Positions 1-45,488 of a DNA stretch of 45,488 nucleotides are shown here, piece by piece. Positions within the stretch are counted from its first letter, which is position 1. Each line of letters begins with the position of its first letter. The stretch comes from Dehalococcoidia bacterium (GTDB lineage: Bacteria; Chloroflexota; Dehalococcoidia; Tepidiformales; Tepidiformaceae), in the NCBI GenBank assembly GCA_020432045.1, contig JAGQHB010000058.1:1-45488 (forward strand), read 5' to 3'. The translations under genes were made by a program, and so were the position numbers. Under the pieces are notes generated by a model. It did not search any database. It was not told the DNA's origin and worked only from the letters and a program-made list of their open reading frames with translations.

Positions 1-45
1 CCTTCCAAGCAGGATACGCGGGTTCGATTCCCGCCGCCCGCTCCA
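1..45 (+). tRNA. tRNA-Gly(UCC), 3' half only
   Basis: The window opens inside a tRNA. An anticodon loop CTTCCAA (anticodon TCC, glycine) is followed by the 3' strand of the anticodon stem, a short variable loop, a T arm of GCGGG/CCCGC around TTCGATT, an acceptor strand CGCCCGC, discriminator T and encoded CCA ending at 45. The D arm and 5' acceptor strand lie outside the window, so an intact gene is inferred, not seen. The same 45-bp stretch recurs imperfectly at 8753-8797, which suggests that this tRNA end served as an integration site. Confidence 0.88.
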
Positions 46-440
46 GGTACCCTAACTCGTCGCCTAAACCCGCCTAAACCTGTCGTCGAACCCGTCAACG
101 CTCCCATCACTTGATGGCGATGAGAGGTTCACGGCGTCCAGTGACATCCTGCCTCGATGTTCCTGGACCCGGCCACGGAGCCGATCTTAGGCTGGGTACC
201 GTCGATACGCGGCATATTTCTTTGTGTTGTTGAGCCTGCCAGTGGTGGCACTGGCTTTGTTGACACCATCGGCGGTCTCGGCCCGGCGAGTTTGCCAGGG
301 GACGTCCCGGCCCGTCAGCTGGAGTGCCGTTGAAGGCCTTGCAGATTCAGTCGCGATTTTCAGGTTGAACTCGAACGTCGTTCTATTTGTCTCTGCCCCG
401 GCGGACGTCGCGTAGCCAAATTGCCGGAAATCGCCTTTCC

Positions 441-711
441 TTAGACTTCAACGGTCTCAATCGTCGGAGTCACAGCGGGTCGCGTTCTTGCCAGGATTGC
501 CCAAGCGAGTCGCTCGATCGTGTTTGCTCCAAGGCTTCCGCCAACGGTCCTCCCTCCGTCCTCGACGCCCACGCGTACCTACACCGCCCACCGCGTTCCT
601 GAAGGCAGCGACGGTTTCGATGATCTTGGGCTACTCGGAGAGGCTCGTCTTGAACTCAATCGCCTGACTTTCGCCGGTGTCGATCAATGCGAGAAGGTCC
701 GAACTGCCCAC
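441..711 (-). pseudogene. Decayed AlbA/schlafen-type (AlbA_2, divergent AAA-4) domain gene
   Basis: Read on the minus strand from about 711, the translation SSDLLALIDTGESQAIEFK matches the start of the AlbA/schlafen putative DNA-binding family. An in-frame TAG follows at 631-633. The same frame resumes with PKIIETVAAFRNAVGG, and after a frameshift near 570 the next frame reads VGVEDGG and then GANTIERLAWAILARTRPAV up to a TAA at 441. The order of motifs is the family order, so this is one gene broken by a nonsense mutation, a frameshift and loss of the 3' part. Intact relatives are often linked to mobile elements or regulation. No product is expected. Confidence 0.7.
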
Positions 712-823
712 GATGTTGAGTTTAGGAGCATACGCAAAATAGTGAGGTGATGTCCGGCGGCCGAAGGGGCGACCAGGCGCGGCGTGAGAGCCGGGATCGC
801 GGGCATGACGAAGAGCTAGTAGC

Positions 824-1828
824 GTGGCTGATATGGAACTCGCATTCTTCAGCACGAAGAGCTACGAACGCGCATCCTTCGAGGCAGCCGCGAGCCGCGC
901 TGGCCACCGCATCAGTTTTCTTGAGCCAAGGCTGACCGCCGGGACCGCGGCGCTCGCATCAGGCTTCCCAGCGGTCTGCGCGTTCGTTAACGACGAACTG
1001 CAAGCGGACACTTTGTCGACATTGCAGGCCGGCGGGACGCGACTCATCCTCCTGCGATCCGCGGGCTTCAACCACGTCGACCTGAACGCCGCTACACGGC
1101 TGGGGCTGATCGTCGCGCACGTGCCCGCCTATTCGCCCAACGCTGTGGCAGAACACACGATCGCGCTCATCCTGACACTCAACCGGAAGACGCATCGCGC
1201 CTATGCCCGCGTTCGCGATGGCAATTTCTCGCTCGACGGACTGCTTGGCTTTGACCTCAGCGAGTGCACCGCCGGAGTCGTGGGGACTGGAAAAATCGGG
1301 GCGCTTGTGGCCCGCATCCTGCTTGGCTTCGGTTGCGAGGTACTCGCGCACGACCCGTATCCGAGCCCAGATGTGGAGTCGATGGGGGCCCGGTACACGT
1401 CGCTCGATGAGCTCCTGGCTGAGTCGGACGTCATCTCCCTTCACTGCCCGCTGGTGGCGGAAACGTACCACCTCATCAATGCTGAATCGCTAAGCCGGAT
1501 GCGGTCCGGAGTAATGCTGATCAACACGGGTCGCGGCGGCCTGGTTGATGCTCCCGCGGTCATCGAAGGCCTGAAGTCGAGACGGATCGGATACCTGGGG
1601 CTTGATGTGTATGAGGAAGAGGCCGACCTCTTCTTTGTTGATCGCTCAGCTGAAGTCCTGACCGACGATACGTTTGCACGGCTTCTGACATTTCCGAACG
1701 TCCTGATCACGGGACACCAGGGGTTCTTCACTTACGAGGCACTGCAGAACATCGCCGAAACAACCATTGCCAATCTAACTGCGTGGGAACGCGGCACCGG
1801 CGACCTCGTGCGCGTCCCGCAAGGCTGA
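824..1828 (+). CDS. ldhA: D-lactate dehydrogenase (LdhA-type D-2-hydroxyacid dehydrogenase)
   Basis: Cytoplasmic NAD-dependent enzyme interconverting pyruvate and D-lactate. The 334-residue protein aligns by eye with E. coli LdhA along its whole length, including STKSYE near the N terminus, [10 protein letters not shown] and [14 protein letters not shown]. The Rossmann motif GTGKIG is at about 154-159. The catalytic Arg is in TGRGGLVD (about 237), Glu in DVYEEE (about 264) and His in TGHQGFF (about 298). The DLFF segment after the Glu is typical of fermentative D-lactate dehydrogenases. The GTG at 824 is used; an ATG three codons later (833) is equally possible, since no strong ribosome binding site decides. 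The lactate permease gene starts 10 bp downstream, suggesting one transcript for lactate uptake and D-lactate/pyruvate conversion. Confidence 0.93.
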
Positions 1829-1838
1829 GTCAGCGTCC

Positions 1839-3386
1839 GTGGTGGTTGATGGGGTGCTGGCTTCGGTGCCGCTGGTGGTCGTACTGTTCCTCATGGTAGG
1901 CCGGCAGTGGCCGGCTGCACCCGCAGGAGCACTCGGACTTGGGACCGCCTTCCTGCTGGCTGAAACCCGGTTCGGTGACTCGGCGGCCGGTGACGGCGTG
2001 GCCCAATTCGCCGTGGGGACAATGTCCGAGGCGCTCTTTTCGGCCGCGATGATCACCTGGATTGTGGTGGCAGCGCTGTGCATCTACGAACTCCAGCTCC
2101 GCAGCGGCGGGATGGATCGTATCCAGGATGCCATCGCGTCCATCAGCGGCGACCCGCGCATAAAGGTGCTGCTGGTTGCCTGGTTCTTCGCTCTCTTCCT
2201 GGAGGGAGCGGCAGGGTTTGGGACGCCGATCGCGCTGGCGGCACCACTGCTGGTCACCATTGGCCTTCGCCCGGTTGATGCGGTGGCGACCGCGCTCCTC
2301 GGACACGCCGTCGGCGTATCGTTCGGCGCGATCGGAACGCCGGTCATTACCCAGTCCACCATCACAGGAGTCGATGCAGCATCGATCGCCCGGATGACCG
2401 CGCTCTATCATGCCGCCATCGGCGGACTGATGGTCTGGATGGTCTTCCGGCTTTCGGCGAGCGCGAGTATGTCCTCTACGGCACCTGGCCGGTCGGGACT
2501 GTGGTTCGGCCTTGGGGGTGCAGCGTTCCTGGCACCGTACTTCGGCCTCGCCGTCTGGCTCGGACCAGAGCTGCCCACTCTGGGCGGGGCCATCCTCGGA
2601 CTGGCCGTATTCGCCGGTGTATTGGCGCTTGTCGCACCGCGTTCCAAAGCCCGGGTCGAAGCGAGCGCGTCACCGGCAGCGCGCGATGATCACGCATTGG
2701 CGATGCCACTGGCACGTGCAGCAGCTCCCTACCTGGTCCTTACGGGGCTGGTCGCCCTCACGCGCGGTGTGCCATGGATCAAGGAGACGCTGCAGCGACC
2801 TGCAGTCGAGTGGGTCATGCTCGGAGAGTTCTCGGGGAGCGTGGAGCCCTTCTACCATCCGGGCACGCTGCTTCTCGTGGCTTTCGTTTGCGGCGGCCTC
2901 TTCCAGAGAACATCGTTGTATGGCCTGGCGTCGGCAGCTGTCGCAGCCTCGATCAAAGTAGGCCCCGCGGCCGTGGCACTCGTGGCCACGCTGGGAATGT
3001 CGAGGATGATGGTCCATGGCGGCATGATTGACGCGCTCGCAATCCTAGCGGCCGCCTACGGCGCCGGGTCCTGGCCGCTTATGGCGCCTCTCGTCGGGGT
3101 GCTCGGGACGTTTACGACGGGCTCGGCAACGGCGTCGAACGTGCTCTTCAGTGATTTTCAGCAGGACACCGCCGCTCGGCTCAATCTCCCTGTCGTGGAG
3201 ATGCTCGGCGCACAAACCGCCGGGGCAGGCGTTGGCAATGTCGTCGCACCTCACAACATCATCGCCGGCGGAGCCACCGTCGGGCTCACCGGCAAGGAAG
3301 GCGCAGTGCTCCGCAAGACGGCCATCCCCTGCGCCGTCTACGCAACGGCCTGCGGGTTGTTGTCCCTACTCATGGCACGTCGCTAA
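1839..3386 (+). CDS. lctP: L-lactate permease family transporter
   Basis: Polytopic inner-membrane protein of the LctP family, which imports lactate and sometimes glycolate with protons. At 515 residues it is slightly shorter than the usual 530-560. Hydrophobic segments run through the whole protein. The family signature FLEGAAGFGTPIALAAPLLV is in the first third, followed by GHAVGVSFGAIGTPV; near the C terminus GSATASNVLFSDFQ and AGVGNVVAPHNI are also typical. GTG at 1839 lies 10 bp after the ldhA stop, with no ATG in a better place. The pairing with ldhA supports lactate as substrate, but related 2-hydroxy acids remain possible. Confidence 0.93.
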   Translation: MVVDGVLASVPLVVVLFLMVGRQWPAAPAGALGLGTAFLLAETRFGDSAAGDGVAQFAVGTMSEALFSAAMITWIVVAALCIYELQLRSGGMDRIQDAIASISGDPRIKVLLVAWFFALFLEGAAGFGTPIALAAPLLVTIGLRPVDAVATALLGHAVGVSFGAIGTPVITQSTITGVDAASIARMTALYHAAIGGLMVWMVFRLSASASMSSTAPGRSGLWFGLGGAAFLAPYFGLAVWLGPELPTLGGAILGLAVFAGVLALVAPRSKARVEASASPAARDDHALAMPLARAAAPYLVLTGLVALTRGVPWIKETLQRPAVEWVMLGEFSGSVEPFYHPGTLLLVAFVCGGLFQRTSLYGLASAAVAASIKVGPAAVALVATLGMSRMMVHGGMIDALAILAAAYGAGSWPLMAPLVGVLGTFTTGSATASNVLFSDFQQDTAARLNLPVVEMLGAQTAGAGVGNVVAPHNIIAGGATVGLTGKEGAVLRKTAIPCAVYATACGLLSLLMARR

Positions 3387-3455
3387 AGCCAGTGGTAGGC
3401 GGCGGCGGTGCTGGTCCCTCCAGTCGAGGCTCCCGTACCGCGCCAGGGCCACCGA

Positions 3456-3995
3456 TTACGCGGCTGGCGGAGCGACGCTCTCATCTTCAGGGGCGGGATG
3501 GTCCGTGGCCGGGGATTCCTTTTCGGCGAGCGCTGCGACGGCAAATTCGGCACCCAACCCGCTCACGTCCGCCGGACTGAGGGCCAGACGACGCCTGATC
3601 AGCCCAAGCCGGGGTTTGCGGACGCGGTACGAGGTGACATTGCCGGCACCGTCGACATCGATCCCATCGATGGAGCCGAGTCGCTGACCATCCTTTGTGA
3701 ACACGGTTCGACGCTTCAGCTGCAGCCCTGCTTCGAGTGCCGACACGAGCGACTCGCTGTGAACAGCGAGGTGCGCGTCTTTCAGGCTCGGGACAGTCAG
3801 CGCGTCCTGGTCGAACTTCCCAATTGCCGCCGCCGGGATGACCACCGACAGCTCGGGAACAACCCCCACACTCATGACCACGAGGGAAACCTGGTGGCGA
3901 GAAGGATCGACCAGGATATCGACCGGACGGCCGATCGTCTTACCTTCGCCGGTTGCGAGAATCTCGCGCTTCGTGAGCGCACTCAGACGGGGCAT
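3456..3995 (-). CDS. PRC-barrel domain protein
   Basis: A cytoplasmic protein of about 179 residues with two PRC-barrel-like beta domains. The first (roughly 1-90) begins SALTKREILATGEGKTIGRP and contains VDILVDPSRHQVSLVVMS. The second (roughly 95-150) contains TKDGQRLGSIDGIDVDGAGN. The tail is acidic and Pro-rich. PRC barrels serve as small ligand- or protein-binding modules in photosynthetic reaction centres, RimM and stress proteins; the role here is unknown. The ATG at 3995 is preferred over the one at 4010 because GGAGGTG (4002-4008) sits six bases upstream of it. It lies about 110 bp downstream of the small ORF that follows the c-di-AMP riboswitch, so it may belong to the same transcript. 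Confidence 0.85.
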   Translation of the reverse strand: MPRLSALTKREILATGEGKTIGRPVDILVDPSRHQVSLVVMSVGVVPELSVVIPAAAIGKFDQDALTVPSLKDAHLAVHSESLVSALEAGLQLKRRTVFTKDGQRLGSIDGIDVDGAGNVTSYRVRKPRLGLIRRRLALSPADVSGLGAEFAVAALAEKESPATDHPAPEDESVAPPAA

Positions 3996-4107
3996 CTTCA
4001 GCACCTCCATGCCGTATCTGGAAATTGGTTCGCTCGTTCATTAGAGCATGGGCGCTCCACGCTCAGGATCTGATTCCTTGTTGCCCCTTTGGGTCGCACA
4101 TCGCCAA

Positions 4108-4428
4108 TCAGGGCGGCCCCTGGGCAGACCCACGAGCCTCTATTCCCTGTGTTCTCGTGGCCCCGGACGTGCTCTCCAGAGGGACACAATCGAGCCACCA
4201 TTCCCGGCTGACACCGGTCCACCGTGTGCCGAGCAGACAGGGAAGCTTGAAGTCGCCGAGCAGGGCGACGACCCGGCGGTCGCCGCGACCGAAGTACTGT
4301 CCCAGGAGGGCACCGTTGGCGTTGCGGGATCTCAGCGCCAACCGGCCGCCCACCTCGGGCACGTCAGAGACCCACACATTCGACAGCAATTCACCGCTCA
4401 TGCTGAGGAGACTGCAGTAGCTTTCCAC
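4108..4428 (-). CDS. Small uncharacterised protein directly behind a c-di-AMP riboswitch
   Basis: A 106-residue ORF not recognised as any family. The GTG start at 4428 is well placed behind a strong Shine-Dalgarno sequence GGGAGGTG (about 4436-4443). The composition looks like a real protein in the first 85 residues (for example GDRRVVALLGDFKLPCLLG and TGVSREWWLDC), while the last 20 residues are low-complexity. There is no signal peptide or membrane segment. The aptamer at 4519-4633 and a stable hairpin at 4446-4469 immediately precede it, so it is the most direct candidate target of the switch. It could instead be a decayed gene whose riboswitch outlived it. Confidence 0.5.
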   Translation of the reverse strand: MESYCSLLSMSGELLSNVWVSDVPEVGGRLALRSRNANGALLGQYFGRGDRRVVALLGDFKLPCLLGTRWTGVSREWWLDCVPLESTSGATRTQGIEARGSAQGPP

Positions 4429-4445
4429 CGGACACCTCCCGGTTG

Positions 4446-4469
4446 TGCCCGGATCTCAGAGACCGGGCA
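4446..4469 (-). terminator. Expression-platform hairpin of the first c-di-AMP riboswitch
   Basis: In the minus-strand RNA, TGCCCGG pairs perfectly with CCGGGCA around a 10-base loop that can extend the stem by three more pairs. It lies between the aptamer and the ribosome binding site of the 4428 start. It has no U-tract, so it may act as a weak terminator or as a structure that competes for the ribosome binding site. Confidence 0.5.
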
Positions 4470-4518
4470 GGTCGAAGCCATTGGAGACCTCAACCCGGTG
4501 AGGGCAGTCCGTCTCCCG

Positions 4519-4633
4519 ATCGTCTACGGAGTTAGCTGTCGGGTTCGGCGTCGGAATCGCCTATGCGCACCTGCGCAATGCACCCCAGGGAATTGGGTCC
4601 CCCGCTCCCGCGGGCATCGCGGGATTCGACCTG
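4519..4633 (-). ncRNA. c-di-AMP riboswitch (ydaO/yuaA type), copy 1
   Basis: The minus-strand RNA carries the conserved blocks of the ydaO/yuaA aptamer in order: GTCGAATCCCGCG, a GC hairpin, GGGGGACCCAATTCCC, GGGGTGCAT, a variable stem, CGATTCCGAC, and then GCCGAACCCGACAGCTAACT with CCGTAGAC closing the P1 helix. The layout is that of the high-GC class upstream of cell-wall genes in Actinobacteria and Chloroflexota. A good promoter lies directly upstream, so transcription should start at about 4630. The class usually turns expression off when c-di-AMP is high. Downstream on the same strand are the small ORF at 4428 and the PRC-barrel gene. A homologous copy lies at 23361-23473. Confidence 0.85.
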
Positions 4634-4636
4634 CCT

Positions 4637-4665
4637 ATTGTATCAATTATTGGAGCCAATGTCAT
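4637..4665 (-). promoter_or_regulatory. Sigma-70-type promoter for riboswitch copy 1
   Basis: On the minus strand, ATGACA (4660-4665, five of six matches to the -35 consensus) is followed after 17 bases by TACAAT (4637-4642, five of six matches to the -10), with a TG just upstream of the -10 (extended -10). The expected start, about 4630, coincides with the first base of the aptamer. Confidence 0.75.
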
Positions 4666-4859
4666 GCTGACGTGAACGTGGTGGGAAGTTGAAGACGGAG
4701 TTCGGTCGTGGCGTCTTCAGCCCACCCCATTGCCGCCCCTGCTTGTGTCCCGGCCTCAGGCGGAACATGGCTCTGCATGACGACCGTTACAATTCGTGCG
4801 GACCCATCCGCGGCTCCGTGGTTGTCGCATGCCGACGACAGATGCACCGCGAGTGCGCG

Positions 4860-4990
4860 GCCTTGCTTGAATGGTGGCGACGAGGCTCCTGACCACCTCC
4901 GGCTCGAGAGCTGACCCACCGCCCACGACACGTTCCATCGCGTCGAGAAAGTCGTTCACATCCAGCAACCATCCAGGTCGTGGCTGCTGT
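4860..4990 (-). pseudogene. Fragment of a NarL/LuxR-type response regulator
   Basis: On the minus strand the translation LLDVNDFLDAMERVV followed by GGGSALEPEVVRSLVA matches the end of the receiver domain and the linker of NarL-family response regulators, where a Gly-Gly-Ser-Ala-Leu-Asp-Pro-Glu-Val-Val pattern is typical. Neither the rest of the receiver domain nor the LuxR helix-turn-helix can be found in any frame nearby. A stop codon precedes the fragment. This is a relic with no expected product. A histidine-kinase relic of the matching class lies far away at 43190-43445. Confidence 0.6.
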
Positions 4991-5050
4991 CATCGGCGCT
5001 CTCGTGACGCGCCGGTGCTTCGGGCGTCTCGTTACCTCACCGTAACTGCG

Positions 5051-6628
5051 TCACGGTCCGCTCATAGGTGGGGACGGTGGCGGCCCCCAGCCTCCACCAC
5101 CGGGCGTCTCGATCCTAAGCGTCGCACCGGCGTGCATCCGGCCGTGGCTCAGCGGCGGAAGGTTCCGCTCGGTGCCATCCTGGCTGACGATGGCAGCTTG
5201 GCCGTGGAGGGCGTCCTCACCGCCATCGACACCTTGCGGCGCCGTGATGTACCGGTTGGCGATGAGCGCAAAGTTAGCATCGACGATGAATTCGACCTCC
5301 TTGACGACACCATCGCCGCCACGATGAACACCACGCCCGCCGCTGCCCTCACGCAACTCAAACCGCCGAATCCGTACCGGGAAACCTGATTCGATAGCCT
5401 CCACCGGGGTGTTGGCCGTGTTGGTCATGTGCGTCTGGACGCCGCTTAACCCGTCCCTGGAGGGCCCGGCCCCAGCACCGCCGGGGATAGTCTCGTAGTA
5501 CGCGAAGGGCGCCCCTCCGGGGCCGCGGCCTCCAAATGTGAGGTTGCTCATCGTCCCTGCGCTCGCCGCCGGGATCGTACGAGGGAGGAGCTGGCGCAGG
5601 GCGGCCAGCACGACATCGGTGATCCGTTGCGAGGTCTCCACGTTGCCGGCCGACACGGCGCGCCCGGACCGTGCATGTACGAGCGAACCCTCCGGCAGAA
5701 GGATCGTGATTGGCCAGGCAGAGCCTTCGTTAGCAGGCGCGCCACGCGGTAGCAGACAGCGTATGCAGTAGCCAACCGCTGAGCGCGTCACGGCCGCGAC
5801 CGCGTTGAGCGAAACTTCCTGTTCGGGTGAGGTGCCGGCGAAATCGACCTCGACTTCACTTCCGGAGACACGGACGCGCGCCCGGATCGGGAAGAGTTCG
5901 CCAGCGGGACCTTCGAGCACATCCTCTGCACGTGCTTCGCCGTCCGGAATGTCCTCGATCGCCGCCCGTGTGAGGCGCTCGGTGTAGCGCAGCAAGGTAT
6001 CCATCATGTCGCGGACAACGGCCAGGCCGTAGCGCTCGCAGAGACCGGTGAGCCGCTGTTCACCGGTCCGGAGGGCGGCCAGCTGCGCTTCGAAGTCGCC
6101 CCGGCGTTCATCGGGCGTACGGGTATTCCGCAGAATCAGCGCGAAGAGTTCGTTGTTGAAGATGCCACCGTTGACCAACCGCAGCGGGGGGATGACGACG
6201 CCCTCCTGGATCAATTCGGAGGCGACGGGCATCGAGCCGGAGCTCATCCCGCCGATATCGGCGTGGTGCGCCCGGTTGGACACGAAACCAACGAGCACGC
6301 CGCGGAAGAACACCGGAGCCACCAGCGACACGTCCGGGAGGTGCGTACCCCCGAGAAACGGATCATTGAGGATGGCGACATCGCCCGGCTGCCAGGGGGC
6401 CAGCGCCTGGACGGCCCGAACGGCCTCGGGCATAGCGCCAAGGTGCACCGGGATGTGCGCGGCCTGTGCGACCATTCGGCCCTCAGCATCAAAGACGCCG
6501 CAGGAGTAGTCGCGGCGCTCGCGAATGTTTGGGGAGTGGGCGGTGAGGCCGAGCGTGATACCCATCTCTTCCGCAACCGAGGCGAGCCACGCATTCCAGA
6601 CAGCCAGGCGCCCCGGTTCGCTCGTCAT
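5051..6628 (-). CDS. hyuB: Hydantoinase B / oxoprolinase family protein (HyuB)
   Basis: Large cytoplasmic partner of an ATP-dependent hydantoinase/oxoprolinase-type enzyme. These enzymes open cyclic amides such as N-methylhydantoin or 5-oxoproline, while related carboxylases act on acetone or acetophenone. The 525-residue protein has family blocks HSPNIRERRDYSCGVFD, GDVAILNDPFLGGTHLPDV, NRAHHADIGGMSSGSMP, SAGNVETSQRITDVVL and TNTANTPVEAIE. The ATG at 6628 is chosen because it overlaps the hyuA stop as ATGA, a translational-coupling arrangement; the longer ORF would run deep into hyuA. Length is normal for HyuB. The true substrate cannot be read from sequence. Confidence 0.93.
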   Translation of the reverse strand: MTSEPGRLAVWNAWLASVAEEMGITLGLTAHSPNIRERRDYSCGVFDAEGRMVAQAAHIPVHLGAMPEAVRAVQALAPWQPGDVAILNDPFLGGTHLPDVSLVAPVFFRGVLVGFVSNRAHHADIGGMSSGSMPVASELIQEGVVIPPLRLVNGGIFNNELFALILRNTRTPDERRGDFEAQLAALRTGEQRLTGLCERYGLAVVRDMMDTLLRYTERLTRAAIEDIPDGEARAEDVLEGPAGELFPIRARVRVSGSEVEVDFAGTSPEQEVSLNAVAAVTRSAVGYCIRCLLPRGAPANEGSAWPITILLPEGSLVHARSGRAVSAGNVETSQRITDVVLAALRQLLPRTIPAASAGTMSNLTFGGRGPGGAPFAYYETIPGGAGAGPSRDGLSGVQTHMTNTANTPVEAIESGFPVRIRRFELREGSGGRGVHRGGDGVVKEVEFIVDANFALIANRYITAPQGVDGGEDALHGQAAIVSQDGTERNLPPLSHGRMHAGATLRIETPGGGGWGPPPSPPMSGP

Positions 6629-8553
6629 GGCGAAGGCTCGAGGATGAGATTCCCATACGCATCGACGTGTCCCGCCCAGCGAGCTGGGACCCACGTGGTC
6701 GCGTCATCCTGGGTAACCACCGCTGGCCCTTTCATGACGGATCCCGGGCCGAGGTCCACACGTTCGATGACCGTGACAGGAGAGTCAGCAGCTTCCCCCC
6801 GGGCCGGTGGCCGCGGCGGAGAATCGAGTGGCCTCAGTGGGGATGGCGGCAACGGGCCGACGGCACGTGCCCGTAGCGCGACGATCTCGACGACTCGATC
6901 CGGGGCGCTGAAGCCGAACGACCGTTCATGCGCTTCGTGGAAGGCGGCGGCGATCGCTTCAGCCTCCGGCTGTTCCAGATTCACGCGGATTTCGTGCGCC
7001 TGGCCGGCGTAGCGGGCATCCGCCGCCCAGAGCACGCGTTCAACCGGCACAGCCTCGCTTCGGAGTTCATCGATGGTCCGCTGCCGAAGGTCCTCTGCAG
7101 CGGCGCGCAGACGTGCCGCTGCATCGCCGGCATCGAGCCGCATCAGGATGCCTGCACTACGTTCAACGCTCTCGGGTGCGGTTACCATGCCCAGCGCCGA
7201 GAGGACGCCCGGGAGCCCCGGAACAAGAACACACGGGATACCCACCTCCTCGGCGAGCTCGCAGGCGTGGAGCGGACCGGCTCCGCCGAACGCCACGAGC
7301 GTGAACTGCGCGGGATCGAACCCACGTTCGAGGCTTACTGCGCGCAACGCGCGTGCCATGTTCGCGTTCACAACCTCAACAATGGCACTCGCCATCTCGG
7401 CCGGATCGCCCAACTCCCCGAGGGCGGCACGAGCTTGCGTGACATCCAGCGCCATCGTCCCCGCGAGCTTCGGAGCCGTACCCAGGCGACCGAGCGCAAG
7501 GTTGGCGTCGGTGACCGTCGCCGGGCCGCCGCGACCATAGCAAGCCGGACCGGGGTCGGCTCCGGCACTCTGAGGGCCGACCTCCAGCGCGCCTCCGCGG
7601 TCGATCGACGCGATGGACCCGCCGCCAGCACCGACCGTGACGACGTCGACGACAGGGGTGTGAACGGCCAGGCCATCGATGTCGGTGGCGGAACGATATT
7701 GGGGCACTCCACCTGTACAGAGCGCTACATCCGTGCTCGTCCCGCCCATGTCGAAGGTGATGATGTCGTTGTATCCCGCAGCAGCAGAGACCGCTATTGC
7801 TCCGAGCACGCCAGCGGCTGGACCGCTCAGGACCATGGTTACCGGCCGTTCACTCGTGAGCGCCGACGAGGCAAGGCCACCCGACGACTGCATGATGCGA
7901 ACGCCAGGGTGGGATGCGGCAAGGTTCCCGAGATATCGGCGGACAACCGGTCGCAGGAACGCGTTCACAGCGGTGGTGCTCGCCCGCTCGTACTCGCGAT
8001 ACTCCGGCCGGACTTCGTGCGAGACCGAAACATCGAGTCCGGCCGCTCGCAGGGCGGCAGCCAGCCGTCGTTCGTGGGCTGGATTTCTGAACGAGAACAG
8101 CAGGCTCAGTGCGAAGGTCTCAGCACCGATCGCGAGCGCCTGCTGCACGACGCCGGCAATTTCACGTTCCTCGAGTTCGATAACTGGCAGTCCCGCGGCG
8201 TCCATGCGCTCATGCACGGGGATCGTGTCGCCTCGCGCAACAACGTGGGGCCGTCTCGTGGGCTCGAGGTCGTACAGTTCGGAACGCGTCTGGCGACGGA
8301 TTTCGAGCACGTCCCGGAAGCCTTCGGTGGTGATGAGCACCGTGCGCGGCCCGCGCCGTTCGAGGAGTGCGTTAGTGGCGACGGTGCTCGCATGCACGAG
8401 CCGCTCTGGTCGCACACCGTCGAGTCCGGCAAGCACGGCAATCTCTGGTGACAACGGCGTCGAAAGACGTTTCCAAGCCCGCACGCCGTCCGGGCCAAAC
8501 GAGAGAAAGTCTGTGAAGGTCCCGCCAACATCGACGCCGATCAGCTGGGGCAT
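6625..8553 (-). CDS. hyuA: Hydantoinase A / oxoprolinase family ATPase (HyuA)
   Basis: ATP-binding partner of HyuB, of the actin-like/HSP70-like ATPase fold. The 642-residue protein starts with the phosphate-binding motif GVDVGGTFTDFLSFG (about 5-19) and has a second at DMGGTSTDVALC. Other family blocks are HASTVATNALLERRGPRT, SSGGLASSALTSERPV and AGADPGPACYGRGGPATVTD. The C-terminal domain is complete. It is the promoter-proximal gene, overlapping hyuB by four bases. The stop lies about 1.6 kb before the PRC-barrel/riboswitch unit, which is on the same strand but has its own promoter. Together the pair probably hydrolyses a cyclic amide or carboxylates a ketone. Confidence 0.94.
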   Translation of the reverse strand: MPQLIGVDVGGTFTDFLSFGPDGVRAWKRLSTPLSPEIAVLAGLDGVRPERLVHASTVATNALLERRGPRTVLITTEGFRDVLEIRRQTRSELYDLEPTRRPHVVARGDTIPVHERMDAAGLPVIELEEREIAGVVQQALAIGAETFALSLLFSFRNPAHERRLAAALRAAGLDVSVSHEVRPEYREYERASTTAVNAFLRPVVRRYLGNLAASHPGVRIMQSSGGLASSALTSERPVTMVLSGPAAGVLGAIAVSAAAGYNDIITFDMGGTSTDVALCTGGVPQYRSATDIDGLAVHTPVVDVVTVGAGGGSIASIDRGGALEVGPQSAGADPGPACYGRGGPATVTDANLALGRLGTAPKLAGTMALDVTQARAALGELGDPAEMASAIVEVVNANMARALRAVSLERGFDPAQFTLVAFGGAGPLHACELAEEVGIPCVLVPGLPGVLSALGMVTAPESVERSAGILMRLDAGDAAARLRAAAEDLRQRTIDELRSEAVPVERVLWAADARYAGQAHEIRVNLEQPEAEAIAAAFHEAHERSFGFSAPDRVVEIVALRARAVGPLPPSPLRPLDSPPRPPARGEAADSPVTVIERVDLGPGSVMKGPAVVTQDDATTWVPARWAGHVDAYGNLILEPSP

Positions 8554-8752
8554 TGGCCTATTTCACGCTCCGTTCCCGAGTTACGCAAAACAGAAAGAAC
8601 GACCACGGCCTCGCCAGCCGAAACCCGTAGCGGATGCTCACGACTTACTCTAACAAGCGCGTTTCGACGACGCCGAGTTCCACCGCAGCTTTACCGCAGA
8701 ATCCCCGCAAAAAACCTCGGAAACTGAGTCATATCAATCTGTTGAGATGCTT
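8554..8752. other. Non-coding stretch between hyuA and the tRNA-Gly remnant
   Basis: About 200 bp with no convincing ORF in any frame. It contains an A-run (GCAAAAAACC near 8710) and should hold the hyuA promoter on the minus strand, but no clear -35/-10 pair stands out. If 8753-8797 is an attachment site, this is where an integrase gene or its arm-binding sites could have been; none is recognisable. Confidence 0.4.
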
Positions 8753-8797
8753 CCTTCCAAGCAGGATACGCGGCGGTGATTCCCGTCGCCCGCTCCA
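8753..8797 (+). repeat. Imperfect direct repeat of the tRNA-Gly 3' half (attR-like)
   Basis: Aligned without gaps to 1-45, 40 of 45 bases match. The first 21 bases, from the anticodon loop onward, are identical. The differences are four adjacent bases in the T arm and one in the T-stem 3' strand. The sequence just upstream (GATGCTTC) cannot form the 5' half of the anticodon stem and no D arm exists, so this is not a tRNA gene. Identity beginning at the anticodon loop and running to CCA is the usual footprint of tRNA-directed site-specific recombination. Confidence 0.8.
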
Positions 8798-8840
8798 TAC
8801 ACCCATCCGGGCCAAGGCCTGCCGCATGGATGAGGTCTAA

Positions 8841-10091
8841 TTATTCAGTAGCCGAACCGGGGTCAGCGGTTGCGAAAGAACCGGCACCGAGGCCCAATCG
8901 ATTGAGAAGAGGGCCGAACGTGAGTCCCTGTCCGATTAGCGACAGCAACACGACGGAAAACACAAGGGTTACCAGGTTGATTCCGGCAACTGTACGTTCG
9001 GCCGGCGCCAGGCCAAGCACCAGCGCGATCGGGATGCTTCCGCGGAGGCCGCCCCAGTAGACGGCAGGCAGCCATCTTCGTGGGAATGTGCCTCGATCGA
9101 GCCGGAGTGCAGACGGCCAGAGTATGCCGGCGATGATGAGCAGGCGGCCGGCGAGCAAGGCGAAGGCTACCACTGCCACTGCCCCCAGCAACTTCCAATC
9201 GCGAAGTGACGAAAACTCGAACGCGAGACCAATCAGGACGAATACGGCGGAGTTCACGAGGAAGGCGATCACTTCCCAGAACTCGGTGAGGCGAGCCCGC
9301 GACTCTTTCGACATCGAGACGTGTACGCCGTAATTGCCGATGAGCAATGCGCTGACGACGACGGCAATCACGCCACTGCCGTGGAGGCTGTGTGCGAGTA
9401 CATAGGAGCCGTAACAGCAGACGATCGAGAGGGTCGTCTCGATCAGGTGATCGTTCACGGTGGTCATGAGCCGGTGAAGCAACAGACCCACGCCGACCCC
9501 AACTCCGACGCCGACACCCACCTCTGCCACCAGCTCCGCGGCAGTCTCGAAGATGTCGTGGCGTTCGTGTGCTCCGGGGAACGCCCATGTGAGCGCAAGC
9601 GAGAAGAGAAGGATGCCGACGACATCGTTGAAGATGGACTCTCCTTCGAGGATCGCGCGCAGGCCGCCGGAGATGCCGTGCTCCTTCATGGTCGCGAGCA
9701 CGCTGACGGGGTCTGTTGACGCGACGATCACGCCGGCGAGCATCGCGTGGCTCCAGGCCATACCAACAACGAGATGGAGCCCAAGGGCAACTGTCCCGGC
9801 GGCGACAAGGGTGCCGGGCACCGCGAGCAGCGCGATATGCTTCCAGTGTCGACCGAGCTGGAGCAGCTCGATATTGAGAGAGCCTTCGAAGAGGAGTGGA
9901 GGGAGAAAGGCGAGCAGGATCAGGTCCCGGCTCAGCGGGGGATGAAAGCCGTAAAGCGAACCGACGCCTACGCCAGCGACGGCCAAGGCCGTCGTGTACG
10001 GTATGCGGAGGTATTGGGCGGCGATCGCGACAATGGCACAGAGGAGCAGCAGTTCTGGCAGGATCTCCTGGAGTTCACTGACGTCGAGCAT
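8841..10091 (-). CDS. Na+/H+ antiporter, CPA1 family
   Basis: Inner-membrane cation/proton exchanger for pH and salt homeostasis. The roughly 416-residue protein has 11-13 hydrophobic segments and no large cytoplasmic tail. Family motifs include PPLLFEGSLNIELLQL, VIVASTDPVSVLATMKEHG and ILEGESIFNDVVGILLF; the Asp residues of the TDP and FND motifs are the expected ion-binding positions. YWGGLRGSIPIALVLGL is also typical. A Gly-Val repeat (eight GV-type residues near 200) lies in a loop or helix. ATG at 10091 is preferred because MLDVSELQEILPELLLLC is a normal N terminus and GGGAG lies just upstream; the 48 residues before it are Arg/Ser-rich and unlike the family. Confidence 0.92.
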   Translation of the reverse strand: MLDVSELQEILPELLLLCAIVAIAAQYLRIPYTTALAVAGVGVGSLYGFHPPLSRDLILLAFLPPLLFEGSLNIELLQLGRHWKHIALLAVPGTLVAAGTVALGLHLVVGMAWSHAMLAGVIVASTDPVSVLATMKEHGISGGLRAILEGESIFNDVVGILLFSLALTWAFPGAHERHDIFETAAELVAEVGVGVGVGVGVGLLLHRLMTTVNDHLIETTLSIVCCYGSYVLAHSLHGSGVIAVVVSALLIGNYGVHVSMSKESRARLTEFWEVIAFLVNSAVFVLIGLAFEFSSLRDWKLLGAVAVVAFALLAGRLLIIAGILWPSALRLDRGTFPRRWLPAVYWGGLRGSIPIALVLGLAPAERTVAGINLVTLVFSVVLLSLIGQGLTFGPLLNRLGLGAGSFATADPGSATE

Positions 10092-10327
10092 TGGGCTCCC
10101 GTGCTGGGCCGGTGGATCCGAACGGGCCGATGAGGTGAGTCTATTCGTGATTTCCGGACGGTGGGAACGAGAGGTCCGGAGCAACCTTGCCCGTCCGTAC
10201 GATTGGTCGCGGTGGAGCAACTGCCATCTCAGCATGAACCCCGGCCAGCCGTGTGCGAACGGGCGTCCTTGACTCGAGCCCAGCCGGCGGGTGAAGAATA
10301 TGCACTCGACTTGGAGGGGGCACCCAG

Positions 10328-10849
10328 ATGAATGGATCGGATATTCTGCGGACGGCGTTCGGCTTTGCGCACCAGGTACTGGAGAGCGTGATCAAGGACG
10401 TGGACGCGGAAACGCTCCACGCCACCATTCCAGGAGCGACGATCGGGAGCCCCGCTTCGACCTACGCACACGCGGTCTTCGACGAAGACATCTTCATCCA
10501 GCGTTCGGCGCAGGGTAAGGAGCCCGTGTACGTTTCGGGACAATGGGGAGACAGGGTGGGTGTCGCGATGCCCCCGACGCCGCTGCAGACTCCCGAGTGG
10601 GATGCTGCCGTGCGAATCGAGGACGTGGCCGCTTTCCGGGCCTATGCAAAGGCCGTCTACGCTGCGACGGACGCATACGTCGCGGGCCTCTCCGACACCG
10701 ACCTCGACCGGTTAGTGGATGCTGGCCAGATCGGCAAGATGCCGCTGGGCGAATACATCGTCCGGTTCGGCCTGTGGCACCTGACGAGCCACCAGGGCGA
10801 GATTTCAGCCGTACTGGGGGCGATGGGCAAGAAGGGGCTGCGCTTCTAG
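10328..10849 (+). CDS. DinB-like four-helix-bundle protein
   Basis: A 173-residue cytoplasmic protein of the DinB/YfiT-like metal-binding superfamily. His residues occur at the usual places: one in TYAHAVFDEDIFI in the first half and one in LWHLTSHQGEISAVLGAM near the C terminus. Members act as thiol-dependent S-transferases or hydrolases, but most are uncharacterised. ATG at 10328 follows GGAGGGGG (about 10313-10320) at proper spacing. It is transcribed alone, facing the aldolase gene, with a hairpin between them. Confidence 0.75.
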   Translation: MNGSDILRTAFGFAHQVLESVIKDVDAETLHATIPGATIGSPASTYAHAVFDEDIFIQRSAQGKEPVYVSGQWGDRVGVAMPPTPLQTPEWDAAVRIEDVAAFRAYAKAVYAATDAYVAGLSDTDLDRLVDAGQIGKMPLGEYIVRFGLWHLTSHQGEISAVLGAMGKKGLRF

Positions 10850-10892
10850 CGGGGGCAGGCAAGTCGCAAAACGCCGGGCTCCGAGCATGCAC

Positions 10893-10915
10893 GGGATCGT
10901 GGTCCCGGCGATCCC
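10893..10915. terminator. Hairpin between convergent genes
   Basis: GGGATCG (10893-10899) pairs with CGATCCC (10909-10915) around a nine-base loop. An overlapping alternative stem CGCCGGG/CCCGGCG is also possible. There is no U-tract. It sits between the DinB-like gene (+) and the aldolase stop (-), where a shared terminator is expected. Confidence 0.45.
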
Positions 10916-11749
10916 TCACACGGTTTCGATGGTGTCGGCGCCGGGAGCGCCCTGACCGGAGCGCCCGGATATCCGTTGAGCTGTAGCCCTGAGTTCGGCC
11001 ATGTGCTGCTGCATGGCGAGCTGCATGAACCGGGCGTCGATTGAGTGCATGACGAATCGCGCCCCCAGTTCGATTGCGGTGGCCGACGTTTCCGAGGTCT
11101 GCTGATGGATCATGACGGGCACACCAGCGGCCTCGGACTTCGCGATCACGCCCTTCAGGACATCGAGGTATCGCGGATTTGTGACTTCGTCCGGGATGCC
11201 AAGCGATGTCGTCATGTCGTTCGGACCGACGAAGATGCCGTCGATGGAACCGACTGCGAGGATCGAGTCGAGGCGTTCGTAGGCAGGCTCACTCTCGATA
11301 CCGATGATGATGATGGTCTCGGCGTGGCGGGCTTCGAGGTAGGCCCTGGACTTGTCGCTGGGAAGAACGCCTTCGACGACGGCGCGGCGCAAGTATTCTC
11401 CTTTAAGCGGGTGCCACTTTGCCGTGGCGACGCAGGCCTGCACCTCTTCTACGGTTTCACAATAGGGGACAAGCACGCCGGCGGCTCCGGCATCCAGGGC
11501 CATGGCCACCCATTCGGCCCTCGGCACGGGAACGCGGACGATGGGCGTGACGTCAATGTCGCGAAACATCGTGCAGAGCTCCTGGATCTCCTTGCGGTCG
11601 CGGGACCCGTGCTCCGAGTCGATAACAACGAAATCGAGCGTCGCACCGGCGAGGGCAGACCGGAATCGGGTGGTACCCATGGCGGAAATCATGCAGCCGA
11701 AAACGTGGCCGCCATCTGAGAGCGTCTTCTTGAGGGACTGGCCGTTCAT
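10916..11749 (-). CDS. HpcH/HpaI-type 2-oxo-acid aldolase
   Basis: Cytoplasmic class II (metal-dependent) aldolase that splits or forms 4-hydroxy-2-oxo acids, such as those from aromatic or sugar-acid catabolism. The 277-residue protein has the TIM-barrel markers DFVVIDSEHGSRD (base His), a Glu metal ligand in GIESEPAYERL and the Asp ligand in IFVGPNDMTTSLG. ATG at 11749 follows AAGGAGA (about 11754-11760). It stands alone between the DinB-like gene and the divergent MATE gene, so its pathway cannot be inferred from neighbours. Confidence 0.9.
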   Translation of the reverse strand: MNGQSLKKTLSDGGHVFGCMISAMGTTRFRSALAGATLDFVVIDSEHGSRDRKEIQELCTMFRDIDVTPIVRVPVPRAEWVAMALDAGAAGVLVPYCETVEEVQACVATAKWHPLKGEYLRRAVVEGVLPSDKSRAYLEARHAETIIIIGIESEPAYERLDSILAVGSIDGIFVGPNDMTTSLGIPDEVTNPRYLDVLKGVIAKSEAAGVPVMIHQQTSETSATAIELGARFVMHSIDARFMQLAMQQHMAELRATAQRISGRSGQGAPGADTIETV

Positions 11750-11908
11750 GGAGTCTCCTTATGCAGCAACCACCGCCCGGCACGCGGAATGGCCTGGGCT
11801 CGGAGTGAATGCTGCCCGCACTCTACCCGCGGCCAGGAGCCAAGGGCAGCCTGGTCTGCTTCCCCGTTTTGCTCCGTGCATCAAAGCTGGCGGCATGGAA
11901 CCCGGCTC

Positions 11909-13285
11909 GTGAGCGTTCGAGGCACTGAAACTGCGTCGTTGCGTAGCAGTCTCTGGAGGATGTCGTCTTTTCGCGACGGCGAAATTGCCAACCTGGCCGG
12001 TCCCGCGCTCTTCACGCTGGCGGCGCCGCCACTGGTCGCGTTGTTCGATGTGTTCATCGCCGGACGACTGGGCACGGGCCAGCAAGCAGGACTCGCTGTA
12101 GGCGTGGCCATGCTCGGATTCTTGCTTTTCAGCACGAACTTCCTCGAATACGGGACGACGGCCGTGGTGGCCCAGCGTCTCGGGGCCGGTGACGTACGCG
12201 GAGCGAAGCGTGCCGGAGCCGCGGCTGCCGTTGCCGCAGTCGCGATCGGCGTGGTCATGTCGATAGTAGTCTGGCTCGCCGCCGACTGGCTGATGAGTGC
12301 GGTGATGCGCGCTGAAGGTGCGACGGCGAGCGAAGGAGCAGAGTACCTCCGCCTGCGAATGACCAGCGCGGCACCATTTCTGCTGCTTCGGGCCGGGAAC
12401 GGGTGGTTCCGGGGTCGTGGTAACACGCTCCCGCCGTTAGCCGTATCGCTCGCGATGTCCGGGCTCAGCGTCATCGCTGCACCGGTCCTGGCGTTTGGAC
12501 TGGACGGCCTGGACGGTCTCGGGCTCCGCGGCATCGCGATTGCGGCAGCGGGCGCCGAGTTTCTTGGCGCCCTCGCTCTGTTCTCACTTTCCTGGCGGGA
12601 CGGACAGCGCCTGGTCAATTCGGAGACAGCGCCGTCAGCCCACGGATGGGGCAATGCCCTTGCGCTCAACAGAGACATCCTGCTGCGCACGCTTTGTGTC
12701 ACGGGCACGTTCACGCTCGCAGGAATAACCGCCTCCTCCGTGGATGGCTCGGGCGTGACTGCGGCGGCGTACGGCATCGTTTCGTCGCTCTGGCTTTTCA
12801 GCGCACTCGCGCTGGATTCATTAGCGATCGCGGCACAGTCGATGGTGGGAGCGGCAATTGGTTCAGGAGACCGCGCGGCGGCAAGAGCAATCGCAGCACG
12901 CATTTCGACGCTGGAGGTCCTGATCGGACTGGGTGCGGGGATCGCGCTCGCGGCACTTGCCGTTCCGCTCGTGGCCGTGCTCACGGAAGACCCGGACGTG
13001 CGGACTGCCGTACTCCCGGCGGCGCTGATCCTCGCTGGACTGATGCCGTTGAGCGCCCTTGCGTTCGGGCTCGACGGCGTGTTCCTCGGGGCGGGCGACG
13101 GGCGTTATCTAAGGGACTCGATGCTCGCCGCATCGGCCCCGGCGTGGCTTGCCCTGGGGTTGGTGCTCGTCATGGGTGGCACCCTCGCGCAGATCTGGAT
13201 CGTGATCGGCTTATTCGTGCTCCTGCGCGTGGGCTTTCTCACCCACCGTCTCACCGGCTCGGCATGGCTCATGAACCACTTGTGA
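11909..13285 (+). CDS. MATE-family efflux transporter
   Basis: Inner-membrane multidrug or metabolite exporter driven by a Na+ or H+ gradient, of the DinF-like MATE branch. About 458 residues with 12 hydrophobic segments in two six-helix halves. The N-terminal block DGEIANLAGPALFTLAAPPL and later LFDVFIAGRLGTGQQAGLAV fit family positions. NGWFRGRGNTLPPLAVSLAM and FGLDGVFLGAGDGRYL are typical of the two halves. The start is uncertain: GTG at 11909 gives a normal-length N terminus, while ATG at 11959 has GGAGG touching it, too close to work well. Substrate unknown. Confidence 0.88.
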   Translation: MSVRGTETASLRSSLWRMSSFRDGEIANLAGPALFTLAAPPLVALFDVFIAGRLGTGQQAGLAVGVAMLGFLLFSTNFLEYGTTAVVAQRLGAGDVRGAKRAGAAAAVAAVAIGVVMSIVVWLAADWLMSAVMRAEGATASEGAEYLRLRMTSAAPFLLLRAGNGWFRGRGNTLPPLAVSLAMSGLSVIAAPVLAFGLDGLDGLGLRGIAIAAAGAEFLGALALFSLSWRDGQRLVNSETAPSAHGWGNALALNRDILLRTLCVTGTFTLAGITASSVDGSGVTAAAYGIVSSLWLFSALALDSLAIAAQSMVGAAIGSGDRAAARAIAARISTLEVLIGLGAGIALAALAVPLVAVLTEDPDVRTAVLPAALILAGLMPLSALAFGLDGVFLGAGDGRYLRDSMLAASAPAWLALGLVLVMGGTLAQIWIVIGLFVLLRVGFLTHRLTGSAWLMNHL

Positions 13286-13412
13286 CGGTCTGGCGGATGA
13301 GCTGCTGGCGAAAGTCGTGGCAACGCTGCTACGTTGCATTACGGCAGGAGTAGAGGTTCGCCGGGGCCGCCTGCCCGAAGCACCAGGGAGCCCCAGGAGG
13401 CCAGGAACAGCC

Positions 13413-13514
13413 ATGCCGAAGGGTCAGGAAAAGCCAACCAAGACCAATAAGCCGAAGCTTACGCCGAAGCAGCGCCAGGCAAAGAAGACTGAAAAGAAGG
13501 CGGAGACGGCGTAG
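13413..13514 (+). CDS. Lys-rich microprotein, 33 residues
   Basis: A very small, highly basic protein starting MPKGQEKPTKTNKPKLTPK, with about a third lysine, no hydrophobic segment and many Gln/Thr. The ATG follows AGGAACAGCC, with AGGAGG a little further upstream. Similar short Lys-rich proteins occur as orphan genes in other bacteria and may bind RNA or ribosomes, but that is inference. It follows the MATE gene by 127 bp, with an inverted repeat (GCAACG...CGTTGC, 13320-13337) between, so it is probably transcribed separately. Confidence 0.55.
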   Translation: MPKGQEKPTKTNKPKLTPKQRQAKKTEKKAETA

Positions 13515-13710
13515 CGGCACCAGCAACGCTCCAGGAGTGACGCGTTCCCATCCTGTCCGCCGAAGAGACGGCGGGCCAGGGCAGCGCTTGGACGTTGCGG
13601 ATCTGCGCGAAGTTTCGCGGAGTGCTGTGCGTACAGGCCCGGCGTGCAGGATGATTACTTCGCGCCCAGCAGCGCCGCCGTACCTGCGCACATCGATCAT
13701 CCGGGACGGT

Positions 13711-13899
13711 CTACCACCAGCCGACCTTGTACGACCAGCCCTTCGTCTCTTTGCCTCGTGCACCGGCTTCCTTCAGCTTCACAAGGTGCTTTCGGCAGAG
13801 CTGGACGGTCAGACGCTCACGTTCTTCGCCACGCCATTTCAAGACGGCCACTTCTTCGAGCGGCGGGTCCATACACCAGAGGCAGCGGAGTCGTGGCAT
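13711..13899 (-). CDS. Small putative zinc-binding protein, 62 residues
   Basis: An ORF with C6-x2-C9 and C35-x2-H38, a spacing that fits a small treble-clef or knuckle zinc site. The rest is charged (LKWRGEERERL, HLVKLKEAGARGKETKG) with a Trp-rich end. ATG at 13899 follows GGAAG. No family is recognised. The regular Cys/His pattern and coherent composition argue for a real gene, but its size makes this uncertain. Confidence 0.5.
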   Translation of the reverse strand: MPRLRCLWCMDPPLEEVAVLKWRGEERERLTVQLCRKHLVKLKEAGARGKETKGWSYKVGWW

Positions 13900-14041
13900 G
13901 GTTCGCTTCCGGACGAGAGTGTCTCCGGTTCATCTGGGATGAACCCGGCATTGGCACCCTACCAGCCCAGGCGCACTGCCTCCACCGGCACGGGTCCGGT
14001 GCCCCTCTCGTGAAACGTCAGATAGCAACAACGCGTAGCCC

Positions 14042-14272
14042 CCGCATCCGGGCGAGATGATCCGGGACTCGCTCCTGCCGGTACTACCCCGGCTGGAGTA
14101 TGTGGCGCTGGCACGGTGTGGTCATTACCCGTGGCTGGAACGCTACGGACGGGCACCAGGCTTCAAGACACTTCGGGAGTGGCTGCGCGCCCATCCAACG
14201 GTCCGCGACTGGCGGTTCGGGCACGATTCGCCAAATGGGCGGCCGGATACGCTACGCTGGTTCCTACAGTAG
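14042..14272 (+). pseudogene. C-terminal fragment of an alpha/beta hydrolase
   Basis: The translation MIRDSLLPVLPRLEYVAL followed by CGHYPWLERYGRAPGFKTLR is the last strand, catalytic-His loop (GHYPWLER) and final helix of alpha/beta-hydrolase-fold enzymes. The upstream part with the nucleophile elbow and the acid residue is not present in any frame, and a TAG lies in frame just before 14042. A 3' relic; any ORF starting at ATG 14057 would give about 71 residues with no complete active site. Confidence 0.6.
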
Positions 14273-14314
14273 TTCGCTGTGCAACGATCTTGTGCAGCGG
14301 ATGGGAGGTATTTT

Positions 14315-15271
14315 ATGGCATCTATTACAACCTATGACCTGGCGACACTTACGCGCCTTCGGCCACAACTCACCAACGCCCGGGAGCGTCCTGTGCTGAC
14401 AGTGACGACGGCGCCGAGCGGTCTGGAGGGCGAGGGGTTCCCGGTGCGCCGGGCATTCGCGGGGATCGACCTTCGCCACCTCGACCCGTTCATCATGATG
14501 GACCAGATCGGCGAGGTGGAATGGGCAGTGGGCGAAGCCAAGGGCACACCGTGGCACCCGCACCGCGGCTTTGAAACGGTCACGTACCTGCTGGAGGGCG
14601 CGTTTCGTCACCAGGACTCTCATGGAGGTGGAGGGGTCATCGGTGAAGGTGATACGCAGTGGATGACAGCGGGCGCGGGAGTGCTTCATATCGAAGCACC
14701 AACGGACGTGCTCGTCCAAAAAGGCGGCGTTGTCCACGGACTACAGCTGTGGGTGAACCTGCCGAGCGAGAAAAAGTGGACAGAACCGCGGTACCAGGAC
14801 ATTGGTGGCGCACATCTCACGGTGATTGCATCGGCCGACGGAGGCGCCATCGTTCGTGTCATCGCCGGCGACCTGGACGGCCACGGCGGGCCGGGGATCA
14901 CGCACACGCCGATCTCGCTCGTGCACGCGACCGTGCAGCCCGGGTGCCGCGTCGACCTCCCGTGGCCAGTTGAGTACAACGCCCTGGCGTACGTGCTCGC
15001 CGGGCGAGGTACGATCGGTAGCGAACGGCGTCCTATCCAGATGGGCCAGGCCGCCGTCTTCGGGGCCGGCCAGTCCGTCTCGGCAACGGCCGACGTTGTG
15101 CAGGAAGGGCGAGCGCCCAGCCTTGAGATTATGTTCCTTGGCGGCGCCCCCATCCGTGAACCGATCGCGTGGGCCGGGCCGTTTGTGATGAACTCCGAGG
15201 ACGAGGTTCGCGAAGCGTTCCGGGACTATCGTTCCGGGAAGCTTGGCCAAATCCCGGTTTCTACTGTCTGA
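14315..15271 (+). CDS. Pirin family protein (bicupin)
   Basis: A 318-residue cytoplasmic bicupin. The metal site of the N-terminal cupin is intact: H81 and H83 in TPWHPHRGFETV, and H125 and E127 in GVLHIEAP. DPFIMMDQ and GGVIGEGDTQWMTAGAG are also typical. Characterised pirins act as quercetin 2,3-dioxygenases or as redox-sensing co-regulators; which applies here cannot be told. ATG at 14315 is chosen for GGGAGG seven bases upstream; an in-frame GTG-type extension to 14279 lacks a site. The first CaiB/BaiF fusion starts 76 bp downstream, so the two may be co-transcribed. Confidence 0.92.
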   Translation: MASITTYDLATLTRLRPQLTNARERPVLTVTTAPSGLEGEGFPVRRAFAGIDLRHLDPFIMMDQIGEVEWAVGEAKGTPWHPHRGFETVTYLLEGAFRHQDSHGGGGVIGEGDTQWMTAGAGVLHIEAPTDVLVQKGGVVHGLQLWVNLPSEKKWTEPRYQDIGGAHLTVIASADGGAIVRVIAGDLDGHGGPGITHTPISLVHATVQPGCRVDLPWPVEYNALAYVLAGRGTIGSERRPIQMGQAAVFGAGQSVSATADVVQEGRAPSLEIMFLGGAPIREPIAWAGPFVMNSEDEVREAFRDYRSGKLGQIPVSTV

Positions 15272-15347
15272 TACCGGGCGTGACTCCCGGCTGCCGCGGA
15301 TGCAGGATCCCCGTGTGGCGGCGCTGTCGCCCGGGAGGAGACCTGCG

Positions 15348-17768
15348 ATGACGGAACCTGGCGGGACTCGGGCACCGCTTGAACACCTCCGGGTGGTCGA
15401 CCTGACGACAGAGATGGGCGCGCTCACGGTACGCATGCTGACCGGATTCGGTGCCGCGGTGACGCGAATCGAACCACCGGGCGGCGACCCGCTGCGGTCC
15501 TGGCCACCGCTGACGCCGGGCGCGGATGGGAAGCCGGTGAGTCTCTACTGGCTGCAAATGATGGACGGCCGGACGATGGTGCCGTTGGACCTGGCATCGA
15601 TCCAGGGCCGCGAGCATTTCTTCGATCTGCTCGCGGACGCTGACGTGGTGGTGGAGTCGCAGCCTCGGGGCCGGCTCGCTGAGCTGGGGCTCGACTATGG
15701 TGACGTGGCAGCACGCTTCCCGCGGTTGATCTGGACATCCGTTTCGGCGTTCGGGCGAACCGGGCCGCTGGCCGGTTACAAAGGGACCGATCTCACGGGC
15801 TTGGCGAGCGGCGGACTGCTGAGCCTTTGCGGTGACCCGGACCGGGCACCGGTCCGACCGTCTGTGGAGCAGGGCTACGCGCAGGTTGGACTGCAGGCGC
15901 TCGCCGGAACGATGGCGGCGATTCATGCGCGAAATGCAACAGGACGCGGGCAGCTGGTCGACGTTTCGATGCAGGAGGCCGTCGCGACATGCCTGGGGAA
16001 TGCGCGGCTGTTCTACGAATTCGAGGGAGTGGTCAGCAAGAGAGCCGGGGGCGCGCGAGCCTATGGAGCACATGGTTCCCGCCTCGTGTACCCGTGCGCG
16101 GACGGCTTCGTCGCATTCGCGAGGACACCGGACGCGCTGCGCCCGCTCTGGGACTGGATGCACGAGTCCGGGATGGAGCCCGGCTTTGACCCAGAGGAAT
16201 GGGCGAAGCTGCCGCAGTCTGGCCCTGGGACACCGGGACCGGAAAAGGCACGCGAGCTGGAGGGCAGTGTCATCTCGTTCTTCGCAACGCGCGGGAAGAT
16301 GGCACTCTACGAAGAAGGACAGCAGCGCGGGATCATGATCTGTCCCGCCTCATCGCCAGCCGACCTGCTTGTGAACGCCCAGCTGCTGCACCGGGAGTGG
16401 TTCGAAGAACCGTTCCTGGAGCAGCTCGGACGGACGGTCCGCGTCCCGGGAGCACCGGCGCGATTCAGCGCTACGCCATGGAAGAAGACCGGCTCCCCGC
16501 GAAACCAGGAGGCGCCTCGCCGTCTGCCAGCTGGGGTGCCAGCTGCTGCCTCAACCACGACGGACTCACGGCAGATCCTTCGCGGACTGCGGGTCGCCGA
16601 TTTCTCGTGGGTTGGTGTGGGGCCACTTTCGACACAGGTACTGGCATGGCTTGGTGCGGAAGTGGTGCGGGTTGAGTCGGCGACGAGACTGGACGTCTTC
16701 CGGACCGGCGGGCCCCAGCGGGGAGAGTACCCCGACGCGAGTGCCTACTGGGCGAATTGCAACCGGGACAAGCTGGGGATGACGCTGAACCTGAAACATG
16801 CGCGAGCGCGTGAGATGGCACTGCGGCTGGCCGCCCGTTCCGACGTCCTGGTCGAAAGTTTCACGCCCGGCTTCATGGATTCGGTTGGGCTCTCGTACGA
16901 CGACATCCGGGCCGTCAATCCGGACATCGTGATGATGTCATGCTCGATGGAAGGGGCCGGAGGGCCACACGCGCTGTTTCGTGGATTCGGCCTCGTGTTG
17001 CAGGCGACGGTGGGGTTTACGCACTTTACGTCGTGGCCGGATCGGGCGCCGACGGGGACGGGGGTCGCGTACACGGACTGGGTGGCGACCCACATCGCGG
17101 CTGCGTCAATGCTCGCCGCACTGGAACACAAGCGGCTGACGGGAGAGGGCCAGTACATCGACCTTTCGCAACTCGAAGCGTGCAGCTGGGCACTTGACGC
17201 GGAGGTGCTTCGCTACACTTCAACGGGGGAACTGCGGTCTGCGCTGGGGAACCGGCATGAGTCGATGAGTCCGCATGGGGTTTACCCGGTCGCCGGTGAC
17301 GACCGATGGGTCGCCCTGGCTGTCGCCTGTGACGAGGAGTGGCAAGCGCTAACAGCACTGGTGGGCGACTCGGCACTGCTCGCGCCCACCCTATCCCACG
17401 TGGCCGGCCGCAAGGCGAGCGAGGACGCCGTCGACGCTTCGATCGCGGATTGGACGCGCGGACAGGACGAGTCCGCACTGGTCGAGCGGTTACAGGCGGC
17501 CGGAATTGCCGCGTACGGGGTGGCAGATATGGCGGACATCCAAGACGACAAGCAGATTCGAGCCCGCGGCCACTACTGGCCGACACGCCATCCAGTGATC
17601 GGCGACGTTGATTGGAACGGGCCGAGTTGGCACCTGTCTGAGACGCCACTCTACCCTTCGCGCCCAGCACCAACGCTGGGCCAACACAATGAACATGTGT
17701 ATCGCCAGCTACTCGGCTATGGCGACGACGAGGTCGCGGAACTGGTCGCTTCCGGCGTGATGGAGTAG
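15348..17768 (+). CDS. Tandem CaiB/BaiF (class III) CoA-transferase fusion 1
   Basis: An 806-residue protein of two complete CaiB/BaiF domains (about 10-380 and 408-800) joined by a short Pro/Ala-rich linker. Single-domain relatives (about 400 residues) move CoA between carboxylic acids and work as interlocked dimers, so one chain may mimic a dimer. Aligned to Oxalobacter formyl-CoA transferase by the constant 21-residue distance to the G-x-G-Q motif, the catalytic Asp169 position is D577 in the C-terminal domain but Y177 in the N-terminal domain. Only one half therefore looks catalytic. ATG at 15348 follows GGGAGGAG at good spacing. Substrates are unknown. A similar fusion lies at 19301. Confidence 0.92.
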   Translation: MTEPGGTRAPLEHLRVVDLTTEMGALTVRMLTGFGAAVTRIEPPGGDPLRSWPPLTPGADGKPVSLYWLQMMDGRTMVPLDLASIQGREHFFDLLADADVVVESQPRGRLAELGLDYGDVAARFPRLIWTSVSAFGRTGPLAGYKGTDLTGLASGGLLSLCGDPDRAPVRPSVEQGYAQVGLQALAGTMAAIHARNATGRGQLVDVSMQEAVATCLGNARLFYEFEGVVSKRAGGARAYGAHGSRLVYPCADGFVAFARTPDALRPLWDWMHESGMEPGFDPEEWAKLPQSGPGTPGPEKARELEGSVISFFATRGKMALYEEGQQRGIMICPASSPADLLVNAQLLHREWFEEPFLEQLGRTVRVPGAPARFSATPWKKTGSPRNQEAPRRLPAGVPAAASTTTDSRQILRGLRVADFSWVGVGPLSTQVLAWLGAEVVRVESATRLDVFRTGGPQRGEYPDASAYWANCNRDKLGMTLNLKHARAREMALRLAARSDVLVESFTPGFMDSVGLSYDDIRAVNPDIVMMSCSMEGAGGPHALFRGFGLVLQATVGFTHFTSWPDRAPTGTGVAYTDWVATHIAAASMLAALEHKRLTGEGQYIDLSQLEACSWALDAEVLRYTSTGELRSALGNRHESMSPHGVYPVAGDDRWVALAVACDEEWQALTALVGDSALLAPTLSHVAGRKASEDAVDASIADWTRGQDESALVERLQAAGIAAYGVADMADIQDDKQIRARGHYWPTRHPVIGDVDWNGPSWHLSETPLYPSRPAPTLGQHNEHVYRQLLGYGDDEVAELVASGVME

Positions 17769-17779
17769 CCGCCCAGGTC

Positions 17780-18556
17780 CTATTCGCCGCGCCAAACCGG
17801 GGACCGGCGTTCCCGGAAGGCAGCCACACCCTCGGCGGCATCGAGCGTACCGCGGCTGAGATTGATGGAGATCTCTTCGAGAGCGAGTGCTGTCTTGCGG
17901 TCCAGCTCATTCGCGGACTTGAGCAACCGCTTGGTCAGCTCAATAGCGACCGAGGGGCCGGTGGCGACCGTCGTCGCAAGGGTCATGGCGGAGTCATTCA
18001 GTTCAGCGTCCGGGACGACCTCGTCGACGAGGCCGATCGCGGCCGCTTGCTCTGCCGTGAAGGGTTCGCCGCGAAGGAAGAACAGCAGGGAGCGCGAGTA
18101 ACCGATGCGGCGGACTATCTGCTGGGCGACACCGTTGTCAGGCGAGAGCGCTACCTTGAGAAACGCCGGGTGCAGCTTCGCTGAGGCGCCGGCAATGATG
18201 ATATCGCAGGAGAGTGCGAGCCCGAGCCCTCCTCCGGCGGCGACACCGTTGAGCGCGCAGATTGTGGGCTTTTCAGTGGTATCGAAGGGGAGGTGCCACC
18301 AGAAGCGAGGCTGCTTGCGGTGGCGCCGGGACAGCTTCTCCACTGGCTGGGCGTTCGCGAGGTCAGCGCCGGAACAGAATCCGCGCCCACGGCCGGTGAG
18401 TACGAGCGCTTTGAGAGAATCGTCAGCATCGAATTCACGCACGCACTCCTCGATGGATCGACGCATCGTGTCGGTTAGCGCGTTGAGGGAATCGGGGCGG
18501 TTCAGTTCGAGGAGGCGCACACCCCCGGAGTCGGTCACAGCGATTTCGTCGGTCAA
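17780..18556 (-). CDS. Enoyl-CoA hydratase/isomerase family protein
   Basis: Crotonase-fold enzyme acting on acyl-CoA esters. About 258 residues. The CoA and oxyanion segments GFCSGADLA and NGVAAGGGLGLALSCD are intact. The first catalytic Glu position has no clear Glu, and the second falls in VALSPDNGVAQQI with Asp, resembling isomerase-type members (for example PaaG) more than classical hydratases. It could therefore be a 2,3-enoyl-CoA isomerase. The TTG start at 18556 is chosen because GGAGG lies 10 bases upstream; GTG at 18586 has no site. It is convergent with CaiB fusion 1 (stop 11 bp away) and lies between the two fusions. Confidence 0.9.
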   Translation of the reverse strand: MTDEIAVTDSGGVRLLELNRPDSLNALTDTMRRSIEECVREFDADDSLKALVLTGRGRGFCSGADLANAQPVEKLSRRHRKQPRFWWHLPFDTTEKPTICALNGVAAGGGLGLALSCDIIIAGASAKLHPAFLKVALSPDNGVAQQIVRRIGYSRSLLFFLRGEPFTAEQAAAIGLVDEVVPDAELNDSAMTLATTVATGPSVAIELTKRLLKSANELDRKTALALEEISINLSRGTLDAAEGVAAFRERRSPVWRGE

Positions 18557-18622
18557 GGCGCGGCAGCCTCCAGTGCTGGGATTCACGTCACTATACGGAG
18601 AGCAGCGGGGCCCGGCGCTCGG

Positions 18623-19177
18623 TCAGGACGGGAGCGCGTCGACGACAGCGGGCACCAGCGGCAGTGGACAGGGGCGATTCAGGGCCCGGGCGCGGAGGAC
18701 TACGGTCCAGAGGAGCAGCCCGACGGACGCCACACCGATGAAGAATTGGAGGGGGCCGAATAGGTTCAGGGCGCCGCTCGTGCCGAGCAGGACCACCGCG
18801 AGCTTGTTGCACGTTGGGCAGCCGACCGCGACGTAGGAGAGGAAGCCCCCCGCGAATGCCGGCGTCTTTGCGCGGTCCGCAGGAGCAGCGAGGAACGTCG
18901 CGAAGACAAAGCCGAGCAGCACCGAACTTACTGCCCAGAACGCGTAATCCTGCTGGCGGACTTCGACGGACCGGCCGAAGATTGGGCTCGGTACGACCGC
19001 CGTGGGAATGCCGGTGATGAATGCCACGACGATGGCGGCAATGAGCGCGACCAACCAACCCCGGAGACCGAGACCGCGGGCGGTGGCGGCCACGTCGCGA
19101 AGGTCTGCCTTCACGGAATCGCTGAGTCTTGAAGCCACGAGCATTATGACTATGGTTGGCGGCACGACCGGCGGCAT
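18623..19177 (-). CDS. Small membrane protein with a Cys-Pro-Thr-Cys-Asn motif
   Basis: Up to 184 residues, with about four or five hydrophobic segments (near 42-60, 80-97, 108-125, 135-155 and 160-175). The most striking feature is AVGCPTCNKLAVVLLGTSGA, where C-x2-C stands at the start of a membrane helix, as in membrane thiol-redox or metal-binding proteins. I do not recognise a named family. The start is uncertain: ATG at 19177 or, 11 codons later, at 19144; neither has a clear ribosome binding site. It lies between the enoyl-CoA hydratase gene and the divergent CaiB fusion 2. Confidence 0.7.
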   Translation of the reverse strand: MPPVVPPTIVIMLVASRLSDSVKADLRDVAATARGLGLRGWLVALIAAIVVAFITGIPTAVVPSPIFGRSVEVRQQDYAFWAVSSVLLGFVFATFLAAPADRAKTPAFAGGFLSYVAVGCPTCNKLAVVLLGTSGALNLFGPLQFFIGVASVGLLLWTVVLRARALNRPCPLPLVPAVVDALPS

Positions 19178-19300
19178 GCAAGCGAAGGTTCAGGGCGCGA
19201 ACGGATGAGAACGAAGCTGAGTGGCCCGGGCCAGCTTGCCACGCGACCGCGGCGCGGTCAGGATCCGGCGGCGGAGCCTGACGCTTTTCCGGAGGAACCT

Positions 19301-21712
19301 GTGTCCGGGGTCAAACCGTTCGAGTCGCTGGTCATCGTCGAACTCGCGGGCTCGGTTGCGGGCGCGTACGCGGGAAAGCTGTTTGCCGGGTTTGGGGCAA
19401 CGGTCCTAAAGGTGGAACCACCGGGAGGCGACCCGATGCGCGCCGTGGGCGAGCCGCTTGATGGAATGGGGACGCCCTTCGCGTATCTGAACACCAGTAA
19501 GTCGAGCGTCGTGATCGATCTGTCAGATGCGCCGGGCCGGGTGGAGCTTGGAGCGCTGTTGCAGAGGGCAGACGCCGTGATCGAGAGTGCGAGCCCAGGG
19601 CCACTGGCACCGGTCACGCGGGATATGGAATTCCGAGGGCTCATCAAGGCGTTCGTGTCGCCCTTCGGGCTGACCGGCCCGTATGCGGACTACCGGTCAA
19701 CCAGCCTGGCCGATTTCGCGGCGGGCGGCCAGCTGTACCTGACGGGAGAACCGGACAGGGAACCGGTCCAGGGTGCGGGCCCGCAAGCCGAGTACGCCGC
19801 TGGACTGCATGCCTTCATCGGGATCCTGGCAGCGCTCCGGTACCGGGCTGCCAGCGGCGAAGGGCAGGAGATAGATGTATCGCACATGGAGACGATGGTG
19901 AGCCTGCACCAGTGGACGTCCGTGCGCTGGACACATGGCGGGAAGATCCAGCGCAGGATAGGGAACCGGTACGACACGCTGCATCCTGTGACGCTCTATG
20001 GCTGCAAGGACGGATTCGTCGCGGTGAGCGCATCGACTGAGGACCAGGGAGAACGGCTAATGGCTGTCGCGGGCGTGGGCGATATGCACAACGACCCCCG
20101 GTTCCGGGGGGGCTCCGCGCGGCTCGTCAATTCAGAGGCGTTCGATGCGCTGCTGGCGCCGTGGCTCACGGAGCACACCGTGGCAGAACTGGTGGAGATA
20201 GGCCAGACGGCGAGAATCCCGGTCGCGCCGGCGCCGGGGCTCCTGGAACTCGTCGCAGACCCTCATCTCGCGGCGCGGGGCTTCTGGCAACGTCCCGAAG
20301 GCGTGACCAACGGCCCTCGCTATCCCGGGCCGCCGTTCCGTATCTCCGGGATGCCATGGCGACTCCGCAGGGCGCCGGACCTGGGCGAAGAGGACGCGAA
20401 GGCAGGACCCGATGCGACGCCAGCACCGGAGCAGAGCGACGAACAGCTCGCTGCCGCAGCCCGGAGTGCCGGGCCACTGGCCGGCGTGCGCGTGCTCGAC
20501 CTTTCGCGCGTCTGGGCGGGGCCGCTGGCCTGCCGGATCCTCGGGGACCTTGGAGCGGATGTCATCCGGATAGAGCCGACGTGGGGACGCCCGCGTCAGG
20601 TGACCGAACAGGCGGTGCAGGTCACCGGGCGGTATCCGAACAACGAGGCCGGCGAGCGTTCGTGGAACCGCGAGGGGATGGCCAACAAGTTCAACCGAAA
20701 CAAACGCGCGATCACGTTGAATCTCGACCGGCCAGAGGCAAAGGCTGTATTTGAGCAGCTCGTGGCCGTGTCGGACGTGGTGATCGAGAACTACAGCCCG
20801 CGCGTGATGCCACAGCTGGGTCTTGGGTACGAGCGGCTGCGAGAGATCAACCCGGCGATTGTCTACACCGGCATGCCGGGCTACGGATGGGATGGGCCCT
20901 ACCGGGACTGGGTCGCCTACGGCACGACGCTGGAACCGCACGCCGGGCTTTCGAGCATGATGGGGTACCCGGATTCGGGCCCGTACAAGTCGGGTGTGGC
21001 GTGGGCGGACCCGGTGGCCGGGATGCACGCGGCCTCAGCCGTGCTGGTGGCGCTGCATGACCGGGCGGCGCGGCCAGACGGCCAGGGACACGCGGTGGAA
21101 CTGGCACAGTTCGAAGGGATGATGTGCCTCGCCGGACAGGAGTTCCTCGCGGCCCAGGTCCGAGGCCGGGAGCCCGAGCGGCGAGGCAACCGGCACGAAA
21201 CGTGGGCGCCCCAGGGCGTTTACCGGTGCGCCGGGGACGACCGGTGGATCGCGATCAGCATTACGGATTCCGCCGACTGGCAGGCGCTCTGCAGGGTGAC
21301 CGGGCTGGAGCGGTTGTCGAACCTGGGTCTCGCCGAGCGAAGGGGCCGGCACGACGAAATCGACGGGCTCATCGAGGCCTGGACTACCGGTCGCGACCAC
21401 GTGGATGCGATGGAGCTGCTGCAAGACACAGGCGTGCCCGCCATCGCGCTGTTCGATGCCAGGGAACTCGTCGAAAACCCCCATCTACGGGCGCGTGGCT
21501 TCTGGAAGCCCATCACGCACCCGGACAGTGGGACGTATGACTTCCCCGGACTGGCAATTGCACTTTCCCTGACGCCGGCGACGATCCGCAGGCCGGCGCC
21601 CGGGTTCGGCCAGCACAACCGCGAAGTGCTCGCGGAGGTGCTGGCGATGGATGATACGGCGATCGATGCGCTGTTTGCGGCGGGCATCCTGGTGGATATA
21701 CCGGACGGCTAG
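19301..21712 (+). CDS. Tandem CaiB/BaiF (class III) CoA-transferase fusion 2
   Basis: An 803-residue protein with two CaiB/BaiF domains (about 1-375 and 410-800) and an acidic Ala-rich linker. Using the same alignment as for fusion 1, the catalytic Asp position is E164 in the N-terminal domain (QAEYAAGLHAF) and D570 in the C-terminal domain (AWADPVAGMHAA). The pattern of an intact C-terminal and altered N-terminal site is thus shared by both fusions. GTG at 19301 is preferred: GGAGG lies five bases upstream and the protein then matches fusion 1 in length. An upstream ATG at 19205 would add 32 Arg/Pro-rich residues. It converges on kamA with an 11-bp gap. Confidence 0.92.
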   Translation: MSGVKPFESLVIVELAGSVAGAYAGKLFAGFGATVLKVEPPGGDPMRAVGEPLDGMGTPFAYLNTSKSSVVIDLSDAPGRVELGALLQRADAVIESASPGPLAPVTRDMEFRGLIKAFVSPFGLTGPYADYRSTSLADFAAGGQLYLTGEPDREPVQGAGPQAEYAAGLHAFIGILAALRYRAASGEGQEIDVSHMETMVSLHQWTSVRWTHGGKIQRRIGNRYDTLHPVTLYGCKDGFVAVSASTEDQGERLMAVAGVGDMHNDPRFRGGSARLVNSEAFDALLAPWLTEHTVAELVEIGQTARIPVAPAPGLLELVADPHLAARGFWQRPEGVTNGPRYPGPPFRISGMPWRLRRAPDLGEEDAKAGPDATPAPEQSDEQLAAAARSAGPLAGVRVLDLSRVWAGPLACRILGDLGADVIRIEPTWGRPRQVTEQAVQVTGRYPNNEAGERSWNREGMANKFNRNKRAITLNLDRPEAKAVFEQLVAVSDVVIENYSPRVMPQLGLGYERLREINPAIVYTGMPGYGWDGPYRDWVAYGTTLEPHAGLSSMMGYPDSGPYKSGVAWADPVAGMHAASAVLVALHDRAARPDGQGHAVELAQFEGMMCLAGQEFLAAQVRGREPERRGNRHETWAPQGVYRCAGDDRWIAISITDSADWQALCRVTGLERLSNLGLAERRGRHDEIDGLIEAWTTGRDHVDAMELLQDTGVPAIALFDARELVENPHLRARGFWKPITHPDSGTYDFPGLAIALSLTPATIRRPAPGFGQHNREVLAEVLAMDDTAIDALFAAGILVDIPDG

Positions 21713-21723
21713 CGGCATCCACC

Positions 21724-23043
21724 TCAGTCCTCAAAGAAGAACTTCTCCTCGCCAAATGCAGGGCGGAGTTCATCGAGCCAGGTTGCGGCCTCGTCGTATT
21801 CGGCGAAGAAGGGGCGCATCACCCAGTCCGGATTTCGACCCTGCAACATGAGCAGCGAGAGTGCCGACTTGCCATGGATCTCCGTAGGACCGAGGACGGC
21901 GACCTTGCCGGGGTCGCACGACATGCTGGGTCCGCGGACGGTGCGAGCGAGCCCGGAGACATTCTGATAGGCGCCCTGAAAGATCTCCCATGCGCGGACC
22001 AGAGGCACATCGAAATAGTGCTTCGCCCCGGTGTCGCGGGCGACGAACATGTAATAAGGGATGGCGCCAAGGCGGACTTCTTCCCGCCACATATCGCGCC
22101 ACACATCGGAATCATCGTTGATGTGGCGCATGAGCGGCGACTGGGCACGGATCTGGGCGCCAGTCTCGCGGACGCGCTCCATCGCTTCGCGGACCGTAGG
22201 AGTGGACAGCTCACGAGGATGGTTGAAGTGGGCCATCACGGCGACATGAAGTCCGGACCCGCGGATCCGGCGGAAGAGGCGGAGCAGTTCGTCGCCGTCT
22301 TCGCCGAGGAAGCGGTACGGCCAATAGCCAAGGGCCTTGGTCCCGAAACGGATCGTGGTCAGGTTCGGGAGCTTCGCATCGAGGATAGCGTCGACGTAGG
22401 AGGCGAGCCGTGATGTCTTCATGACCAGGGGGTCGCCACCGGTGAAGAGGACGTTCGTGACCTCCGGGTGCTGGCGTAGATAGGCGATGAGAAGGCCCAC
22501 CTCCTTCATCGCGAATTGAAGGCCGTCCATGCCGACGAACTGTGGCCAGCGAAAACAGAAGGTGCAGTAGGCATGGCAGGTCTGGCCGCTCCCCGGGAAG
22601 AAGAGGACCGTCTCGGGATACTTATGCTGAATGCCAGGCAGCCGCAGGCCGTCGAGTTCAGGGACGTTATGTTCGATCTGTCCGGCCGGGTGAGGGTTAA
22701 GCGACAGGCGGATCTCGTCGGCGGCAGCACGGATCACATCCGGCCCCTGGCTGGAATCGACGAGCGCGGCGATGCGGGAGAAATCGGCGGGACGAAGCAT
22801 CCCTTCCTGCGGGAAGTTGAGCACGAACATGGGATCGTCCGGGATCTCGTCCCAGTTAATCAACTCATCGACGACGTAGTTATTCGTCTTGAAGGGCAGG
22901 ACTTGAGAGACGACATCGATCGCATGGACCTGTGCCGGTGAAAGGCGGCTGACCTGCGGGAGGTCGCGGAAATTGTGGCGCGTGTACGCGCGGTACTGAT
23001 TGGCGGCCGTCGTTGCGGCTGGGCGTGTGAGTAGTTGAACCAT
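21724..23043 (-). CDS. kamA: KamA-family radical SAM aminomutase (lysine 2,3-aminomutase-like)
   Basis: A 439-residue enzyme of the lysine/glutamate 2,3-aminomutase family, moving an amino group from C2 to C3 by radical chemistry with SAM, a [4Fe-4S] cluster and PLP. The cluster motif is C156-x3-C160-x2-C163 in TCHAYCTFCFRW. TGGDPLVMKT is a family block, and K380 in SCDPGKVAVLG is the likely PLP lysine. The amino acid substrate cannot be fixed from sequence. Lysine would give beta-lysine, used for the osmolyte N-acetyl-beta-lysine or for EF-P modification. ATG at 23043 follows GAGG at eight bases. A c-di-AMP riboswitch lies about 320 bp upstream on the same strand. No acetyltransferase partner gene is adjacent. 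Confidence 0.9.
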   Translation of the reverse strand: MVQLLTRPAATTAANQYRAYTRHNFRDLPQVSRLSPAQVHAIDVVSQVLPFKTNNYVVDELINWDEIPDDPMFVLNFPQEGMLRPADFSRIAALVDSSQGPDVIRAAADEIRLSLNPHPAGQIEHNVPELDGLRLPGIQHKYPETVLFFPGSGQTCHAYCTFCFRWPQFVGMDGLQFAMKEVGLLIAYLRQHPEVTNVLFTGGDPLVMKTSRLASYVDAILDAKLPNLTTIRFGTKALGYWPYRFLGEDGDELLRLFRRIRGSGLHVAVMAHFNHPRELSTPTVREAMERVRETGAQIRAQSPLMRHINDDSDVWRDMWREEVRLGAIPYYMFVARDTGAKHYFDVPLVRAWEIFQGAYQNVSGLARTVRGPSMSCDPGKVAVLGPTEIHGKSALSLLMLQGRNPDWVMRPFFAEYDEAATWLDELRPAFGEEKFFFED

Positions 23044-23360
23044 TGGAATACCTCAATCTGGCTGGCGTTCCAGGACAGCGCGGAGCTGTCGCCGGGCGGA
23101 GGGAGGCACGCCGCTGCGAGAGCGCGTCCACGGCAGGGCTAAAGCGGATACCGGGGTCGCGGTTAGGAGTGTGCGTCGGAACGGGGGGCGTGCATGAGCA
23201 CGCGTTCCCATGGCCGTGAAACGGCGAGCAGGCACGTGCGCCGCGAATGGGACGCCACGTAGGCGGCCAACGCAACGGGCACGCAAGAAGCAGGGCGGTA
23301 GTTCACCGGCAGACTCCACTTCGGTGCGATGCACCAGGATGTGGAGGCAAATGCCTCCCG
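23044..23360 (-). other. Long leader between riboswitch copy 2 and kamA
   Basis: About 315 bp of transcribed leader if the riboswitch drives kamA. Just after the aptamer a perfect hairpin GGAGGCA/TGCCTCC (23343-23358, two-base loop) may be the expression platform. Two short minus-strand ORFs are possible: 23163-23306 (GTG start with GGAG upstream, about 47 residues) and 23053-23334 (93 residues, Arg/Pro-rich). Neither resembles a known protein. They may be noise, a leader peptide, or the remains of a gene once directly controlled by the switch. Confidence 0.45.
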
Positions 23361-23473
23361 AACGTCTACGGGGTTAGCTGACGGGTTCGGCATCGGAAGT
23401 CGCCGCGCGCGTGGTGCGCGTTCACCCCGGGAAATTGGTTCCCCCGTTCCAGCAGAGCGCTGGATTCGACGTT
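23361..23473 (-). ncRNA. c-di-AMP riboswitch (ydaO/yuaA type), copy 2
   Basis: The minus-strand RNA has AACGTC and GACGTT closing P1, then GAATCC, a GC hairpin, CGGGGGAACCAATTTCCC, GGGGTGAACGCGC, a variable stem, GCGACTTCCGAT and GCCGAACCCGTCAGCTAACC with CCGTAG. These are the conserved ydaO/yuaA blocks, closer to consensus than in copy 1 (GTCAGCTAACC is exact). At the position of the copy 1 promoter there is an extended -10 (TGATAAGCT, about 23479-23487) but no good -35. It lies between the glycosyltransferase stop (23537) and kamA, both on the minus strand, so kamA is the nearest intact target. Confidence 0.88.
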
Positions 23474-23536
23474 TCCAGCTTATCACACCGGGGACCGGCA
23501 AGGCTGGTTTTTATTCATATCGCGTTCAAACGAACC

Positions 23537-25045
23537 TCACCCGAATCGGCGAAGTGCTGGCCAGACGTCAGCGAGCGGGCGATGGAGGTCACGGCAGATG
23601 TAGACGCGCCCGCCGGACTCATCGTTGTCTACGCCTTCGCTGTTTCGGAGCACGGCACCGACCTCCACGGACCGGCAGAGGTCGCGTACGTGCTGTTCGG
23701 AGAAACCGACGACCAGGTAGACGGGGGCATCGAGACGGCCTTCGGACCAGTAGTAGTAGGTGTTCACGGGACTGATGGCCCCGGGTAGCTCGTAGCGCGG
23801 GCCGTACAGGTTCACGGCGCCGGCGAGGCCGAAGTTGCCCGCGAGCACGGCGGCGTAGTCGCGTTCGTCGTCCGCCAGTTCGTCCCGAACCAAGGCGATG
23901 GTCTCCACCATTTCGGGCCAGCCGATCATTTCGGGCAGATCTTCGTTCAAGCCTGAAGCGAATTCGAAGTAACCGGAACCGGCAGGTGCGACGGGAAGAG
24001 AAACGGACGCCGCGAATACGCCACCAGCAACAAGCAGCACGGTCACCATGGCGACGGCCGCAGTGCGAAGACGGCCCGGACGTAGCCCTTCAAATCCAAC
24101 GCCGCCTGCCGCCATGAGGGGCGGATAGACGGCGGCCGTGTAGTAGCCGCGCCCCTGCGACAGCGCGAAGAGTGCGACGGTGAAAAGGAAGGTCCAGCCG
24201 AGGACGCGATAGGGGGCAGCCGCCCGCGCACGGAGGAGCCAGGCGAGCCCTGCACCCCAGACGAACACGGCAGGCGGGCCCAGCAGCAGAAGCTGTTCCG
24301 GCAAGAACGAATCAGTGCGGCCAATCGACTGGTCGCGCTGGTTAATGGCGTCGGTGTAGTCGAGGCCGATGAAGCTGTGGGAGACCTGCCAGGCGATGTT
24401 CGGGACGGCAATACAGGTGGCGATGGCCACCGCAATCCAGGGCCACGGACGCAAGAAGGAGCGACGGTCGCCGCTGACGAGAAGGGCCAGTGTAAAACCG
24501 GCGGCGTAGAACACGACAGTGTACTTGGTGAGCAGGCCAAGCCCTGCAAAGACGCCGATGGCGAGCCACCAGCGTTCGTCGTGAGTGCGAACGAGACGGA
24601 CGAACGACAACGAGGCGAGGCCCCACCAGAGCAGGTCGAACGTCACCGTCTGAAAGAGCACTCCGCTCGCGAGAAAAATGGGCGCCGCGATGAAGGCGAG
24701 ACCGGCTAACAGCGCTGCAAGACGTCTGCCACCAAACTCGCGCGCCATCTGCATGGTGACGGCGAGGAGCGCGCTGGAACAGAGTGCCGGCCAGAGGCGT
24801 AGCCCGAGCAGCGACGAATCTCCCCAGACGAGGCGGGCAGCGGCGGCAAAGAACGGCACAAGCGGGGGATGGTCGACGTAGCCGAGGGCGAGGTGCTTAC
24901 CGTCGTCGATGTAGGCGAGTTCGTCGCGGAGGAATCCATAGTCGCGGTTCGCGTACAGGTGCAGCGCCAGCTTGAGAGCGACGAGCGCGACCATGGGCAG
25001 GTATTGCCATCGGAACGCGGCGGCGATGCGGGGCTGCGATAGCAC
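23537..25045 (-). CDS. ArnT/PMT-like (GT39-type) membrane glycosyltransferase
   Basis: A 502-residue polytopic inner-membrane protein. The first external loop carries NRDYGFLRDELAYIDDGKHL, in which the DE pair matches the catalytic Asp-Glu region of dolichyl/undecaprenyl-phosphate mannosyl- or arabinosyltransferases, and LGYVDHPPLVPFFAA follows. About 11 hydrophobic segments lie in the first 340 residues, followed by a soluble C-terminal domain of about 150 residues, as in the family. Such enzymes move sugars from polyprenyl phosphate to proteins or lipids outside the membrane. The GTG start at 25045 has AAGGTG upstream. A decayed copy of part of its C-terminal domain lies immediately upstream at 25075-25330. 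Confidence 0.88.
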   Translation of the reverse strand: MLSQPRIAAAFRWQYLPMVALVALKLALHLYANRDYGFLRDELAYIDDGKHLALGYVDHPPLVPFFAAAARLVWGDSSLLGLRLWPALCSSALLAVTMQMAREFGGRRLAALLAGLAFIAAPIFLASGVLFQTVTFDLLWWGLASLSFVRLVRTHDERWWLAIGVFAGLGLLTKYTVVFYAAGFTLALLVSGDRRSFLRPWPWIAVAIATCIAVPNIAWQVSHSFIGLDYTDAINQRDQSIGRTDSFLPEQLLLLGPPAVFVWGAGLAWLLRARAAAPYRVLGWTFLFTVALFALSQGRGYYTAAVYPPLMAAGGVGFEGLRPGRLRTAAVAMVTVLLVAGGVFAASVSLPVAPAGSGYFEFASGLNEDLPEMIGWPEMVETIALVRDELADDERDYAAVLAGNFGLAGAVNLYGPRYELPGAISPVNTYYYWSEGRLDAPVYLVVGFSEQHVRDLCRSVEVGAVLRNSEGVDNDESGGRVYICRDLHRPLADVWPALRRFG

Positions 25046-25074
25046 GCGTCACCTTATTGCGGATCGGGGGAAGT

Positions 25075-25330
25075 GGGCCAGCCGTTTCTCGTCTATCACC
25101 GACTGGAACTCCAATGAGATCGCCGACATGTACAGGATGGCGGCCACGATCCGACGGATACCTCGTCGCGCTCGTCGTCCGCCAATCACCCCGGGCCGAA
25201 GCGAGCGACTCCACCAGTTCGTGTCAGCCGGCCATTTCGGAAAGGTCTCAGTCAAGGCCGAAGCGAACGCGAAGCAACGGGAACCGACGGGTGCGCGGGG
25301 CGAGAAACGGACACGGTGAAAGCCCCGGCT
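25075..25330 (-). pseudogene. Decayed copy of the ArnT-like gene's C-terminal domain
   Basis: The DNA at about 25150-25330 aligns over roughly 150 bp with 23855-24010 inside the intact glycosyltransferase gene. Shared blocks include GCTCGTCGTCCGCCA-like and GAAGCGAA...GAAGNAAC...GGAACCG...GAGAAACGGAC stretches. In translation FSPRAPVGSRCFAFASALTE corresponds to LPVAPAGSGYFEFASGLNED in the intact protein. The reading frame breaks on both sides and no membrane part is present. It looks like a tandem duplicate or recombined paralogue that has decayed. Confidence 0.7.
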
Positions 25331-25571
25331 GCACCAAAGGGCGCGGGGAGTCGCGCTGCGCTGCATCCCAGTGCTCACGCACGCCCATCCTCCACGCCTC
25401 AACACGCGGATGGAGAGTATGTTCGCCAGGCGTCGCGCGCATGGCGGCCCTTTCGTGCGGGCGCAGAACTGGCGGGAAGGCACGACAGGAGGTTTCGTCA
25501 TCACTAGCGAGCATCGGCGGTGTCGGTCATAGTTGCTGATGCCGGTGAAGACACGCGGCAAAGGAGCCGCT

Positions 25572-26666
25572 ATGCGCAACGCCAATCTCCAGGAACTCCT
25601 CGGCCGGGAGGACTACCCCGCCGTCTCGATTTTCATGCCCACGCACCGGGCTCATCCCGAAACGCAACAGGATCCGATCCGCCTTAAGAACCTGCTCAAT
25701 GAAGCTCGTCAGCGCCTGGATGCCGAGGTCGGTAAGCGCCCGTCGTGGCCGATCCTTGATCAGCTCGAACGGCTTGCAGATGACCTCGATTGGCGTGAGA
25801 ACCAAGACGGCCTCGCGCTCTTCGCATCTGAAAGCTATGCGGCCGTTGTCCGGCTTCCGTTCACCGTCGAGGAGCGTGTCACCGTTGACCGCACCTTCGA
25901 GACCCGCGAGATCGTCGGGGCGTTCCAACGCCTGCCGCACTATCTCGTCCTCACCCTGGCTGAGCAAGCCACGCGCCTCTTTGCCGGTACCGGGTCAGAC
26001 CTCGAGGAAATCCGCGACTACGGCTTCCCGATCGCATCGAGTGGCGCGCCGGGCGCCACCAGCCGTCCGGATGCGCCACAAATGGCGCGTTCGAATATCC
26101 GGAGGGCCCACCTGCAGGAGTTCTACCGCGAAGTCGACGCCGCCCTAGCCGAGGCACTCGTGGACGAGCCACTCCCGGTGGTGGTCATCGGGGCGCATCC
26201 ATCACTCGGCTTCTTTGACGACGTAACCCGCCATGGCGAACGCCTCATCGCCCGAGTCGAGGGCAGCCACGCGGAAGCGAACGCCAGCGTGGTAGCCGAA
26301 CTTGCCTGGCCTGAAGTGCAGCATTGGCTGCAGGAGCAACGTGAGGCGGCCGTCCAGGACGCCGGTGCTGCGCGGGGGGCGAACCTCCTCGCCGCCGGCC
26401 TCGATGACGTGTGGAATGCCGCCCGGGCAGGCCGCGGCGCACGACTCATTGTCGAACACGATTACCGCCAGCCCGCGATTATCGACCGCGAGACAGGTGC
26501 TATCGAACTGATCTCCGGGGAAGGGGAAGGCGTCGGGCCAAGGCATCTCGACGACGCCGTGGATGCCCTGGCTGAACTCGTCCTCGATATGGGTGGCGAG
26601 GTCTTCTTCGTCCACGATGGAGCGCTGTCCGAGTACAGCCGCGTTGCACTCATTCTTCGCTACTGA
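25572..26666 (+). CDS. baeRF-family protein (bacterial relative of archaeo-eukaryotic release factor 1)
   Basis: A 364-residue cytoplasmic protein. The N-terminal segment LLGREDYPAVSIFMPTHRAH followed by QDPIRLKNLLNEA is the signature of the baeRF families, which share the domain layout of eRF1/Pelota. Bacterial relatives include the Rv2629/Balon group, some of which bind the ribosomal A site during hibernation; others are thought to act in ribosome rescue. The C-terminal domain ends VLDMGGEVFFVHDGALSEYS, matching the third eRF1-like domain. No GGQ peptide-release motif is present, which argues against true termination activity. ATG at 25572 follows AAGGAG. It is a single-gene unit. Confidence 0.85.
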   Translation: MRNANLQELLGREDYPAVSIFMPTHRAHPETQQDPIRLKNLLNEARQRLDAEVGKRPSWPILDQLERLADDLDWRENQDGLALFASESYAAVVRLPFTVEERVTVDRTFETREIVGAFQRLPHYLVLTLAEQATRLFAGTGSDLEEIRDYGFPIASSGAPGATSRPDAPQMARSNIRRAHLQEFYREVDAALAEALVDEPLPVVVIGAHPSLGFFDDVTRHGERLIARVEGSHAEANASVVAELAWPEVQHWLQEQREAAVQDAGAARGANLLAAGLDDVWNAARAGRGARLIVEHDYRQPAIIDRETGAIELISGEGEGVGPRHLDDAVDALAELVLDMGGEVFFVHDGALSEYSRVALILRY

Positions 26667-26771
26667 CCTCTCCGCGAGTGAGCCGAGATCCGTGAACGCG
26701 CAAACGGCCTGGCACGTCGCGACCGGGGTAATGGCAGAGCAACAACCCGCACTCGGCACCAGCCCGGTGCT

Positions 26772-27920
26772 TTAGCCTCCCGCGGCGCCTGCCATGTCCG
26801 GGTGGAGGAGCGCTTCGACGGCGTGGAGGCCGTCCAGCACGTTGCTTGCGAAGAGCCGCATGGAGCGCTCGGCGGTGCCTGCGGGCATACCCCCGAAGCG
26901 GAAGTTGAGGATGAGCTCTTCGGCACTGGTCATCTGCTGGATGTGTTTCAGCTTTTCGAGGACCTGGTCTGGCGTGCCCCATGCCTGGGGTAGTGCGGAG
27001 CGTTCGCCGATCTCCTCGATCGACTTCTCGTTGGCGAGCTGACTGAACTTCGCATACTGCTCGTAGCCTTTGGTCTGGCGGAGGCGCTGTTCGTCCTTCC
27101 ATCCGTAGTGGCGGAGGATGCTGTCCTGCGCCTCGATCGTGTGGCGGCGCATCACAGCCCATGCCTCTGCTTCTGTATCGAAGCAAGAGACGTGGACGAC
27201 GACGGTGGGCTGAGTTGGAGACCAGCCCTTGCCGGCGCGCACGGCGTTGAATTCGCGCACATCCTGGCGGTACTCCTCCCAGCTCTTCTGGTTGGTCATC
27301 AACATGCCAAGGCCGGCGTTGGCCGTAATGGGAAGGGTCTGGGGACTTGTCCAGGCGACGCGCATGCTATCGACCAGGGCCTGGGGATTCCTGGGACGCG
27401 GGCGGATCGTCGTCTCGGGGATGGTGTAGAAGTCGCCTTCGTGTGAGAACCACTCCTGGGTGAGGGCCTTGCGGACGACCTGGAGGGATTCGGCAAAGCG
27501 GTCGCGGGATTCGTCCATGGGCACACGGTAGGCATCGAATTCGCGCTTGGCGGCGCCGCGGCCAAGCCCAAGCGTGAGGCAGCGGCCCTGGAGGAGGTTA
27601 TCGAGGACGCTTATCTGCTCGGCGATTACGACGGGGTCGTACCAGGGAAGGACGACGACCATGGTGCCGAAGTCAATCCGTTTCGTCTGGCCCGCCATGA
27701 ACGTGAGGTGCTGGATCGCGCCACCGGTCATGATGTAGGGACCGAAGTGATGGTCGATGGCCCAGTAGGAATCAAAGCCAAGGGGCTCGACGAGGCTGGC
27801 GAGGTAGAGGTCTTCTTCATAGACCTGCTGGTCGGTGACCGCCTGCGGCCCCGCACCGTGGGACTCGAAGCGTGCCCAGTCAGAGTAGTTCTGGAAGTTG
27901 AAGTGGACGCCTGCTCGCAT
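26772..27920 (-). CDS. Luciferase-like (LLM-class) flavin-dependent oxidoreductase
   Basis: A 382-residue TIM-barrel protein of the bacterial-luciferase superfamily, using F420 or reduced FMN. Markers are GFDSYWAIDHHFGPYIMTGG, KRIDFGTMVVVLPWYDPV, LDNLLQGRCLTLGLGRGAAK and a C-terminal region containing WGTPDQVLEKL. Members oxidise alkanes, sulfonates, ketones or heterocycles with oxygen, or act as F420 dehydrogenases; the substrate is unknown here. ATG at 27920 follows TAGGAGG. It is divergent from the Baeyer-Villiger-type monooxygenase gene across about 180 bp containing a pair of nine-base direct repeats, so the two may share regulation. Confidence 0.9.
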   Translation of the reverse strand: MRAGVHFNFQNYSDWARFESHGAGPQAVTDQQVYEEDLYLASLVEPLGFDSYWAIDHHFGPYIMTGGAIQHLTFMAGQTKRIDFGTMVVVLPWYDPVVIAEQISVLDNLLQGRCLTLGLGRGAAKREFDAYRVPMDESRDRFAESLQVVRKALTQEWFSHEGDFYTIPETTIRPRPRNPQALVDSMRVAWTSPQTLPITANAGLGMLMTNQKSWEEYRQDVREFNAVRAGKGWSPTQPTVVVHVSCFDTEAEAWAVMRRHTIEAQDSILRHYGWKDEQRLRQTKGYEQYAKFSQLANEKSIEEIGERSALPQAWGTPDQVLEKLKHIQQMTSAEELILNFRFGGMPAGTAERSMRLFASNVLDGLHAVEALLHPDMAGAAGG

Positions 27921-27974
27921 GGGTCGCCTCCTACTGGTTGGCGGCATGCTACACCGGGGAGCAAGCCCCTGAAT

Positions 27975-28016
27975 TCGTTAGCGTTGTCCGAAACAGCTTG
28001 ATCCGTATCGTTAGCG
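27975..28016. promoter_or_regulatory. Paired nine-base direct repeats in a divergent intergenic region
   Basis: TCGTTAGCG occurs at 27975-27983 and 28008-28016, start to start 33 bp, about three helical turns. The pair lies between the divergent luciferase-like and Baeyer-Villiger-type genes. The phasing would suit a dimeric or tetrameric regulator binding one face of the DNA. No regulator gene is adjacent, so this is only a candidate operator. Confidence 0.35.
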
Positions 28017-28103
28017 CCTAAGGACGATCTGTGTGGCGTTGCGCGCTGCCTCGTGCCTGGCTCAGCCGGCGCGGAAAGTACGTCCGTTCCAGGAGGGATA
28101 CGA

Positions 28104-29756
28104 ATGGCGACAGCCGTGAAGAACGAAATCGAACAATTGGACGCCGTCATCGTCGGTGCTGGCGCAGCGGGACTGTACATGCTGCACCGGCTCCGCGGCC
28201 TCGGGCTGAAGACCACCGTGATCGAAGCCGGCGACGGAGTCGGCGGGACCTGGTATTGGAATCGCTACCCGGGCGCGCGCTGCGATGTGACGAGCGTCGA
28301 ATATTCGTTCAGCTTCGATAAGCAGCTTGAGCAGGAGTGGAATTGGAGCGAGATGATGGCTCCGCAGCCTGAGATCGAGCGGTACATGAACCATGTGGCC
28401 GATCGATTTGATCTGCGGCGCGATATCCGTTTCAGCACGCGAGTAACGGCCGTGAACTGGGACGACCGCGCAACGGCGTGGACGGTCGCGACGGACAGGG
28501 GCGACCGCATCGAAGCTCGTTACTGCATCATGGCGACGGGCTGCCTTTCGTCTCCGTTGAAGCCGGATATCAAGGGAATCGACTCGTTTACAGGCGTTTC
28601 CGTGCAGACGAGCATGTGGCCACGCGAAGGAATCGAACTCGAGGGGAAGCGCGTGGCGCTGATCGGCACCGGCTCCTCAGGTGTGCAGTCGACACCAGAA
28701 ATCGCGAAGGTCGCGAGCCACCTGACGGTTTTCCAGCGGACACCAACGTACACGTGGCCTTCAATGAACCGGCCGCTGACGGCGGAAGACATTGCGAAGG
28801 TAAAAGCCAACTACGAGAAGATGCGCCAGACGCAGCGAAGCTCACGCGTGGGCATCGCTGGGTCGTTCGGTGGCGCTCTGCTGGAACCGCCGACGGCCAA
28901 GCTGCTCGACCTCCCGGAGGAAGAACGGCGCCAGAAGCTGGACGAGCATGGGTTCGCGGTGACGCGGATGTTTGCCGACGTTGCCACGGACATGGAAGCG
29001 AACATCGTGGCGCGCGAGATGTATGCCGAGATGGTCCGGAGGGTGGTAACCGACCCGGCCACGGCGGCTGCCCTGACGCCGTCGGACTATCCGATCGGCT
29101 GCAAGCGGGCCGTGGTCGACCAGGACTACTTCGTCACGTTCAACCGCCCGAACGTGAAGCTCGTGGATCTGAGAAACGAGCCGTTCGAAGAAGTGACGGA
29201 GAAGGGCATCCGGACGAGCACGGGCGAGTACGAGTTCGACGTCATCGTGTATGCGACCGGCTTCGACGCGATGACGGGCGCCCTCCTAAACATGAACATC
29301 AAGGGCCGGGAGGGCCGCCCGCTGGCTGAGAAGTGGGCAGCCGGGCCGCGGAACTACCTCGGCCTTATGGCAGAAGGATTCCCGAACCTGTTCACGATCA
29401 CGGGGCCGGGAAGCCCGTCGGTGCTGAGCAACATGCTCGTCTCGATCGAACAGCACGTGGACTGGATCACGGAGTGTCTTTCCTACCTGGGGGCGAACGG
29501 CAAGGACGTGATCGAGCCCACGCTCGAAGCCGAGGATAGCTGGGTGGAGCACGTGAATACCGTCGCCGATGGGACGATGTACACGGCGCCGAGCTGCAAC
29601 TCGTGGTATCTCGGCGCGAACGTACCGGGAAAGACGCGGCAATTCATGCCGTATGTCGGCGGCGTGGGCGTGTACCGGCAGAAGTGCGACGAAGTAGTGG
29701 CGAAAGGCTACGACGGGTTCGTGCTGGACACGGCGAAAGAAGCCGTGGCGGTCTAA
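28104..29756 (+). CDS. Baeyer-Villiger-type flavin monooxygenase
   Basis: A 550-residue FAD- and NADPH-binding protein of the class B monooxygenases that insert oxygen next to ketones. FAD site GAGAAG at about 18-23, the hallmark GTWYWNRYPGARCD at 48-61, and the NADPH-site motif GTGSSG at 188-193 are intact. The Baeyer-Villiger fingerprint F-x-G-x3-H-x3-W-P appears as FTGVSVQTSMWP, so the central His is replaced by Gln (Q168). Length is normal for cyclohexanone- and cyclopentanone-type enzymes. ATG at 28104 follows GGAGGG. A strong bidirectional hairpin terminator follows the stop. The neighbouring LLM enzyme, alcohol dehydrogenase and thiolase suggest a ring- or ketone-degrading context, by inference. 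Confidence 0.92.
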   Translation: MATAVKNEIEQLDAVIVGAGAAGLYMLHRLRGLGLKTTVIEAGDGVGGTWYWNRYPGARCDVTSVEYSFSFDKQLEQEWNWSEMMAPQPEIERYMNHVADRFDLRRDIRFSTRVTAVNWDDRATAWTVATDRGDRIEARYCIMATGCLSSPLKPDIKGIDSFTGVSVQTSMWPREGIELEGKRVALIGTGSSGVQSTPEIAKVASHLTVFQRTPTYTWPSMNRPLTAEDIAKVKANYEKMRQTQRSSRVGIAGSFGGALLEPPTAKLLDLPEEERRQKLDEHGFAVTRMFADVATDMEANIVAREMYAEMVRRVVTDPATAAALTPSDYPIGCKRAVVDQDYFVTFNRPNVKLVDLRNEPFEEVTEKGIRTSTGEYEFDVIVYATGFDAMTGALLNMNIKGREGRPLAEKWAAGPRNYLGLMAEGFPNLFTITGPGSPSVLSNMLVSIEQHVDWITECLSYLGANGKDVIEPTLEAEDSWVEHVNTVADGTMYTAPSCNSWYLGANVPGKTRQFMPYVGGVGVYRQKCDEVVAKGYDGFVLDTAKEAVAV

Positions 29757-29780
29757 CGCCGGGTGCGGTATTGAGATGCC

Positions 29781-29818
29781 AAAGGAGGCGGCTCCAATGA
29801 ACTGGCGCCGCCTCCTTT
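29781..29818. terminator. Bidirectional hairpin terminator
   Basis: AAAGGAGGCGGC (29781-29792) and GCCGCCTCCTTT (29807-29818) form a perfect 12-bp stem around a 14-base loop. The A/T-rich outer ends give a short U-run in both directions. It sits between the convergent monooxygenase (+) and lipoprotein (-) genes. Confidence 0.88.
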
Positions 29819-29845
29819 GCATGACGGAACCCGGATGACACGCTG

Positions 29846-30658
29846 TTACTTGACGTCGAATTCGGCGAGCATGCCCTTGGAAAAGTGAGGATCTGCACCA
29901 GGGCCGGTCACGTCCGGGAAGGAACAGACGAGCGCGTAGCGGCCGGGCGCGAGTGCCGATTGAAATGCCATGTCAACGGTCTGGCCAGGCTGGATGAAAA
30001 GCTTCAGGCCAGCTGGTTCCTCGTCGTCTCCCATCTGTGAGAGCGCATCCTCCACCGAGCCTCCTGGCGGAAGCTTCACCACGACGACTTCGTGCGCCTG
30101 GTGTCCATCATTCTTGACATGGAACCCAAAGGTCCCAGACGACGGGATGTCGGCCGCCTTGAAGTCGAAGGCGAAGTCGACGAGGTGGAGGTCAACCGAC
30201 TTCACGCCAGGCGGGAGATCGTCGGACGTCGCCTCCATTGCATCGACCTTCCACATCCCATTCTCGCGAATCAATCGAAGCACGAACGTCCCAAAAGGGG
30301 CGACGACGGTAGTGTGGGCCTTCTTGCCGTCGATTGCGGTGGCCTTCATCTCGAGAACGGGAGAAGGCTCGCCGATGCATTCGACGGCATTGGCCATGCA
30401 GTCTTCACGGCTGCTGAAGAGCACCGTTTTCAGGAGGTTGTCCGTAACGTGGGCGAAGAAGAAGTCCGCCTCGGCCGGTGACGACTGGAACGTGCGGCTT
30501 GCGATGTCCTCAACCTCGCTGAGTTCTGCGGCAGAGGGCTTGTCGTCGCTGCACGCTGCAGAGGCGAAGAAGAAGAGGCAGGTCACGGCGGATGCGGCCA
30601 TGAGGGTCAAAGCGGCGGGGCGGAGACGAACACTACCGACACCTGGTACGGTTGACAT
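29846..30658 (-). CDS. Lipoprotein with NTF2-like and cupredoxin domains
   Basis: A 270-residue exported lipoprotein. A basic, hydrophobic leader ends in a lipobox ASAAC with Cys36 as the lipidated residue. Residues about 45-145 resemble the NTF2-like fold (VVAPFGTFVLRLIRENGMWK). Residues about 155-270 are cupredoxin-like: H189 in NDGHQAHEVVVV, C245 in YALVCSFPDV, and H258 and M263 in DPHFSKGMLAEF are at the spacing of type 1 copper ligands. It probably carries electrons or copper at the outer membrane face. The ATG at 30658 has its ribosome binding site inside a perfect 12-bp hairpin (30661-30691), which may regulate translation. It may be a partner of a nearby oxidoreductase. Confidence 0.85.
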   Translation of the reverse strand: MSTVPGVGSVRLRPAALTLMAASAVTCLFFFASAACSDDKPSAAELSEVEDIASRTFQSSPAEADFFFAHVTDNLLKTVLFSSREDCMANAVECIGEPSPVLEMKATAIDGKKAHTTVVAPFGTFVLRLIRENGMWKVDAMEATSDDLPPGVKSVDLHLVDFAFDFKAADIPSSGTFGFHVKNDGHQAHEVVVVKLPPGGSVEDALSQMGDDEEPAGLKLFIQPGQTVDMAFQSALAPGRYALVCSFPDVTGPGADPHFSKGMLAEFDVK

Positions 30659-30660
30659 GG

Positions 30661-30691
30661 ACAATCCTCGCAAATGGAATGCGAGGATTGT
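30661..30691 (-). promoter_or_regulatory. Perfect hairpin covering the lipoprotein ribosome binding site
   Basis: On the minus strand ACAATCCTCGCA and TGCGAGGATTGT are perfectly complementary over 12 bp around a seven-base loop, and the second arm ends two bases before the start codon. The GAGG ribosome binding site is inside that arm. Folding would hide it. As DNA the same sequence is a 12-bp inverted repeat that could also bind a dimeric repressor. Confidence 0.75.
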
Positions 30692-30724
30692 TCGCTGTGG
30701 CCAATCCCGTGTCGTGAGTCAGAG

Positions 30725-30740
30725 TCCCGCCGAAGCGGGA
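30725..30740 (-). terminator. UUCG-tetraloop hairpin after the alcohol dehydrogenase
   Basis: On the minus strand TCCCGC-TTCG-GCGGGA is a six-pair stem closed by a UUCG tetraloop, a very stable RNA element. It lies 70 bp after the alcohol dehydrogenase stop and ahead of the lipoprotein hairpin. A U-tract is lacking. It is a probable terminator or RNA 3'-end structure. Confidence 0.5.
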
Positions 30741-30813
30741 GATTGTCCCGAAACAGCCGGGAACTTGTTAATCGAACGCCGCTCCGATACCGAAACGCCA
30801 CCTGGTTCCGGGT

Positions 30814-31812
30814 TCAAGGCTCCAGAACGGCCCGGTAGCGGACCAGGTTCTGACGGAGCCTGGCGTGGACATCCGCGACGGCGGCGAGCGGATAGCGTTC
30901 GATGATCGGGCGAATACTGTGCGTGGCAGCAAGGTCGAGCACTTCGCGGAGGTCCTGCCGCGAACCGTAGAAGCTACCAATGACACGAAGCTGCAGCCCG
31001 ACGAACGCGCCCGGAGGGATGGGAAACGTGTCACCGTCGGCAGCGGTGAGGACGATGCTGCCCTGTTTCGCCATAGCGGGAAGGAGATGGCCGACGGGAG
31101 TGAGCGAATTGGCCGTGTTCAGAACGAGGTGAGCACCGCCGGCTGCCTGCAGCGCCGCAACGACCGTGGCGGTGTCTCCCGCGACGGCCGCTCCAAGTTC
31201 GCGCGACATCTGCACCTTGCTCTCCGTCCCGGTGACCGCGTAGACCTCAGCGCCGAGCGCACCAGCTATGGAAATAGCGAGGTGGCCGAGGCCGCCGATA
31301 CCGAGGATAACGACACGCTTGCCGGGCTCGATGCCGCCGTTTTTCAGGCCGGCGTAGGTCGTGAGACCAGCGCAAAGAAATGGCGCTGCTTCGGCGAAAT
31401 CGAGGCCTGATGGAATCGGTACGGCGTGGCTCGCGGGCAGGGCCATGTACTCTGCGTAGCCGCCATCTTTTCCAAGGCCAGCGAGACTCGCGATCCCAGT
31501 GACGCAGGCCTCTTCTTCGCCGGCGCGACAGTAGGTGCAGTCGCCACAGGTGAAGAGGGCATGCGCTCCGACGCGGTCACCGGCGTTCACGTCGACGACG
31601 CCAGGTCCGATGGCCGAGACGATCCCGACGGGTTCGTGGCCGGGCACGAGCGGCATGGAGGCGGCACCGAGGGCGTCGATAATTCGCAGGTCGGTGTAGC
31701 AGACGCCGCAGGCTTTGACGTTGAGGACGACCTCGCCAGGGCCGGGCGTTGGTATCGGGACATCCCGAATAGCAACTGGCTCTCCAGGCCTTTCGGCTAC
31801 GGCTGCACGCAT
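30814..31812 (-). CDS. Zinc-dependent alcohol dehydrogenase (MDR family)
   Basis: A 332-residue cytoplasmic NAD(P)-dependent enzyme converting alcohols to aldehydes or ketones. Catalytic zinc ligands are the Cys in KACGVCYTDL and the His in VPGHEPVG. The structural zinc lobe is complete in CGDCTYCRAGEEEAC. The Rossmann motif GIGGLGHLAI follows. Length is slightly short for the family but complete. ATG at 31812 follows GGAAG. It is divergent from the thiolase gene across about 165 bp. It could supply or remove ketone substrates for the neighbouring monooxygenase, which is inference. Confidence 0.92.
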   Translation of the reverse strand: MRAAVAERPGEPVAIRDVPIPTPGPGEVVLNVKACGVCYTDLRIIDALGAASMPLVPGHEPVGIVSAIGPGVVDVNAGDRVGAHALFTCGDCTYCRAGEEEACVTGIASLAGLGKDGGYAEYMALPASHAVPIPSGLDFAEAAPFLCAGLTTYAGLKNGGIEPGKRVVILGIGGLGHLAISIAGALGAEVYAVTGTESKVQMSRELGAAVAGDTATVVAALQAAGGAHLVLNTANSLTPVGHLLPAMAKQGSIVLTAADGDTFPIPPGAFVGLQLRVIGSFYGSRQDLREVLDLAATHSIRPIIERYPLAAVADVHARLRQNLVRYRAVLEP

Positions 31813-31977
31813 GAATCACTTCCAAGGTTTGCGCTGAGCCTACGCGTGCCACGGTGGCGCCGCATCCGGGGGCAGGCGGGATAATTCGCCCATCGCAAAC
31901 GAACGCCTGACGACGTAGGCTTGTGGTATGGGCGAGGCATCCGCCACGCAAGCTATCTTCCGGAAGGGGACGAACCA

Positions 31978-33153
31978 ATGCAGGACGTCGTAGTAACAAG
32001 CGGAGTGCGGACCGCCATCGGACGGTTTCAAGGGTCACTTGCGGGGACGCCGGCATCGGACCTCGGGGCAGCGGTGATACGCGAGGCGATCAGCCGATCC
32101 TCGATTGAATCCGGCCAGGTGGAGCAGGTGCTGATGGGCATCTGCGGCCAGGTGGCGGAAGACACCTACCTATCACGGTTCGCGGCCGTGAAGGGTGGGG
32201 TGCCATACGGCGTCCCGGCGATGAACGTGAACCGGCTCTGCGGCAGCGGCCTCGAAGCGATCAATTCGGCAGCGCGATACATCGAAACCGGCGACGCGGA
32301 CGTTGTCGTGGCAGGCGGTGCGGAGAACATGACGCGGCTCCCGTACCTCTTGCGCAACGGGCGCGACGGCTACCGAATGGGCCATGGCGTGATCGAAGAC
32401 AACCTGCTGAAGATGTTGCACGACCCGTTCAGCGACCAGCACATGGGCGTGACCGCCGAGAAGCTGGCGACGGTTTACGAAGTCAGCCGGGAAGCACAGG
32501 ACGAGTTGGCCGCCGAGAGCCAGCGTCGCGCGCTGGAGGCCATCGCACAGGGCCGTTTCAAGGAGCAGATCCTGCCGCTGACGGTGAAAGCCGGACGCGA
32601 GGAAAAGGTGTTCGACACTGACGAGCATCCCCGGGCGAGCACGCCGGACGCACTGGCGAAAATGCGTCCGGCGTTCATCGAAGGCGGGATGGTGACAGCT
32701 GGGAACGCGAGCGGGATCAACGATGGGGCGGCCGCGACGGTGCTCATGTCGGCAAACAAGGCCCGTGAGCTTGGCGTGACGCCACGGATGCGGATGGTGG
32801 CCCGGGCAGAAGCAGGGGTCGATCCATCGATCATGGGCGAAGGCCCAATTCCGGCCGTGAGGAAGGCACTCGCTAAAGCCGGGATGACAATCGACCAGAT
32901 CGATGTAATCGAATTGAACGAAGCGTTTGCGAGCGTTGCCTGCGCATGTTCGAGCGAGCTTTCGTTGCCAGCGGACAAGACGAACCCGAACGGTGGAGCG
33001 ATTGCGCTCGGCCACCCGGTTGGCGCAACAGGTGCGATCCTGACCGTAAAGTTGATGCACGAACTGGAGCGCACAGGCGGACGCTTCGGCCTCGTGAGCC
33101 TGTGCATCGGCGGCGGACAGGGAATCGCAACAATTTTCGAGCGCCTAGGCTAA
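31978..33153 (+). CDS. Acetyl-CoA acetyltransferase (thiolase)
   Basis: A 391-residue thiolase that cleaves 3-oxoacyl-CoA with CoA or condenses two acetyl-CoA. The nucleophile C88 is in NVNRLCGSGLEAINSAA; H346 in ALGHPVGATGA and C376 in SLCIGGGQG complete the active site, and NEAFAS is present. ATG at 31978 follows GGAAGGGG. It is a normal-length biosynthetic/degradative thiolase. It could finish beta-oxidation-like breakdown of the CoA esters made by the CaiB/BaiF enzymes nearby. Confidence 0.95.
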   Translation: MQDVVVTSGVRTAIGRFQGSLAGTPASDLGAAVIREAISRSSIESGQVEQVLMGICGQVAEDTYLSRFAAVKGGVPYGVPAMNVNRLCGSGLEAINSAARYIETGDADVVVAGGAENMTRLPYLLRNGRDGYRMGHGVIEDNLLKMLHDPFSDQHMGVTAEKLATVYEVSREAQDELAAESQRRALEAIAQGRFKEQILPLTVKAGREEKVFDTDEHPRASTPDALAKMRPAFIEGGMVTAGNASGINDGAAATVLMSANKARELGVTPRMRMVARAEAGVDPSIMGEGPIPAVRKALAKAGMTIDQIDVIELNEAFASVACACSSELSLPADKTNPNGGAIALGHPVGATGAILTVKLMHELERTGGRFGLVSLCIGGGQGIATIFERLG

Positions 33154-33169
33154 GACTGGAGCAGCGCCG

Positions 33170-33209
33170 GCGCGAGGCAGCAGGCGGCTATGCCTGCTGC
33201 GCCTCGCGC
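33170..33209. terminator. Long hairpin between convergent thiolase and kinase genes
   Basis: GCGCGAGGCAGCAGGC pairs with a 3' arm starting at 33192, interrupted only by a two-base bulge, around a six-base loop. The 3' arm also encodes the last residues of the minus-strand kinase subunit. It is a likely shared terminator. Confidence 0.65.
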
Positions 33210-34438
33210 AGCCGTTTGGAGAGGGCTTCGAGCAGTTTCCAGCCAATGACACCGTTTCCTTCGACGAGAGGCCGGAACTCCCAGAAGGTGAGGCCGTAGC
33301 AGACGACTTCGCCCGCTGCCGTGACGGTAGCTGTCCGCGTCCCGCCATCGATCAGGGCAACTTCACCGAAGTAATCGCCAGGGCCGAGCGTGGCCACGTC
33401 GACGCCGCGAATTGAGACAGTTGCGTGGCCCGAATCGATGAGGAAGAAGGCCGCGCCGCCACTCCCCTCCATGATCACGGTTTCACCATCCGAAAACGTC
33501 CGGATCTTCAGGAGCCGGGCGATCTGTTCGAGTTCCTTCTGTTCCAGCTCTGCAAAAAGGTGCACCCGATGGAGGAGCGCCACGGGGTCTCCTCCGGCCG
33601 TTGTTGGCTTTGCCGCGACCTTCGACTTTCCCGTTGTGATGGCCCGACATTGGAGTAGATAGAGGGTGTCGCCTGCGAAAGCCCACTCGATGTCGCGGCC
33701 GGGGCCGTACGCCTGCTCACACTGGGTGGCCAGATCGCCAAGCGCTTTCAGCTGGGCATCGTCCAGGCAAAGCTGCGAGGCCATCTCCGGCGGGAGCTTC
33801 TCCTCTTCGGTGCCACCGCCGGGGAGTGATCGGATCGCGATCTGCTTTCGGCCCGCCTGGCGGTCGAGGATCTCCCCGGAGGAGGCGACGCGGAAATTGT
33901 CAGGAATGACAAGCCCGGCAACGACGGCCTCGCCGAGGCCCCAGCTGGCTTCGACAAGCCGTTCGTCTGCGCCGGTGACCGGGTTCTGCGTGAACATGAC
34001 CCCGGCGACCGTTGGGTCCAGCAGCCTCTGGACCACGACCCCCACGCTTGGGCGCGTGAAGAGGCCCACACGCTGGCGGTAGGTGATGGCGGAATCAGAA
34101 TTCGCCGACCACCAGACATCGCGCACGGCGGCGGGCACTTCCGCCGCCGATTGGACGTTGAGCACGGTCAGATGCTGGCCGGCGAAGCTCGCAGACGCAC
34201 CATCCTCATCGACCGCGGACGATCGCACGGCGAACGGTCCCTTGAGATCGAAGATCGCCCTGGCAACCTTTTCCGTCGCCTTATGATCACCGGAAGCAAC
34301 GGCCTCGACGAGGTCGCCAGAGAGCGCGACGCCGGGCGGCACGGGAAGGCCAAGGCGTGCGGCATCGCCGAGTCCCACGGCCTTCGAACCATAGAGCGAA
34401 GTCTCTCGTGCCTTCCCGAGCGGAACGACCTTCTTCAT
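33188..34438 (-). CDS. ATP-grasp (PEP synthase/PPDK N-terminal) subunit fused to a cyclic-nucleotide-binding domain
   Basis: A 416-residue protein. Residues about 10-270 are the ATP-binding domain of PEP synthase-like enzymes: AVRSSAVDEDGASASFAGQ, GVMFTQNPVTGADERLVEAS and DIEWAFAGDTLYLLQCRAIT. Residues about 288-405 are a CRP/PKA-type cyclic-nucleotide-binding domain whose phosphate-binding cassette is complete: YFGEVALIDGGTRTATV with E359 and R368. The histidine and PEP/pyruvate domains of PEP synthase are absent; the His domain is supplied by the upstream gene, which overlaps it by four bases. Split organisation recalls phenylphosphate synthase and rifampin phosphotransferase, which use ATP to give a phosphorylated product plus AMP and Pi. 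The ligand (cAMP, cGMP or other) is not known. Confidence 0.9.
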   Translation of the reverse strand: MKKVVPLGKARETSLYGSKAVGLGDAARLGLPVPPGVALSGDLVEAVASGDHKATEKVARAIFDLKGPFAVRSSAVDEDGASASFAGQHLTVLNVQSAAEVPAAVRDVWWSANSDSAITYRQRVGLFTRPSVGVVVQRLLDPTVAGVMFTQNPVTGADERLVEASWGLGEAVVAGLVIPDNFRVASSGEILDRQAGRKQIAIRSLPGGGTEEEKLPPEMASQLCLDDAQLKALGDLATQCEQAYGPGRDIEWAFAGDTLYLLQCRAITTGKSKVAAKPTTAGGDPVALLHRVHLFAELEQKELEQIARLLKIRTFSDGETVIMEGSGGAAFFLIDSGHATVSIRGVDVATLGPGDYFGEVALIDGGTRTATVTAAGEVVCYGLTFWEFRPLVEGNGVIGWKLLEALSKRLREAQQA

Positions 34439-36063
34439 CCGAGCACCGTTACCTCACCGGTGTCGCCGTTGACACGGACGCGCGTACCGTCAGCAATACG
34501 CTGGGTTGCTTCACGCGTCCCAACCACGCCGGGAATGCCGTATTCGCGGGCGACAATGGCGGAATGCGACAGGAGGCCGCCATGGTCGGTGACGATCGCG
34601 CCGAGGAGGGGGAGGAGGATGTTGAACGCCTCGGTCGTGGCTTCAGTGACGAGCACGTCACCCTGGACGATGCGGCCGAACTCGGCCGGGCCCGAGGCAC
34701 GGCGCGCGGGCCCTTCGTAGATGCCCTTGCTGGCTGCGAGTCCGTGGAGGACGTCTTCTTCGTGTTCGGCCTCCGAGCTCCCGAAGACCTCGCCGAGCGC
34801 GATCATCGTTGCGCGCATGAGGCGCGCGACGGAGGGAGGAAGTCCGGACATGTCAGGCGGTGGTGGATCTGGCGGACCGAGGAACGGAGGCACTTCGCGA
34901 GCAGTATGGGCTGCCCGGTAGGCGGCACGCTGCGCGAGCTCATCGGCAGACGGTCCACCGGAGCCCATCACGAGCGCGCACATTTCATCCAGGCTCGCGT
35001 CAATGATCTGTTCGGGGCTGGCGAGGCGGCCCTTGCTCACGGCCCGGCGACCGGCCGCGAGGGCGGCGCGGCGCATGAGGCCTGATGCCCAGATGTCGCT
35101 GTAAACGCCCCGCTCATCGCGAAGGCGGTAGGTGAGGCGGGCCTCACCGAGGAGTTCGTCGAATTCGGCCCTGTACCCGGCAGGCACGCGGTCACGGATG
35201 CTGGTAAGTGCGGCCTCTCCGTTTTGGTCCCCCTGGGACCGCGACGTGAGGGCAGCCCTGATGGCACGAACGAGCGAATCGGGCATCTCCAGCGCGGCGG
35301 GCTCGGAGATGTCGAAGCCGTCCAGTGGCCGGTTTCCCACGAACCCAAGATAGGCGGTCATGGCGGCGCCGGCGGGGCCGGGCAGGGCGCTCAGGGCATT
35401 GAGCAGGGCACCGGGTTCCTGGTCCGACTGCAGGAGTGCGAGGGCAGCAGGATCGTTCGCGAACGCCGACTTCAGTTGCTCAAGCTGATCGGAGCCACCG
35501 GCCGATACGGCGGAGGCGCCGCGCATGAGGCCGAGGAGCTCCGCCGGCGCGATGCCCGTCCAGTCGCCGACGTGTGCCAGGAAGTCGCCGGTCGGGATCA
35601 TGGCGCCAGCGGTGAAGCGCATGTGCTGCGCCATCATGGCTGCATGGTGGTCGCGGCACCGCGTCAGGTAAGCAGCCAGATCTGCGTCGGAGAGCGCATC
35701 AGGGTCGACGGCCTGGATTTCGCGGTGGGCTGCGACGGCTGCTGGTTTGCGGGTCTCGTCCCACTCGCGAAGCTGCTCCCGCCAGAGCTTGTCTTTGAAT
35801 GTCAGTTCCGCCCGCTGAAAGCGCTCCGGGATCTCGGCGTCTGGCGCGTGCATGACCTGGTTGTAGGCGAAGCCATTGAGGTAGGCGATCTGAAGCCCAT
35901 CGATGAGCATGCCATAGAACCGGGCGAAGTCGTTTGTCCCTTTTCTGAACGAGGCCGGGTGGGTCTCCTGGAAGTAGCGGGTCAGCGGGCGCGGGAAATG
36001 GACAGGGTCCTGCGACCAGAATCCCGGGCCGGGCGGGTCAAAATGAAGCTCGGTATTCGCCAT
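34435..36063 (-). CDS. PEP-utilising-enzyme-type phosphotransferase subunit with mobile His domain
   Basis: A 542-residue protein. The last 110 residues are the swivelling phosphohistidine domain: H500 in GGLLSHSAIVAREYGIPGVV is the expected phosphorylated His. The first 400 or so residues begin FWSQDPVHFPRPLTRYFQET and are mostly helical. They resemble acceptor-substrate domains of rifampin-phosphotransferase-like proteins more than the PEP/pyruvate TIM barrel, which is absent. With the ATP-grasp subunit translated from the overlapping ATGA it should form an enzyme that phosphorylates an unknown small molecule using the beta-phosphate of ATP. ATG at 36063 follows GGGGAG. A 14-bp palindrome at 36268-36281 lies upstream. 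Confidence 0.85.
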   Translation of the reverse strand: MANTELHFDPPGPGFWSQDPVHFPRPLTRYFQETHPASFRKGTNDFARFYGMLIDGLQIAYLNGFAYNQVMHAPDAEIPERFQRAELTFKDKLWREQLREWDETRKPAAVAAHREIQAVDPDALSDADLAAYLTRCRDHHAAMMAQHMRFTAGAMIPTGDFLAHVGDWTGIAPAELLGLMRGASAVSAGGSDQLEQLKSAFANDPAALALLQSDQEPGALLNALSALPGPAGAAMTAYLGFVGNRPLDGFDISEPAALEMPDSLVRAIRAALTSRSQGDQNGEAALTSIRDRVPAGYRAEFDELLGEARLTYRLRDERGVYSDIWASGLMRRAALAAGRRAVSKGRLASPEQIIDASLDEMCALVMGSGGPSADELAQRAAYRAAHTAREVPPFLGPPDPPPPDMSGLPPSVARLMRATMIALGEVFGSSEAEHEEDVLHGLAASKGIYEGPARRASGPAEFGRIVQGDVLVTEATTEAFNILLPLLGAIVTDHGGLLSHSAIVAREYGIPGVVGTREATQRIADGTRVRVNGDTGEVTVLG

Positions 36064-36267
36064 GTATGTGTCTCCCCGTAGTGGGCTCGGTTCGTCGAGC
36101 ACCGGGCGAGTATTCGCCTGTGCTAACGGATTCGCAAGAAGAGGGTTCTACAACGAAACGATGCGGTGAAGGACGGCAAGCAGGAGTTGCCAGCCCCGGG
36201 ACCGGGCAAGTCAGCAATTGGCCGCGACAATTGCCACGGCCTGGCTCAGCTGGAGGGCACATGGCAA

Positions 36268-36281
36268 GCAACGTACGTTGC
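36268..36281. promoter_or_regulatory. 14-bp perfect palindrome upstream of the split kinase
   Basis: GCAACGTACGTTGC is self-complementary and lies 205 bp upstream of the kinase operon start, inside a gene-free region of about 470 bp (36064-36530) where no other feature was found. The half-sites GCAACG/CGTTGC also occur, six bases apart, at 13320-13337. It may be an operator or chance. Confidence 0.35.
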
Positions 36282-36530
36282 CCGAAGACAGTGGAACTCA
36301 ACGGTGCCCGGCCCCTGAGCCGCGGGTGCCAGCCTTCGAGGACGATCCAGTAGAGCCCCAACCATCGCAAACTGCATGTGGAGGGCGTGCGCCTTGCCGC
36401 GAAGGGCGAACGTGTCGAGCCGCCTGTGGGCAACGCGGCACCGGGGCTATCACCGGTCTGGAGACGCGCGTCATTGTCCTGGGGGCAAGCGCCGCGATAC
36501 CGACGGGCCTACCTCCGCGGCGTCGACCGG

Positions 36531-36983
36531 CTATTTCTGCCGCGAGACCAGCTTCGCCAGGAGTTCCGGATCGGTTGGCTCGACCGTGAACCCTTCGGGG
36601 AAGGGCGGCCGCGCGGGCTCACCGATCGCGACCAGTACGGTGGGATGCTGGTAGTAGGCGAGGTAGAGGTGCCGCGCAACGGCGTTCACGAGCATCGGAT
36701 GCTCCGCAAGCACGTCATCCAGGACCTTGGCCCGGTGGGCCGGATCGAGCGCCGGGAAGCCCCCTGCTTCGCCGGTAGACGCAGCGGCTTCCGCAAGCGC
36801 GGCCAGGCCGGCACGCACCAAGGAGCCTGAACGCGCGTCCGATTCGACCGCGGTGGAAATGCCTCCTTCGAGTCCAAGCGTGCCGGCACCGGGCATGCGA
36901 CCGTCCCGGCCGGGTGGTATGACCGTGTCGAGGAAGGCCCGCATGAAGGCCATGTCTGCCAGGGGATTCGTATTCATGGTCAT
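36531..36983 (-). CDS. Gluconate 2-dehydrogenase subunit 3-like protein
   Basis: A 150-residue small subunit of GMC-type membrane or periplasmic dehydrogenases. Residues about 10-35 (FMRAFLDTVIPPGRDGRMPG) match the family opening. No Tat signal or membrane segment is visible, unlike many periplasmic relatives, so the complex may be cytoplasmic unless exported otherwise. It starts two bases after the stop of the GMC gene, so both are translated from one message. The third usual partner, a cytochrome c subunit, is missing. Confidence 0.85.
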   Translation of the reverse strand: MTMNTNPLADMAFMRAFLDTVIPPGRDGRMPGAGTLGLEGGISTAVESDARSGSLVRAGLAALAEAAASTGEAGGFPALDPAHRAKVLDDVLAEHPMLVNAVARHLYLAYYQHPTVLVAIGEPARPPFPEGFTVEPTDPELLAKLVSRQK

Positions 36984-36985
36984 TG

Positions 36986-38590
36986 CTAGTCGAAAAGGTT
37001 CCTCATGTTTTGCTTGATGCGGTCGGCGATATAGAGAGCCAGCGCCTGGATAGTGGACGTGGGATTCACGCCAGCGGAGGTGACGAAGATGCTTCCGTCA
37101 ATGATGAAGAGGTTCTTGACATCGTGAGCCCGGCCCCATTCGTTGACGACGGACCGCTTCGGGTCCGTCCCCATGCGGGCAGTGCCCATAAGGTGCCAGC
37201 CGGCGGTCTTGATAAGGGGTTCGGAGTAGGTTTCGATGGCGCCAGCGGCGAGAAGCGCCTCCGTGCCGCGTTCGACGGCGTGCGCGAGCTGCTTACGGCT
37301 GTTCTCGCTCAGCGTGTACGTGACTTTGGGGGCGGGGATGCCGTTGCTATCGGTGAGTTCCGGGTCGAGTGTGACCGTGTTGGCCTCATCCGGGAGGTCT
37401 TCGGTGATGCCAACCATACCAGCGGTATGTCCGTTTAGCCGATCAAACGCGACGTGATGGCCCTCACCCCAGGGGACTTTGCCAGTGGCCATGCCCCAGA
37501 GCGCGGTCGTCGCCGGACCCATTCCGCGAGTGCCTTCATATGAGTAGCCACGGACGAATCCGTGCGATGGGTCGGTCTTGTAGAACTGGTGGCTCCAGAA
37601 GGTGCATCCTCCGGGGCCAGCCCGGCCGTGGAGGGGTTCGTCGAAGATCCCGCGGATCAGCGCATACGGGTGATGCATAAGGTTCTTGCCGACGAGACCG
37701 CTACTGTTTGCGAGACCGTCGGGATAGCGGGTGCTCTTCGAATTGAGCAGGAGGCGTGGCGTGCCGATACCGTTGCAGGCGAGGACGACGATCTCGGCCT
37801 TCTGCTCCTGGAGGACGCCGTCGGCATCGTAGTAAAGGACGCCGTCCGCCATGCCGTCGGGGCGGACGGTGATTTCCTTCACGCGGCAATTTGTGCGGAG
37901 TTGGACGCCCTTGCGCTCGGCAACAGGCCAGTAGGTGATGTCCGTGCTTGCCTTGGCGCCCTGTGAGCAGCCACTCCCGCACGAGCCGAGGTTGATGCAT
38001 GGAGCCCGGCCGTTGTACTCGGTCGATGTAATGGCGCTATCCGACGGCCACCAGTGCCAGCCAAGGCGCTCGAACCCACGAGCGACGATATTCCCCGTCT
38101 CGCCCAGGGGGAGCGGCGGAAGTGGAGGCTGGTGCGGGGGGTAGGCAGGGTCGCCCGCGAGCCCGGAAACGCCCATCATGCGGTCGTTAACGGCATAGAA
38201 CGGTTCAAGCGTCTCGTAGCTGATTGGCCAGTCGTCAGCTACGCCGTCATCGGTCTTCACGCGGAAGTCGCCCGGGGTAAAGCGCGGGAAATGGGCGGCC
38301 CAAAGGATGGTGCTGCCACCGACGGCGTTGAACATGAGGGGCTGGATTGGGGATTCGGAATCGTTGACCGGATAGTCCTGCGCGAGGCCACGGACGTTGG
38401 GATTGGTCGCGAACGGGCCCATGGCACGCGTTTCCCAGTCCATGAAGTTGGTCGGATAGTCCTTTTGATGCATCCAGGGGCCCTGTTCGAGACAGAGGAC
38501 GCTGGCGCCCGTATCGGCGATGCTCCATGCGAAGGCGGCGCCGGATGCCCCAGCGCCGATGATGAGGACTCCGACGGGTTCGTTAGCCAT
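36986..38590 (-). CDS. GMC-family FAD-dependent oxidoreductase
   Basis: A 534-residue flavoprotein of the glucose-methanol-choline family, branch with gluconate 2-dehydrogenase. The FAD motif GAGASG is at 12-17. The active-site His and Asn are in GWHLMGTARMG and AGVNPTSTIQAL. A Cys cluster C198-x5-C204-x3-C208 (CINLGSCGSGCSQGAKAS) matches the region that binds an extra Fe-S cluster in bacterial FAD-glucose dehydrogenases, so an Fe-S centre is possible. ATG at 38590 follows GAGG. The long upstream ORF extension has no support. Substrate (sugar, sugar acid or alcohol) is unknown; electrons must go to a carrier encoded elsewhere. Confidence 0.92.
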   Translation of the reverse strand: MANEPVGVLIIGAGASGAAFAWSIADTGASVLCLEQGPWMHQKDYPTNFMDWETRAMGPFATNPNVRGLAQDYPVNDSESPIQPLMFNAVGGSTILWAAHFPRFTPGDFRVKTDDGVADDWPISYETLEPFYAVNDRMMGVSGLAGDPAYPPHQPPLPPLPLGETGNIVARGFERLGWHWWPSDSAITSTEYNGRAPCINLGSCGSGCSQGAKASTDITYWPVAERKGVQLRTNCRVKEITVRPDGMADGVLYYDADGVLQEQKAEIVVLACNGIGTPRLLLNSKSTRYPDGLANSSGLVGKNLMHHPYALIRGIFDEPLHGRAGPGGCTFWSHQFYKTDPSHGFVRGYSYEGTRGMGPATTALWGMATGKVPWGEGHHVAFDRLNGHTAGMVGITEDLPDEANTVTLDPELTDSNGIPAPKVTYTLSENSRKQLAHAVERGTEALLAAGAIETYSEPLIKTAGWHLMGTARMGTDPKRSVVNEWGRAHDVKNLFIIDGSIFVTSAGVNPTSTIQALALYIADRIKQNMRNLFD

Positions 38591-38775
38591 GGATGCAGCC
38601 TCGGGCAGGAAGGTTCTTGTGCGAGAGGAAGAATAACGAATGGAAGGCGCGATGGCTCCGGGGTGCTCTCGAAGGCAGGGCGCCTGCCGTTGTGTTGCGG
38701 TGTCGTCGATGGGCGAGCGAAGCACCTGCAGCACAGACCCAATCCTCGGCACAGGTGGGGAAGGCCACCAACCCC

Positions 38776-40053
38776 CTAGTTGATGATCCCCCTGGCACGA
38801 AGCGCGGCAATTTCATCGTCCGAATAGCCGGCGGATTTCACGATTGCCTCGGTGTCACGGCCGAGCGGTGGAGACGAACCCTGGGCGGCGAGGGGCGATG
38901 CTGACATCTCCATCAGCGGTGCCACCTGGCGTTGGGGGCCGGAGATCTCGTGGTCGAGTTCCACGATCATGCCGTTTGCCAGCACCTGCTCGTTGTCGAC
39001 CATATCTTCCGGGAAGTTCACCGGGCCGCAGGGGACACCGTGCGCCTCGAACCGGGCAAGCCAATCGGCTGTGGTCCCGGCGCGAACCTTCGTTTCCGTT
39101 TCGGCGACACGCCGTTGGGCTTCGGCCAACCAGGCTGGATCGAGCGGATTAAAGGCAGGATCGGCGATGCCAAGGAAATCAGTGTCGAGGGCAGCGCGGA
39201 CCTTTGCCCAGAGCGTGGGTGAAAGTGCACCAATGACGAGGGCTCCATCACTGGTCTGGTATGGGCGGTAGTAGATGTTCGCCGCGCGGATCGCGGCGAG
39301 TGGATTGTGAGCTGCGAGGAGTTCGGGATAGCTGGCTCCTTGAGCCTGCAGCTGATGCACACGGTCCATGCGTGCGTGGACCGCGGCATCGGCAGCGGGA
39401 AGGTCGAACACGAGGCTGTTCTGAAAGGCGAGTGCGGTTCGAAGGAGGCTGGTCGCGACTGCCTGGCCCTCGCCCGTGCGCTCCCTGTGGAAAAGAGCAG
39501 CGCAGACGGCCCACGCGATCACGAGGCCCGTGCCGTAGTCGGAGATCGCGGTAGAACTGATGGCTTCGGGGGCGCCGGTTTCGCGGTTGAACTTCGCTTC
39601 ACCGACCATGAGGCCGGAAACGGCCTGAGCGACGATGTCGTAGCCGGGGCGTGCCGCCCAGGGCCCTTTGCGGCCAAACGCTGTGTTGTCGACGTAGATG
39701 AGGTTGGGCCGCAGTGCTTTGAGCGTCTCATAATCGATACCCAGGTGGCCAGCCACATCCGGGCGGTAGTTGATTACGACGACATCGACTTCGGGCATCA
39801 GGCGATAGACGATCTCGCGCGCCTCAGGTTCCTGCAGAGCAAGGACAAGCGACTTTTTCCCACGATTGAGTGTCTGAAACCACTTGGATTCACCAGGTAT
39901 GAACTGGCTGAACTGACGCCAGGGCTCACCTTCGGCGGGTTCAACTTTAATTACTTCAGCACCCATATCGGCGAGGTTCTGGCAGCCAAATGGTCCGGCG
40001 ATGATCTGTGTGAATTCGAGTACACGGATTCCTGTGAGCGGTCCTGACGGCAC
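38776..40053 (-). CDS. CaiB/BaiF (class III) CoA-transferase
   Basis: A 425-residue single-domain CoA-transferase. It begins GPLTGIRVLEFTQIIAGPFG, the normal family start, and carries the catalytic Asp as D172 (AISDYGTGLVIAWAV) at the constant distance from TGEGQ. GTG at 40053 follows AAGGAG at six bases; the upstream ORF extension is unlike the family. It transfers CoA from one acyl-CoA to another acid; substrates cannot be read from sequence. The SDR gene is divergent upstream, while the GMC operon follows on the same strand about 185 bp away. Confidence 0.94.
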   Translation of the reverse strand: MPSGPLTGIRVLEFTQIIAGPFGCQNLADMGAEVIKVEPAEGEPWRQFSQFIPGESKWFQTLNRGKKSLVLALQEPEAREIVYRLMPEVDVVVINYRPDVAGHLGIDYETLKALRPNLIYVDNTAFGRKGPWAARPGYDIVAQAVSGLMVGEAKFNRETGAPEAISSTAISDYGTGLVIAWAVCAALFHRERTGEGQAVATSLLRTALAFQNSLVFDLPAADAAVHARMDRVHQLQAQGASYPELLAAHNPLAAIRAANIYYRPYQTSDGALVIGALSPTLWAKVRAALDTDFLGIADPAFNPLDPAWLAEAQRRVAETETKVRAGTTADWLARFEAHGVPCGPVNFPEDMVDNEQVLANGMIVELDHEISGPQRQVAPLMEMSASPLAAQGSSPPLGRDTEAIVKSAGYSDDEIAALRARGIIN

Positions 40054-40228
40054 GGCTGACTCCTTGGTAAAACCGGGATTTCCTGGTCGCCGCCAAGGAT
40101 AACAACCCGAAGGCAGGTGAACACGGCTGTGGCCCGGCTTTTGGGTCCCGGTCACACCAGAAGGCAGGTCATGACCCACCATCGATTAGAGGTGTAGCAT
40201 CGGGGCGCTCACAAATCGGGAGGACAGA

Positions 40229-41044
40229 ATGAACGAATTGAACGGCAAGGTTGCGATCGTGACGGGGTCGTCACGAGGAATCGGCGAGGCGATCGCACGG
40301 CGATTCGCGCTCGCGGGGGCAAAGGTTATCGTCACCGCACGGACCGTGGAGGTAAGGGACGAACGCCTGCCGGGGACGGTAAACAGCGTGGCGGATGCGA
40401 TTCGAGCCGCAGGTGGCGAGGCGACGGCCGTGCCGGCGAATCTGCAGAAGAAGGAAGAGCGGGAGCGGCTCGTCGCGACCGCGATTGAGACGTATGGCGG
40501 CGTGGATGTCCTCGTAAACAACGCCGCCATCCTGGTGCCCGGCGGGACAATTGATTTCGACGAACGCTATTTTGACCGGATGTTCGAGATCCTCGTGAAA
40601 GCACCGTTCCATCTCGCCCAGCTGACGCTGCCGGGGATGATCGAGCGGGGAGGTGGTTCTGTTCTCAACATTTCTTCCGGGGCGGCGATCCATCCAAAAC
40701 CGAAGGGACGCTCAGTTGACGGGGCGGTCTACGGGATGACGAAGGCGGCGATCGAGCGCTTCACAACCGGGCTGGCTGCGGAAATGTACGCCAACAAGAT
40801 CTCAGCAAACGCGCTTTCGCCGACTTTAGTGGTGGCGACACCGGGCCAGATGTTCGGACGCCAGTACACGCAGGAAATGCTTGATGCTTCCGAGCCTGTT
40901 GAGAAGATGGCAGAGGCGGCTCTGGCCCTGGTAACCGGAGACCCGGCGGAAGTTACCGGCGGCATTCGCTACAGCCAGGAAGTGCTGGACGCTTTCGGGC
41001 TGACGCCGGTGGACATCGGCATGGCGCCGCCGAAGCCGAACTAG
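40229..41044 (+). CDS. Short-chain dehydrogenase/reductase (SDR)
   Basis: A 271-residue Rossmann-fold NAD(P)-dependent oxidoreductase. TGSSRGIGE at 12-20 binds the cofactor, NNAA at 97-100 is in place, and the catalytic triad is S150, Y168 and K172 (VYGMTKAA). The Arg after the glycine motif suggests NADP(H). It resembles 3-oxoacyl or hydroxysteroid-type enzymes, but the substrate is unknown. ATG at 40229 follows GGGAGGA. It is likely a single-gene unit converging on the GNAT gene. Confidence 0.93.
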   Translation: MNELNGKVAIVTGSSRGIGEAIARRFALAGAKVIVTARTVEVRDERLPGTVNSVADAIRAAGGEATAVPANLQKKEERERLVATAIETYGGVDVLVNNAAILVPGGTIDFDERYFDRMFEILVKAPFHLAQLTLPGMIERGGGSVLNISSGAAIHPKPKGRSVDGAVYGMTKAAIERFTTGLAAEMYANKISANALSPTLVVATPGQMFGRQYTQEMLDASEPVEKMAEAALALVTGDPAEVTGGIRYSQEVLDAFGLTPVDIGMAPPKPN

Positions 41045-41089
41045 GCCACGGCTGATTGCAGGGACGCCAGGCCCCGGCTCCCGCGAGGG

Positions 41090-41782
41090 TTAGAACGGCG
41101 CCCCGGACGTCTCGACAGATGCTGCTGCGCGGATCCGCTCGCGCAGCAGCATCTGGGCAAACTCTTCAGCATCAAACGCCATGATCTGGAGGTCGTGCAG
41201 CTCACCGTTGCGATCGATTACGTGGCGTCGCAACACGGCTTCTTTCCGGAAGCCAAGGCGTTCGAAGCCGTTGATGGCGCCCTCCTGGTCGACTGTCATC
41301 TGCGCGACGATCTTCTGCAGGCCACGGGTCTTGGCGATGGCGAACGCCTGGTCGATGAGCAGGCTGCCGAGGCCGACGCCACGTAACGCAGGGGCAACGA
41401 GAAGCCGTAGTTCTCCGACGTGGCGTGTCCAGGTCATGCCGTCCTGTGCGACCGTGGCGTAACCGACGAGCTCATCGCCGACGAGTGCGACTACGGTCGA
41501 GTAGTTGCCGCTGGCGACGTCTGCCAACCAGCTATCAACTTCTTCCGGTTGCGTGATGTCACGACGAAGGAACAGCAGGTCGTGTTCCGGCAGGGCGCGG
41601 GCAAAGCTGAGGATGCGATCGCGATCGGCGGGTTCGATCTCGCGGAGGCGGACCACCTTGCCAGCGAATTCGCGCTCGGCCGGGAGCGCCATCAGCACGA
41701 CTTCTTCCTGCACGGAACGGAGTTCTTCAAGCTCACCGAGCCTGCCGCCAAACAGGCGGATGAGCCATTGTCCGACCTTCAT
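41090..41782 (-). CDS. GNAT-family N-acetyltransferase
   Basis: A 230-residue protein with one GNAT domain in residues about 42-205. Acetyl-CoA-binding motif A is LLVAPALRGVGLGSLLIDQA, followed by NGFERLGFRKEAVLRRHV. The first 40 residues form a likely helix with no known domain. The acceptor is unknown. It could in principle acetylate beta-lysine made by KamA, but it is 18 kb away and nothing else links them. ATG at 41782 follows GGAG. It is divergent from a CaiB/BaiF gene. Confidence 0.9.
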   Translation of the reverse strand: MKVGQWLIRLFGGRLGELEELRSVQEEVVLMALPAEREFAGKVVRLREIEPADRDRILSFARALPEHDLLFLRRDITQPEEVDSWLADVASGNYSTVVALVGDELVGYATVAQDGMTWTRHVGELRLLVAPALRGVGLGSLLIDQAFAIAKTRGLQKIVAQMTVDQEGAINGFERLGFRKEAVLRRHVIDRNGELHDLQIMAFDAEEFAQMLLRERIRAAASVETSGAPF

Positions 41783-41980
41783 GGTTTCGTCTCCGATTCT
41801 GCGATTGCGCTCAGTGCGAATCCTATCCTCTTATTGACCGGCCGGATCCGCGAATTTACAACCGCTGTGGGTGCCAAGTGGGTACTCTGAGGCCATGAAT
41901 CCTTGCTGGGCAGGGTCTGTTTGGAATCGGTAGAATCCACCGCACCTGAAGCGTGCGGTGCACCGCGAAAGGATTCGTTT

Positions 41981-43177
41981 ATGGCCGGCCCATTGGATGG
42001 CATCCGCGTCCTCGATTTCACCCGGTTTCAGCAGGGCACATTTGGGACGGTGCAGCTGGCGGACCTGGGCGCCGACATCTGGAAGGTGGAACAGCCCGGG
42101 GGTGACCCAGGCCGCACGCTCGGGCGCCATGCCGGAGGGTACTCCTCCTACTTCGAATCGCTGAATCGGAACAAGCGAAGCCTCTGCCTGGACCTCTTAA
42201 AGCCGGGCGCGGTTGAAGTCGTCCACCGATTGGTGGCCAGTGTGGACATCGTCGTCGAGAACTTCCGGCCGGGGACGATGGACCGCCTGGGGATCGGGTA
42301 CGAACGGCTCAGTGCCATCAATCCGGTGCTGATCTTTGCCTCGGGCAGCATGTTCGGCCCCCGCGGCCCACGAGGCGGCGAACCGGGCTACGACACGATC
42401 GCGCAAGCGGCCGGTGGGATCATGGCGTTCACGACCTCGGACGGCGAGACGCCCCACGGGGTGCAGCCGGGCATGGCCGACCAAACCGGTGGCGCGATGC
42501 TCGCCTTCGCGGTGCTGGGAGCACTCGTCCACCGGCTTCGGTCTGGCGAAGGACAGAAGGTGGACGTCTCGCTGTACGGCTCCCAGATCGCCATCCAGAG
42601 CATCCACGCGGCGCGGGCATGGACTGAGCATCCGTTGGCGCCACCGGGACGTTCTTCGGGGGTGTTGAGCCACCGCTCGCTGTGCCTCGACAGCAGATGG
42701 ATCGCCTACGGGTTCCTGGAGGCGCGGCATTTCCCGAAGCTGTGCGCTGCGCTTGAACTCGACGCGCTCGTCACGGACCCCCGATTCGCGACGCCGGAGG
42801 AGCGCGGACCAAACCATGGCGAACTGGTTGAGTTGTTGGACGCGCAGGTCATTCAGCGCGAGTCATCAGAGTGGATAGAACGCCTGCGGGCCGCGGATGT
42901 CCCGTGCACGGTTATTCAGAACTACGAGACCATCAGACGGGATGCACAGGCGATCGCCAACCAGTATGTCCACGAAGAGGAGCATCCCGTGTGGGGGCCA
43001 ATCGCGACGCAGGGCCTGGTTGCGACGTACTCACGGACACCGGCGTCAGTCAGGCGCCACGCCCCGGTCACACCGGGAGACGATTCCTTCGCGATCCTCT
43101 CGGAGGGCGGATTCTCGCCGGGTGAGATCCGGGCGTTGGCAGATGCGGCCGTGGTACTCGGTGCACTGGACGGATAG
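41981..43177 (+). CDS. CaiB/BaiF (class III) CoA-transferase
   Basis: A 398-residue single-domain enzyme beginning GPLDGIRVLDFTRFQQGTFG. The catalytic Asp is D167 in GMADQTGGAMLAFAV, at the expected 21-residue distance from SGEGQ. It ends with the usual helical tail. ATG at 41981 follows AAAGGA. A hairpin (CACCGCAC/GTGCGGTG, 41938-41960) lies just upstream in the leader and may influence expression. It is the fourth CaiB/BaiF gene in the window. Confidence 0.94.
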   Translation: MAGPLDGIRVLDFTRFQQGTFGTVQLADLGADIWKVEQPGGDPGRTLGRHAGGYSSYFESLNRNKRSLCLDLLKPGAVEVVHRLVASVDIVVENFRPGTMDRLGIGYERLSAINPVLIFASGSMFGPRGPRGGEPGYDTIAQAAGGIMAFTTSDGETPHGVQPGMADQTGGAMLAFAVLGALVHRLRSGEGQKVDVSLYGSQIAIQSIHAARAWTEHPLAPPGRSSGVLSHRSLCLDSRWIAYGFLEARHFPKLCAALELDALVTDPRFATPEERGPNHGELVELLDAQVIQRESSEWIERLRAADVPCTVIQNYETIRRDAQAIANQYVHEEEHPVWGPIATQGLVATYSRTPASVRRHAPVTPGDDSFAILSEGGFSPGEIRALADAAVVLGALDG

Positions 43178-43189
43178 GCACGATCACGC

Positions 43190-43445
43190 GGAGTCCCTCA
43201 GCGGCAGAAGCCGCACGCGCGTGCCCCTGCCGGCGGTGCGTTCGACTTCATAAGAAGCGCCAATCCCAGCTAACCGCTCGGCCATTGAGCGAGGGCCGAG
43301 GTAGCCGGGGGTCGGCATTGGGGCCGGAGCCGCGCGCGTCGTCTGCCACCTCGACCCTGACAGAATGGGCGTCGACGGCGAGGGCATCTGCATTGGAGTA
43401 GCATCCACGTGTTTGGCGACGCTGTGCATGGGATCCTGGCGTACC
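43190..43445 (-). pseudogene. C-terminal relic of a sensor histidine kinase (ATPase domain)
   Basis: On the minus strand one frame has MHSVAKHVDAT, matching the N box of NarX-like histidine kinases. The adjacent frame reads HSVRVEVADDARGSGP, matching the G1 box region. The first frame resumes as GYLGPRSMAERLAGIGA followed by YEVERTAGRGTRVRLL, the G2 box and end of the ATPase domain. The order is correct, so frameshifts have broken one gene. No sensor or dimerisation domain is recognisable upstream. Confidence 0.65.
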
Positions 43446-43652
43446 GGGCCCACGGGGAGAGCGATAGCACCACCATGCATTCAGAGGGGTGCGCTCCCAG
43501 ACGTGTTCGCGGCGGCAGTCTGCGCGGTGGCTACGGCAGGCCGCACTCGGGCGATCCCACGCACCTCGTGCGTAACGGCGCGCGGTCGCGCCTTCATACC
43601 TTTCCGTTGGTTAGCTATCGCGGTGGGTGCTAAGGGTCGATCCTTCGTGTAA

Positions 43653-44552
43653 GTGATCAAACATGTCGAGACCAGTGACGTTGAGGACGAGGCGGTGTGC
43701 TATCGCCATCCGGACCGGCCAACAGGCGTCCGCTGTCAGCGGTGTTTGCGATACATCTGCAGCGAGTGCATGGTCGCCGCTTCGGTTGGATTCCAGTGCC
43801 GATCATGTGCCACTGCCGGTGCCGGCGGCGCCGGACGGAGCGTCCGCACGTTTCGGGCGACGTCGTACGTGACGTACGGGCTCATCGCAGCAAATGTCGT
43901 GGTCGCGTTGTTTGGGCTGGCCACGTCGAACTGGATGCAGGGGGACCTTGGCACTATCGGGCTTCGAGGGGGACTCCTCGGTGGCGGGATTGAGATCGAC
44001 CGGGGGCAGGTCAACCTCATCGGCGTCAATGCGGGGGAGTGGTATCGAATCGTCACGGGCGCGTTCATCCATTCCGGACCGCTCCACCTCGGGTTCAACA
44101 TGCTGGCGCTGTGGCAGGTTGGGATGCTCCTAGAGGCAGCATTCGGGCGCCTGCGATTTGCGCTCCTCTATGGGGCCGCGGTCCTGGGCGGTGCGTTCGG
44201 AGCGCTTCTCCTCACGCCGGATGGCATCACGGTCGGAGCATCGGGCGGCGTGTTTGGGCTCATGGGAGCGCTGTTCGTGGCTGAGCGAGGCGGGTTGTTC
44301 GGTGGTCAGCGGACGGCGGTGGGGATGTTCATTGTGATCAACCTGGTGTTCACCTTCGCCGTACCGGGCATCTCGATCGGCGGCCATGTGGGTGGTCTCG
44401 CGGCGGGTGCAGCGACGGGGTGGGGGTTCCAGGAATTCGAACGGCGGAACCTGAGCCCGGCACTGCCGATTGTGGCGACACTCGCACTTACGGCGACTTT
44501 GTTCGCGGCCTGTCTGTGGGCCGCGTCGCGCTGGCTCGACCCGATTCTCTGA
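43653..44552 (+). CDS. Rhomboid-family intramembrane serine protease with N-terminal zinc finger
   Basis: A 299-residue protein. Residues 16-52 hold a B-box-like zinc finger (CYRHPDRPTGVRCQRC and ICSECM, then CRSC). Six hydrophobic segments follow. H140SGPLHLGFN149 is the conserved loop, the catalytic Ser is S197 in GASGGVFGLMGA and the His is H245 in GGHVGGLAAG, so it is likely an active protease. It cuts membrane proteins within or near the bilayer. GTG at 43653 is the apparent start. A hairpin begins at the stop codon. Confidence 0.93.
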   Translation: MIKHVETSDVEDEAVCYRHPDRPTGVRCQRCLRYICSECMVAASVGFQCRSCATAGAGGAGRSVRTFRATSYVTYGLIAANVVVALFGLATSNWMQGDLGTIGLRGGLLGGGIEIDRGQVNLIGVNAGEWYRIVTGAFIHSGPLHLGFNMLALWQVGMLLEAAFGRLRFALLYGAAVLGGAFGALLLTPDGITVGASGGVFGLMGALFVAERGGLFGGQRTAVGMFIVINLVFTFAVPGISIGGHVGGLAAGAATGWGFQEFERRNLSPALPIVATLALTATLFAACLWAASRWLDPIL

Positions 44553-44581
44553 GGGGCACCGCCTGAGCACTGCGTGCCCTC
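44551..44581 (+). terminator. Hairpin at the end of the rhomboid gene
   Basis: GGGCAC (44554-44559) pairs with GTGCCC (44574-44579), extended by two pairs across a one-base bulge. It overlaps the stop codon. No U-tract. Likely terminator. Confidence 0.45.
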
Positions 44582-44895
44582 ACCTGCTCGCGGCGTCACC
44601 AGCACCGCTTTGTGAGCGGGACGCGCCGCCTGCGACCGGCCCGAAGCCCGGAGCTTCTCCGTCATCGTCGTCACGCAGTTGCAGACCGGATTGTGCTTTC
44701 ACCCAAGTCGGCTCGGGTGTGCTGGGCGCGGGCGAACGCGCTACGATCGAGTGCGGCACGGGCAGAAGCGCATCGACTCTACGAAGTGCCCGACGGTTGC
44801 TGCTTTCTCAACCAGTCGCACTAAACGGGATCTGGCGCCCTTCGCCCATCAGACACCAGGCCGGGACGCCGCCCAGCAGAAGGAGGTAGCGGACC
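44582..44895. other. Gene-free stretch before the cytochrome b-like gene
   Basis: About 310 bp with no convincing ORF. Short ORFs on both strands are Arg/Ser-rich shadows. It ends in AAGGAGGT, an excellent ribosome binding site for the next gene (start 44896). No clear promoter could be picked out. Confidence 0.4.
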
Positions 44896-45465
44896 ATGGC
44901 TGACTTTCCGGTCTGGATACGCGCGACGCACTGGATCAATGTGCTCTTTATTGGGTTCCTCATCCGCGCCGGTGTCCAGATCCTGGCTGCGTACCCCCGG
45001 CTGTATTTGAACGACCACTGCACGCCAGATACGGAATGGCTCAAACTCACACGCAGGAAGATTCCCTCGAGTGGCCCGTGGACCGCGCTTCAGCAGGAGG
45101 AGGAGGTGACCGGCTGGTTGGCGCAGCCGGGCGGCAATAATCTCGGACTGGGACGTCACTGGCACTTCTTCGGGGCTGCCTTCTGGATTCTCAACGGTGT
45201 CACCTACCTCGGGCTGCTTTTTACGACCGGCCAGTGGCGGCGCCTCGTCCCCACCTCCTGGAGCATCTTTCCGGACGCATGGCACACACTCGTGACTTAC
45301 CTCACCCTTGGTAAGCCACCGGCAAGTGCTTTTCATCCTTTCGACCCTTTGCAGCAGCTGAGTGTCAATCGCCGGGGTGATGCCGGGTTAGATCGCCAGG
45401 GTGATGCCGGTCTCCAGAAGGTAAGCGGTGGGGTTGCTCGTCAGGGCATGGCGACCTCCATCTGA
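44896..45465 (+). CDS. Cytochrome b561/hydrogenase-type membrane subunit, probably truncated
   Basis: The first about 156 residues resemble the di-haem cytochrome b membrane subunit of molybdopterin oxidoreductases: RATHWINVLFIGFLIRAGVQ with a haem-ligand His, then GRHWHFFGAAFWILNGVTYL and DAWHTLVTYLTLGK. The text FHPFDPLQQLS normally leads into further membrane helices. Here it breaks near 45363 into a hydrophilic, Gly-rich stretch containing two near-identical 19-bp repeats and then stops at 45465. The remaining helices and haem ligands are absent. Either a deletion/insertion has truncated the gene, or an assembly error lies here. ATG at 44896 follows AAGGAGGT. Confidence 0.7.
   Translation: MADFPVWIRATHWINVLFIGFLIRAGVQILAAYPRLYLNDHCTPDTEWLKLTRRKIPSSGPWTALQQEEEVTGWLAQPGGNNLGLGRHWHFFGAAFWILNGVTYLGLLFTTGQWRRLVPTSWSIFPDAWHTLVTYLTLGKPPASAFHPFDPLQQLSVNRRGDAGLDRQGDAGLQKVSGGVARQGMATSI
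45368..45410 (+). repeat. Two tandem 19-bp repeats at the gene truncation point
   Basis: ATCGCCGGGGTGATGCCGG (45368-45386) and ATCGCCAGGGTGATGCCGG (45392-45410) differ at one base and are 24 bp apart. They lie where the cytochrome b-like frame loses family resemblance. On the minus strand an open frame enters from the window edge and ends in this repeat (LTSNPTAYLLETGITLAI, then TAA), which may be the 3' end of an unidentified gene. Confidence 0.55.
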
Positions 45466-45488
45466 GGCGGACGCGGGGCCAGCCTTGC

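Follow-up and report, generated by a model that had tools for sequence, protein, structure and literature searches.

The closest described system is that of Dehalobacter sp. CF, in which a tandem Na+/c-di-AMP riboswitch on the lysine-2,3-aminomutase gene (ablA) was reported in 2022, together with termination data obtained in vitro (PMC9337991). The general idea of a c-di-AMP riboswitch on an enzyme of beta-amino-acid osmolyte synthesis is thus already known, and the preliminary description of the present locus, which saw in it a direct RNA link between c-di-AMP and osmolyte production, had been anticipated by that example. The same paper names eam, the gene for glutamate 2,3-aminomutase, as a target of Na+ riboswitches (PMC9337991), and in Streptomyces ydaO/yuaA riboswitches are found on genes for Rpf and other cell-wall hydrolases (PMC10117811). 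The locus described here resembles the Dehalobacter tandem switch in carrying a c-di-AMP aptamer before a gene for a KamA-superfamily aminomutase, in the proposed link to a beta-amino-acid osmolyte and, in eight Chloroflexota relatives, in a terminator-type OFF logic. It differs in having a single c-di-AMP switch, in its occurrence in Chloroflexota and in its divergent KamA subfamily without the lysine-binding residues, and the locus itself shows a leader ORF while lacking a clear terminator. From the Streptomyces switches, which are of the same aptamer class, it differs in the type of target; one of the 11 switches in the source genome of the window (L009) lies ahead of what reads as a large G5/Rpf-like protein.

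The window, meaning the whole stretch of DNA that was analysed, is positions 1–45,488 of contig JAGQHB010000058.1, forward strand (45,488 nucleotides; Dehalococcoidia bacterium, GCA_020432045.1). The preliminary description had placed a c-di-AMP riboswitch at 23361–23473 on the minus strand and proposed an RF00379 search there; that search returned a match enclosing the interval (Table 1), at 81.8 bits (E 1.2e-17; gathering score 38) and covering the full length of the model (1–134) with no truncation. By its sequence the element is a genuine c-di-AMP riboswitch, and it presumably binds c-di-AMP. The source genome (3.48 Mb) has 11 RF00379 aptamers and encodes a diadenylate cyclase (c-di-AMP synthase) domain. 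Upstream of the aptamer is a PMT-type glycosyltransferase gene and downstream of the KamA-like gene a convergent CoA-transferase gene, so that the KamA-like gene appears to stand alone. Elsewhere in the window lies a second full-length c-di-AMP riboswitch; after it, on its own strand, come a possible 106-aa ORF and a gene for a PRC-barrel protein.

Table 1. Features of the window, with positions numbered from its first nucleotide, and groups of related loci.
Feature	Position or loci	Strand	Basis
c-di-AMP (ydaO/yuaA) riboswitch aptamer	23348..23481	(-)	RF00379 covariance model
Possible expression platform, hairpin GGGAGGC-AUUU-GCCUCC directly after P1	23326..23361	(-)	sequence
47-aa leader ORF, GTG start, ends ...HSRRTCLLAVSRPWERVLMHAPRSDAHS	23163..23306	(-)	conserved in nearest relative G016
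KamA-like protein of the radical SAM/PLP type (439 aa), predicted to be a 2,3-aminomutase of an acidic amino acid, probably glutamate	21724..23043	(-)	NCBIfam, 2a5h, residues
PMT-type glycosyltransferase gene, upstream of aptamer	ends 23537	(-)	ORF and family match
Second full-length c-di-AMP riboswitch	4506..4641	(-)	80.7 bits
PRC-barrel protein gene	3456..4010	(-)	
Nitrosopumilaceae KamA-like and glutamine synthetase loci	L066, L085, L089, L094, L096, L097, L101, L103, L105, L108		
c-di-AMP riboswitch loci ahead of OtsA or GlgE, Chloroflexota without KamA-like gene	L195, L223, L192-L194		
72-aa zinc-ribbon protein loci	L003, L198, L203, L206, L211, L217, L220, L227, L233, L238, L244, L245, L250		
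57–60 aa zinc-ribbon protein loci	L001, L197, L202, L207, L210, L215, L219, L225, L234, L239, L246		

The link between the aptamer and the KamA-like gene is solidly conserved in one branch of the Chloroflexota. The gene is present in 15 of 38 genomes of the same family and, in the survey of ydaO–kamA adjacency that had been suggested, all but one of these (14/15) were found to carry RF00379 upstream of it on the same strand; eight further loci with the same arrangement came from a contig collection outside the 38 genomes. The sole exception, G011 (L021), showed no RF00379 upstream even at permissive thresholds, and at the gathering score none was detected ahead of any KamA-like or LAM-like gene in the remaining set from the class, which comprised L021 itself with L027, L028-L033 and L145-L151. 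One of these KamA-like genes, that of G301 (L145), contains an in-frame TGA. For comparison, a random gene would have an estimated chance of about 0.1% of lying within 800 nt downstream of a switch, given 11 switches in 3.48 Mb. In a quick tree of 92 homologues the 23 sequences with a switch all group in a single clade of 24 members (SH-aLRT 97) with one loss, which argues that the pairing arose once and was then kept; it counts as one gain retained and not as repeated independent gains, within a clade whose KamA-like proteins have diverged to about 60–65% identity.

In most relatives the KamA-like gene is the first frame with a Shine–Dalgarno sequence past the switch, its start 60–105 nt away, and small ORFs intervene at four loci (L023-L026) and in the pair formed by the window and G016. 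Eight loci (L037, L040, L041, L043, L044, L047, L051, L058) carry, about 11 nt past the aptamer, a hairpin (−18 to −29 kcal/mol) followed by a T-rich tail, which by sequence has the layout of a termination OFF switch. The 5' arm of the hairpin (CCGAGG or similar) is, by inspection, complementary to the 3' strand of the aptamer core, and the Dehalobacter OFF switch has the same complementarity (PMC9337991). OFF control by c-di-AMP is thereby supported by analogy with the relatives and the literature, and is the direction that we would expect in the organism of the window.

The window itself lacks such a terminator. The KamA-like gene begins with an ATG 304 nt past the end of the aptamer match, a gap previously put at about 320 bp, and it is the next long gene, as had been described; another reading frame probably precedes it, since a 47-aa ORF conserved in G016 lies between it and the switch. 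This ORF shows 68% identity over 37 aa to the ORF at the same place in G016, with the nucleotide differences concentrated in the third codon position (8, 11 and 21 by position). A 93-aa ORF at 23053–23334 was considered and is probably spurious, having no family match, the conserved frame being that of the 47-aa ORF. Peptides similar to the 47-aa ORF follow c-di-AMP riboswitches in G030, G027, G007 and G001, and together they form a set of leader peptides of 38–59 aa with a common SRPW[EQ] motif, lying directly past the riboswitch while the downstream genes vary (L192-L196 and L247 besides the window). The CUCCAC arm of the putative platform hairpin can pair alternatively with GUGGAG, the Shine–Dalgarno-like sequence of the 47-aa ORF, and both pairings occur in predicted folds; folding of the window leader in apo and ligand-bound forms gave no clear difference in ribosome-site accessibility. 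A consensus scan of this leader found no terminator-like site, and the best structure in a hairpin search reached −9.7 kcal/mol. A sequence able to pair both with the aptamer flank and with a Shine–Dalgarno site was present in 35 of 55 leaders, where shuffles gave an expectation of 14.7; this is suggestive only, since the loci are kin and the test, with its fixed boundaries, missed the window leader. Switching in the window may act first on translation of the 47-aa leader ORF.

Comparison with NCBIfam places the gene product nearest to the KamA-family radical SAM proteins, below every cut-off and far below those of all the aminomutase equivalogs: it scores 124.3 bits against TIGR00238 (KamA family radical SAM; cut-off 199.2), 107.6 against TIGR03820 (AblA, lysine 2,3-aminomutase; 525.4) and 88.6 against TIGR04368 (glutamate 2,3-aminomutase; 650). 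On these scores it is no canonical KamA, being related to the curated TIGR00238 model yet outside it. It matches lysine 2,3-aminomutase (LAM; PDB 2a5h) by sequence too, and its AlphaFold2 model (pLDDT 87.9) aligns with 2a5h at Z 30.6 over 341 residues, the runner-up structure scoring Z 12.1, with about 21% identity over the structural alignment. The LAM fold of the model, the CxxxCxxC cluster motif and the PLP lysine place it in the KamA-type aminomutase superfamily. When the protein and 94 relatives (95 members in all) were aligned to 2a5h, Cys156, Cys160 and Cys163 (Fe-S), the carboxylate-binding Arg165 (LAM Arg134) and Lys380 (LAM PLP Lys337) were invariant.

The side-chain pocket is where the family departs from LAM, in which Asp293 and Asp330 bind the epsilon-amino group of lysine. 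Asp293 is replaced by Arg336 in 94 of the 95 members and Asp330 by Ser373 in 93, and both Asp are kept in the true LAM-like proteins of the same class. Among the exceptions in the alignment is a true LAM-like protein, L033, extended by an acetyltransferase-like part; in its Dehalococcoidia genome (G049) the LAM-like domain and the acetyltransferase-like C-terminal part are read from sequence as a single 764-aa open frame, resembling an AblA–AblB fusion. In the characterised glutamate 2,3-aminomutase the positions of Asp293 and Asp330 are occupied by Lys and Asn, so that its pocket, like that of the KamA-like protein, is a non-Asp one; the predicted reaction is also the same, whereas the score against TIGR04368 sets the KamA-like protein apart as a separate subfamily. 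Arg at the Asp293 position argues for a substrate with a negatively charged side chain. An acidic substrate would therefore fit better than lysine, and the most likely reaction is that of glutamate to beta-glutamate, with which the pocket change is no more than compatible; as a reasoned prediction, glutamate itself has about an even chance of being the substrate. No described function for this KamA subfamily was found in the open literature.

The KamA-like protein has homologues of about 60% identity in Bacteroidota, Pseudomonadota, Nitrosopumilaceae and other groups, and the surroundings of some of them point to osmotic functions. Of 18 Nitrosopumilaceae loci, 10 have a type I glutamine synthetase gene after the KamA-like gene and 17 have an MscS channel gene divergent to it; as one lineage, all of these amount to one observation. 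The bacterial contexts of osmolyte type are three loci, with glutamine synthetase (L045), MscS (L065) or TrkA/TrkH (L046) genes nearby, and the commonest bacterial neighbour is an aminotransferase. The Nitrosopumilaceae arrangement of a KamA-like gene followed by a glutamine synthetase gene, usually with a divergent MscS gene, is a candidate locus for beta-glutamine as an osmolyte. Both beta-glutamate and beta-glutamine are known to act as osmolytes, and in Methanohalophilus the latter is made by glutamine synthetase (PMC1224877). Within the Chloroflexota, the same riboswitch lies ahead of OtsA (trehalose-6-phosphate synthase) in G001 and G017, and ahead of GlgE in G007, G027 and G030, and in these genomes the KamA-like gene is absent. 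The KamA-associated and OtsA-associated cassettes have in common a related helical protein (about 160 aa), and SRPW leader peptides precede both KamA-like and GlgE/OtsA genes, which argues that the KamA-like gene is a compatible-solute gene of the regulon. These contexts are best read as those of an osmolyte gene, and such a role is likely.

Other genes that lie past c-di-AMP riboswitches include those of two families of small zinc-ribbon proteins. The first is an almost invariant 72-aa protein (MPALQEAPPKSCPKCRGSMIVERDWHGTYGSCIMCGYVHEV...QRQRRRQPSHGKLRL), which is the first ORF past a c-di-AMP riboswitch in most surveyed genera, and the second, of 57–60 aa (...RRCPEC...RDRYCPGCH.AVPEWRFG), lies past another set of these riboswitches.

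Three other explanations have to be weighed against compatible-solute synthesis from glutamate. The preliminary description proposed that the switch controls a lysine 2,3-aminomutase making beta-lysine, the precursor of N-acetyl-beta-lysine, and this could draw on the superfamily and fold that the protein shares with LAM, as well as on the published c-di-AMP switch on Dehalobacter ablA (PMC9337991). Yet the family as a whole has lost the two Asp residues that bind lysine, so the protein is not a lysine aminomutase and lysine was ruled out as its substrate; the score is far under the cut-off of the lysine aminomutase model, no acetyltransferase gene (ablB) adjoins the KamA-like gene in the window, and the genes of the class that do encode true LAM-like proteins, with both Asp, are without a switch nearby at the gathering score. 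We consider the beta-lysine proposal very improbable. What survives of the earlier interpretation is a true aptamer, its conserved linkage to the gene and the osmolyte role suggested by context, and what does not is the product.

A switch that acts on the KamA-like gene could also serve a different role, with aspartate, another amino acid or a modified residue as the substrate, and the pocket residues unlike those of lysine aminomutase, the scores under every characterised aminomutase model and the class I aminotransferase neighbour in Chitinophagaceae and some Pseudomonadota would all be in keeping with this. It is made less likely by the glutamine synthetase, MscS and Trk genes that adjoin homologues, and by the osmolyte genes that relatives have under the same switch, but we still give it an appreciable probability. 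That the switch in the window regulates only the 47-aa leader ORF, the KamA-like gene being transcribed independently, would agree with a conserved ORF with a possible Shine–Dalgarno sequence between switch and gene, and with the similar peptides past switches at loci without a KamA-like gene. Against it, a consensus scan, as a low-power test, found no promoter-like site between aptamer and gene, most relatives have the gene right next to the switch with no such ORF between, and other solute genes are also preceded by the leader-ORF layout; we regard it as improbable.

The explanation that we favour, and hold as a whole to be reasonably probable, is that a c-di-AMP riboswitch controls compatible-solute synthesis through a KamA-like 2,3-aminomutase, which most likely acts on glutamate. 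When c-di-AMP is high, as would be the case without osmotic stress, the aptamer would bind its ligand and expression of the KamA-like gene would be lowered; under salt stress c-di-AMP would fall and the gene would be expressed. Its product, a radical SAM/PLP 2,3-aminomutase with a basic or neutral side-chain pocket, would most likely convert L-glutamate to beta-glutamate, which would accumulate as an osmolyte, with amidation to beta-glutamine where a glutamine synthetase is coupled. More tentatively, and at somewhat less than even chances, the widespread KamA subfamily, in which identity between Chloroflexota and ammonia-oxidising archaea is about 60%, may act as a glutamate 2,3-aminomutase and furnish beta-glutamate or beta-glutamine for use as a compatible solute; in one Chloroflexota lineage it would have come to be switched by c-di-AMP as an alternative to trehalose genes.

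What is new here is the lineage, the single-switch layout and the undescribed KamA subfamily, the last being the more interesting part. Direct RNA control by c-di-AMP of beta-amino-acid osmolyte synthesis, with a single example so far in a Firmicute, would be extended to uncultured Chloroflexota, where the arrangement has long been conserved. A conserved KamA subfamily, found also in abundant marine archaea beside glutamine synthetase and MscS genes, gains a testable function and, if its substrate is glutamate, this would suggest that beta-glutamate or beta-glutamine is made by these organisms.
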